A DNA stretch of 32,216 bases, taken from NCBI GenBank assembly GCA_009886045.1, contig VFJO01000286.1, positions 1-32,216 on the forward strand. Reading direction: 5' to 3'. A model generated the notes under the pieces. The model searched no databases. It was given only the letters and a program-made list of their open reading frames with translations, and was not told the DNA's origin. Shown piece by piece: positions 1 to 32,216 of this stretch (the first letter of the stretch is position 1; each line of letters starts with the position of its first letter). The position numbers and the translations under genes are program-made. The DNA comes from Verrucomicrobiota bacterium. GTDB taxonomy: Bacteria; Verrucomicrobiota; Verrucomicrobiia; Chthoniobacterales; Terrimicrobiaceae.

Positions 1-525
1 CCACCTCAGCACTTACAAAAACACACACAAATTTAACAATCGCCGGGTGTCATGAATCGTGACGCAACGACTTTCTCTTCCCGGTGTCATTTTTCATTGG
101 CGCAATACGGATAGATCATATGTTTAGAGGCAGGGAGAGAAGGAAGACCAAGCGCCATCCGCTGAGATAACGTGCGAAATGACAACGCGGCCCTCCAACG
201 AAAGGGCAATTTGGAACAAGAAAACGTAGAAGGGAGTCTCCTCGACGCGCGCCGAGAGCTTGATCCATCTCGCGTCGGCATGGTGATTTAAGGTGAAATT
301 CCAACACCTCGTTTCCCATGCTAGGCCAGCACTATTTCCCATCAATACCCACACCTCGTAGAAGAGTCGGGTCACAGACTGGGCGAACCATTTTTTTCGA
401 CGATCGTTCATTTTTTTGGTTGGAGAAGTGCACTCCACTTTTATCCAGCGTCCTTCAAAAAAATGTGTTGGAAGGCACGGTGCCTTCGGCAGGCTGAGTA
501 GCCTCGGAGGATACAGCTTGGGGGA
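1..525. other. Intergenic region, no supported gene
   Basis: This stretch lies downstream of the oxidoreductase gene and reaches the window edge. The longest open frame (minus strand, about 411 down to 124) gives an odd Trp/Cys/Phe-rich peptide with no recognisable domain and only a GTG or an ATG without a ribosome binding site, so I do not call it a gene. Short direct repeats are visible (GGTGTCAT near 46-53 and 84-91; CATTTTTTT near 389 and 409). A hairpin near 471-487 probably belongs to the end of the neighbouring minus-strand gene. Confidence 0.5.
456..487 (-). terminator. Possible terminator after the oxidoreductase gene
   Basis: A perfect 8-bp inverted repeat (GAAGGCAC / GTGCCTTC, 471-487) lies about 40 nt past the stop codon at 526. 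Read on the minus strand it is followed, after roughly 8 nt, by a run of seven T (456-463). The stem is short with a tight loop and the T run is displaced, so this would be a weak intrinsic terminator. Confidence 0.4.
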
Positions 526-1929
526 TTAATCTGGGGTTATCTGATCTGCGATCTCCTCGGCCGGGTAGGTCCAGATCTCGGAAAGTGTCGGGTGGTAGTG
601 GGGAATGGCTGCAAACTCGCTCACAGTGGATCGGTAGCGCATCGCGACGGTGACCTCGTGGATAAGCTCCGAGGCCTCAGGACCAACGACCACACCGCCG
701 AGGATTTCTCCAGTGGCGAGTGATGCCGTGAGCTTCACGGATCCCCTAGTTTCTCCCATGAGAAGAGATTTTCCATGGTCGGCAAATGGATAAGTTGCCG
801 TGAGGAATGGAGTCCCAGCGGCAGTCAACTCTGCTTCAGTCGCTCCAACGCTGGCGAATTGAGGATCCGAGAAAACGGCAAAAAGTTTCAATCGGTAGTC
901 CATGCACCGCAACTCCCCTTGGCGTTGACCAAGCTGTAATGCAGCGTTGGCTGCAGCGATCTCCCCTTGCTGGATTGCGACGTGCACGACCTCGAGGCCA
1001 CCGCATACGTCTCCCGCTGCAAAAATGTGAGGGATGCATGTCGCCTGCGTGGGGCTCACTTTGATTCGCCCGCCGATTTTTTCCAGCCCAAGCACCTCGA
1101 GGCCATTGAGTGCAGGGGTGCGTCCGAGGGCATTTAGAACATGCGATGCGTGAAGCGTGCTGGTTTGGCCATTCTTTTCAAAAACGACGCTCATGGTACT
1201 GCTCGCTCGTTCCACCTGTACCAATTTCGTGCCAGTGTGTATGGCGATGCCGTCGGCCCTCAACCCCTCTTCCAAAACAGACGCCATATCAGTATCGCTG
1301 CCACGCAGAATGTGCGGTCCACGCTGAATGATTGTGACCTCGGCACCAAATGCACGGCAGTAGGAGGCCATCTCCAAGGCAACCGGACCAGCTCCTAAAA
1401 CAATGATCGAGCTGGGAATTTCCTCAAGATCGAGGAGGACATCACTCGTCAGGCATCGGGCTTCTGCCAGTCCTGGAACGGGAGGAGTAGAAATTTCGGA
1501 CCCGGTGGCAATGAGAAAAGATTTTCCCTGCATGGTGGTTGTGGACCCGTCCACCATTGACACACGGACCATGCGCTCATCCAAAAACTCCGCAGAGCCA
1601 CGACAAAAAACAAATTTACCCGACTCGAGTTGGCTTTTTCTGTAGTCAGCAAATTCCTCTATGAGGCGCTTTTTTCGTTGAATGATGGCAGATGCATCGA
1701 AGCGGGGGTTGTCACACGCAAGGCCAAATTCCGCTGCGTGGCTTAGAATGCGGAATCGGCGCGCGGACTCGAGCAGCGTTTTACTCGGCATGCACCCGCG
1801 CAGGATGCAGAGGCCGCCAACCTCGCGACCGCCCTCGATTACCGCAACTCGAAGGCCGAAACCCACGGCTGTCCTTGCAGCAGCGTAACCTGCGCTACCC
1901 CCACCAATGACGATGAAGTCGTAATCCAT
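526..1929 (-). CDS. FAD-dependent pyridine nucleotide-disulfide oxidoreductase (dihydrolipoyl dehydrogenase / mercuric reductase-like)
   Basis: This is a class I flavin disulfide reductase of about 467 residues. The N-terminal FAD-binding motif VIGGGSAG is at residues 7-14. The redox-active disulfide motif is GGLCILRGCMPSK, with Cys41 and Cys46. A second Rossmann motif for NAD(P)H (VLGAGPVALEMA) is mid-protein, the FAD 'AAGDV' motif follows, and the C-terminal dimerisation domain carries the catalytic His-Glu pair in HPTLSE. I chose the ATG at 1929 because the protein then begins right at the FAD fold; an in-frame TTG at 1953 is possible. It follows dcd by 42 nt and may be co-transcribed. No E1, E2 or lipoyl-domain gene is nearby and the disulfide motif is not the usual GGTCLNVGCIPSK, so a role in the pyruvate dehydrogenase complex is unlikely. 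The substrate is unknown. Confidence 0.88.
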   Translation of the reverse strand: MDYDFIVIGGGSAGYAAARTAVGFGLRVAVIEGGREVGGLCILRGCMPSKTLLESARRFRILSHAAEFGLACDNPRFDASAIIQRKKRLIEEFADYRKSQLESGKFVFCRGSAEFLDERMVRVSMVDGSTTTMQGKSFLIATGSEISTPPVPGLAEARCLTSDVLLDLEEIPSSIIVLGAGPVALEMASYCRAFGAEVTIIQRGPHILRGSDTDMASVLEEGLRADGIAIHTGTKLVQVERASSTMSVVFEKNGQTSTLHASHVLNALGRTPALNGLEVLGLEKIGGRIKVSPTQATCIPHIFAAGDVCGGLEVVHVAIQQGEIAAANAALQLGQRQGELRCMDYRLKLFAVFSDPQFASVGATEAELTAAGTPFLTATYPFADHGKSLLMGETRGSVKLTASLATGEILGGVVVGPEASELIHEVTVAMRYRSTVSEFAAIPHYHPTLSEIWTYPAEEIADQITPD

Positions 1930-1971
1930 TTTTAAGACATTCCCCCTACCCAACTACGTCGCGGGAGGTTG

Positions 1972-2541
1972 CTACATCCTCGGGATCGTGATTCCACGCT
2001 GGCCCATGTATTTTCCAGCACGGTCGGCGTAGCTTGTTTCGCAAGTCTGTTCAGCTTGAAAAAATACGACTTGAGCTAGGCCCTCGTTTGCATAGATGCG
2101 GGCAGGCAGGGGTGTGGTATTTGAGATTTCGAGTGTGACATGGCCCTCCCATTCGGGTTCGAAGGGCGTCACATTCACAATGATCCCGCACCGCGCGTAG
2201 GTTGATTTGCCAACGCAAATCGTGAGGACTTCCCGAGGAATACGGAAGTATTCCACGCTGCGAGCGAGGGCAAAGGAGTTTGGAGGCACAACACAGACAT
2301 CGGTTTCCATATCCACAAACGAACGATCATCGAAGGCCTTCGGGTCCACCACACTGCTAAAAACATTTGTAAAAACCTTAAACTCGTTTGAGACACGCAA
2401 GTCGTAACCATAGCTCGAGAGGCCGTAGCTGATGACGCGCCCACCCGAATCGTTTAATTTGATCTGACCATTCACAAATGGCTCGATCATGCCTCGTTCC
2501 ACCGCCATGCGGCGAATCCATTGGTCGGAACAAACTGACAT
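1972..2541 (-). CDS. dcd: dCTP deaminase
   Basis: The 189-residue protein matches the dCTP deaminase family along its whole length and is of normal size. It converts dCTP to dUTP and ammonia, supplying the precursor of dUMP for thymidylate synthesis. The diagnostic core is [10 protein letters not shown] (111-120), followed by [20 protein letters not shown], in which Glu138 corresponds to the catalytic glutamate. The C-terminal [10 protein letters not shown] stretch is the nucleotide-covering tail. Its ATG overlaps the ybaB stop codon by one base (TAATG), so translation is probably coupled. Whether it also hydrolyses dUTP, as bifunctional archaeal relatives do, cannot be told from sequence, but the motif resembles the monofunctional bacterial type. 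Confidence 0.95.
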
Positions 2542-2852
2542 TACATTGAGAGGCCGGGAATTTTCATTCCGCCTGTGAGTTTGCCCATCTCGTCGCCAGC
2601 GAGTTTTTTAGCGTCCTCGATGGCCTGCCTCACAGCGGTGAGAACCAAGTCTTCAAGCATCTCGACATCGGTTGGATCCACAACCTGTGGGTCAATCTTG
2701 ATAGACGTCACCTCGCCCGCGCCTGTGGCTGTAACCTTCACCTTACCGCCGCCGGTGGTGACTTCCACTTTTTGACTGGCCAGTAGGGTTTGCGCCTCGG
2801 CCATGCGTTCCTGCATGCGTTGCGCTTCTTTCAGCATTTTAGCAATATTCAT
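2541..2852 (-). CDS. ybaB: YbaB/EbfC family nucleoid-associated protein
   Basis: This small protein (103 residues) has the YbaB signature: an N-terminal helix beginning [17 protein letters not shown], then [20 protein letters not shown], and the C-terminal helical arm [27 protein letters not shown]. Family members form homodimers shaped like tweezers that bind DNA. The ATG overlaps the dnaX stop (ATGA). The dnaX-ybaB pairing is a classic bacterial arrangement, often followed by recR; here the third gene is dcd instead. Confidence 0.95.
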
Positions 2853-4636
2853 GATTTCTGAGTTTGTAGGGTCCCCTTAAAAATTTCGAGGGCTTTTTCG
2901 ATGAGTGGATCATTGAGAAATTCCGCCATCGGATCCGCGGGAGGCTGCACGGTAACCGGATCGGGGATTTTTGGAGGCTCGGGCTCCGGTTCGGGCTCCG
3001 GTTCGGGCTGGGGAGCTGAAGCCTGCAGACTCTCATCGAACTCGAAGAAAATTTTAACTGGTTGACCCAAATCTTGGAGCAGGCGGACTTCGATATCCTT
3101 GATCCCCTTCTCCATGAACATCGAGCTGCCGGCTTCTCGGAGGGCGGCAGGAAACCGGATGGTCATGCGGCCATTTTCGAGGCATCCAAAAACGCCTTCT
3201 CGGAACCAGCCAAAACGGATCACAGAATTTTTCGAAAACTCGGCCGCGATCCGTTCCCAGCAGAGACCGGCATCCATCGGTGCAGCGGTAGGCGCAGGCG
3301 ACGGAGTCTTGGGTAGCACGGGCGGTGGAGTGCGAACCACAGGCGGCTGAGTGGGCAGCGATTCGAAAAGCTCAATTTTCAGATTGGGGGTGGCTTCCAC
3401 CGGCGCTTTTTCCACCGGCGCTTTTTCCACCGGCGCGCTTTGCAACGGCGTGCTTGGGGCGGAGGACAGTGGGAGGGTTGGCTGTGATGGTTCCTTTATC
3501 GGCATTGACGGAGCTTTGATCGATCGCTCCGGACGTTGGGCCGGAGGTTCTCCGTTGTAGAGTCCCGAGAGCGTTTCGATCACATCCGTGAGGCTTGTCT
3601 CATCGAGGAGGTGGAGCGCTTTGATCACGGCGACATCAAGCTGGAGTTTCTTGTCGGCCACCCATTTCATGGAGGATTCCGCCGCGCTGAAGTGCTCCAC
3701 CAAATCCAGTAATTTTCCTTGGGAGATGAGGCACTCACCTCCTGTGGCTTGGCTAACCAGAAGGTCACGCAAGTGCGACACAACTTCTCCTGTGAGGCGG
3801 GAGAGGTCCTTACCAAGCTCTGATTGCTCGGCAACCGTATCGAGGGCGGAGCCGGCGTTCCCGGAAAAAAGACTATTCACGAGCTGCACCACCACCTCGT
3901 GAGGGGTGAAACCAAAAACATCCATCACATCGCCCGAGCGAATGTGCTCCCCGCAGAATGCCACCATTTGGTCGAGCATGCTCTCGGCATCGCGCAATCC
4001 GCCCTCTGCTCCACGCGCGATGGCATCGGCGGCATCCTCGTCCAAGCGGATTTTTTCGCACTCTGCGATGAAGAGGAGGTGCTTTTTGATGAGTGGCGCG
4101 GGAATGCGACGCAGGTCAAAACGCTGGCAGCGACTTGTGATAGTAGCGGGAACTTTTTGTGCCTCGGTTGTGGCAAAGATGAACTTCACATGGAGAGGTG
4201 GTTCCTCGAGCGTTTTGAGAAGGGCATTGAAAGCGCCTGTGCTCAGCATGTGGACCTCGTCGATGAGGTAGATTTTAAATTTTCCGCGCGTCGGTGCGTA
4301 GGCCGCGCTCTCTCGCAAATCGCGGATATTTTCCACGCCATTATTGCTGGCGCCATCGATCTCAATGACGTCTAAGCTACGTCCATCGGCGATTTCCAGG
4401 CAGGCCGGGCACTTTCCACAGGGCTCTGAAGTCGGGCCATTCTCACAGTTCAACGCCTTGGCAAGGATGCGTGCAGTGGAAGTTTTGCCGATGCCTCGTG
4501 GGCCCACGAAGAGGTAAGCTTGAGCCAGTCGGCTGGAATTTACTGCGTTCTGGAGTGTGCGCGTGATGTGCTCTTGGCCCACCACTTCGGCGAATGTCTG
4601 AGGTCGATATTTGCGGGCAAAAACTCTGTAGCTCAC
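2849..4636 (-). CDS. dnaX: DNA polymerase III subunit gamma/tau
   Basis: This is the 595-residue ATPase of the replicative clamp loader. Visible motifs are Walker A GPRGIGKT (45-52), the zinc-binding cysteines 64, 73, 76 and 79, Walker B YLIDEVHM (123-130), and the sensor/arginine-finger segment ATTEAQKVPATITSRCQRF. A long Pro/Glu-rich linker (about 390-480) contains tandem PVEKA and PE repeats, and a C-terminal tau-like domain follows. The start is GTG at 4636, giving MSYRVFARKYRP; an AGGA element sits seven bases upstream. I saw no A-AAA-AAG slippery heptamer, so a separate gamma form made by frameshifting is not indicated. The gene heads a probable dnaX-ybaB-dcd operon. Confidence 0.96.
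   Translation of the reverse strand: MSYRVFARKYRPQTFAEVVGQEHITRTLQNAVNSSRLAQAYLFVGPRGIGKTSTARILAKALNCENGPTSEPCGKCPACLEIADGRSLDVIEIDGASNNGVENIRDLRESAAYAPTRGKFKIYLIDEVHMLSTGAFNALLKTLEEPPLHVKFIFATTEAQKVPATITSRCQRFDLRRIPAPLIKKHLLFIAECEKIRLDEDAADAIARGAEGGLRDAESMLDQMVAFCGEHIRSGDVMDVFGFTPHEVVVQLVNSLFSGNAGSALDTVAEQSELGKDLSRLTGEVVSHLRDLLVSQATGGECLISQGKLLDLVEHFSAAESSMKWVADKKLQLDVAVIKALHLLDETSLTDVIETLSGLYNGEPPAQRPERSIKAPSMPIKEPSQPTLPLSSAPSTPLQSAPVEKAPVEKAPVEATPNLKIELFESLPTQPPVVRTPPPVLPKTPSPAPTAAPMDAGLCWERIAAEFSKNSVIRFGWFREGVFGCLENGRMTIRFPAALREAGSSMFMEKGIKDIEVRLLQDLGQPVKIFFEFDESLQASAPQPEPEPEPEPEPPKIPDPVTVQPPADPMAEFLNDPLIEKALEIFKGTLQTQKS
2976..3012. repeat. Tandem 12-bp repeat in dnaX encoding Pro-Glu dipeptides
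   Basis: About three copies of a 12-bp unit (GGCTCCGGTTCG and variants) lie inside dnaX and encode a run of six to seven Pro-Glu pairs in the tau linker. This is in-frame microsatellite-like expansion of a flexible linker. Confidence 0.8.
3398..3449. repeat. Tandem 15-bp repeat in dnaX linker
   Basis: Three copies of a 15-bp unit (CCACCGGCGCTTTTT), the last diverged, encode consecutive PVEKA pentapeptides in the proline-rich linker of DnaX. The copy number keeps the frame, so length variation between strains would be tolerated. Confidence 0.85.
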
Positions 4637-4755
4637 GAGGGCATCCTAAAGCTCCCCCGATGGCTCATCCAGCAAGATTTAAGTAAAGATGATGAGATGA
4701 TATCGCTTTCCGCATTGAAGCTGCTGCGCTCTGGTGTCAGTGTTTAGAATATCCT

Positions 4756-5400
4756 ATGAGCCCCCTCCGCTGCGAGAACATCAGTTGCCGCCGAGCCGCT
4801 TCAAATGAGATGAGAAATACGTTTATCAAGGATTTCTCAGCCGTTTTTGAGAGTGGCGATATCACGGGATTCTGCGGCGCGGATACTGAGGGAACGGATC
4901 TCCTCTTGAACATTCTGGGAATGATCGAACGGCCTGATAGTGGCCGACTCGAGGTGCTGAATCGGGAGGTGTTGAGAATGCCAGTGGCGGAATCGATGCG
5001 GCATAGGGACACATCGTTTGGATACCTTTTCACCCACCCACATCTGCTGCCCTCCTTTACCGTTGCGGAGAATGTCGCGATGCCGTTTTTCAGAATCTGC
5101 GGGCGAGATGAGGCCGAGGCCCGCGAGCGCACCCTCAAGGCGCTCGAATTCACCGGCGTGGCCGACCTGCATGGGGTTCCGGTTGGAGAACTTCACGAGC
5201 CAGCGAATTGGAGAGTCGCACTGGCAAGGGCGATTGTTCATTCTCCAGCCGTGCTAATCGCTGTCTCTCCACCCTCTCCGCTACTGCTGCCATTGGTGCG
5301 GCGCCTCGCGGATGAGTTTGGAACAGCCGTTCTGTGGAATGGTGAAAAAACGGATCTAGAGCCATTTGCAAACCAGCTTGTTGAAATGACCCCTCGATGA
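4756..5400 (+). CDS. Degenerate ABC transporter ATP-binding protein homologue (pseudo-ATPase)
   Basis: The 214-residue protein aligns by eye along its length to LolD/FtsE-type ABC ATPases: it keeps LLNILGMIERPDSG, HLLPSFTVAENVAMPF and RVALARAIVHSP. Every catalytic element is altered. The Walker A Lys is Thr47 and the next residue Asp48 (GADTEGTD). The Q-loop Gln is Thr93. LSGGQ is LHEPA (146-150). The Walker B Asp and catalytic Glu are Val170 and Ser171. The H-loop His is Gly196. The frame is nevertheless open and full length, so this looks like a protein kept for another role rather than a random pseudogene. No permease gene is adjacent. Its TGA overlaps the next ATG (ATGA), implying coupled translation with the squalene/phytoene synthase family gene. 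The upstream ribosome binding site is weak. Confidence 0.8.
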   Translation: MSPLRCENISCRRAASNEMRNTFIKDFSAVFESGDITGFCGADTEGTDLLLNILGMIERPDSGRLEVLNREVLRMPVAESMRHRDTSFGYLFTHPHLLPSFTVAENVAMPFFRICGRDEAEARERTLKALEFTGVADLHGVPVGELHEPANWRVALARAIVHSPAVLIAVSPPSPLLLPLVRRLADEFGTAVLWNGEKTDLEPFANQLVEMTPR

Positions 5401-6200
5401 ACACGCTGGAGCTTCTTCCCGCATCCAGCGCGAAGTCCTCGAACCTCGCCTTTGCGTTACGCTGCCTGCCAGCCGATCGCCGCAAGGACGCCATGCTTTT
5501 TTACCGCTTTTGCCGAACCATTGATGATATTGCGGATCGGTCGGGTCTCACCGACGGTGAAAGACGAGAGCAACTCAGCGCGTGGCTGGAGGCCGTGCAA
5601 AGCGGACTCCCCCCAGTTTTAGAGGACGTCGTCACTCGCCATGCGATTGACCGCACGCTTCTGGTCGAGATTATCAAAGGTTGTGCCTCCGACATCGCCG
5701 GGCAGCGCTTTCAATCTTTCGCCGACTTGGAGCAATACTGCTGGCGGGTAGCCGCAGCCGTCGGTCTGGTTTCGATCAAAATCTTCGGCTGTCGTGATCC
5801 TGCGAGCGAGACGTATGCCATGCATCTTGGCCACGCGCTTCAACTCACAAACATCCTCAGAGACATCCGAGAGGATGCCCTGCAAGGCAGGATTTATCTC
5901 CCCCTCGACGATCTCGCCCTCTTCGGCATTGACGAGAACGAAATTCTCAAGCTTGAGCCAAGCCCGGCATTCACCGCGCTTTTGAGGCACCAAGCCGGCC
6001 GGGCTCGAGCCCGCTTTGCTGCAGCCATTCCTCCGAGAGTTGACTTCAATCCTCTCCTCCCTGCTCGCATTATGGGTGCCGTGTACCAGCGAATCCTCGA
6101 TAAAATGGAGCGGGAGCGTTTTCCTGTTCTGCACAAACGAATCAAATTGAGCACCCGTGAAAAAGTTGAATGCCTCATCGGCGCTTGGCTGCGGGGATGA
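5397..6200 (+). CDS. Squalene/phytoene synthase family protein (HpnD/HpnC-like)
   Basis: This is a 267-residue head-to-head prenyl synthase. The first Asp-rich motif is DDIAD (43-47) in FCRTIDDIAD, and the second is NILRDIRED (152-160) followed by GRIYLPLDDL; both coordinate magnesium and the prenyl diphosphates. The DDIAD form resembles the hopanoid-pathway enzymes HpnC/HpnD more than carotenoid phytoene synthases, so presqualene diphosphate or squalene formation from farnesyl diphosphate is my preferred reading. The other hop genes are absent, and phytoene synthase cannot be excluded. It starts inside the stop codon of the pseudo-ABC gene and converges on the DinG helicase gene 42 nt away. 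Confidence 0.88.
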   Translation: MNTLELLPASSAKSSNLAFALRCLPADRRKDAMLFYRFCRTIDDIADRSGLTDGERREQLSAWLEAVQSGLPPVLEDVVTRHAIDRTLLVEIIKGCASDIAGQRFQSFADLEQYCWRVAAAVGLVSIKIFGCRDPASETYAMHLGHALQLTNILRDIREDALQGRIYLPLDDLALFGIDENEILKLEPSPAFTALLRHQAGRARARFAAAIPPRVDFNPLLPARIMGAVYQRILDKMERERFPVLHKRIKLSTREKVECLIGAWLRG

Positions 6201-6242
6201 AGGAGAGAATCCCACGCGTCGAATCTTTTTTTTGAGATCGAG

Positions 6243-8240
6243 TCAGTGGATTTCAACGGGGCATTTCGGCATGGCTTTTAGAAAAGCGCGTCCGTATGGC
6301 TTGGAAACGATCCGACTGTCGAGAATGACGATCGTGCCCGTGTCGGTCTTGCTTCGGATGAGACGGCCAACCCCTTGGCGGAGTTTGAGAATCGCCTCGG
6401 GCAGGGAGTAATTTTCAAAGGCCCGTCCACCTTCGGCTTCGATCGCCTCGAGGCGGGCTTCGGTGAGCGGGTGGTCGGGTGTGGCAAAGGGTAGGCGGGT
6501 GATGATTACACTCGAAAGGGCCTCGCCGGGCACATCGACGCCGGTCCAGAAACTGGAAACGCCAAAGAGGATGCTGTGCGAATTTTCCTTAAACTCGGCT
6601 ATCATTCGCTGCGGCGGCATTCCTCCCCCTTGGACGAGAAGCTGCCAGCCTTTTTTTTCAAAATGCGGCTCGACCAGTTCTGCAACCACTCGCATCGTCT
6701 GGTAACTCGTAAACAGCACAAACGCGCGGGCCTCGCTTTTTTCCGTGAAGTGAGCGATCCACTTGGCGAGAGCCGGCTCGTAGTCAGGCGCCTTGGGTTC
6801 GGGCATTTTCTCGACGAGATGCAGGCTCATTTGCTTCTCGTAGTCGAAAGGACTGCCAATCTGGAGGGCGGGAACGGCTTCTGCCCCCACACGATTTCGG
6901 AAGTACGATAAATCTGGGGCACCAGTGGAGAGTGTCGCACTGGTGAGCACAGTGCAGGCCCCTTCTCGGAAGATTAGCCTGCGGAAGGCCTCTGCGAGAT
7001 TGACCGGCGCGGTACGCAGCGTGCAGAACTCCTCGGTACGCCCGTATTGCTCCACCCAGTAAACGTGGTCGGGTTCCTCAAGTGCAAGAAAGTCGGTGAT
7101 CGCCGACCGTGCCGAGCGGAGCTTGCGGGCGGCCTCTTGGAGCTCAGAAATGTGAGTTTCATTCTCGCATTTTCCAGCCTCAAGGCCTAGGAGTTCGCCA
7201 AGGCGGGCGAGCGCTCCACAGACCGCCCCACCTTCAGCCAATCCTGCTTCTCGAACGCGAAATTCCCTCCCTTTTTTGAATGTGCAATGTTTGGAAACCT
7301 GTTGGAAAAAATCATCAGCCACTGGCAGGACATCGCTCACTGCCCGGCAGGCGGGCCCGTTTTTGAGCATCTGGAAGAGTCCTTTTTTACTACGAGGATT
7401 GTAAAGGCGCTGGATGACGCGGCGCAGACCAAGCTGCGAAACCTCCATGCCAATATGGCGTGCAGCGACTTCCTCGAGCGTATGCGCCTCGTCAAAAATC
7501 ACAAAATCGTTTGCGAAGAGAAGTCCACCGGTGCGGTTTTCGGCATCTTCCACGCCATTGAGAAGAGTGAAAAAAAGCGCATGGTTGAGGACAACCATTC
7601 TGGCATTCGCCACGCGACGGCGAAGATTTTGATAAAAGCACCCGCTGCCTGCACCGCAGGTCTTCGGGGTGCAGAGGTGCTGCTCGCTGCGAACCTCTTC
7701 CCACACAGCAGAGTCCGGCTGCTCCAGAAAATCGCTCAGCGAGCCATCCTTCGTTTCCAGGCTCCACTCGCGAATACGCTCCAGCTCGGCATGTTGCGGT
7801 GTGGTGAATAATTCCTTCGACTGCGTTAGGGCCCGAGCCAAGCGCGTCGTGCAAAGGTAATTTTGCCGCCCTTTCAAGAGCACCGCCTCAAACTCATCGG
7901 GGACGATTTTTTGCACGAGCGGGATGTCTTTGAACATGAGCTGCTCCTGAAGAGCGATCGTGTGGGTGCAGACCACCGCTTTGCGCTTAGTTCTCACTGC
8001 GTGGAGTACTGCGGGCACGAGATAGGCAAGAGATTTTCCGACACCTGTACCCGCCTCGATCACCATGTGTCCACCAGTCTCGATCGTCCGGGCCACGGCT
8101 CCAGCCATGCGTTGCTGCTCGGCACGATATTCGAAAGACGAAGCCCCTGAGAGGATGCCCGTCTCCGAAAAAATGCCCTCTACCTCGCGCTGAAACGGCG
8201 ACGGTGCGCCCGCGTCAAAGTCCTCACGGATCGAAATCAT
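6243..8240 (-). CDS. dinG: ATP-dependent DNA helicase, DinG/XPD family
   Basis: This is a 665-residue superfamily 2 iron-sulfur helicase. Walker A is AGTGVGKS (63-70), and the DEAH box (FDEAH, 249-253) follows. Between them sit four cysteines, at 130, 190, 195 and 201 (HLCTPKTCGAGSGCF), that would hold the 4Fe-4S cluster. C-terminal motifs include VLTSATLS, VSSFWTGVDVPG and LRQGVGRLIRS. The family unwinds DNA 5' to 3' and acts on R-loops, D-loops and damaged DNA. There is no N-terminal exonuclease domain like that of Firmicutes DinG, and the length is in the DinG/YoaA range. No clear Shine-Dalgarno precedes the ATG. Confidence 0.93.
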   Translation of the reverse strand: MISIREDFDAGAPSPFQREVEGIFSETGILSGASSFEYRAEQQRMAGAVARTIETGGHMVIEAGTGVGKSLAYLVPAVLHAVRTKRKAVVCTHTIALQEQLMFKDIPLVQKIVPDEFEAVLLKGRQNYLCTTRLARALTQSKELFTTPQHAELERIREWSLETKDGSLSDFLEQPDSAVWEEVRSEQHLCTPKTCGAGSGCFYQNLRRRVANARMVVLNHALFFTLLNGVEDAENRTGGLLFANDFVIFDEAHTLEEVAARHIGMEVSQLGLRRVIQRLYNPRSKKGLFQMLKNGPACRAVSDVLPVADDFFQQVSKHCTFKKGREFRVREAGLAEGGAVCGALARLGELLGLEAGKCENETHISELQEAARKLRSARSAITDFLALEEPDHVYWVEQYGRTEEFCTLRTAPVNLAEAFRRLIFREGACTVLTSATLSTGAPDLSYFRNRVGAEAVPALQIGSPFDYEKQMSLHLVEKMPEPKAPDYEPALAKWIAHFTEKSEARAFVLFTSYQTMRVVAELVEPHFEKKGWQLLVQGGGMPPQRMIAEFKENSHSILFGVSSFWTGVDVPGEALSSVIITRLPFATPDHPLTEARLEAIEAEGGRAFENYSLPEAILKLRQGVGRLIRSKTDTGTIVILDSRIVSKPYGRAFLKAMPKCPVEIH

Positions 8241-8308
8241 GTCGGGATGTGAAAGAAACTGCTAGCCGCAAACAAGACGTGATTTGAAATCCGCCAGTCG
8301 TCGGGAAG

Positions 8309-10912
8309 CTACTTTCCTCTTGATCGAGTTGTAATTGCTGGTGGCGGCAAATCTTGTGGTAAGCCGAGTGGTTCGACGGCTTCCGCTTCCTCATCCTGTT
8401 GAAGAAGGGGTTGCCCTTCCGCATCCATAAGACGCGCCGTTACGAAAACAATGAGGTTTTTTTTGATCTTCTGGTCTACATTTGATCGGAACAAGCGACC
8501 TGCAAGTGGGATATCTCCGAGAATAGGCACCTTGTCATTGACCTTCTGCACATCCTCACGAATCAGACCTCCAAGAGCGACAGTTTGCCCATCCCAAATG
8601 CTCACACTCGTCGTGACTTTGCGCACGGAGAAGATGGGTTGATTCATGACGTTTGGCGTGATGACAAAAGTTGAAACGCCTGACGGGTTCCCGGCTAGAA
8701 TTGACGCAGGGTCGTAACGTGGACCAATGACGGGCGATCCATAGTTTACAAATCCATCAAACTCAACCACCTCGGGAGATAGAGTGAGATCAATAGTGTA
8801 GTTGTCCGCACCCACCTGAGGTTCAACCTCCAAGCTCACCCCGAGATCTCGCTTTTCGAATGCCGTTGGTGTAGATGGCGTTATCAATCCATTTGTTACA
8901 AAGAGCCCAGCTTCGGGCAGGGTATTTGTTGAAGACGATCCAGTTGTGGGTGGCGGAACCTGCGGCGGGTCAAACTCAGTCGGATAGGGAAATTCACGAA
9001 TGACCTTGATCGTTGCCTTGTTACCACTTTTTGTAGTGACCTTAGGGGCGGACATGAGATCAACGCCCTTTTGCTGACTGAGGGCGCGGATGACCATTTG
9101 GAATTGTGGGTTCGTAAATACGCCAGCGAGGCCAAAAATGCCAGGCGAGGCCACGTTTGTTCCTTGAGGAAGGCCAGCGAGGAGGGCATTTAAGCTATTT
9201 GCTGTAATGGCTGAATTATAACTGGTTCCGATTCCATTACGATTCCCTGCTGTCACAGGATTGCTGCCAACGGAGCCAAAGGGGTAGTTGGAGTAGTATT
9301 CCGAAGAAAGCGCTTGGCCACCGGTGCGAGTTCCTCCGTCCCCATACACTCCGCCACCGATGGAAAAAGGTCCTAGAAGCCAGTCGAATCCCAACTCATT
9401 GACGTTGTTCTGCGAAATTTCTACAAATTTGGATTCAATTTCCACTTGGGTCGGAGCTACACCAGTGGCACCTTCGACAATCGTATCAATCAAATCCACC
9501 GCAGCTTGAGTGTTTCTCACGATGAGCTTACTCCCAGATGCCACGTACTGGGCAAAGGCTCCAGCAGGAAATGGCACACCCTGCTGGGTAAAGTATTCCG
9601 TTGCGTTGCGACGCCCAGTGATGCGGTTATTGAGGTCACCTGATGGCTGATTTCCCGCTGATGGCAGCGCAGCAGCGCTTTCTCCGGTGGATGCAGGAAT
9701 GAAGCCTGGAGGCACGCGGTATTCTTTGGTTACAAGATCTTCTGTATTTTCGGTAAGAGGGAGGAGGGAGACGGCAAACGGCTCGATTTTATATTTCAGC
9801 CCCGCGAGTTCTGTCAGGTAGCGCACGGCTTCAATGAGTGGCACATTTTTTAAAGAGATGGATATTTTTGTGTCTTCCGTGACCCCAGGCGTGGCGGCTA
9901 CTTCCTGTACTTCTGTTGTTGTGGATGGAGTGGGGGCCGAACTCTGTGAGGCAAGTTTGAGAACGATATTCACGCCCTTTTTCTTTGGATCATCCGTACT
10001 GGTGTCGAGTTGGCGGCTTTTTTGCTTGAGAATATCCACCACTTCACGAATCGAGGCATCTTCGAGATCAATGCGGTCGAGAATGATTTTATTCAGCTTG
10101 TTATTGATGGCATCCTTCGAGTTGGCAGATGCGTTTCCGAAAGAGGACCCCTGCGTATCGCGGACGCTTGTGGTAAATTTACGAACTGGCCTTTCCCATG
10201 AACGGTCTGCAAGCCAGAGCATCCGGCTACGGGTTTCGTTGTAGGCACTATCATAGTACGATTTCCTTTGCTTATTAACTTTCTCCATGCCATTTCTGGC
10301 AGCAATATTGTAAGGATCGATGTTAAGAACCTGCTCGTAACGCCTTATCGCCAAATCATTACGACCAGTGGCATAGTATCCCTCGGCTTGATTGAGGAGT
10401 TTCGTTACTTCTTCGCGGTTCGAAGCAGACTTCGGCGTTACTGTGCGATTGTAGTAACCCGGCTGCTCGAGATTAGCCAGCAGTTGCATGGCGGGCTTGA
10501 ATGTGGGATTTAATTCTCTGGAAAGGATTGTTTTAGCCACATTTTCAGCATCTTGGTAGCGACCATTACTGATTAACCAATTGGCATAGTCTAGACCTGT
10601 CTTGCTAAAGTCGGATATCAGACTGGCCACTTTCTTGTTCGACGAAGCCCCTGCCCGTGAGAGCTGTATGGCTTGCAGGTAGCTCGAATAAGCGCCCTCG
10701 AGATTTTTGTCCGCGAGATCTCTGCGGGCTTGGGCGACAAGTTGATCCGCCATTTGAGATTCTTCTTGACGCTTCAAGATTTCTCGTTCGGAGATGGCTA
10801 CTAAATCTGTTTGCGCCTGAATCGGAGCTAGATGCAATGCAAAACCCAAAATAATTGGGAAGGTGGAAAGCGCTTTACGATACAAATGGCTTATTTGAAA
10901 TGAAAAAGTCAT
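8309..10912 (-). CDS. Secretin-family outer-membrane protein, Amuc_1098-like (paralogue 2)
   Basis: This 867-residue protein is predicted to form an outer-membrane channel. It has an N-terminal signal peptide (about 1-33, ending IQA/Q), then TPR-like helical repeats (about 55-215, including AEGYYATGRNDLAIRRYEQVLNID split over 176-199). An STN/AMIN-like domain lies near 270-385, with an N-domain near 435-500. The secretin core follows, with SAPKVTTKSG and DGQTVALGGLIRE, and the signature KVPILGDIPLAGRLFR near the end. It lies 10 nt after a full-length paralogue with the same domain order, so the pair arose by tandem duplication. It is the last gene of the operon. No PilQ-type AMIN repeats or lipobox are visible. 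No Shine-Dalgarno is seen. Confidence 0.9.
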   Translation of the reverse strand: MTFSFQISHLYRKALSTFPIILGFALHLAPIQAQTDLVAISEREILKRQEESQMADQLVAQARRDLADKNLEGAYSSYLQAIQLSRAGASSNKKVASLISDFSKTGLDYANWLISNGRYQDAENVAKTILSRELNPTFKPAMQLLANLEQPGYYNRTVTPKSASNREEVTKLLNQAEGYYATGRNDLAIRRYEQVLNIDPYNIAARNGMEKVNKQRKSYYDSAYNETRSRMLWLADRSWERPVRKFTTSVRDTQGSSFGNASANSKDAINNKLNKIILDRIDLEDASIREVVDILKQKSRQLDTSTDDPKKKGVNIVLKLASQSSAPTPSTTTEVQEVAATPGVTEDTKISISLKNVPLIEAVRYLTELAGLKYKIEPFAVSLLPLTENTEDLVTKEYRVPPGFIPASTGESAAALPSAGNQPSGDLNNRITGRRNATEYFTQQGVPFPAGAFAQYVASGSKLIVRNTQAAVDLIDTIVEGATGVAPTQVEIESKFVEISQNNVNELGFDWLLGPFSIGGGVYGDGGTRTGGQALSSEYYSNYPFGSVGSNPVTAGNRNGIGTSYNSAITANSLNALLAGLPQGTNVASPGIFGLAGVFTNPQFQMVIRALSQQKGVDLMSAPKVTTKSGNKATIKVIREFPYPTEFDPPQVPPPTTGSSSTNTLPEAGLFVTNGLITPSTPTAFEKRDLGVSLEVEPQVGADNYTIDLTLSPEVVEFDGFVNYGSPVIGPRYDPASILAGNPSGVSTFVITPNVMNQPIFSVRKVTTSVSIWDGQTVALGGLIREDVQKVNDKVPILGDIPLAGRLFRSNVDQKIKKNLIVFVTARLMDAEGQPLLQQDEEAEAVEPLGLPQDLPPPAITTRSRGK

Positions 10913-10922
10913 TAGTTAGTGA

Positions 10923-13418
10923 TTATTGGGGTAGTGGAGCGGTGAGAATATCTCCGGGGATGACATCACTCAGCATGGCATTGACGTCAACCTCTGGGAG
11001 AAGTTGGTCATCTTCATCCGCCTCGATGATTGGTTGCCCAGCTGGGTCAAGTAACCCGGCTGTTACAAACATGAGAAGATTGCGTTTGATATGTTGCTCC
11101 GCATTGGTCCTGAAGAGCCTTCCTACTAGTGGGATATCCCCTAGGACAGGAACTTTATCCTGAACTTTTTGCACATCCTCCCGCATGAGACCACCCATGA
11201 CCACGGTTTGTCCATCGTAAACAGATACTTGGGTTTCCACTTCGCGCACGGAAAAGACGGGTTGGTTGATTGTGTTGGCTGTGGCTTCAAAAGTCTGCGA
11301 GGGAAGTACAATATCAGGGCCGGCTACAAAAATGGTTAAGCTGTCGAAAGATTGTTGGACCGTTGCGTTGATTGGGCTGCCATAATTGATAAACCCATCA
11401 AATTCAACAACGCGTGGAGCTAGACGGAGCTCAATCGTGTAGGAATCCGACCCGACCGTGGGTTCAACCTCAAGCGTGATACCAGTATTTTTCGTCTCCC
11501 ATGCGCTTGGCGAATTCGGCACAACAGGAGCGAATGTCGACCCTTGGCTTGCTGAAAGTTGTGGCGGAGTGAACTCAGTTGGATAACGAAATTCTCGAAT
11601 GATTTCAATTTTTGCAGTACTTCCGCTTTTTGTTGTAACCTTCGGAGCGCTAACTAGGTCAATCCCCTTCTTTTGATTCAAGGCTCGGAGGACGACTTGG
11701 AATTGGGGGTTTGTGAATACTCCCGCAATGCTGAGTGCGCCGGCTGCGGGGCCGACCGGGGAGCCAAGGAGCACAGCGTCCAAGGCGCTCAGACTAATTC
11801 CTGTCGTTCCGCCACGGTTGCCTGCGGTCATCGGACCTGATGTACTCGAGGTGGCTCCGACTGGAAGGCCAGTCGCTGGGTTGATCTGAGGGTACCCACT
11901 ATTATCGATCGTTCGGCCGAGGCCAATCGTACCGCCGCCGCCATAAACGCCTGATCCGCCAGCAAGGGCGAACTGACCGAGAAGCCATTCGAAGCCAAGT
12001 TCGTTGAGGTTATTTTGGGTAACTTCCAGGAATTTGGCCTCAATTTCCACCTGTGTTGGCTTAGTGGCTGTAGAGGTATCCACGAGCACATCGACGAGGT
12101 CAAGGTTGGCTTGGGTATTTTTGACGATGAGACGACTGGTGAGAGAAATATAATTCGCACTCGCGCCTGCTGGGAATTCGACGCCTTGAGTTAGCAAAAA
12201 ATCCTTCGCCATGGATTTCGCTGCGATCACGGATTGCGAGCCTGCCGCGAGGCCGCTGATAGGCACAGGAGCGCTCCCGGGCACTGCTTGAATAAAGCTT
12301 GGCGGCACTTTATATTCTTTAGTGATCAGGATATCCGTATTCTCAGTAGCCGGCACGACGACGACCGCGTGGGTTTCGATTTTGATTTTAAGATTAGCAG
12401 CCTCTGTCACATAGCGGAGAGCCTCTCTCAAAGGAACATCCGAAAGCGAAAGCGTGATCGGGTAAGCCGCGTCGGCTGAATCAGCAGGCAACTTGAGTAC
12501 GATATTGATGCCTTTGTTGTCCGAATCGCCCTCATCAAGATCAGCAGCGCGCTTTTTAATGAAATCAAGCGCCTCCTTGATCGAAGAGTCGGTGAAATCG
12601 ATGCGGGGAATGATGATCTCGTCAAGCTTGTTGTTGATGGCTTGGCTACCGCGCGCATCCATTTCCGGTTGCTCGACGATGGAGGTCGGGCCGTCGGAGA
12701 ATTTTTTGACCGGAAGCTCCCAAGCCTTGTCTACTTCCACGAGCATGGCACCGCGTGTTTCATTGTAGGCGGCGTCAGCATACTGCTGGCGCGCGAGGTT
12801 AATTTTCTCCATCAGTCGGCGAGCGGCGATGTTGTATTTATCAATATTCAAGGCCTGCTCGCAGCGCTTGAATGCGATATCGTAGCGTCCGGTGGCGTAG
12901 TAGCCATCGCCTTCTTGGATGAGGCGTTTCACCTCCTCGATGTTGGCAGCGTGGCGCGGAGTCAAGGTGCCACGGTCGGCAAAGCCTTGGGGATCGATGA
13001 GCTGGGAGCGCAGTTTTTTGGCTGGAGCGTAATCTGGGTCGTAGCTGTTTTCTAGGACGACTTCTACTGTCGTGCGAGCATCGGCATAGCGCCCCTCGGA
13101 TACTCGCTGCTGGGCCAGCAGGACTCCCGCGTTGCAGAATCCGCTCAGGGCCTGTTTGCGAATATCAGAAGAGGCTTGGCCGCCTTGGGGAATCGTATCT
13201 ACGGCACTTTTAAAGAGGGCATAGGCCGATTCATAGTCTTTGTCATTGAGCGCACGGTTGCCCTTTTGCACCAAGTCAGCACAGTAGTTGACTTTCTGCT
13301 CAAGCACTTGAATATGAGACTCCACACTCCCCTGAACGCCCGGGTATTGAGCGTAAACGGAGGCGGTGATGTGGCCAACGATGAAAAAAGCGGCAAACCG
13401 GAGTAAATGTTTATTCAT
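10923..13418 (-). CDS. Secretin-family outer-membrane protein, Amuc_1098-like (paralogue 1)
   Basis: An 831-residue protein with a signal peptide (1-23, SVYA/Q), a TPR-like region (about 45-215, including GDGYYATGRYDIAFKRCEQA), an STN-like domain (about 263-360), an N-domain (about 405-465) and the secretin core (about 570-790). Core landmarks are SAPKVTTKSGS, YDGQTVVMGGLMRE and KVPVLGDIPLVGRLF (755-769). A Gly/Asn/Ser-rich variable segment (about 485-560) separates the N-domain from the barrel-forming core. In Akkermansia the equivalent single gene is Amuc_1098. It starts 6 nt after the Amuc_1099-like gene. The two paralogues could form a mixed ring or two separate channels; the sequence does not say which. 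Confidence 0.92.
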   Translation of the reverse strand: MNKHLLRFAAFFIVGHITASVYAQYPGVQGSVESHIQVLEQKVNYCADLVQKGNRALNDKDYESAYALFKSAVDTIPQGGQASSDIRKQALSGFCNAGVLLAQQRVSEGRYADARTTVEVVLENSYDPDYAPAKKLRSQLIDPQGFADRGTLTPRHAANIEEVKRLIQEGDGYYATGRYDIAFKRCEQALNIDKYNIAARRLMEKINLARQQYADAAYNETRGAMLVEVDKAWELPVKKFSDGPTSIVEQPEMDARGSQAINNKLDEIIIPRIDFTDSSIKEALDFIKKRAADLDEGDSDNKGINIVLKLPADSADAAYPITLSLSDVPLREALRYVTEAANLKIKIETHAVVVVPATENTDILITKEYKVPPSFIQAVPGSAPVPISGLAAGSQSVIAAKSMAKDFLLTQGVEFPAGASANYISLTSRLIVKNTQANLDLVDVLVDTSTATKPTQVEIEAKFLEVTQNNLNELGFEWLLGQFALAGGSGVYGGGGTIGLGRTIDNSGYPQINPATGLPVGATSSTSGPMTAGNRGGTTGISLSALDAVLLGSPVGPAAGALSIAGVFTNPQFQVVLRALNQKKGIDLVSAPKVTTKSGSTAKIEIIREFRYPTEFTPPQLSASQGSTFAPVVPNSPSAWETKNTGITLEVEPTVGSDSYTIELRLAPRVVEFDGFINYGSPINATVQQSFDSLTIFVAGPDIVLPSQTFEATANTINQPVFSVREVETQVSVYDGQTVVMGGLMREDVQKVQDKVPVLGDIPLVGRLFRTNAEQHIKRNLLMFVTAGLLDPAGQPIIEADEDDQLLPEVDVNAMLSDVIPGDILTAPLPQ

Positions 13419-13424
13419 TGCAGG

Positions 13425-14414
13425 TTATGGAGATATCTTGTCAATCGAAAGGACGTAAAAAATTTCACCCGTGGACGTATCGCGAATTTGAGCTCTCGAG
13501 GTTGTGATATCAATCAATTTTAGTTTGCGAGATGTGTCCGGCTTGATAGAAAATTCTTCGCCTTTCTTGAGGGTGAAATCGGCGTCTTCGGGAGCGAGAA
13601 GGTTTCGGAATGCGCCGAAGGAGGTCGGATCGTTGGCTTCTTTATTGAAAACTAAAACAATCGAGTCGCCGGTTTCAGTATTTTGTATAGTGAGTTCAGA
13701 AAGATTCACGATGACATTGCGCGCATTGGGGCCTTCTTTAGCTTCATACTTAAGAATTTTGTAGGGAGCTCCTTCGACCTGATCTCCCAGTTTGCGGTAT
13801 TGGCTGCGGGCGCTGCCTTTTAAGTCTTTCAGATTGATTTGGAATTCTTTACCATCACCGGACGCATCACCTTTGAACTCCAGACGGAACGGGATAGGAT
13901 TATAAGAAACGAGTTTGAGCTTATTTAAGGAAGGCGGTGCATCCTTGGGGTCGATGGGGTTGGTTTTTTTATCAAACTCCTCTAGATTGGAGAATCCATC
14001 GCCGTCTGCGTCCTTTTCTTTAATGTTGATATCGGTGTAATCGAGTCCGTTAACAAGCAGCCAGTCGTTGGTGATCGGGGGGTGGAGTTGATCGCTTCCT
14101 TCTGCGAGGGGATCGATGAGCTTTCCGTCCTTAAGAAGGTAGCGCCTGGAGACGAGTAATGAGCCTCGCTCAGGGGTGCCAACGGACAGATCAGCCTGGG
14201 ACTTCCATTTGAGCGGAGACTCTGCAAGAGCAGACGCTTGGCGAATGGCATTAAGATCCAAGGCGGTAACAGAGTTGTCCTTTGGAGCGGCGACTTTAAA
14301 TTCCGTTTCAGTGGGTTGAATCCGGTTCATCACCATCCATCCCGCGTTAGACGTAAGGAGAAGGGTGGCAATGGCCAGAAGAACGATGTCGTATTTTTGT
14401 TTGACCCAATTCAT
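13425..14414 (-). CDS. Amuc_1099-like pilus-system protein with a calcium-binding-type motif
   Basis: This 329-residue protein has one N-terminal transmembrane helix (about 9-29) and a long periplasmic part. A DADGDGFSNLEEF stretch (135-147) matches the DxDxDGxxxxxE calcium-binding loop found in thrombospondin type 3 and dockerin-like repeats; it is followed by KKTNPIDPKD, typical of such repeats in Verrucomicrobiota. The C-terminal half is beta-rich, with no family I can name beyond the Amuc_1099 resemblance. Position between the Amuc_1100-like gene (5 nt away) and the secretins (6 nt) matches the Akkermansia order. A role linking the inner-membrane complex to the secretin is inference, by analogy with PilP-like connectors. 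Confidence 0.8.
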   Translation of the reverse strand: MNWVKQKYDIVLLAIATLLLTSNAGWMVMNRIQPTETEFKVAAPKDNSVTALDLNAIRQASALAESPLKWKSQADLSVGTPERGSLLVSRRYLLKDGKLIDPLAEGSDQLHPPITNDWLLVNGLDYTDINIKEKDADGDGFSNLEEFDKKTNPIDPKDAPPSLNKLKLVSYNPIPFRLEFKGDASGDGKEFQINLKDLKGSARSQYRKLGDQVEGAPYKILKYEAKEGPNARNVIVNLSELTIQNTETGDSIVLVFNKEANDPTSFGAFRNLLAPEDADFTLKKGEEFSIKPDTSRKLKLIDITTSRAQIRDTSTGEIFYVLSIDKISP

Positions 14415-14419
14415 GGTAT

Positions 14420-15364
14420 CTACTTGGGTGAGGGAGTGGTTGACGACTTGGCGGGGGTGGCACTCTCGGAGTCTGGGAAGTTGAGGATTTCGACCTCAAG
14501 AGTGGTGGTGACAGATTCGCGCCCGAGAATGGCTTGAATGGTTTCGGCAGAAGGGGCCGTAGCTCTCGGCAAAGAAGCGCCACTTATCAATGCGGATGGG
14601 TCACCAGCCTGCGTCTTGAGGGGCGGATTGGGACTTGTATTATCAATTAGGAGCGAACGGATAAAAAGAAAATCATTGGTATCTTGGATTAGGTTGAAGG
14701 CGGTAAGGAATTTTTCTTGAGGGGCGGTAAAAGTGATGATGAAGGTTTTGGAAGAAATGGCGGGTGGTTTTGATGGCTCGGTGGCTCCGCTCGGTTTGGG
14801 GGGCTGCCCGGCGGGCATCGGCGAGGTCTTTTTTTCTGTTTCTTTACGAACGAGCGAGCCGATGGAATCAATTTTGAGATCAACAAGGCTGTCGGTGAGT
14901 CTCTGGATGACACGAAATTCGCGGTTTAGCTCTGGAACTTCTTGTTGCGAAGGCGGGGTCGATTGGTATTGATCTAAGCCGTAGAAGAAATTATCAGGAA
15001 GAAGTACCACTTTTTCTATTGCTTTTTTACGCAAATCATCCGCAGCTTTGCGCAGCTCGTCTTGAAACTCTTGGGGGTTGATGCTGACGAGTGGTTCCTC
15101 CATGGCAGCGAGTGCCGCTCGATATTTGCCAATTTCGGCTTTGTACTCATCCAAGCTGGCTTTTACCTCTTTCAGACTCTGATCGGTTGGAAAAGGCTTT
15201 TGATTTTGAAACTGTTTGAGTTTCTGCAGTTGAGCGTCCAAGTTGGCCTGCGCCTCATTGCGGCGGGAGGAAGCATCGAAAGCCAAATAAGAAGTGGCCC
15301 CCACTCCAAGAATGGTCAAGGCGAGGAGCACTGAGGCTATTGGGTTCTGCTTAAACCAGTTCAT
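14420..15364 (-). CDS. Amuc_1100-like pilus-system membrane protein
   Basis: The 314-residue protein has one N-terminal transmembrane helix (about 9-28), a coiled coil (about 32-90), and a C-terminal alpha/beta part (SKTFIITFTAPQEKFLTAFN) interrupted by a Pro-rich stretch near 193-215. Size and topology match Amuc_1100 of Akkermansia (about 317 residues), a protein known for its effect on host Toll-like receptor 2 signalling. The layout of helix, coiled coil and ferredoxin-like domain also resembles PilO of type IV pilus alignment complexes, and it directly follows the PilM-PilN gene (ATGA overlap), where PilO would be expected. Homology to Amuc_1100 is supported by architecture and gene order; I could not run an alignment. 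Confidence 0.82.
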   Translation of the reverse strand: MNWFKQNPIASVLLALTILGVGATSYLAFDASSRRNEAQANLDAQLQKLKQFQNQKPFPTDQSLKEVKASLDEYKAEIGKYRAALAAMEEPLVSINPQEFQDELRKAADDLRKKAIEKVVLLPDNFFYGLDQYQSTPPSQQEVPELNREFRVIQRLTDSLVDLKIDSIGSLVRKETEKKTSPMPAGQPPKPSGATEPSKPPAISSKTFIITFTAPQEKFLTAFNLIQDTNDFLFIRSLLIDNTSPNPPLKTQAGDPSALISGASLPRATAPSAETIQAILGRESVTTTLEVEILNFPDSESATPAKSSTTPSPK

Positions 15365-17103
15365 GGGAGGAGGAGAGGCTTTGCGAGAGGCAACACCAAG
15401 GTGTAGCCGTAGGCCCAGGCCTCACCTGTGGGCGTGGTCCGGCGGGTGATGATTTTTGAGGAATCCTCACCGATGGAAAAAACGGTGGATGGTTTCAGAT
15501 TGTTAAAGAATTTGTCAATGACTCCAGCGCCTTCAGCATTAGGCGGATTGTCGAGGTAGAGGCCGTTGATTTCAATAGCCGTGATGGCTTTCGGGCCTGA
15601 AGGAGGAGCGGGGGGCTTGGGCGGGGCTTTGGCGCCTGGAGCGAGTTTGGGCTCTGGCTGGAGAACGACTCCTTCAACCGGCTTGATCTGCGTGACCCAG
15701 ATAAAGCGCTGAGGAATGGTGGAGGCTAATTCATCAAGAATCGTTGCCCAGAGGGACTTTTCCGTGGCAATGGAAAGAAACGGGGCCGCCTCGGCGACGA
15801 GTTTGTCACGATCTGCAAGGGCGGCAGAGATGGCTTTTGAGAGAGTTTCCAAGCGAGTTACCTCAGCAGTCTGCCTCTCAACTTTCTCACTAATGCGGAG
15901 GGCAGATTCGTCAAGGTCCAGCCAACAAAGAGCTGGAGTGAGGATCAAAAAGAGCGAGGCAACAGCAAGGGCTGGGAGGCGCTTTGCAAAGAGTTGAGCC
16001 TGACGAACGCTGGGGGGGGTGAGGTTAATCTCGACCGGACAATCCTTAATGGATCGAAGGGCGCAGCCGACTAATTCTGGAAGGCCAGACGCACAATGCG
16101 AGAGACCCTGCGGGAGCGCGTCTGGAGCAACCTGCACATTGCGCAGCGGATTGAAAAACTCGACGGGCGCTTGGAGTTTCTCGGCAAAAAATTCGGTCAT
16201 GTAGGACAAGCCCGTACCTCCGCCGCAAATCAGAATCCGCATGGGAGTAGTGCCTCCGTGGGTGGTGCGATAGAAGTTGATCGAGCGAGCGATTTCCGCG
16301 TGGAGGCGGGTCATCGTATTGCGAGTGACCTTGGCGAGGCGGGCTTCAGTCGGGTCCTCAGACTCGGCATAAGCGCCACCGAGTCCGACGCTGCCTTTTT
16401 CGATCTTCAGCTTTTCGGCGAGGGTGATTTCTTGGGCAAATTCCTTGGCGATTGCTGCGCTGATTGAACTTCCACCGATTGGGATGCTCCGGCTGAAAAA
16501 ACGGTTCTCCTCGACAAAGACAAGATTTGTAGTGCGGGCCCCTAAGTCCAGAAGAAGAGCACATCCTTTGACATCGGAGTAATTATATCGGAATGAGTTA
16601 AGCAGGGCCGTAGGCGAGAAATCGATTTTCCCCGACGCAATACCCCCTTTGCCCAGAGCCAAGACAAATTCGTTTAACTGGTCGGCTTTAATTGCCACGA
16701 TCGAGACGTCCCAAGCTTCGCCTCGGCGATCACCCATGATCTGGTAATCCCAGACAACTTCATCAATCGGAAATGGCACGTTTTGCTGAGCCTCGAATCC
16801 GATGATTGACTCAACGTCCTGAGCTGTGGCGCCGGGGAGTTTTACCGATCGGGAAAATACAGCTTGTGAGGGAAGGCAAATATGCGTCACCGCTTTTGCA
16901 GGAGCTTGAAGCGCTGTGCGAAGTTCGGCAGATACCGATTCGATCTGGCTATTGCGAGTGGCGTCGGCCGCGGGATCAACGATGAAATCGGCCGTTGTTA
17001 TTGCTACTAACTTCAAGCCGCCAGCAGGCAATTCTTGAAACTCGGCCATGCTTGCGGTCTGCATGCCGAGATTAAGAGCAAAAATTCGAGCTGGGCGGGC
17101 CAT
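15361..17103 (-). CDS. PilM-like actin-fold ATPase fused to a PilN-like membrane domain (Amuc_1101-like)
   Basis: The 580-residue protein is far longer than ordinary PilM (about 350). Residues 1-352 are the PilM/FtsA-like actin fold, with phosphate-binding motif LLDLGARTTNLVFVE (184-198) and nucleotide motif ILICGGGTGLS (290-300). Then comes VEINLTPPSVR (357-367), which resembles the INLLP peptide at the PilN N-terminus that docks on PilM. A transmembrane helix (about 376-396), a coiled coil (about 400-440) and a PilN-like periplasmic domain with a Pro/Ala-rich insert follow. I read it as a PilM-PilN fusion. PilM normally sits on the cytoplasmic side and passes signals from the motor to PilN/PilO. 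It is 6 nt from the preceding gene and overlaps the next by 4 nt. Confidence 0.9.
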   Translation of the reverse strand: MARPARIFALNLGMQTASMAEFQELPAGGLKLVAITTADFIVDPAADATRNSQIESVSAELRTALQAPAKAVTHICLPSQAVFSRSVKLPGATAQDVESIIGFEAQQNVPFPIDEVVWDYQIMGDRRGEAWDVSIVAIKADQLNEFVLALGKGGIASGKIDFSPTALLNSFRYNYSDVKGCALLLDLGARTTNLVFVEENRFFSRSIPIGGSSISAAIAKEFAQEITLAEKLKIEKGSVGLGGAYAESEDPTEARLAKVTRNTMTRLHAEIARSINFYRTTHGGTTPMRILICGGGTGLSYMTEFFAEKLQAPVEFFNPLRNVQVAPDALPQGLSHCASGLPELVGCALRSIKDCPVEINLTPPSVRQAQLFAKRLPALAVASLFLILTPALCWLDLDESALRISEKVERQTAEVTRLETLSKAISAALADRDKLVAEAAPFLSIATEKSLWATILDELASTIPQRFIWVTQIKPVEGVVLQPEPKLAPGAKAPPKPPAPPSGPKAITAIEINGLYLDNPPNAEGAGVIDKFFNNLKPSTVFSIGEDSSKIITRRTTPTGEAWAYGYTLVLPLAKPLLLP

Positions 17104-17109
17104 TTTAGA

Positions 17110-17766
17110 TTAGTTGGCAGATTTGGATTTGGATGGCAGGTAGTAGTCCCAAGCGAGCGGTGCGAAGGGCGTTTGGCTTTTTTCCAAAATTCGGCCAGGC
17201 ACTTTAGTCATGCCAGATTCAGCTTCCCACCAACCTTTGCCCTGCTTGGCCACATCGAGGTTCTTAAGTGAGGATATCGCCGCCAGGTCGCTTCCCGATG
17301 AAATCGTCACGCCGACATCGATCACAGCTTGTTGGATGTTGATCGGTGCCTTGCCATCAAAATAGCGAGCAAGCGACTGAGGCGCCACAAAGGCCGCCGC
17401 GTGGAGTCCCTTGCCGTAGGGAACATCGGAAATCGTAGTGCTGCCGCTCAGAAGCGTAGGTTTTTTATCCTCCGTAAGAGCCGCATTATTGAGAAGAATG
17501 TAAAAATTTACTACGAGGTCGTCGGTGAATTTGGATGCTTGCTTGGAGACTTCATTACGCTCAAAATTAACGTCTACCTCAAGCCAAGGAACCGGACGAG
17601 CGGCTCCAGACTGCTGTTTCCGATAGGAACCAGCGGAGATTTGTGGAGTGTCAACAAGAGCGGGGTCGATCTTTTTGATTGAAAACTCCGTGTTGACCTG
17701 CGCCTGCGCGGTCGAGGCACAGATGAGAAGGAGGGAAGCTATGGAGGGGAACCAATTTATTTTCAT
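17110..17766 (-). CDS. Secreted Amuc_1102-like pilus-system protein
   Basis: This first gene of the operon encodes 218 residues with a clear signal peptide (1-22, AQA/Q) and no further membrane helix, so a periplasmic or exported protein is expected. The mature part begins with FSIKKIDPALVDTPQISAG and looks beta-rich. It has no lipobox, no prepilin cleavage motif (no G/FTLIE-type segment) and no family I recognise independently. The call rests on its place upstream of the PilM, Amuc_1100, Amuc_1099 and secretin genes, which is where Amuc_1102 sits in Akkermansia. No Shine-Dalgarno precedes the ATG; the upstream bases are an AT-rich run. Confidence 0.72.
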   Translation of the reverse strand: MKINWFPSIASLLLICASTAQAQVNTEFSIKKIDPALVDTPQISAGSYRKQQSGAARPVPWLEVDVNFERNEVSKQASKFTDDLVVNFYILLNNAALTEDKKPTLLSGSTTISDVPYGKGLHAAAFVAPQSLARYFDGKAPINIQQAVIDVGVTISSGSDLAAISSLKNLDVAKQGKGWWEAESGMTKVPGRILEKSQTPFAPLAWDYYLPSKSKSAN

Positions 17767-17773
17767 ATAATAA

Positions 17774-17802
17774 TAATTATGTACTTTTACCAGAAAAGTA
17801 AA
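17774..17802 (-). promoter_or_regulatory. Candidate promoter and inverted repeat ahead of the pilus-like operon
   Basis: In the 49-nt gap after the UDP-glucuronate decarboxylase gene, a minus-strand TTTACT and TAATTA are separated by 17 nt. A 7-bp perfect inverted repeat (TACTTTT / AAAAGTA, 17782-17800) occupies the spacer and part of the -35 element, where a regulator could bind. The -10 element ends only about 7 nt before the ATG, so a transcript from here would be nearly leaderless. Read-through from the upstream gene is an equally good explanation. Confidence 0.35.
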
Positions 17803-17815
17803 TCTCTAAGCAGGC

Positions 17816-18766
17816 TCACACGCGACTTCGGAAAAATTCGATGGTCTCGCGAATGCCTTTGTCAAAGTCGACCTTCGGTTCCCAACCCAGAATTGTCTTG
17901 GCGCGAGTGATGTCTGGTTGGCGAACCTTGGGATCATCCACCGGGAGTGGCTTGTGCTCGATTTGGCAATTTGCGCACGTGATGCGAAGGATTTCCTCAG
18001 CGAATTGGCGAATCGTCATTTCGCGGGGGTTGCCGATATTAACAGGCTCGTGGAAGTCACTCATCATGAGACGAAAAATGCCATCAATGAGGTCGGAGAC
18101 GTAACAAAAACTGCGAGTTTGCGAACCATCACCAAAAATCGTGAGCGGCTGACCAGTCAACGCCTGCCCGATGAAAGCCGGCACAACGCGTCCGTCATCC
18201 AAGCGCATACGCGGCCCGTAGGTATTAAAAATACGAACGATGTGCGTATTCATGCTATGGTAACGATGATAGGCCATCGTGATGGCTTCGGCAAAGCGCT
18301 TGGCTTCATCGTAAACGCCCCGCGGGCCGATGGGATTGACATTGCCCCAGTAATCTTCGGTCTGCGGATGAATGAGCGGGTCGCCGTAACATTCGGACGT
18401 TGAGGCCAGAATGAAAGCTGCGCCTTTGTCTTTGGCTAAACCGAGCGCGTTGTGGGTTCCAAGTGAGCCGACCTTGAGGGTCGGGATGGGGATGCGCAAG
18501 TAGTCAATCGGACTGGCTGGGCTCGCAAAATGCCAGACGTAATCCACCTTGCCCGGGATGTAAATGAAGTCGGTGACATCATGGCAGATGAATTTATAAT
18601 TTTTATTCCCGGCGAGATGCTCGATATTGGCTACGTTACCGGTGATCAAGCTATCGATTGCAGTAACGCGGTGACCCTCGGCGAGCAAGCGGTCGGTAAG
18701 GTGCGAGCCTAGAAAGCCCGCACCACCTGTGATGACGCTGAGGGGTTGTGTGGAAGTCTCGGCCAT
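17816..18766 (-). CDS. uxs: UDP-glucuronate decarboxylase (UDP-xylose synthase)
   Basis: This 316-residue extended short-chain dehydrogenase makes UDP-xylose from UDP-glucuronate using tightly bound NAD. Visible are GGAGFLG (14-20), [11 protein letters not shown] (79-89), the catalytic Ser in [10 protein letters not shown] (121-130), and the YxxxK pair Tyr152/Lys156 in [23 protein letters not shown] and [15 protein letters not shown] are typical of UXS and rule out UDP-glucose 4-epimerase or dTDP-glucose dehydratase as better fits. The usual TSEVYGDP reads SECYGDP here. It starts 15 nt after ilvC. The product would serve surface polysaccharide synthesis, in line with glycosyltransferases elsewhere in the window. 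Confidence 0.93.
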
Positions 18767-18781
18767 AAGAAAAAGAGAGAT

Positions 18782-19813
18782 TTAGTTCGAGTAGGAGGCT
18801 TGGGTGCCTTTGAGGTTACGCTTTTTGATCCATGGCATCAGGCCACGCAGGCGCTCGCCGGTCTTCTCGATGCCGTGTTTCTCACCTTCTTTGAGGAGAG
18901 CATTGTAGCGCTTGTAGCCGCCCTCGTATTCCTTAACCCATTCCTTGGCAAACTTGCCGGACTGGATGTCTTTGAGTGCAGCTTTCATACGCTTCTTCAC
19001 GGATGCGTCGATGATTTTTGGTCCCACGGAAACATCGCCCCACTTGGCGGTTTCGCTGATCGAGAAGCGCATGCCGGCGATGCCAGATTCGTTCATGAGA
19101 TCAACAATGAGCTTCAACTCGTGGAGGCACTCGAAGTAAGCCATCTCTGGTGAATAACCGGCCTCGACGAGCGTCTCAAACCCAGCTTGAACGAGCGCGG
19201 ACGCTCCACCACAAAGAACAGTTTGCTCACCGAAAAGATCGGTTTCGGTTTCCTCTTTGAAAGTGGTCTCAAGCACGCCCCCGCGAGTGCCACCAATACC
19301 CTTGGCCCATGTGAGAGCAATTTTTTTCGCATCCTTGCCAGGATTTTGGTAAACGGCGATGAGGGTTGGAACTCCCTTGCCTTCGGTGTATTCGCGGCGA
19401 ACGATGTGTCCAGGCCCCTTCGGAGCGACCATGATCACGTTGATGTTCTTTGGCGGAACGATGGTCTTGTAATGAATGCTGAAGCCGTGGCTGAAGACGA
19501 GCGTCTTGCCCGGAGCAAGATTCGGCTCGATGTCGGCTTTGTAAGCAGCAGGCTGCTTGGTGTCAGGAATGGCGACCAGGATCACATTCGCGCGGCGCAC
19601 TGCTTCGGACGTGTCAAAAACTTCAAAGCCCTGAGCGGCAGCGACTGCGCGGCTCTTGGACTTCGGATAAAGACCGATAATCACATTGCAGCCACTCTCC
19701 TTCAGATTGAGAGCGTGGGCGTGTCCTTGTGACCCGAAACCTAGGACTGCGAGGGTTTTCCCCTTGAAAAATTTGATATCGGCGTCTTTGTCGGTGTGGA
19801 TTTTGGCTGGCAT
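18782..19813 (-). CDS. ilvC: Ketol-acid reductoisomerase, class I
   Basis: The 343-residue enzyme isomerises and reduces acetolactate or acetohydroxybutyrate to the dihydroxy acids of valine and isoleucine synthesis. The N-terminal Rossmann motif is [17 protein letters not shown] (25-41). The knotted C-terminal domain carries the metal-binding [29 protein letters not shown] and [10 protein letters not shown]. The length is that of the short class I form. It lies 38 nt downstream of ilvN on the same strand. No Shine-Dalgarno is evident before the ATG. Confidence 0.97.
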
Positions 19814-19851
19814 GATTAGGTTATTTATTAGGGAGTGATTGTTCGGTGGAC

Positions 19852-20328
19852 TTAATTGGAGCGGGCAAGAGCGATTTTCCCGGTGCGGGTCAAATCACTC
19901 ACGCCAAAGCCTTCCATGAGGCTGAGAAATTTATTGATCTTGGTCTCGGCGCCAGTGACTTCGATGGCCAACTTCTCGGGTTGGACGTCGATGATTTTGG
20001 CCCGGAAGATATCGCAAATTTGCATCACCTCGGCGCGGGTCTTCGAGGTGGCATTGACGCGGAGCAGAACGAGTTCACGATCCACGTATTCCTCATCACG
20101 GAAGTCTTGCACATCGATCACATCAACGAGTTTCTCGAGCTGCTTGGTGACCTGCTCCAAAACCTTGTCATCACCGCGAACAACGATCGTCATGCGGGAG
20201 GCTGAGGCATCCAGAGTGGGGCCGACGTTGAGAGTATCAATGTTGAATCCGCGACCGCTGAACATTCCCGCTACGCGGGTCAGCACGCCGAATTTGTTCT
20301 CAACGAGAATCGATATGGTATGACGCAT
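19852..20328 (-). CDS. ilvN: Acetolactate synthase small (regulatory) subunit
   Basis: This 158-residue protein begins [21 protein letters not shown], the hallmark N-terminal ACT domain of the regulatory subunit, and continues with [14 protein letters not shown]. The second half ([25 protein letters not shown]) matches the C-terminal domain of IlvN/IlvH. It confers valine feedback on the catalytic subunit and stimulates it. The large subunit ilvB is not in the window, although ilvB-ilvN-ilvC is the common order; here typA lies upstream instead. Confidence 0.96.
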
Positions 20329-20368
20329 GAAATGTGAAAAGAGAAAATATGGTGAGGTAGCGAGGCAG

Positions 20369-20400
20369 GCGCGTCAATCCCTGTTAACGGATTTTCGCGC
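20369..20400. other. Interrupted hairpin in the ilvN leader
   Basis: A 32-nt inverted repeat reads GCGCG-tc-AATCC, an 8-nt loop containing GTTAAC, then GGATT-tt-CGCGC. That is two 5-bp helices separated by a 2x2 internal loop. It lies in the 116-nt gap between typA and ilvN. No T run follows on the minus strand, so it is not an obvious intrinsic terminator; it could be a leader structure or an operator. Confidence 0.4.
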
Positions 20401-20444
20401 GCGGCTTACTGATTTTTTACGACTCCTTCAAAAAATTGATGATG

Positions 20445-22265
20445 TCAGGCAAAAACTCCAGCGGACTTCTCAGAGCGCTTGCGGGCGTTTGCATCGAGGA
20501 TTTTTTTGCGGAGTCGGAGAGATTTCGGTGTGACCTCCACGTATTCATCGGGAGCGATGTATTCGAGAGAACGCTCGAGGCTCATCACGATCGGCGGGGC
20601 GAGCGAGATGCCCTTACCATCACCTTGGCTTCGCATGTTGGTGAGTTTTTTTGCCTTGCAAGGGTTCACCGGCATGTCGTCGGGGCGGGCGTTTTCGCCA
20701 ATGATCATGCCTTCATAGATTTCCTCTTGAGGCCCAATGAAGAGACGGCCGCGCTCTTGGATGCCATCGAGGGCATAGGCCATGCTGGTGCCGCCCTCCA
20801 TCGAGACGAGGACACCATTGCTACGGCTTGGAATTTCTCCCTTGTGCGGGCCGTATTCCTTAAAAAGATGGCTGGCAATGCCGTGGCCTTTTGTGAGGTT
20901 CACGAGATCCGTCTCAAAGCCGATGATACCACGCGTTGGGATGACGGCCTGAACGAGCACGCTGTGGGGGTTGTGCTCCATATTCGAGATCTCCGCCTTA
21001 CGGGATGCGAGCGTTTGAAGAATGTCACCGAGATTTTCCGGTGGCACATCAACGTAGAGAGTTTCCATCGGCTCAAGGACAGATCCGTCCTCAGCGCGCT
21101 TGAAGATCACCTCTGGGCGCGAGACGAGAAGCTCGAAACCCTCTCGGCGCATCTGTTCGACAAGAACAGCTATCTGCATTTCACCTCTGGCTTTGAGATC
21201 AAAGTGGCCAGCCGTGTCGGTGTCCTGCATCGAAATCGAGACGTTGCCACGAGTTTCCTTCACAAGCCGGTCCCGAATCTGGCGAGCCGTGAGAAGCTTG
21301 CCTTCACGGCCGGCTAGCGGAGAGTCGTTCACACAGATCTTCATCGAAATGGTCGGCGGGTCAATCTCCACAAATGGCAGAGCCTCGCGCTCCTCGGTGT
21401 CCGTAAGAGTCTCGCTGATGAAGACCTCTTCGAAGCCGCTGATGCCAACGATGTCGCCAGCAGAGGCCTCAGCCACCTGCACTTTTTCAAGTCCCTCGTG
21501 AGAAAAAATCGCCGTGACCTTGCCTCTTCCTTTACGACCGTCCTTATGAATGCAGACGATCGTTTCGCCCTGCCTCACAGTGCCGCTTGTGATGCGTCCG
21601 TAGGCGATACGGCCTAGATAATCGCTGTAATCGAGATTCGACACGAGCATGCGGAAGAAATCCACATCCGGCTTTGGAGGTGGCGGGATGTGTTTGGTGA
21701 TCGCCTCATACAGAGGCTCCATGTTGTCACTCGAATCCGTGATTTCCTTTTTGGCGAAACCAACTTTGGCACTCGCGTAAATGTGGGGGAAGTCGAGCTG
21801 GGCGTCGGTAGCACCAAGTTCCATGAAGAGCTCGAAAACCATGTCCAGCACCTTGTGCGGGCGGGCATTTTCACGATCGATTTTGTTAATGACCACGATC
21901 GGCTTGAGTCCGTTTTCCATCGCTTTGCGGAGAACGAATTTTGTTTGCGCTTGGGGACCGTCGTGAGAATCCACGACGAGCAAAACACCGTCCACCATTT
22001 TCATGATTCGCTCCACCTCACCGCCGAAGTCGGCGTGGCCAGGAGTGTCCACGATGTTAATGTGATAATCTTTCCAGCGGAATGCGGCGTTTTTTGCTCG
22101 GATGGTGATGCCTTTTTCCCTCTCCAAATCCATCGAGTCCATCATCCGCTCGTCGGTTTTTTGGTTGGCGCGGAATGTACCGGCTTGTTTGAGGAGTTGA
22201 TCCACGAGGGTCGTCTTGCCGTGATCAACGTGAGCGATGATAGCGATGTTGCGAATGTTTTCCAT
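20445..22265 (-). CDS. typA: Translational GTPase TypA/BipA
   Basis: The 606-residue GTPase starts [19 protein letters not shown]; an upstream in-frame extension to 22331 is rejected because this ATG gives the canonical N-terminus and a promoter lies inside the extension. G motifs seen are AHVDHGKT (11-18), [11 protein letters not shown] and NKIDR. EF-G-like domains follow, and the TypA-specific C-terminus contains [16 protein letters not shown] and [27 protein letters not shown] (split over the domain). TypA binds the ribosome and affects 50S assembly and stress growth. The normal family length is about 605-615. Confidence 0.96.
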
Positions 22266-22299
22266 AAATTGTGATCTCGCCCAGCTGTGAGCGGCACGG

Positions 22300-22328
22300 A
22301 CTATGGGGAGGAGAGCGGGCGCTGTCAA
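22300..22328 (-). promoter_or_regulatory. Sigma-70-like promoter of typA
   Basis: On the minus strand a perfect TTGACA (22323-22328) and CATAGT (22300-22305, four of six consensus bases) are separated by exactly 17 nt. The -10 box is 35 nt upstream of the typA ATG, leaving a short leader. Confidence 0.6.
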
Positions 22329-22351
22329 CAAAGCCCTCGCAACAGAAAGAC

Positions 22352-23872
22352 TTATTTCTTCACCGGCAGGATTTCGCGAATCCTGGAACTCAGCTGCGAA
22401 AGTGTAAAAGGCTTACTCAAAATATCCCCCAGTGCTGAGGAAAGACCGAGTGACGCTATGGTCTGATCGGTGTGGCCCGAGGTGTAGAGGATTTTGAGTG
22501 AGGGTGAGGACTTCTGCAAAAGTCGGGCCAACTCGCGGCCGCTCAAAAGAGGAAGCACAAGATCTGTGATGACTAAATCAGGAGGGCTTGCGCGATGCTC
22601 GGCAAAAATTTCAAGCCCTTCGATGCCATTGGCCGCTTGGAGAACTTGATAGCCAAGTTCCTCCAACTGGGTTGCCACCATGTCGCGAAGCATGTGGTTA
22701 TCCTCGGCAAGCAGGATTTTTTCGCAGCCAGGCAAGGTTTTCGAGGTGTTCGGATGGACGTGCTGCTGCGCCTCCTCGTTGTCTAGGCAGGGTAAAACGA
22801 CGCGGAATCGAGTGCCATGGCCCTGCTTGCTTGCCACAGAGATTCGCCCTCCCAGCATTTGAATCAGGCGATGGCAGGTCGCAAGCCCAAGCCCGGTGCC
22901 GCTGCCTTCAGGCTTCGTAGTGAAGAATGGTTCGAAGATGTGCGCTTTCACTTCCGGGCTCATCCCGCAGCCATTGTCCTCGACATTTAAGAAGACAAAA
23001 TCATGCCCTGCCTTTCTGGCTCGTCCTGATTCAACGCGGATTTGGCCATGCCCAACGATGGAATCGCGAGCGTTCAGGATGAGATTGATCAACACCTGTT
23101 CGATATCCCCTCGATCGGCTCTGATACAAAGCGGCCGAGTGCCGGGTGATACAAACAATTCGATGTTTTCCGGAATCAACCGCCTCAGCATGGACTCGGC
23201 TTTTTTTACAATCTCTGTGAGATCAAGGACAGCCGTTGAGCGCACGCTAGAACGGCTAAAAATCAGGAGCTGGCGTGTGAGCGAAGCGGCGTGGTCACAG
23301 GCGTATTCGATCTGTAAGGCATGCTTGTGCGGGCGGGTTCCCTCGACGAGCTCCGCCAGAAGCAGGCCGCTATTCGCCATGATGATCGTGAGGATATTAT
23401 TGTAGTCGTGGGCTACGCCGCCAGCGAGTTCACCAAAGATTTCTAGCTTCTGCGCGCGAGTGAGCTGATCGACCAGCATTTTTCGGTCACGTCGGACTGC
23501 GGCCTCATCCAATGCCCTCCGCACGGCCGGAGCCAATCTTGAAAGTCGATCTTTCAAAATATAATCCGTTGCTCCGTTTTTAAGAGACTCCACCGCCGCC
23601 TCCTCGCCGAGCACTCCTGAAACGATAAGAAGAGGAATCTCAGGTCTCAATTCCTTTGCTAGGCGGAGGGCCTCAAGTCCATCGCAGCCGGGCAGTGAAT
23701 AGTCAGCGAGCACCAGATCAACAGCGCCGAGCTTAAGAGCTTTCAAAAGCCCGGCTTCAGAATCCACTCTCTGGATTTCGCATTTTACTCCATCTTGTTT
23801 CAGCCTGCGCTCGATCAACTCGGCATCAAGGGGGTCGTCTTCCAAGTGAAGAATCTTTGCAGGAGAACTCAT
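22352..23872 (-). CDS. Hybrid sensor kinase: receiver - histidine kinase - receiver
   Basis: From the ATG at 23872 the protein has 506 residues. The first receiver domain (about 5-122) has EDD (11-13), phosphoacceptor Asp57 in LADYSLPG and Lys107. The kinase core follows: H-box LAGGVAHDYNNIL with His155, then N-box NLILNARDSI, DNGCGM, FEPFFTTKPEGSGTGLGL and GGRISV. A second receiver (about 385-506) has AEDN, ITDLVLPLLSG and LSKPFT. There is no transmembrane segment, so it is cytosolic. The AHDYNN H-box is the common AHDFNN type with Phe changed to Tyr. The start overlaps the response-regulator stop (ATGA); the longer upstream frame is rejected for that reason. The sensed signal is probably phosphate from its own N-terminal receiver, which could be fed by the upstream kinase. 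Confidence 0.92.
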   Translation of the reverse strand: MSSPAKILHLEDDPLDAELIERRLKQDGVKCEIQRVDSEAGLLKALKLGAVDLVLADYSLPGCDGLEALRLAKELRPEIPLLIVSGVLGEEAAVESLKNGATDYILKDRLSRLAPAVRRALDEAAVRRDRKMLVDQLTRAQKLEIFGELAGGVAHDYNNILTIIMANSGLLLAELVEGTRPHKHALQIEYACDHAASLTRQLLIFSRSSVRSTAVLDLTEIVKKAESMLRRLIPENIELFVSPGTRPLCIRADRGDIEQVLINLILNARDSIVGHGQIRVESGRARKAGHDFVFLNVEDNGCGMSPEVKAHIFEPFFTTKPEGSGTGLGLATCHRLIQMLGGRISVASKQGHGTRFRVVLPCLDNEEAQQHVHPNTSKTLPGCEKILLAEDNHMLRDMVATQLEELGYQVLQAANGIEGLEIFAEHRASPPDLVITDLVLPLLSGRELARLLQKSSPSLKILYTSGHTDQTIASLGLSSALGDILSKPFTLSQLSSRIREILPVKK

Positions 23873-24324
23873 CGCGTGACTCGCACGGAGCGCATGGGTG
23901 GAACGTTCACTCCGGCCCAGAACTGCGATATGGACTGGAGAGTTTCTGCGAAGGAGGGAAACTCGACTGGCTTTACGACATAGGCATTCGCTCCATTTTC
24001 GTAGCAAAGTGCAACGTCGCGCCGCTCGCCAGAGGAAGTGAAGATGACCACAGGAATGCATCGCGTGCGGACATCGCTTTTTATAGAGCGCAGGACTTCG
24101 ATTCCGCCGATGCCAGGCATCTTGAGATCAAGAAGCACGAGCGCAGGCTGAGAAGCCCCACGACCTCTCCACTTGCGCCTGCGATGCAGATAATCCAAGG
24201 CGCTTTCCCCGTCATTCACGACTTCAATACACTGCGCGGACCCAGCCGATTGCATAACGGAAAGAGCTAGTTCCACGTCGGCAGGATCGTCCTCCGCGAG
24301 TAAAATCCGAGCCTGCTCGTTCAT
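23869..24324 (-). CDS. Single-domain response regulator, Rcp1-like
   Basis: This 151-residue protein is one receiver domain and nothing else. It has AEDDPAD (10-16), phosphoacceptor Asp66 in LLDLKMPG, FTSS, and VVKP with the conserved Lys. The insertion DYLHRRRKWRGRG is typical of the Rcp1 family, partners of phytochrome-like kinases. There is no DNA-binding output. Two adjacent ATGs (24327 and 24324) overlap the upstream stop as ATGATGA; I chose the second because GGTGA is then four bases away. Sandwiched between two kinases, it is most likely a phosphate shuttle. Confidence 0.92.
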   Translation of the reverse strand: MNEQARILLAEDDPADVELALSVMQSAGSAQCIEVVNDGESALDYLHRRRKWRGRGASQPALVLLDLKMPGIGGIEVLRSIKSDVRTRCIPVVIFTSSGERRDVALCYENGANAYVVKPVEFPSFAETLQSISQFWAGVNVPPMRSVRVTR

Positions 24325-25517
24325 CATTTCACCGAACTGCGGGGGAGAGTGAAATAAAATGTCGCACCGGCATCCACCTTGCCAAGTGCCCACACGCGCC
24401 CACCGTGACGGCGGATGATGCGCTGAACGTTGGCAAGCCCGATGCCTGTGCCCTCAAATTCCTCTGCATTGTTCAAGCGCTCGAACACACCGAATATTTT
24501 TTGTGCGTAGCGGGAATTGAATCCGACGCCATTGTCCCGGATGAAAAGCGTGTCCTCATTGGCAGCACACGGATCGGTCCCGATTTCAATGACCGCCCGA
24601 GTACGGGTGGAAGTGAATTTAATGGCGTTGGACAGAAGGTTCACAAGGGCCTGACGCATCAGGGAGCGATCCACTGTAACGACTGGAAGATCGTGAATTT
24701 TCCAGCTGATGATGCGGTCCTTTGTTTCCTCCCGAAGATCATCCAAGGCCTCCATGACGAGCGTTAGCAGGTCCACTTTGGCTTTCTGCATTTCGGAGCG
24801 CCCGATGCGCGAGAACGCGAGCAGATCCTCTATCAGATCAGCCATGCGCCTCGCAGCTCCGCCAATGGTGGAAAGATGCCGACGATGTGGCTCGGAGAGC
24901 TTTTCCGCCGCGTCTTTTTCAAGGATCTCAACAAAGCCCATGATGTGCCTGAGAGGGGCCCTGAGATCGTGTGAAACCGAGTAGGTGAAGGCTTCCAGCT
25001 CGCGGTTTGCACTTTCGAGCTCAGAGGTCCTCGCTGCCACACGCTGCTCCAGCGTTTCGTTGAGGCGTCGCACTTGTTCCTCGGCCAGTCGGTGCTGGGT
25101 AACATCACGCAGATTGCATTGAATGAATTGCTGACCCTGCGAGTGGAATAGATTGCACGTCGCTTCCACTTGCATATGCAGGCCGTCGCGATTTTCTACG
25201 ACGAGATTTTCCCTGTATAAAATCGGATCAGCATGGATCTCATCGAAGAATGCACCCTCGGGTCCGAACAACGTTTGGAGCGATAAAATACTCTCCGGTT
25301 TGGCGCCGATGAGGTGCGCCTTAGACAAACCTGTCAGGAGACATATTCCGGGATTCGCATCCAAAATCCGATGCGACTTGAAATCCAAAACAAGAATTGC
25401 GTCCTGAGAAGTCTCAAAGATGCGTTTGTAGTGATTCTCCTCAGCCTCTTGGCTTGGCAGCGAGATGTCTCTCAAGATTTCTGTGGAGCTGATTTTCGAA
25501 ACGGTTGCTTTAGTCAT
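24324..25517 (-). CDS. PAS-domain sensor histidine kinase, phytochrome-kinase-like
   Basis: The 397-residue cytosolic kinase has one PAS domain (about 27-142: RIFETSQDAILVLDFKSHRI), a coiled linker (145-175), a HisKA domain with His183 in YSVSHDLRAPLRHIMGF, and an ATPase domain with NLLSNAIKFT, DNGVGF and GTGIGLANVQRIIRRHGGRVW. The SHDLRAPLRHI H-box is that of the Cph1/bacteriophytochrome class, but there is no GAF-PHY chromophore module. The ATG at 25517 is preferred over a GTG 12 nt upstream because GGGAG lies six bases before it. It heads a three-gene phosphorelay operon; the next gene starts inside its stop codon. Confidence 0.93.
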   Translation of the reverse strand: MTKATVSKISSTEILRDISLPSQEAEENHYKRIFETSQDAILVLDFKSHRILDANPGICLLTGLSKAHLIGAKPESILSLQTLFGPEGAFFDEIHADPILYRENLVVENRDGLHMQVEATCNLFHSQGQQFIQCNLRDVTQHRLAEEQVRRLNETLEQRVAARTSELESANRELEAFTYSVSHDLRAPLRHIMGFVEILEKDAAEKLSEPHRRHLSTIGGAARRMADLIEDLLAFSRIGRSEMQKAKVDLLTLVMEALDDLREETKDRIISWKIHDLPVVTVDRSLMRQALVNLLSNAIKFTSTRTRAVIEIGTDPCAANEDTLFIRDNGVGFNSRYAQKIFGVFERLNNAEEFEGTGIGLANVQRIIRRHGGRVWALGKVDAGATFYFTLPRSSVK

Positions 25518-25522
25518 TAGAT

Positions 25523-25527
25523 CTCCC
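25523..25527 (-). promoter_or_regulatory. Ribosome binding site fixing the PAS-kinase start
   Basis: GGGAG on the minus strand, spaced 5-6 nt from the ATG at 25517. It overlaps the alternative GTG start at 25529 and so argues against it. A clear Shine-Dalgarno is uncommon in this window. Confidence 0.6.
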
Positions 25528-25591
25528 ACATCGATAAAATATCGCGGTCAAATCAGCAATGGGGCCAAGCCCCCATAGCCGTTGTGGACAG

Positions 25592-25629
25592 AAGAACAAA
25601 ACCCCCGGCAAGCTAGCCTGCCGGAGGTT
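25592..25629 (-). terminator. Intrinsic terminator after the glycosyltransferase operon
   Basis: On the minus strand an 11-bp stem (AACCTCCGGCA / TGCCGGGGGTT, with one G-U pair) with an 8-nt loop is followed by TTGTTCTTC. It lies about 100 nt past the stop of the family 2 glycosyltransferase and upstream of the PAS-kinase start, separating two minus-strand units. The rest of the 212-nt gap (25518-25729) holds no gene. Confidence 0.75.
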
Positions 25630-25729
25630 CTATTCTTCCACGGAAGATAAAGGGGGCCGTGACGAATCTTCGTTGCAAAGCTGCAACATGAAAGTGGGGT
25701 AATCTCCTGCCAGAGGAGTCGGCCGCAGG

Positions 25730-26491
25730 TTACTTCTTCCGAGCAATCTCCCAGAGTTTGAAATATTTCAGGAAAACGTAGAATGCCTCCATGCATGCGA
25801 CGAGGAGGCCGGGCACACCCTCGCGGTAGCCACGGCGGAGCAGGAAGAATTTTGCAAAACGGGCTTTAGGTTTGAGAAGGAGGCTTACAAAACTTGGCCT
25901 CGTGCCTTTTGCATACAGCGCCCGAGCGGCGGAAGTGGAGTGGGCATTGATTCGGCTCACGTGGTCCGCAATATCGCGGTAGGTGTAGTGACGAAGTTCG
26001 CCCTGCATCCGACCAACCGGGCCGAGCACACTGGCGTGCTCGTGAGGTTCCTCCCCATGCCAACTCACGCGTTCGCGACGGGCTAAACGCAAGCGCCGCT
26101 CCGGATGCCATCCGCCTTTGCGCCACCAGCGTCCGAGATAAAAAACCACACGCAGAAGCTCGAATCCATCCTCCTTCACATTGCCGCTGGCGTCTTGCAT
26201 GAGCATGGCGCGAATTTCGCCGTGAAGTTCGGGTGAGACCTCCTCATCGGCATCCAGATTCAAAATCCAGGGCTGGCTACAAAGCGAGAGACCGAAGGAT
26301 TTTTGCTCCACATAGCCACTCCACTCGCGGTGGGCGATGCGGCAATTATGCTTGGCGCATATTTCCAGAGTGGCATCGGTAGAGCCAGAATCGACAATGA
26401 CGATTTCATTGCACCATGACAGGCTCTGGAGGCAACGCTCGATGGACAGCATCTCGTTTTTGCAAACGATAAATGCGGAAATTCCCTTCAT
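25730..26491 (-). CDS. Family 2 glycosyltransferase, WaaE/KdtX-like
   Basis: The 253-residue GT-A-fold enzyme begins MKGISAFIVCKNE, has the nucleotide-sugar motif DSGSTD (34-39) and the metal-binding DADE (80-83), and carries the WaaE/KdtX features RRLRLARRERVSWHGEEPHEH and the helical tail. Family members add a glucose or similar residue to the lipopolysaccharide inner core. There is a hydrophobic C-terminal region but no certain membrane helix. Its ATG overlaps the stop of the preceding glycosyltransferase-like gene (ATGA). The donor and acceptor cannot be read from sequence. Confidence 0.88.
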   Translation of the reverse strand: MKGISAFIVCKNEMLSIERCLQSLSWCNEIVIVDSGSTDATLEICAKHNCRIAHREWSGYVEQKSFGLSLCSQPWILNLDADEEVSPELHGEIRAMLMQDASGNVKEDGFELLRVVFYLGRWWRKGGWHPERRLRLARRERVSWHGEEPHEHASVLGPVGRMQGELRHYTYRDIADHVSRINAHSTSAARALYAKGTRPSFVSLLLKPKARFAKFFLLRRGYREGVPGLLVACMEAFYVFLKYFKLWEIARKK

Positions 26492-27504
26492 GAATGAATA
26501 CTACGGGGAGGTGAAGCCGCGAGTCGCACCGAGGTTTTGTGAAACGAAAGAAACTCGGCGGCGCGATGCTGAGAGGCTTCGACCTCCTTCTTCCATACCT
26601 TGTCATCGGTGAGCAGGAAACGCGCAGATTCCAGCAACTCCTCACGCGATGCGGGTGAGCACAGTCCCGGAAACGCAATGCGCTCGATGGCACCATTTCC
26701 CCCAACGCATGGAATGCGGCACAACAGCGCGGCGGATGCGGTCGTGCCTGGGCCGCAGCCTGCATCCAACTGCCATACGATGCGATGCAGAGACATCACA
26801 CGCAGCAAATCCACGTAATCAACCGGTGCCTCGACTATGAAGAAGAGCGGGTTTTTTTTCCGCAGACTTTTGAGAATCATCCCGCCTCGCCGACCCTCGG
26901 TGTTCACCATCGCAAGCGGACACTCCAACTCCCGCGAGAGGAGGTCAGCCATAAGAATCGCGACCATGTGATTGGACTCAGCGGTAAGAAAAGAATTGGT
27001 CCCTAAAAATATCCCACGCCTTTTTTCCGGTGGTTGGCTGAAATCCCAAGAGGGAAAATCAACCGCGCAGGGAGGTGGTATAAATTGAGTTTCGGGCGAG
27101 CCGATGCTTTCAAAAAGACTCACACTCTCGGGAGTCGTGGCAATGACACCGTCGGAACAACGGCAGATTTCGATAAAAAGCTCACAGCGCGTTACGTCAC
27201 CAAGTAATTCGGCGAAATCAGCCGCACGCGATTCTCGGCAAACCACCCGCACGCGCACACCGCGACGTCGAAGAAACTGCAATGAAGACAAAGCTTGGCG
27301 GAGATTTTTTTTATCTAAAACCAAAAGCACATCGGAGGCGGTTTCCGGAAGCGAGCGCAGACTAGGATGGAAAGATCCATTACGACAGGCGGCATAAGCT
27401 AGGATACCTTCAGGCGGGCGGCCAGTTTTCTCGGGATCGCCCGGCCCATTTGCAAAGGACTGGGAGCGCCAGCGGGAAACAGGGTGCAGAACCTCGAAAC
27501 TCAT
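26488..27504 (-). CDS. GT-B-like glycosyltransferase
   Basis: From the ATG at 27504 (overlapping the mazG stop as ATGA) the protein has 338 residues. It looks like a GT-B-fold glycosyltransferase: CSDGVIATTPESVSLFESIG and FIPPPCAVDF resemble the inter-domain region where such enzymes decode an initial address, RRGIFLGTN starts the second Rossmann half, and GPGTTASAALLCRIPCVGGNGAIERI resembles the donor-binding GT1/GT4 C-terminal segment. The usual E-x7-E motif is not clear, so the family is uncertain. Position next to a WaaE-like gene supports a role in cell-surface glycan synthesis. Confidence 0.62.
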   Translation of the reverse strand: MSFEVLHPVSRWRSQSFANGPGDPEKTGRPPEGILAYAACRNGSFHPSLRSLPETASDVLLVLDKKNLRQALSSLQFLRRRGVRVRVVCRESRAADFAELLGDVTRCELFIEICRCSDGVIATTPESVSLFESIGSPETQFIPPPCAVDFPSWDFSQPPEKRRGIFLGTNSFLTAESNHMVAILMADLLSRELECPLAMVNTEGRRGGMILKSLRKKNPLFFIVEAPVDYVDLLRVMSLHRIVWQLDAGCGPGTTASAALLCRIPCVGGNGAIERIAFPGLCSPASREELLESARFLLTDDKVWKKEVEASQHRAAEFLSFHKTSVRLAASPPRSIHS

Positions 27505-28274
27505 GCAGTTTTCATTTTTTCCCAAAGGCGATCCAATTCATCGAGCGGAGTCTGTGCAACCTTGCGGCCTCCGGCTTCAAGCTCGCGTTCGATACCTTGG
27601 AAGCGAGAGATGAAGCGGTTTGTCGAACCTGCAAGCGCCGTCTCGGCATCCACTCCCAACTTGCGAGCTAGGTTCACGGCTGTGAAGAGCAGGTCACCGA
27701 CCTCGGATTCCAAACCGGACGGATCATTCTCAGCGATGGCCTCGCGCACTTCGGCGATTTCCTCGGAAAACTTGGCAAATACAGGCTCGATATCCGGCCA
27801 ATCAAAACCCACACGAGAGGCTTTTTTTTGAGCAGTCTGGGCCTTCAGTAAAGCTGGAAGGGAAGCCGTAAGATTGTCGAGCACACCAGCCACGCCGCCC
27901 TTTTCAGCTCGCTTGATCTGTTCCCACTGGCGCAGGACGGCATCCGAGTCGGCAGCAAGTTTGTCGCCGAAAACATGCGGATGCCGACGGATCATTTTTT
28001 CGCAAACGGTGATGGCGACTTCTTCCAGAGAGAAGGCTCCTCTCTCGGAGGCCATCTGCGCGTGCATGGCGATGTGGAGCAGCACATCGCCGAGTTCCTC
28101 ACGCAAGTTGGCATCATCCGAGCGCTCGATCGCATCGAGCACCTCGTAGCATTCCTCAACAAGCAATGGACGAAGGCTGGAGTGCGTTTGCTCGCGGTCC
28201 CACGGGCAGCCATCCGGAGCGCGAAGCCGAGCGACAATTTCCTGCAAGCGGGCGATGCCGTCTAAATTTTCCAT
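27501..28274 (-). CDS. mazG: Nucleoside triphosphate pyrophosphohydrolase
   Basis: The 257-residue protein has the tandem-domain MazG architecture. The first domain contains CPWDREQTHSSLRPLLVEECYEVLDAI and LREELGDVLLHIAMHA, giving the EExxE and ExxD metal-binding sets. The second contains EFSEEIAEVREAI-like EEIAEVREAIAEND and ESEVGDLLFTAVNLARKLG. MazG hydrolyses NTPs to NMP and pyrophosphate, cleaning aberrant nucleotides and lowering ppGpp in E. coli. Its first 13 nt overlap the end of the DUF2270 gene. Confidence 0.95.
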   Translation of the reverse strand: MENLDGIARLQEIVARLRAPDGCPWDREQTHSSLRPLLVEECYEVLDAIERSDDANLREELGDVLLHIAMHAQMASERGAFSLEEVAITVCEKMIRRHPHVFGDKLAADSDAVLRQWEQIKRAEKGGVAGVLDNLTASLPALLKAQTAQKKASRVGFDWPDIEPVFAKFSEEIAEVREAIAENDPSGLESEVGDLLFTAVNLARKLGVDAETALAGSTNRFISRFQGIERELEAGGRKVAQTPLDELDRLWEKMKTA

Positions 28275-28969
28275 AGCGAGCTGTTTGAGTTACCAAATTC
28301 GTTGACCTCTTCGCTACTCGATCGGAGCATAACAATCATTAAAAGCGAAATGGTAAGGATGGTTCCAAAATAGACCCCAAAAGCCAGCCAAGCCGGCAAC
28401 TGATCCACTGCCATGGCATGGTAGAAATCCCCAAACGAGAGAATCGGCTCCTTGGTGTGAATAAAAATTTTGAGCGTCCATGCCATCATCACAAATCCGA
28501 AAATGAACGCATAGTTGCGCTTCAATCGTCGGGCCACGGCCTCCAGTTTGCTGATCTTAAACGAGGGTAGGATGAGATCCTCACAGACAAGCCGGCGCCA
28601 CTCACCGTCCAGAATCTTCGGACTCTGAGAAATCATCGGCACAAGAAAATGCGACTCCAACATCCGAACTCGCCCACGAAAGGCGTCGTAAAAGCGATAG
28701 CGCCTCGCCTCGATCCAGAGCATGATCCAGACGAGTGCGAGGTTGAAAAAGAAAACGATGTGTGGGACGTCCCGAATGGAAAATGCAAACCCAATGATTG
28801 TCGTGCTGGTGGTAATCGCCCAAGTCGTTGTGATATCCAGCCTCTGCCGCCAAATCATGATTCGGCCAAGCTCGCCGCGATAAAAGTGGGAGAGCGCATT
28901 GACGTAGCAGGGATCCTTCAGATTGGGATCCATTTGACGAATTGGTGTGGAGCTTTCCGGCAGGGACAT
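28262..28969 (-). CDS. DUF2270 family integral membrane protein
   Basis: The 235-residue protein has HFYRGELGRIMIWRQRLDITT near the N-terminus, typical of DUF2270, and four predicted membrane helices in two pairs (about 50-90 and 160-220), separated by a basic/acidic loop with RRYRFYDAFRGRVRMLE. The function of the family is unknown. A GGGAG element precedes the ATG by about nine bases. It starts 2 nt after the rhomboid-like gene and overlaps mazG by 13 nt, so it is co-transcribed with both. Confidence 0.82.
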   Translation of the reverse strand: MSLPESSTPIRQMDPNLKDPCYVNALSHFYRGELGRIMIWRQRLDITTTWAITTSTTIIGFAFSIRDVPHIVFFFNLALVWIMLWIEARRYRFYDAFRGRVRMLESHFLVPMISQSPKILDGEWRRLVCEDLILPSFKISKLEAVARRLKRNYAFIFGFVMMAWTLKIFIHTKEPILSFGDFYHAMAVDQLPAWLAFGVYFGTILTISLLMIVMLRSSSEEVNEFGNSNSSLWKI

Positions 28970-28971
28970 TT

Positions 28972-29817
28972 TTAGGATCTCCCGTCTTTGGCAATAAGAT
29001 GGGCCCGCGCTTTCTCAAGGCACCCGCGTTCGTGTGGAGTGAGGCTGCCCAAGCCGGAGCGGGAGATTTTTTCAAGAATCGGATCGATTGTGTCTATGTC
29101 ATCACCGCCCTCGAGTTCTGGGGACTGGCGATCCTTGGGTCTCGGCGCAGCCCGCGGCTTTGGCGCCCGCTCAGGGAGGCGGATCGTGAATCGTCCCTGC
29201 TGAAAGCCGATGTAGGCACACGCAGCAATACAATCGATCGCCAGAACAGCAAGAGCTTCGTAATTTGAGAGGGCAAGGCATTGAAGTGAGTTGATCGCCA
29301 AGAGGGCAAGAGCAATCCATTTCGCTTGGATGGTGAAAAAAATTTCCGCCGTTGGATAAATCAGAACAAATGCAACAAAGACTCCAAAGTGAAGAGAACT
29401 GGAGCCTACATATATCGTGTGCCATCCAGCAAAATCGCAGAGCCCAAGTAAAACTGAGGGAGCCAGCAGAAGAAGAAGGTAGAGTTTGATGAAAGCCGCC
29501 CGCCCGAGGTAGCTCTCGATTTCCCGCCCAAAAACGACAAGCATGTACAGCTCCAATAAAAAAACCCAGTAAGGCGGAGTGTGAACAAAGGCATAAGTGA
29601 AAAGCTGCCAAATCCAGCCCTCGCGCACAACCGAGGCACTCGAAAACATGAGCGATTGCAGAAGCCCCTCGGAGCCCGCAGCCAACGCCAGCGCGCTAAA
29701 AATGAGAGTGAGACCGTGCAATGCCGCAACCACGGTGCTCACATAGACAGGGAAATTTCCCAGCCAGGTGAGCGGGCCGTTGTGATCGGGACTGCGGTGG
29801 GCAATCATTGCAAACAT
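28972..29817 (-). CDS. Rhomboid-fold membrane protein with DUF6576-like tail, probably inactive
   Basis: This 281-residue protein has about six membrane helices. Rhomboid landmarks are WQLFTYAFVHTPPYW (70-84), a VVFGREIESYLG turn (94-105) and GSSSLHFGVFVAFVLIYP (138-155), which aligns with the catalytic GxSG helix (Ser140). In the last helix, where the catalytic His should sit, the sequence is LAIDCIAACAYIGF, with no His. The Asn/His expected in the second helix is also missing. The cytosolic tail contains IDPILEKISRSGLGSLTPHE, a motif seen at the C-terminus of many bacterial rhomboids (DUF6576-like). I infer a non-proteolytic rhomboid. It heads the operon with DUF2270, mazG and the two glycosyltransferases. 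Confidence 0.75.
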   Translation of the reverse strand: MFAMIAHRSPDHNGPLTWLGNFPVYVSTVVAALHGLTLIFSALALAAGSEGLLQSLMFSSASVVREGWIWQLFTYAFVHTPPYWVFLLELYMLVVFGREIESYLGRAAFIKLYLLLLLAPSVLLGLCDFAGWHTIYVGSSSLHFGVFVAFVLIYPTAEIFFTIQAKWIALALLAINSLQCLALSNYEALAVLAIDCIAACAYIGFQQGRFTIRLPERAPKPRAAPRPKDRQSPELEGGDDIDTIDPILEKISRSGLGSLTPHERGCLEKARAHLIAKDGRS

Positions 29818-29910
29818 TACATTATGTCCAAAGGAATAGCCTCACAAGAGGGAAGTAGTGGATGCTTTTTCCTGTTGCACGATGTGAGAGGCATCGGCAA
29901 AGTGCGCGTT

Positions 29911-30513
29911 ATGGGAGCATTCCTGATTTCGCTGATTATTCTCACCGTCGTCGCAGGCTTTTTTCTGCTTTTTGTCGTCGGCCAATACAACCAACTGGTG
30001 ACACTGCGAAACCGCTTTAAAAACGCCTTCTCGCAAATCGATGTTCAGCTCAAACGCCGCTACGACCTCATTCCGAATCTCGTCGAAACCGCCAAGGGCT
30101 ACCTTCAACACGAGCGAGGCACGCTCGAGGCCGTGACCCAAGCGCGCAACATCGCCCAAAGTGCCGGTGGACGCGCCGCAGCGAATCCGGGCGACCCGCA
30201 GGCGATGAGGGAACTCGCTGGAGCCGAGGCGGAACTCACAGGCGCTCTCGGTCGCCTGATGGTCGTTGCAGAGGCCTATCCGGAACTCAAGGCAAACCAA
30301 AACATGCTCCAACTCACCGAGGAATTGACCTCCACGGAAAACAAAGTCGCTTTTGCACGGCAGGCCTACAATGACTCCGTGATGACCTACAACACGAAGC
30401 GCGAGGTTTTTCCGACAAACATCATCGCGGGCATTTTTAACTTCACTGCTGCCGAGTTGTTCCAAGTTGAAAACCCCGCCGAGCGCGAGGCGCCGAAGGT
30501 TTCTTTCACATGA
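29911..30513 (+). CDS. lemA: LemA family protein
   Basis: This 200-residue protein has an N-terminal membrane helix (about 3-24) followed by YNQLVTLRNRFKNAFSQIDV and KRRYDLIPNLVETAKGY, the LemA signature, then a long four-helix bundle ending FNFTAAELFQVE. LemA proteins are membrane-anchored with an outward-facing N-terminus; their function is poorly known. The open frame extends upstream to 29581, but that extension has no similarity and runs opposite the rhomboid gene, so the ATG at 29911 is chosen. Its TGA overlaps the trpE ATG. No TPM-domain or M48 peptidase partner gene, common neighbours of lemA, is in the window. Confidence 0.93.
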   Translation: MGAFLISLIILTVVAGFFLLFVVGQYNQLVTLRNRFKNAFSQIDVQLKRRYDLIPNLVETAKGYLQHERGTLEAVTQARNIAQSAGGRAAANPGDPQAMRELAGAEAELTGALGRLMVVAEAYPELKANQNMLQLTEELTSTENKVAFARQAYNDSVMTYNTKREVFPTNIIAGIFNFTAAELFQVENPAEREAPKVSFT

Positions 30514-32000
30514 TGCCGGTCACTCCGTCGCGTTCCGCTTTTCTGGAAAAGGCGGCCACCGACCGTGTAGTGCCCGTGATGTGTGAGATCGTGGCGGATG
30601 GTGACACCCCGGTTTTGGCATTTGCCAAGCTCTGCGGCGAGGCCCCTTCGTTTCTCCTCGAATCCGCCGAGCAAAAAGACCAGACAGGCCGCTTTTCCTT
30701 TCTGGGCTTCGGTGCGCGGACGACCTTCACCGCCACGGGAAAAACCCTCACGATCACGGAAAACGGCATTAGCCGGACATTCCAAACCGAACGCGACCCG
30801 CTCGATGAGCTCGAAAAGTGGATGGCCCCCTACCGCACAGCCGCAGACCCCTCGTTACCACTCTTCCACGGCGGCGCCGTAGGCTACCTGAGCTACGATT
30901 GCATCCGCTGGTTCGAACCCACCATTTCAGCCCCGCCAAAGGACGAACTCGGAATTCCTGACATGTTTTTTATGGTCACCGAGGCGGTTGTGGCCTTCGA
31001 CCACCGCCGCCGCCGGATTCGGATTGTCGCGAATGCATTTCCAGAAAAAGAAAATCCCGCCGCCGCCTACGATGCCGCTTGCGAACGAATCCGCAGCATC
31101 CTTGAGTCGCTGTCCAAGCCACTCGCCTTCGAGCCGATTTTCACAGAATCCACCCCCGCCGCTGCGCCGTCCACCTCGAACACGACCCGCGAGGAATACC
31201 ACGCCATGGTCCACCGCGCTCAGGAATACATTCGCTCGGGAGATATTTTCCAGATCGTCCTCGCGCAGCGATTCGAAACCGATTTCTCCGACGACGCCCT
31301 CGACCTCTACCGCGCCCTGCGATTTGTGAATCCCTCGCCCTACATGTTTTGCCTGCGCTGCCCCGGCGGATACTCTCTCGTGGGCAGTTCACCGGAGGTC
31401 CACGTCCGCCTCACTGAAGACCTTGTCGAGATACGCCCGATTGCCGGCACGCGCCGCCGGGGAGCCACTTCGGACGAAGACAACGCCAACGCCGAAGACC
31501 TCATGGCCGACCCGAAAGAACGCGCCGAGCATCTCATGCTCGTCGATCTCGCCCGCAACGATCTCGGCCGCATCGCGGAGTACGGCTCCATAAAAGTCAC
31601 CGACTTCATGACCATCGAGCGCTACAGCCACGTCATGCACATCGTCTCCCATGTCTCAGGAAAACTCGCCGGAGGCCGCAGCGCGTTCGATGTCATGCGA
31701 GCCACATTCCCCGCTGGAACCGTCTCTGGCGCCCCGAAAGTCCGCGCCATGCAGATCCTCAACGAACTCGAAAAAAGCAAACGTTGTTCCTACTCCGGTG
31801 CCGTTGGCTACTTCGGCTTCGATGGAAACCACGATTCCTGCATCGCCCTCCGCACCGTGCTTCTCAAGGACGGCAAGGCCTATATCCAATCCGGCGGCGG
31901 CGTCGTAGCCGACTCCACCCCCGAAGGCGAATACCAAGAGACCGTCAACAAAGCCATGGCTGGCCTGCGCGCTATCGACCGCGCCAGAAAATCGAAATGA
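30510..32000 (+). CDS. trpE: Anthranilate synthase component I
   Basis: The 496-residue enzyme converts chorismate and ammonia or glutamine-derived ammonia to anthranilate in tryptophan synthesis. The N-terminal LLES (49-52) is the tryptophan feedback-binding element. The catalytic chorismate-binding domain has RPIAGTRRRG, HLMLVDLARNDLGR, TFPAGTVSGAPKVRAM and QSGGGVVADS. These favour TrpE over the PabB or isochorismate synthase families. Two ATGs (30510, 30513) are possible; the first overlaps the lemA stop. TrpG and the other trp genes are not visible before the window ends. Confidence 0.95.
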   Translation: MMPVTPSRSAFLEKAATDRVVPVMCEIVADGDTPVLAFAKLCGEAPSFLLESAEQKDQTGRFSFLGFGARTTFTATGKTLTITENGISRTFQTERDPLDELEKWMAPYRTAADPSLPLFHGGAVGYLSYDCIRWFEPTISAPPKDELGIPDMFFMVTEAVVAFDHRRRRIRIVANAFPEKENPAAAYDAACERIRSILESLSKPLAFEPIFTESTPAAAPSTSNTTREEYHAMVHRAQEYIRSGDIFQIVLAQRFETDFSDDALDLYRALRFVNPSPYMFCLRCPGGYSLVGSSPEVHVRLTEDLVEIRPIAGTRRRGATSDEDNANAEDLMADPKERAEHLMLVDLARNDLGRIAEYGSIKVTDFMTIERYSHVMHIVSHVSGKLAGGRSAFDVMRATFPAGTVSGAPKVRAMQILNELEKSKRCSYSGAVGYFGFDGNHDSCIALRTVLLKDGKAYIQSGGGVVADSTPEGEYQETVNKAMAGLRAIDRARKSK

Positions 32001-32014
32001 AGAAGAATTTTCAC

Positions 32015-32137
32015 CACGGAGAGCACGGAGGACACGGAGTGGAAGAAGAGCTTTCGGTTAGCTTCAGAATTTTCCATCATGCATTTTTAAAAATTTTTTA
32101 CATCACCCCCTCTTTTCCTTTTTCCGTGCTCTCCGTG
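32015..32137. repeat. Intergenic CACGGAG inverted repeat
   Basis: A perfect 15-bp inverted repeat (CACGGAGAGCACGGA at 32015-32029 and its complement at 32123-32137) flanks a 93-nt AT-rich segment. Each arm is itself built from 7-8-bp CACGGAG direct repeats, and the left arm continues with a third copy (GACACGGAG). Similar CACGGAGAACACGGAG-type words are known as dispersed intergenic repeats in several bacterial genomes. It begins 14 nt after the trpE stop. Confidence 0.75.
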
Positions 32138-32167
32138 TCCTTTGACTCGCTCGCTCCCGCTCGTCTC

Positions 32168-32193
32168 GCCCCTTCGGGGCCAACCTTCGGTTG
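32168..32193. other. Two adjacent UUCG tetraloop hairpins
   Basis: GCCCCTTCGGGGC (32168-32180) is followed immediately by CAACCTTCGGTTG (32181-32193). Each folds into a short C-UUCG-G tetraloop hairpin, one of the most stable RNA loops. No T run follows within the window, so a terminator role for trpE is unproven. Confidence 0.55.
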
Positions 32194-32216
32194 CTCTACC
32201 TCCCGCCTGCCCCGTC

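Follow-up and report, generated by a model that had tools for sequence, protein, structure and literature searches.

Few ATPases are as abundant as ABC cassettes, and several described systems resemble the locus reported here. LolD (TIGR02211) is the ATPase of the lipoprotein-releasing complex LolCDE. In ABC proteins, the segment after the Q-loop forms the groove that receives the coupling helix of the permease. The degenerate sites of heterodimeric exporters and of CFTR keep nucleotide binding. Nucleotide-binding domains (NBDs) without the full set of catalytic residues also keep a role in these transporters, as described in three articles (PMC7756269, PMC12038006, PMC10115640), and in these cases they are domains of a transporter and lie beside a consensus site. 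In C-P lyase, the ABC cassettes PhnK and PhnL are bound not to a transporter but to an enzyme core (PMC9947105); both bind and hydrolyse ATP, and this activity is essential to C-P lyase. On the side of isoprenoid lipids, HpnD (TIGR03465) is the presqualene diphosphate synthase.

We analyzed a DNA stretch of 32,216 nucleotides from a Verrucomicrobiota bacterium, called the window in the following. It contains a gene for a pseudo-ABC ATPase, and its product and the relatives thereof are called pABC. Very probably, pABC is a conserved non-hydrolytic pseudo-ATPase that is functionally tied to the squalene/phytoene synthase family protein encoded directly downstream. The features are as follows.

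4756..5400, plus strand: pABC, pseudo-ABC ATPase of 214 aa, with a LolD-type nucleotide-binding fold and every nucleotide motif replaced
4876..4902, plus strand: former Walker A motif, residues 41-49, GADTEGTDL (LolD counterpart GPSGCGKST)
5005..5103, plus strand: conserved island of residues 84-116 (RDTSFGYLFTHPHLLPSFTVAENVAMPFFRICG) that covers the former Q-loop and coupling-helix groove, from the alignment of 49 relatives
5191..5211, plus strand: former LSGGQ signature, residues 146-152, LHEPANW, from the alignment to LolDs
5248..5280, plus strand: former Walker B/D-loop, residues 165-175, AVLIAVSPPSP, from the alignment to LolDs
5323..5355, plus strand: former H-loop, residues 190-200, TAVLWNGEKTD, from the alignment to LolDs
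5397..5400, plus strand: ATGA stop/start overlap, 4 nt, of the pABC stop with the synthase start, read from the sequence
5397..6200, plus strand: gene for an HpnD-like protein of the squalene/phytoene synthase family, 267 aa, with DDxxD and RDxxxD motifs (Pfam, NCBIfam)

The pABC reading frame starts with ATG and has no internal stop. The product was matched by the Pfam family ABC_tran (PF00005) with an E-value of 8.4e-12 and 46.3 bits (gathering score 25) over profile positions 2-132 of 137. The best NCBIfam model was LolD (3.8e-23), followed by DarD and then FtsE, and LolD was also the best sequence match among solved structures (1.9e-18). The AlphaFold2 model had a pLDDT of 94.0 and a pTM of 0.90, and LolD chains ranked first in the Foldseek search (E 1.6e-18, TM 0.85). 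By profile score as well as by NBD fold, pABC is a member of the ABC ATPase fold. It shares with LolD the fold, a length within about 10-20 residues, the groove block and the best matches, but it has lost all nucleotide motifs, reaches only 82.2 bits compared with the cut-off of 307.75 bits of the LolD equivalog, and is linked to a terpene synthase. The gene is flanked by dnaX, the synthase gene and a gene for a dinG-like helicase, and lolC/lolE permease genes are not adjacent. A promoter/terminator scan of positions 4600-6300 gave no usable signal.

The motifs of the window pABC were read by alignment to intact LolDs of the same class. The complete set of an active ABC ATPase, i.e., GxxGxGK[ST], the Q-loop Gln, LSGGQ, the Walker B Asp with the catalytic Glu, and the H-loop His, is replaced. 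The Q-loop Gln is a Thr (GYLFT, where LolD has GFVFQ), LSGGE of LolD has become LHEPA, the Walker B motif ILADEP corresponds to LIAV, so that the Asp-Glu pair is absent, and VTHN of the H-loop corresponds to WNGE. Judged from these missing residues, pABC would not hydrolyse ATP; in this it would differ from PhnK and PhnL. Altogether, 49 pABC sequences from seven families of one order (f1, f2, f4, f7, f8, f9, f13) were aligned. They were collected by profile and by inspection of loci with an upstream membrane gene (see below), and the sampling is uneven; the pABC-synthase pairs in G063, G064, G088, G092 and G095 and a broken copy in G025 are not among them. The Walker A Lys is present in 35 of the 49 rows, the adjacent Ser/Thr in three and the Q-loop Gln in one, and no row has LSGG, the Walker B Asp (Glu in 22 rows), the catalytic Glu or the H-loop His. 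In family f7, GKT is retained in three of the four rows; by eye, the Walker B stretch of f7 can alternatively be aligned with one Glu-Pro kept, but never with the Asp-Glu pair. Going by these counts, the P-loop was apparently the last to erode, in the window's genus, after the dimer and catalytic motifs had been lost. The first-pass annotation had described an intact ABC-ATPase reading frame of 214 aa with all catalytic motifs replaced, and the reading frame, Pfam, NCBIfam, the fold and the LolD alignment bore this out, as they did, with Pfam support for the synthase, the overlap with a squalene/phytoene synthase family gene. Its view that all motifs were lost simultaneously had to be abandoned, because the loss was stepwise: the Walker A Lys persists in most rows, whereas no row has kept the signature, Walker B or H-loop.

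A different picture was seen for the region behind the former Q-loop. R84, G89, F92, L97, E105, N106 and A108 are invariant in the 49 pABC relatives; thus, the pair Glu105-Asn106 is retained in every row. The mean identity among pABC rows was highest for groove residues 92-116 (0.61) and the post-signature helix (residues 153-164; 0.62), in contrast to 0.41 for Walker A, 0.28 for the signature, 0.33 for Walker B and 0.28 for the H-loop. In the canonical rows used, the respective values for these four motifs were 0.71, 0.70, 0.78 and 0.52. Among the 12 rows of the window's genus, identity was 0.86 over residues 92-116, compared with 0.56 overall. Residues 84-116, especially 92-116, are taken by us to be the coupling-helix groove. 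The alignment indicates that the constraint is inverted in pABC: it has vanished from the nucleotide and dimer motifs and has been kept on the fold core and the groove. The conserved groove residues are in part general ones of ABC NBDs, and they could have been retained for folding alone.

The groove block LLPxFTxxENxxxP is common to pABC and intact LolDs, and the nearest families and folds of pABC are LolD, MacB and FtsE. Heterodimeric transporters in which one of the sites is degenerate are also familiar (PMC7756269, PMC12038006). It is conceivable, though improbable, that pABC is a dead NBD subunit of which the groove still docks a LolC/E-, MacB- or FtsX-type permease, as part of a mixed or idle ABC complex with its dose set by the coupling to the synthase. 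However, no FtsX- or LolE-type permease was found among the other tested proteins of the window or the ten tested flanking proteins of relatives, and the linkage of pABC is to a terpene synthase instead. In addition, the P-loop side and the signature side are both degraded, and because both half-sites are affected pABC would be unable to complete the nucleotide site of a partner. In this respect it differs, as a stand-alone gene with both half-sites lost, from the degenerate domains of heterodimeric exporters and CFTR. The operon contains neither a partner NBD with a consensus site nor an ABC transmembrane domain; such a partner may be encoded elsewhere in the genome.

The linkage to the synthase is nearly invariant. 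The synthase gene is directly downstream of pABC in 48 of the 49 cases, i.e., in the window, in 20 of 20 further cases of its family, in 17 of 17 of the order and in 10 of 11 further loci; the only exception is G050, in which pABC and the membrane gene are present but no synthase gene follows downstream. The two genes overlap by ATGA or GTGA in 45 of 48 pairs, and the remaining three are separated by 3, 168 and 238 bases; in some rows the nearest start in the scripted count lies further in, and the overlapping start shares its frame. We read the overlap as a sign that pABC and the synthase are translationally coupled. The outer neighbours vary between genera and families, and dnaX-ybaB-dcd is found in a part of the window's genus.

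The synthase of the window is a member of the family SQS_PSY (PF00494; 1.3e-63, 215.6 bits, threshold 26) with both Asp-rich motifs. Residues D43, D44, D47, D156 and D160 are invariant in the 21 aligned synthases. HpnD was the best NCBIfam model for the window synthase (242.3 bits, cut-off 278.6) and for eight other operon synthases tested, all nine at 210-271 bits. The window synthase is like HpnD in its best model and in the catalytic Asp residues, but it scores below the cut-off and lies outside an hpnCDE operon, and it is a predicted HpnD-like enzyme. A hopene cyclase is encoded in 12 of the 26 genomes of the family, including that of the window. A role restricted to hopanoids was rejected as a simple rule, because the presence of the hopene cyclase does not track pABC: G016 and G020, for example, have pABC without the cyclase, and G006 and G011 have the cyclase without pABC. 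The HpnE profile was uninformative, since all 26 family genomes and all 14 control genomes matched and none of them above the cut-off. Another contig of the window's genome (G000:C275, L140: 6718-7200) carries a further gene of the squalene/phytoene synthase family, with an identity of about 33%, and near it, at C275:7221, is a match of the FAD-oxidoreductase type (weak HpnE); this region is perhaps a carotenoid cluster.

In many related operons (f1 genera g2 and g5, f4, f7, f9, f13), a gene for a polytopic membrane protein, about 383 residues long, is located upstream of pABC. It was found in 120 of 213 genomes of the order (E<=1e-6). A sample of the class had it in 29 of its 384 genomes and a sample of the phylum in 2 of 288, and all of these 29 and 2 genomes belong to the window's order. 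Forty membrane-gene loci were scanned: 20 had the arrangement membrane gene-pABC-synthase, 17 membrane gene-synthase and one membrane gene-pABC, and in two the gene was alone within the flank, i.e., L156, which lies at a contig end, and L144, with pABC just past the flank (cf. L131). No membrane gene was detected in the 16 genomes of the window's genus at E<=1e-6, and pABC occurs without it also in g3, g4, f8 and some members of f4. The membrane protein belongs to no Pfam family, and neither Pfam nor PDB gave a notable sequence match. Its model (pLDDT 89.5, pTM 0.88) reached in VIA-align a Z of 15.0 to yeast PNS1 and human CTL1 (entries 9f63, with rmsd 4.9 and 266 aligned, and 9qu3, both at Z 15.0); CysZ was at Z 9.5 and the next row at Z 5.1. 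The Foldseek match was weak (E 6.5e-3). The protein may thus share the fold of CTL/SLC44 proteins (human CTL1, yeast PNS1) and CysZ, but differs from them in lacking a notable sequence match and in being confined to the window's order in the samples searched. The similarity of CysZ to PNS1 is reported in a 2026 article on CTL proteins, whose authors argue against a transport role (PMC13160678). We set aside a classical ABC permease as the identity of the membrane protein, since Pfam gave no notable match and none of the best-ranked folds was an ABC permease, although absence from these lists makes it only less likely. Two further observations concern this gene. The product of L052: 6341-7486 and 25 aligned rows form an order-restricted membrane family whose genes nearly always adjoin the synthase gene, and in G061 a gene for a canonical-looking ABC protein (GKS, LSGGQ) with a very long tree branch is located just upstream of the membrane gene (L206: 1433-3373).

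Five of the 26 family genomes have no pABC at E<=1e-20. Four of them, G006, G011, G013 and G019, have the synthase, and G015 has neither; homology searches revealed no pABC trace in G006, G013 and G019, and G011 keeps a remnant of 33 aa. In the loci of f11 and f10 that were read, the membrane gene adjoins the synthase gene and pABC is absent. pABC is therefore dispensable, since the synthase persists in its absence in four genomes of the family. From the synthase loci without pABC and from the mismatch with the hopene cyclase, pABC and the membrane protein are each an optional companion of the synthase, which is the common denominator. These data also bear on the possibility that pABC is a co-translated, chaperone-like helper that stabilizes the synthase and has no role at the membrane. 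The frequent ATGA/GTGA overlap and the persistence of pABC without the membrane gene would fit such a folding helper; nevertheless we consider it unlikely, because the synthase does without pABC in the four genomes and in f11/f10, and thus is not generally in need of it.

The reading that we prefer is that pABC, a non-hydrolytic NBD of the LolD type, is a stoichiometric accessory or docking subunit of the HpnD-like synthase, and we assign to this mechanism as a whole a probability of about one half. The loss of the ATP motifs, the retention of the gene and its probable co-translation with the synthase suggest that pABC became a structural partner of the enzyme. By the stop/start coupling, pABC and the synthase would be made together. 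With the NBD fold kept, the Q-loop/coupling-helix groove may offer a rigid surface for the docking of a helix, which in many lineages would be supplied by the membrane protein of the operon with its CTL/CysZ-like predicted fold. pABC would then bridge the soluble synthase to the membrane, into which substrate and product partition. This bridge cannot be general, because pABC occurs without the membrane gene in several groups; in the window's genus, with its wholly eroded P-loop, pABC might have the synthase itself or a different membrane protein as its direct partner. The physical contact between pABC and the synthase, the bridging and an effect on terpene synthesis are our inference.

More tentatively, and with the odds somewhat against it, the operon may encode a membrane assembly of three parts that has not been described before and belongs to one Verrucomicrobia order. 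Its components would be a CTL/CysZ-fold membrane protein, a non-hydrolytic ABC pseudo-ATPase whose coupling-helix groove is reused for an adaptor function, and a squalene/phytoene synthase; the ABC module, once a motor, would now serve terpenoid synthesis as a membrane scaffold. If this is true, the CTL fold, the function of which is disputed, would gain a bacterial context connected with isoprenoid lipids, and the operon would be a genetic lead on that function. pABC itself would be a clean case of evolution from enzyme to scaffold with the intermediates still visible, i.e., a stand-alone family without nucleotide motifs that was kept for its fold in seven families. Its strict link with a terpene synthase, joined in many lineages by a CTL/CysZ-like membrane protein, opens the organization of the first squalene/carotenoid step at the bacterial membrane to testing. 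A search of the openly accessible literature yielded no account of the pABC-synthase gene pair, which is no proof of novelty.

In the tree, the 49 pABC rows are split from 13 canonical ABC rows with a support of 100/100 and one label change; the canonical rows were drawn from the same genome, order and class, and the tree has long branches and some unsure placements. The pABC tree broadly tracks the families f1, f7, f8, f9, f4 and f13. Intermediates of the P-loop are still present across the clade (GKT, GKN, GKG, none), and the survivors with the Lys are found in other genera and families, whereas the P-loop is destroyed in the window's genus. The Lys in 35 rows and GKT in f7 would be in accord with pABC as a nucleotide sensor that binds without hydrolysing and tunes the synthase to the energy state. 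We regard such a sensor as slightly less probable still than a folding helper, because the P-loop of the window's genus was destroyed although the gene is still under selection, and because the Walker B Asp is missing throughout and the Ser/Thr in 46 of the 49 rows.

A pABC relative was found in 21 of the 26 genomes of the window's family (E<=1e-20), and 38 of 213 genomes of the order matched the family profile at E<=1e-45; further, more divergent members were found adjoining the membrane gene. The six named records that matched were Spartobacteria, Chthoniobacter or Verrucomicrobia MAGs, and a match to Serratia (24% identity) was dropped. The profile search of the class yielded many matches (1e-38 to 1e-50), and the four inspected ones outside of the order (L195/L215, L196, L197, L216) were ordinary ABC proteins. 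Because these four keep intact motifs, pABC is likely absent outside the order. Contamination was ruled out, since G025 has pABC between dnaX and the dinG-like gene in the same order. The pABC of the window and that of G025 are 95% identical, and the dN/dS of this pair is 0.144, no higher than that of the adjoining synthase genes (0.275). Over 19 pABC pairs, the pairwise values (Nei-Gojobori), for which synonymous sites are near saturation in distant pairs, ranged from 0.045 to 0.383, the latter from the recent pair G024/G017 with a dS of 0.067; one pair of the set had no differences. These values indicate that pABC is under purifying selection. A sequencing error or a young pseudogene was ruled out by the conservation across many genomes together with the low dN/dS; the frame of the window pABC is unbroken and its evolution is not neutral.

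Ordinary decay was observed in a second copy. G025 has a second pABC-synthase pair (C2, L136: 6879-7780) in which the pABC frame is broken and the synthase is truncated. The corresponding stretch in the genome of the window retains only the last 82 residues of the synthase (G000:C163, L137: 5793-6041), and the DNA is 89% identical to G025:C2 over 1.9 kb. Their flanking DNA shows the two to be orthologous, and they are closest to the G012-type pair, which suggests an old duplication or transfer that has since decayed. The second copy shows truncation and frameshift, and the window copy is unlike it. That pABC is a slowly dying relic, kept only via translational coupling to the synthase, is very improbable, since the several losses within the family and the decayed copy and remnant just described, which would fit it, are outweighed by the selection at the amino acid level over the 19 pairs, the restriction of truncation and frameshift to the second copy, and the persistence of pABC in seven families.

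Thus, the first-pass annotation was right that the gene is unlike one in ordinary decay, and the orthologues next to synthase genes that it had proposed to look for, as well as a dN/dS well below 1, were indeed found. It had counted absent or broken orthologues in close relatives as evidence against its proposal; this applies to five of the 26 family genomes, and the majority has the gene. Because orthologues adjoin the synthase and dN/dS is well below 1, its suggestion of a conserved non-hydrolytic role linked to isoprenoid lipids stands as the best reading; the more specific scaffolding or regulatory function that it named remains a conjecture.

Three further features were seen elsewhere in the window. 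Two adjacent genes on the minus strand (8309-13418) encode secretins of 867 and 831 aa, both matched by Pfam Secretin. A PilM-type gene (15361-17103) follows these tandem secretin genes, and together they form one pilus/type II secretion-like cluster. Lastly, a 15-base repeat in about four copies (3395-3455) is located in the region of dnaX that encodes a proline-rich linker.

Follow-up and report, generated by a model that had tools for sequence, protein, structure and literature searches.

A MUL2 (Amuc_1098-1102)-type operon with two tandem secretin genes in Chthoniobacterales, encoding a probable type IV pilus trunk

The closest described counterpart of the operon reported here is the Amuc_1098-1102 (MUL2) locus of Akkermansia muciniphila, whose products are represented by the NCBIfam models NF042912, NF042425, NF038287, NF045709 and NF042424. 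A recent survey (PMC13174399, published in 2026) reported synteny of MUL2 in Akkermansiaceae, including marine and freshwater members, and in other Verrucomicrobiales, found the locus to be less conserved in Chthoniobacterales, and proposed a role in glycan attachment and uptake. The occurrence of the locus in environmental Akkermansiaceae and Verrucomicrobiales, and its fit with an origin before host association, are already published for those groups; a tandem secretin is absent from the main text of that survey. The pilMNOPQ modules of type IVa pili, as in Pseudomonas and Myxococcus, likewise consist of PilM, PilN, PilO, PilP and secretin parts, which (PilP with probability only) can be matched to the present operon by profile or predicted fold, and their motors are encoded elsewhere.

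The DNA examined here is a stretch of 32,216 nucleotides (the window) from a metagenome-assembled genome of 98.6% completeness in 340 contigs. In a scan of named species, the window was placed among Spartobacteria/Chthoniobacterales, nearest to lake assemblies that include AMD-G4 and UBA5019. An initial annotation, made from the letters of the window, had described six closely packed minus-strand genes in the Akkermansia order, and both the coordinates of the open reading frames and the NCBIfam matches bear this out. The six frames are contiguous over positions 8309-17766, with gaps, read from 1102 towards the last secretin gene, of 6, 5, 6 and 10 nt and a 4-nt overlap at the 1101/1100 junction. 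In operon order, they are:

17110..17766, minus strand: Amuc_1102 (MUL2A) homologue, Sec-type signal peptide and secreted domain (NF042424, 86 bits, cut-off 55)
15361..17103, minus strand: Amuc_1101 (MUL2B) homologue, PilM-PilN fusion (NF045709, E 1e-172, 576 bits, cut-off 650; PilM_2, E 2e-25)
14420..15364, minus strand: Amuc_1100 homologue, PilO-like (NF038287, 192 bits, cut-off 180)
13425..14414, minus strand: Amuc_1099 homologue, probably PilP-like (NF042425, 189 bits, cut-off 50)
10923..13418, minus strand: secretin S2, Amuc_1098 family, PilQ-like, first of the tandem pair (NF042912, 824 bits, cut-off 750; Secretin, E 5e-34)
8309..10912, minus strand: secretin S1, Amuc_1098 family, PilQ-like, second of the tandem pair (NF042912, 844 bits, cut-off 750; Secretin, E 3e-33)

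For each of the six proteins, the matching Amuc model was the best match and covered nearly the full length, and the NCBIfam cut-off was passed by five of them, only 1101 falling short. The profile similarity to Amuc_1098-1102 that had been proposed as a check is significant throughout, and the PilM actin fold and both secretin cores named in the initial annotation, which had not treated the duplication itself as a feature, are likewise present. The genes, their order 1102-1101-1100-1099-1098 and their common strand are those of Akkermansia, with homology over nearly the full length, but 1098 is present twice in tandem where the A. muciniphila locus has one copy, and the similarity of the window's 1100 and 1102 to the Akkermansia proteins is distant. 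Relative to type IVa pilMNOPQ, the operon differs in its fusion of PilM and PilN, in a PilP-like protein with an additional domain and an acidic motif of the TSP3 type, in secretins with TPRs, in the additional gene 1102, and in having two secretins. A scan for promoters and terminators gave nothing above shuffled sequence. The operon is followed in the window by a DinG-type helicase gene (6243-8240), a place taken by coaE and rho in a relative (L055:12977-15099).

The arrangement recurs widely in the phylum. The 1099 model had matches in 210 of 241 sampled genomes of Verrucomicrobiota (129 over the cut-off) and in none of 14 control genomes; matches below the cut-off, which were often confined to the region of the acidic motif, were excluded as evidence. 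When 20 loci from other genomes of the phylum were compared, 10 contained all five genes in the same order, most of the others missed a single label (because of a contig end, the way ORFs were picked or a diverged 1102), and the order was the same in loci from distant families, so that chance can be excluded as its cause. Presence of the locus in most sampled genomes, many of them from lakes and soils, fits the earlier suggestion that the machine originated before host association. In three loci (L113, L122 and L132), 1102-1101-1100, sometimes with 1099, stand without a detectable adjoining secretin, which may be elsewhere or lost.

The individual proteins can be assigned to parts of a pilMNOPQ module with differing firmness. 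Residues 1 to about 350 of 1101 have the PilM-type actin fold, with a profile match to PilM 3jc8_Ma, and are followed by a membrane helix and a PilN-like part, of which residues 356-484 match the Myxococcus PilN 3jc8_Na (E 3.5e-6); because the profiles match PilM over the first part and PilN over the second, we read 1101 as a PilM-PilN fusion. It is the only PilM over the cut-off in the genome. The 1100 protein consists of one N-terminal membrane helix, a coiled coil and a ferredoxin-like end, and matches Amuc_1100 6lad with an E value of 2e-12. Its predicted model (pLDDT 86) was closest to Amuc_1100 (Z 22) and then to PilO 2rjz (Z 10.5, rmsd 1.8 over 91 residues), above unrelated rows, and, judged by this model, 1100 is PilO-like; Pfam returned nothing for PilO beyond a weak T2SSM_b in 4 of 46 relatives. 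For 1099, the best fold for the predicted model (pLDDT 86) was PilP 2lc4, with a Z of 8.4 and an rmsd of 2.0 over 67 residues, the next row having a Z of 5.5. Since Foldseek alone gave no match under 1e-3 and the Pfam PilP model matched none of 46 relatives, we take 1099 to be probably, rather than provenly, PilP-like. It also carries a TSP3/EF-hand-like acidic motif, DxDxDG, at residues 135-146, together with an inserted beta domain, and TSP3_bac was found in 21 of the 46 relatives. Several more distant relatives (L058-L061 and L064-L066) have a cysteine-rich, zinc-ribbon-like stretch before this motif. The first protein of the operon, 1102, carries a signal peptide of the Sec type but no class III prepilin signal, and no N_methyl match was found on the whole contig; it matched 7dsz in phmmer (E 6.6e-4) and is kept at the operon head in relatives. 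By profile and predicted fold, then, the operon would supply a pilMNOPQ module, with 1101 as PilM-PilN, 1100 as the PilO-like part, 1099 probably as the PilP-like part and 1098 as the PilQ-like part.

The two secretins, S1 and S2, share 47% identity, and each consists of a TPR region and a secretin core. The adjacent pair is found in 14 named loci besides the window, and other Chthoniobacterales loci have a single secretin. In a tree, the S1 and S2 sequences formed two clades of 15 each, both with an SH-aLRT of 100, and a careful build on a reduced set agreed. By whole-genome counts, two adjacent copies occur in the sampled families f1, f62, f65 and f66, in one genome (G273) of f57 and in those members of f3 that have larger genomes; a single copy was counted in f2, f58, f59, f63, f64 and most of f61, and none at the count threshold in f60. 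Within the window's own family, at least two copies were found in 20 of the 21 genomes with any match, the exception being cut by a contig end. When representatives of f1, f62, f65, f66, f57 and f3 were placed in one tree, every pair split with one copy in each clade, the single-copy families being the exception. Because each pair contributes one copy to each clade, a single duplication before the six families is indicated, and the sequence relationships identify S1 and S2 as products of a single tandem duplication that six or more families of the order have retained, their sister families being single-copy. An independent tandem duplication at this place in the operon, of which both copies are likewise kept, was found at L170:12784-17824 and at L057:10510-16368 (G078). 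In sampled Akkermansia-like genomes, by comparison, a second member of the 1098 family is deeply diverged and lies at a distant locus, dispersed off the operon rather than in tandem, as in L075:9400-11925 (G024). Linkage of a second secretin to pilT, considered as a general rule, was discarded, being seen in only one Akkermansia-type genome (G005 contig 56). Our search for tandem or duplicated secretins, or twin PilQ, found nothing relevant in the open-access literature, subscription papers falling mostly outside its scope, and the twin-secretin variant is apparently undescribed so far.

The second secretin might simply be a redundant copy with no distinct role, a reading that concerns the duplication only and is compatible with a pilus function of the operon. 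Secretin paralogues are common in the phylum, and very few positions that might account for a division of labour are conserved within each clade yet differ between the clades; they lie mainly in the C-tail and, around residue 551 of S1, in a glycine-rich loop. However, both copies keep the conserved positions of the TPRs and the secretin core and are intact and constrained (dN 0.11-0.15, with dS about 2 or saturated), the pair has stayed adjacent in at least six families since one duplication, and the arrangement arose a second time in L170/G078. Simple redundancy is, on balance, unlikely.

Evidence on what might drive the machine comes from the remainder of the genome. The initial annotation had listed PilB/PilT, PilC and prepilin genes as lacking, which is correct for the window, where no prepilin, PilB/GspE or PilC gene was found, but does not extend to the genome, since genes of all these types are present on other contigs. 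Contig 322 encodes two PilB/GspE-type ATPases side by side and contig 251 a PilC/GspF-type protein, both outside the T2SS-like locus; these PilB- and PilC-type proteins score below the NCBIfam cut-offs and are poorly separated from GspE and GspF. Two PilT genes over the cut-off lie on contig 88, the sole prepilin peptidase gene on contig 254, and 21 N_methyl proteins over the cut-off are encoded on contigs other than the window's, several of them in the T2SS-like locus. Four secretins were counted in the genome, namely S1, S2, a GspD-like protein in the T2SS-like locus (contig 191), and SctC on contig 3. The SctC, an outer-ring protein of type III secretion, scores 336 bits against a cut-off of 238 (G000 contig 3, L030:1-9000) and has a weak SseD translocon-like neighbour, in what is a freshwater Chthoniobacterales-type genome. 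As the genome contains no other free secretin and no other PilM over the cut-off, the operon and the type IV pilus motor set left unassigned are each other's candidate partners. Of 66 genomes, 52 had both PilT and an Amuc_1098-type secretin, 6 had PilT but no strong secretin of this type, 2 had the secretin alone and 6 had neither (Fisher p 2e-4, with genome relatedness not corrected for). Because the motor genes are unlinked to the operon, the case for a joint function rests on elimination and this co-occurrence.

Alternatively, the operon might be served by a T2SS-like motor and form a second protein-secretion channel. The genome does contain a T2SS-like locus, in which E, F, D and pseudopilin genes are found, and the PilM-PilN fusion is laid out like GspL. 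That locus, however, already has a secretin, an ATPase and a membrane platform gene of its own, and no function in a T2SS would be expected for the two PilT genes. The GspD model gave 139 bits for S1 and 130 bits for S2, which, at a cut-off of 351, does not identify either as a T2SS secretin. We consider this alternative improbable.

The missing motors had suggested something else in the initial annotation, namely a machine for secretion or surface display that works without type IV pilus motors. Labelling of Amuc_1100 at the cell surface (PMC5332112) would agree with display, as would a window free of motor and prepilin genes. This suggestion is not borne out, because the motor parts are present: the search for PilB, PilC, PilD and prepilins that had been proposed with it recovered motor parts, peptidase and prepilins, so that the genome is not motorless, and the unassigned PilB/GspE-type, PilC-type and PilT genes have no other free secretin or PilM to serve. 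Moreover, pilMNOPQ operons normally lack motor genes, and the missing motors in the window are what such a module would lead one to expect. The operon proteins themselves resemble PilM, PilN, PilO, PilP and PilQ, and where the locus is missing (G036, G057 and the four f6 genomes), PilT over the cut-off is missing as well. We reject a motorless machine as very improbable. That the adjacent secretins are an artefact of a fragmented assembly, as might be feared with 340 contigs, has a negligible chance of being correct and is refuted by the same pair in many independent assemblies and by the divergence of S1 from S2.

The reading that we prefer, and consider probable, is that the operon belongs to a type IV pilus machine of a kind already known, in a variant, itself conserved, that carries twin secretins. 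It builds on the observed homology, gene order, genome complement, and duplication and retention of the secretin gene. The operon would encode a trans-envelope trunk of the MUL2 kind, composed of PilM-PilN (1101), PilO (1100), a PilP-like protein (1099) and PilQ-type TPR-secretins (1098), with the secreted 1102 at its head. The force for assembling and retracting a filament would most likely come from the PilB/GspE-, PilC- and PilT-type proteins whose genes are on other contigs, and which are presumed to assemble physically with the trunk despite this distance. If A. muciniphila is a guide, the machine most likely functions in attachment to polymeric glycans and in their capture or uptake, a role for which relatives offer precedent (PMC13174399; PMC12418764). 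The gene for the outer-membrane channel was duplicated in tandem long ago in this lineage, and because both copies retain the whole architecture of a secretin and have a common set of M/N/O/P partners, we infer two types of channel on a single inner-membrane platform, either as alternative homomeric gates or combined in a mixed ring. As a tentative extension, many Chthoniobacterales may possess a type IV pilus machine in which one PilMNOP platform is shared by two outer-membrane channels that differ in function, or carries a mixed ring, a design that may have evolved at least twice in Verrucomicrobiota.

These assignments would give part names (PilM-N, PilO, probable PilP and PilQ) to the Amuc_1098-1102 locus, and Amuc_1100, which has been studied as a probiotic factor, would become a structural component resembling PilO in a pilus machine common to free-living relatives. 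The twin secretin also makes it testable how one inner-membrane alignment complex may serve two outer-membrane channels.
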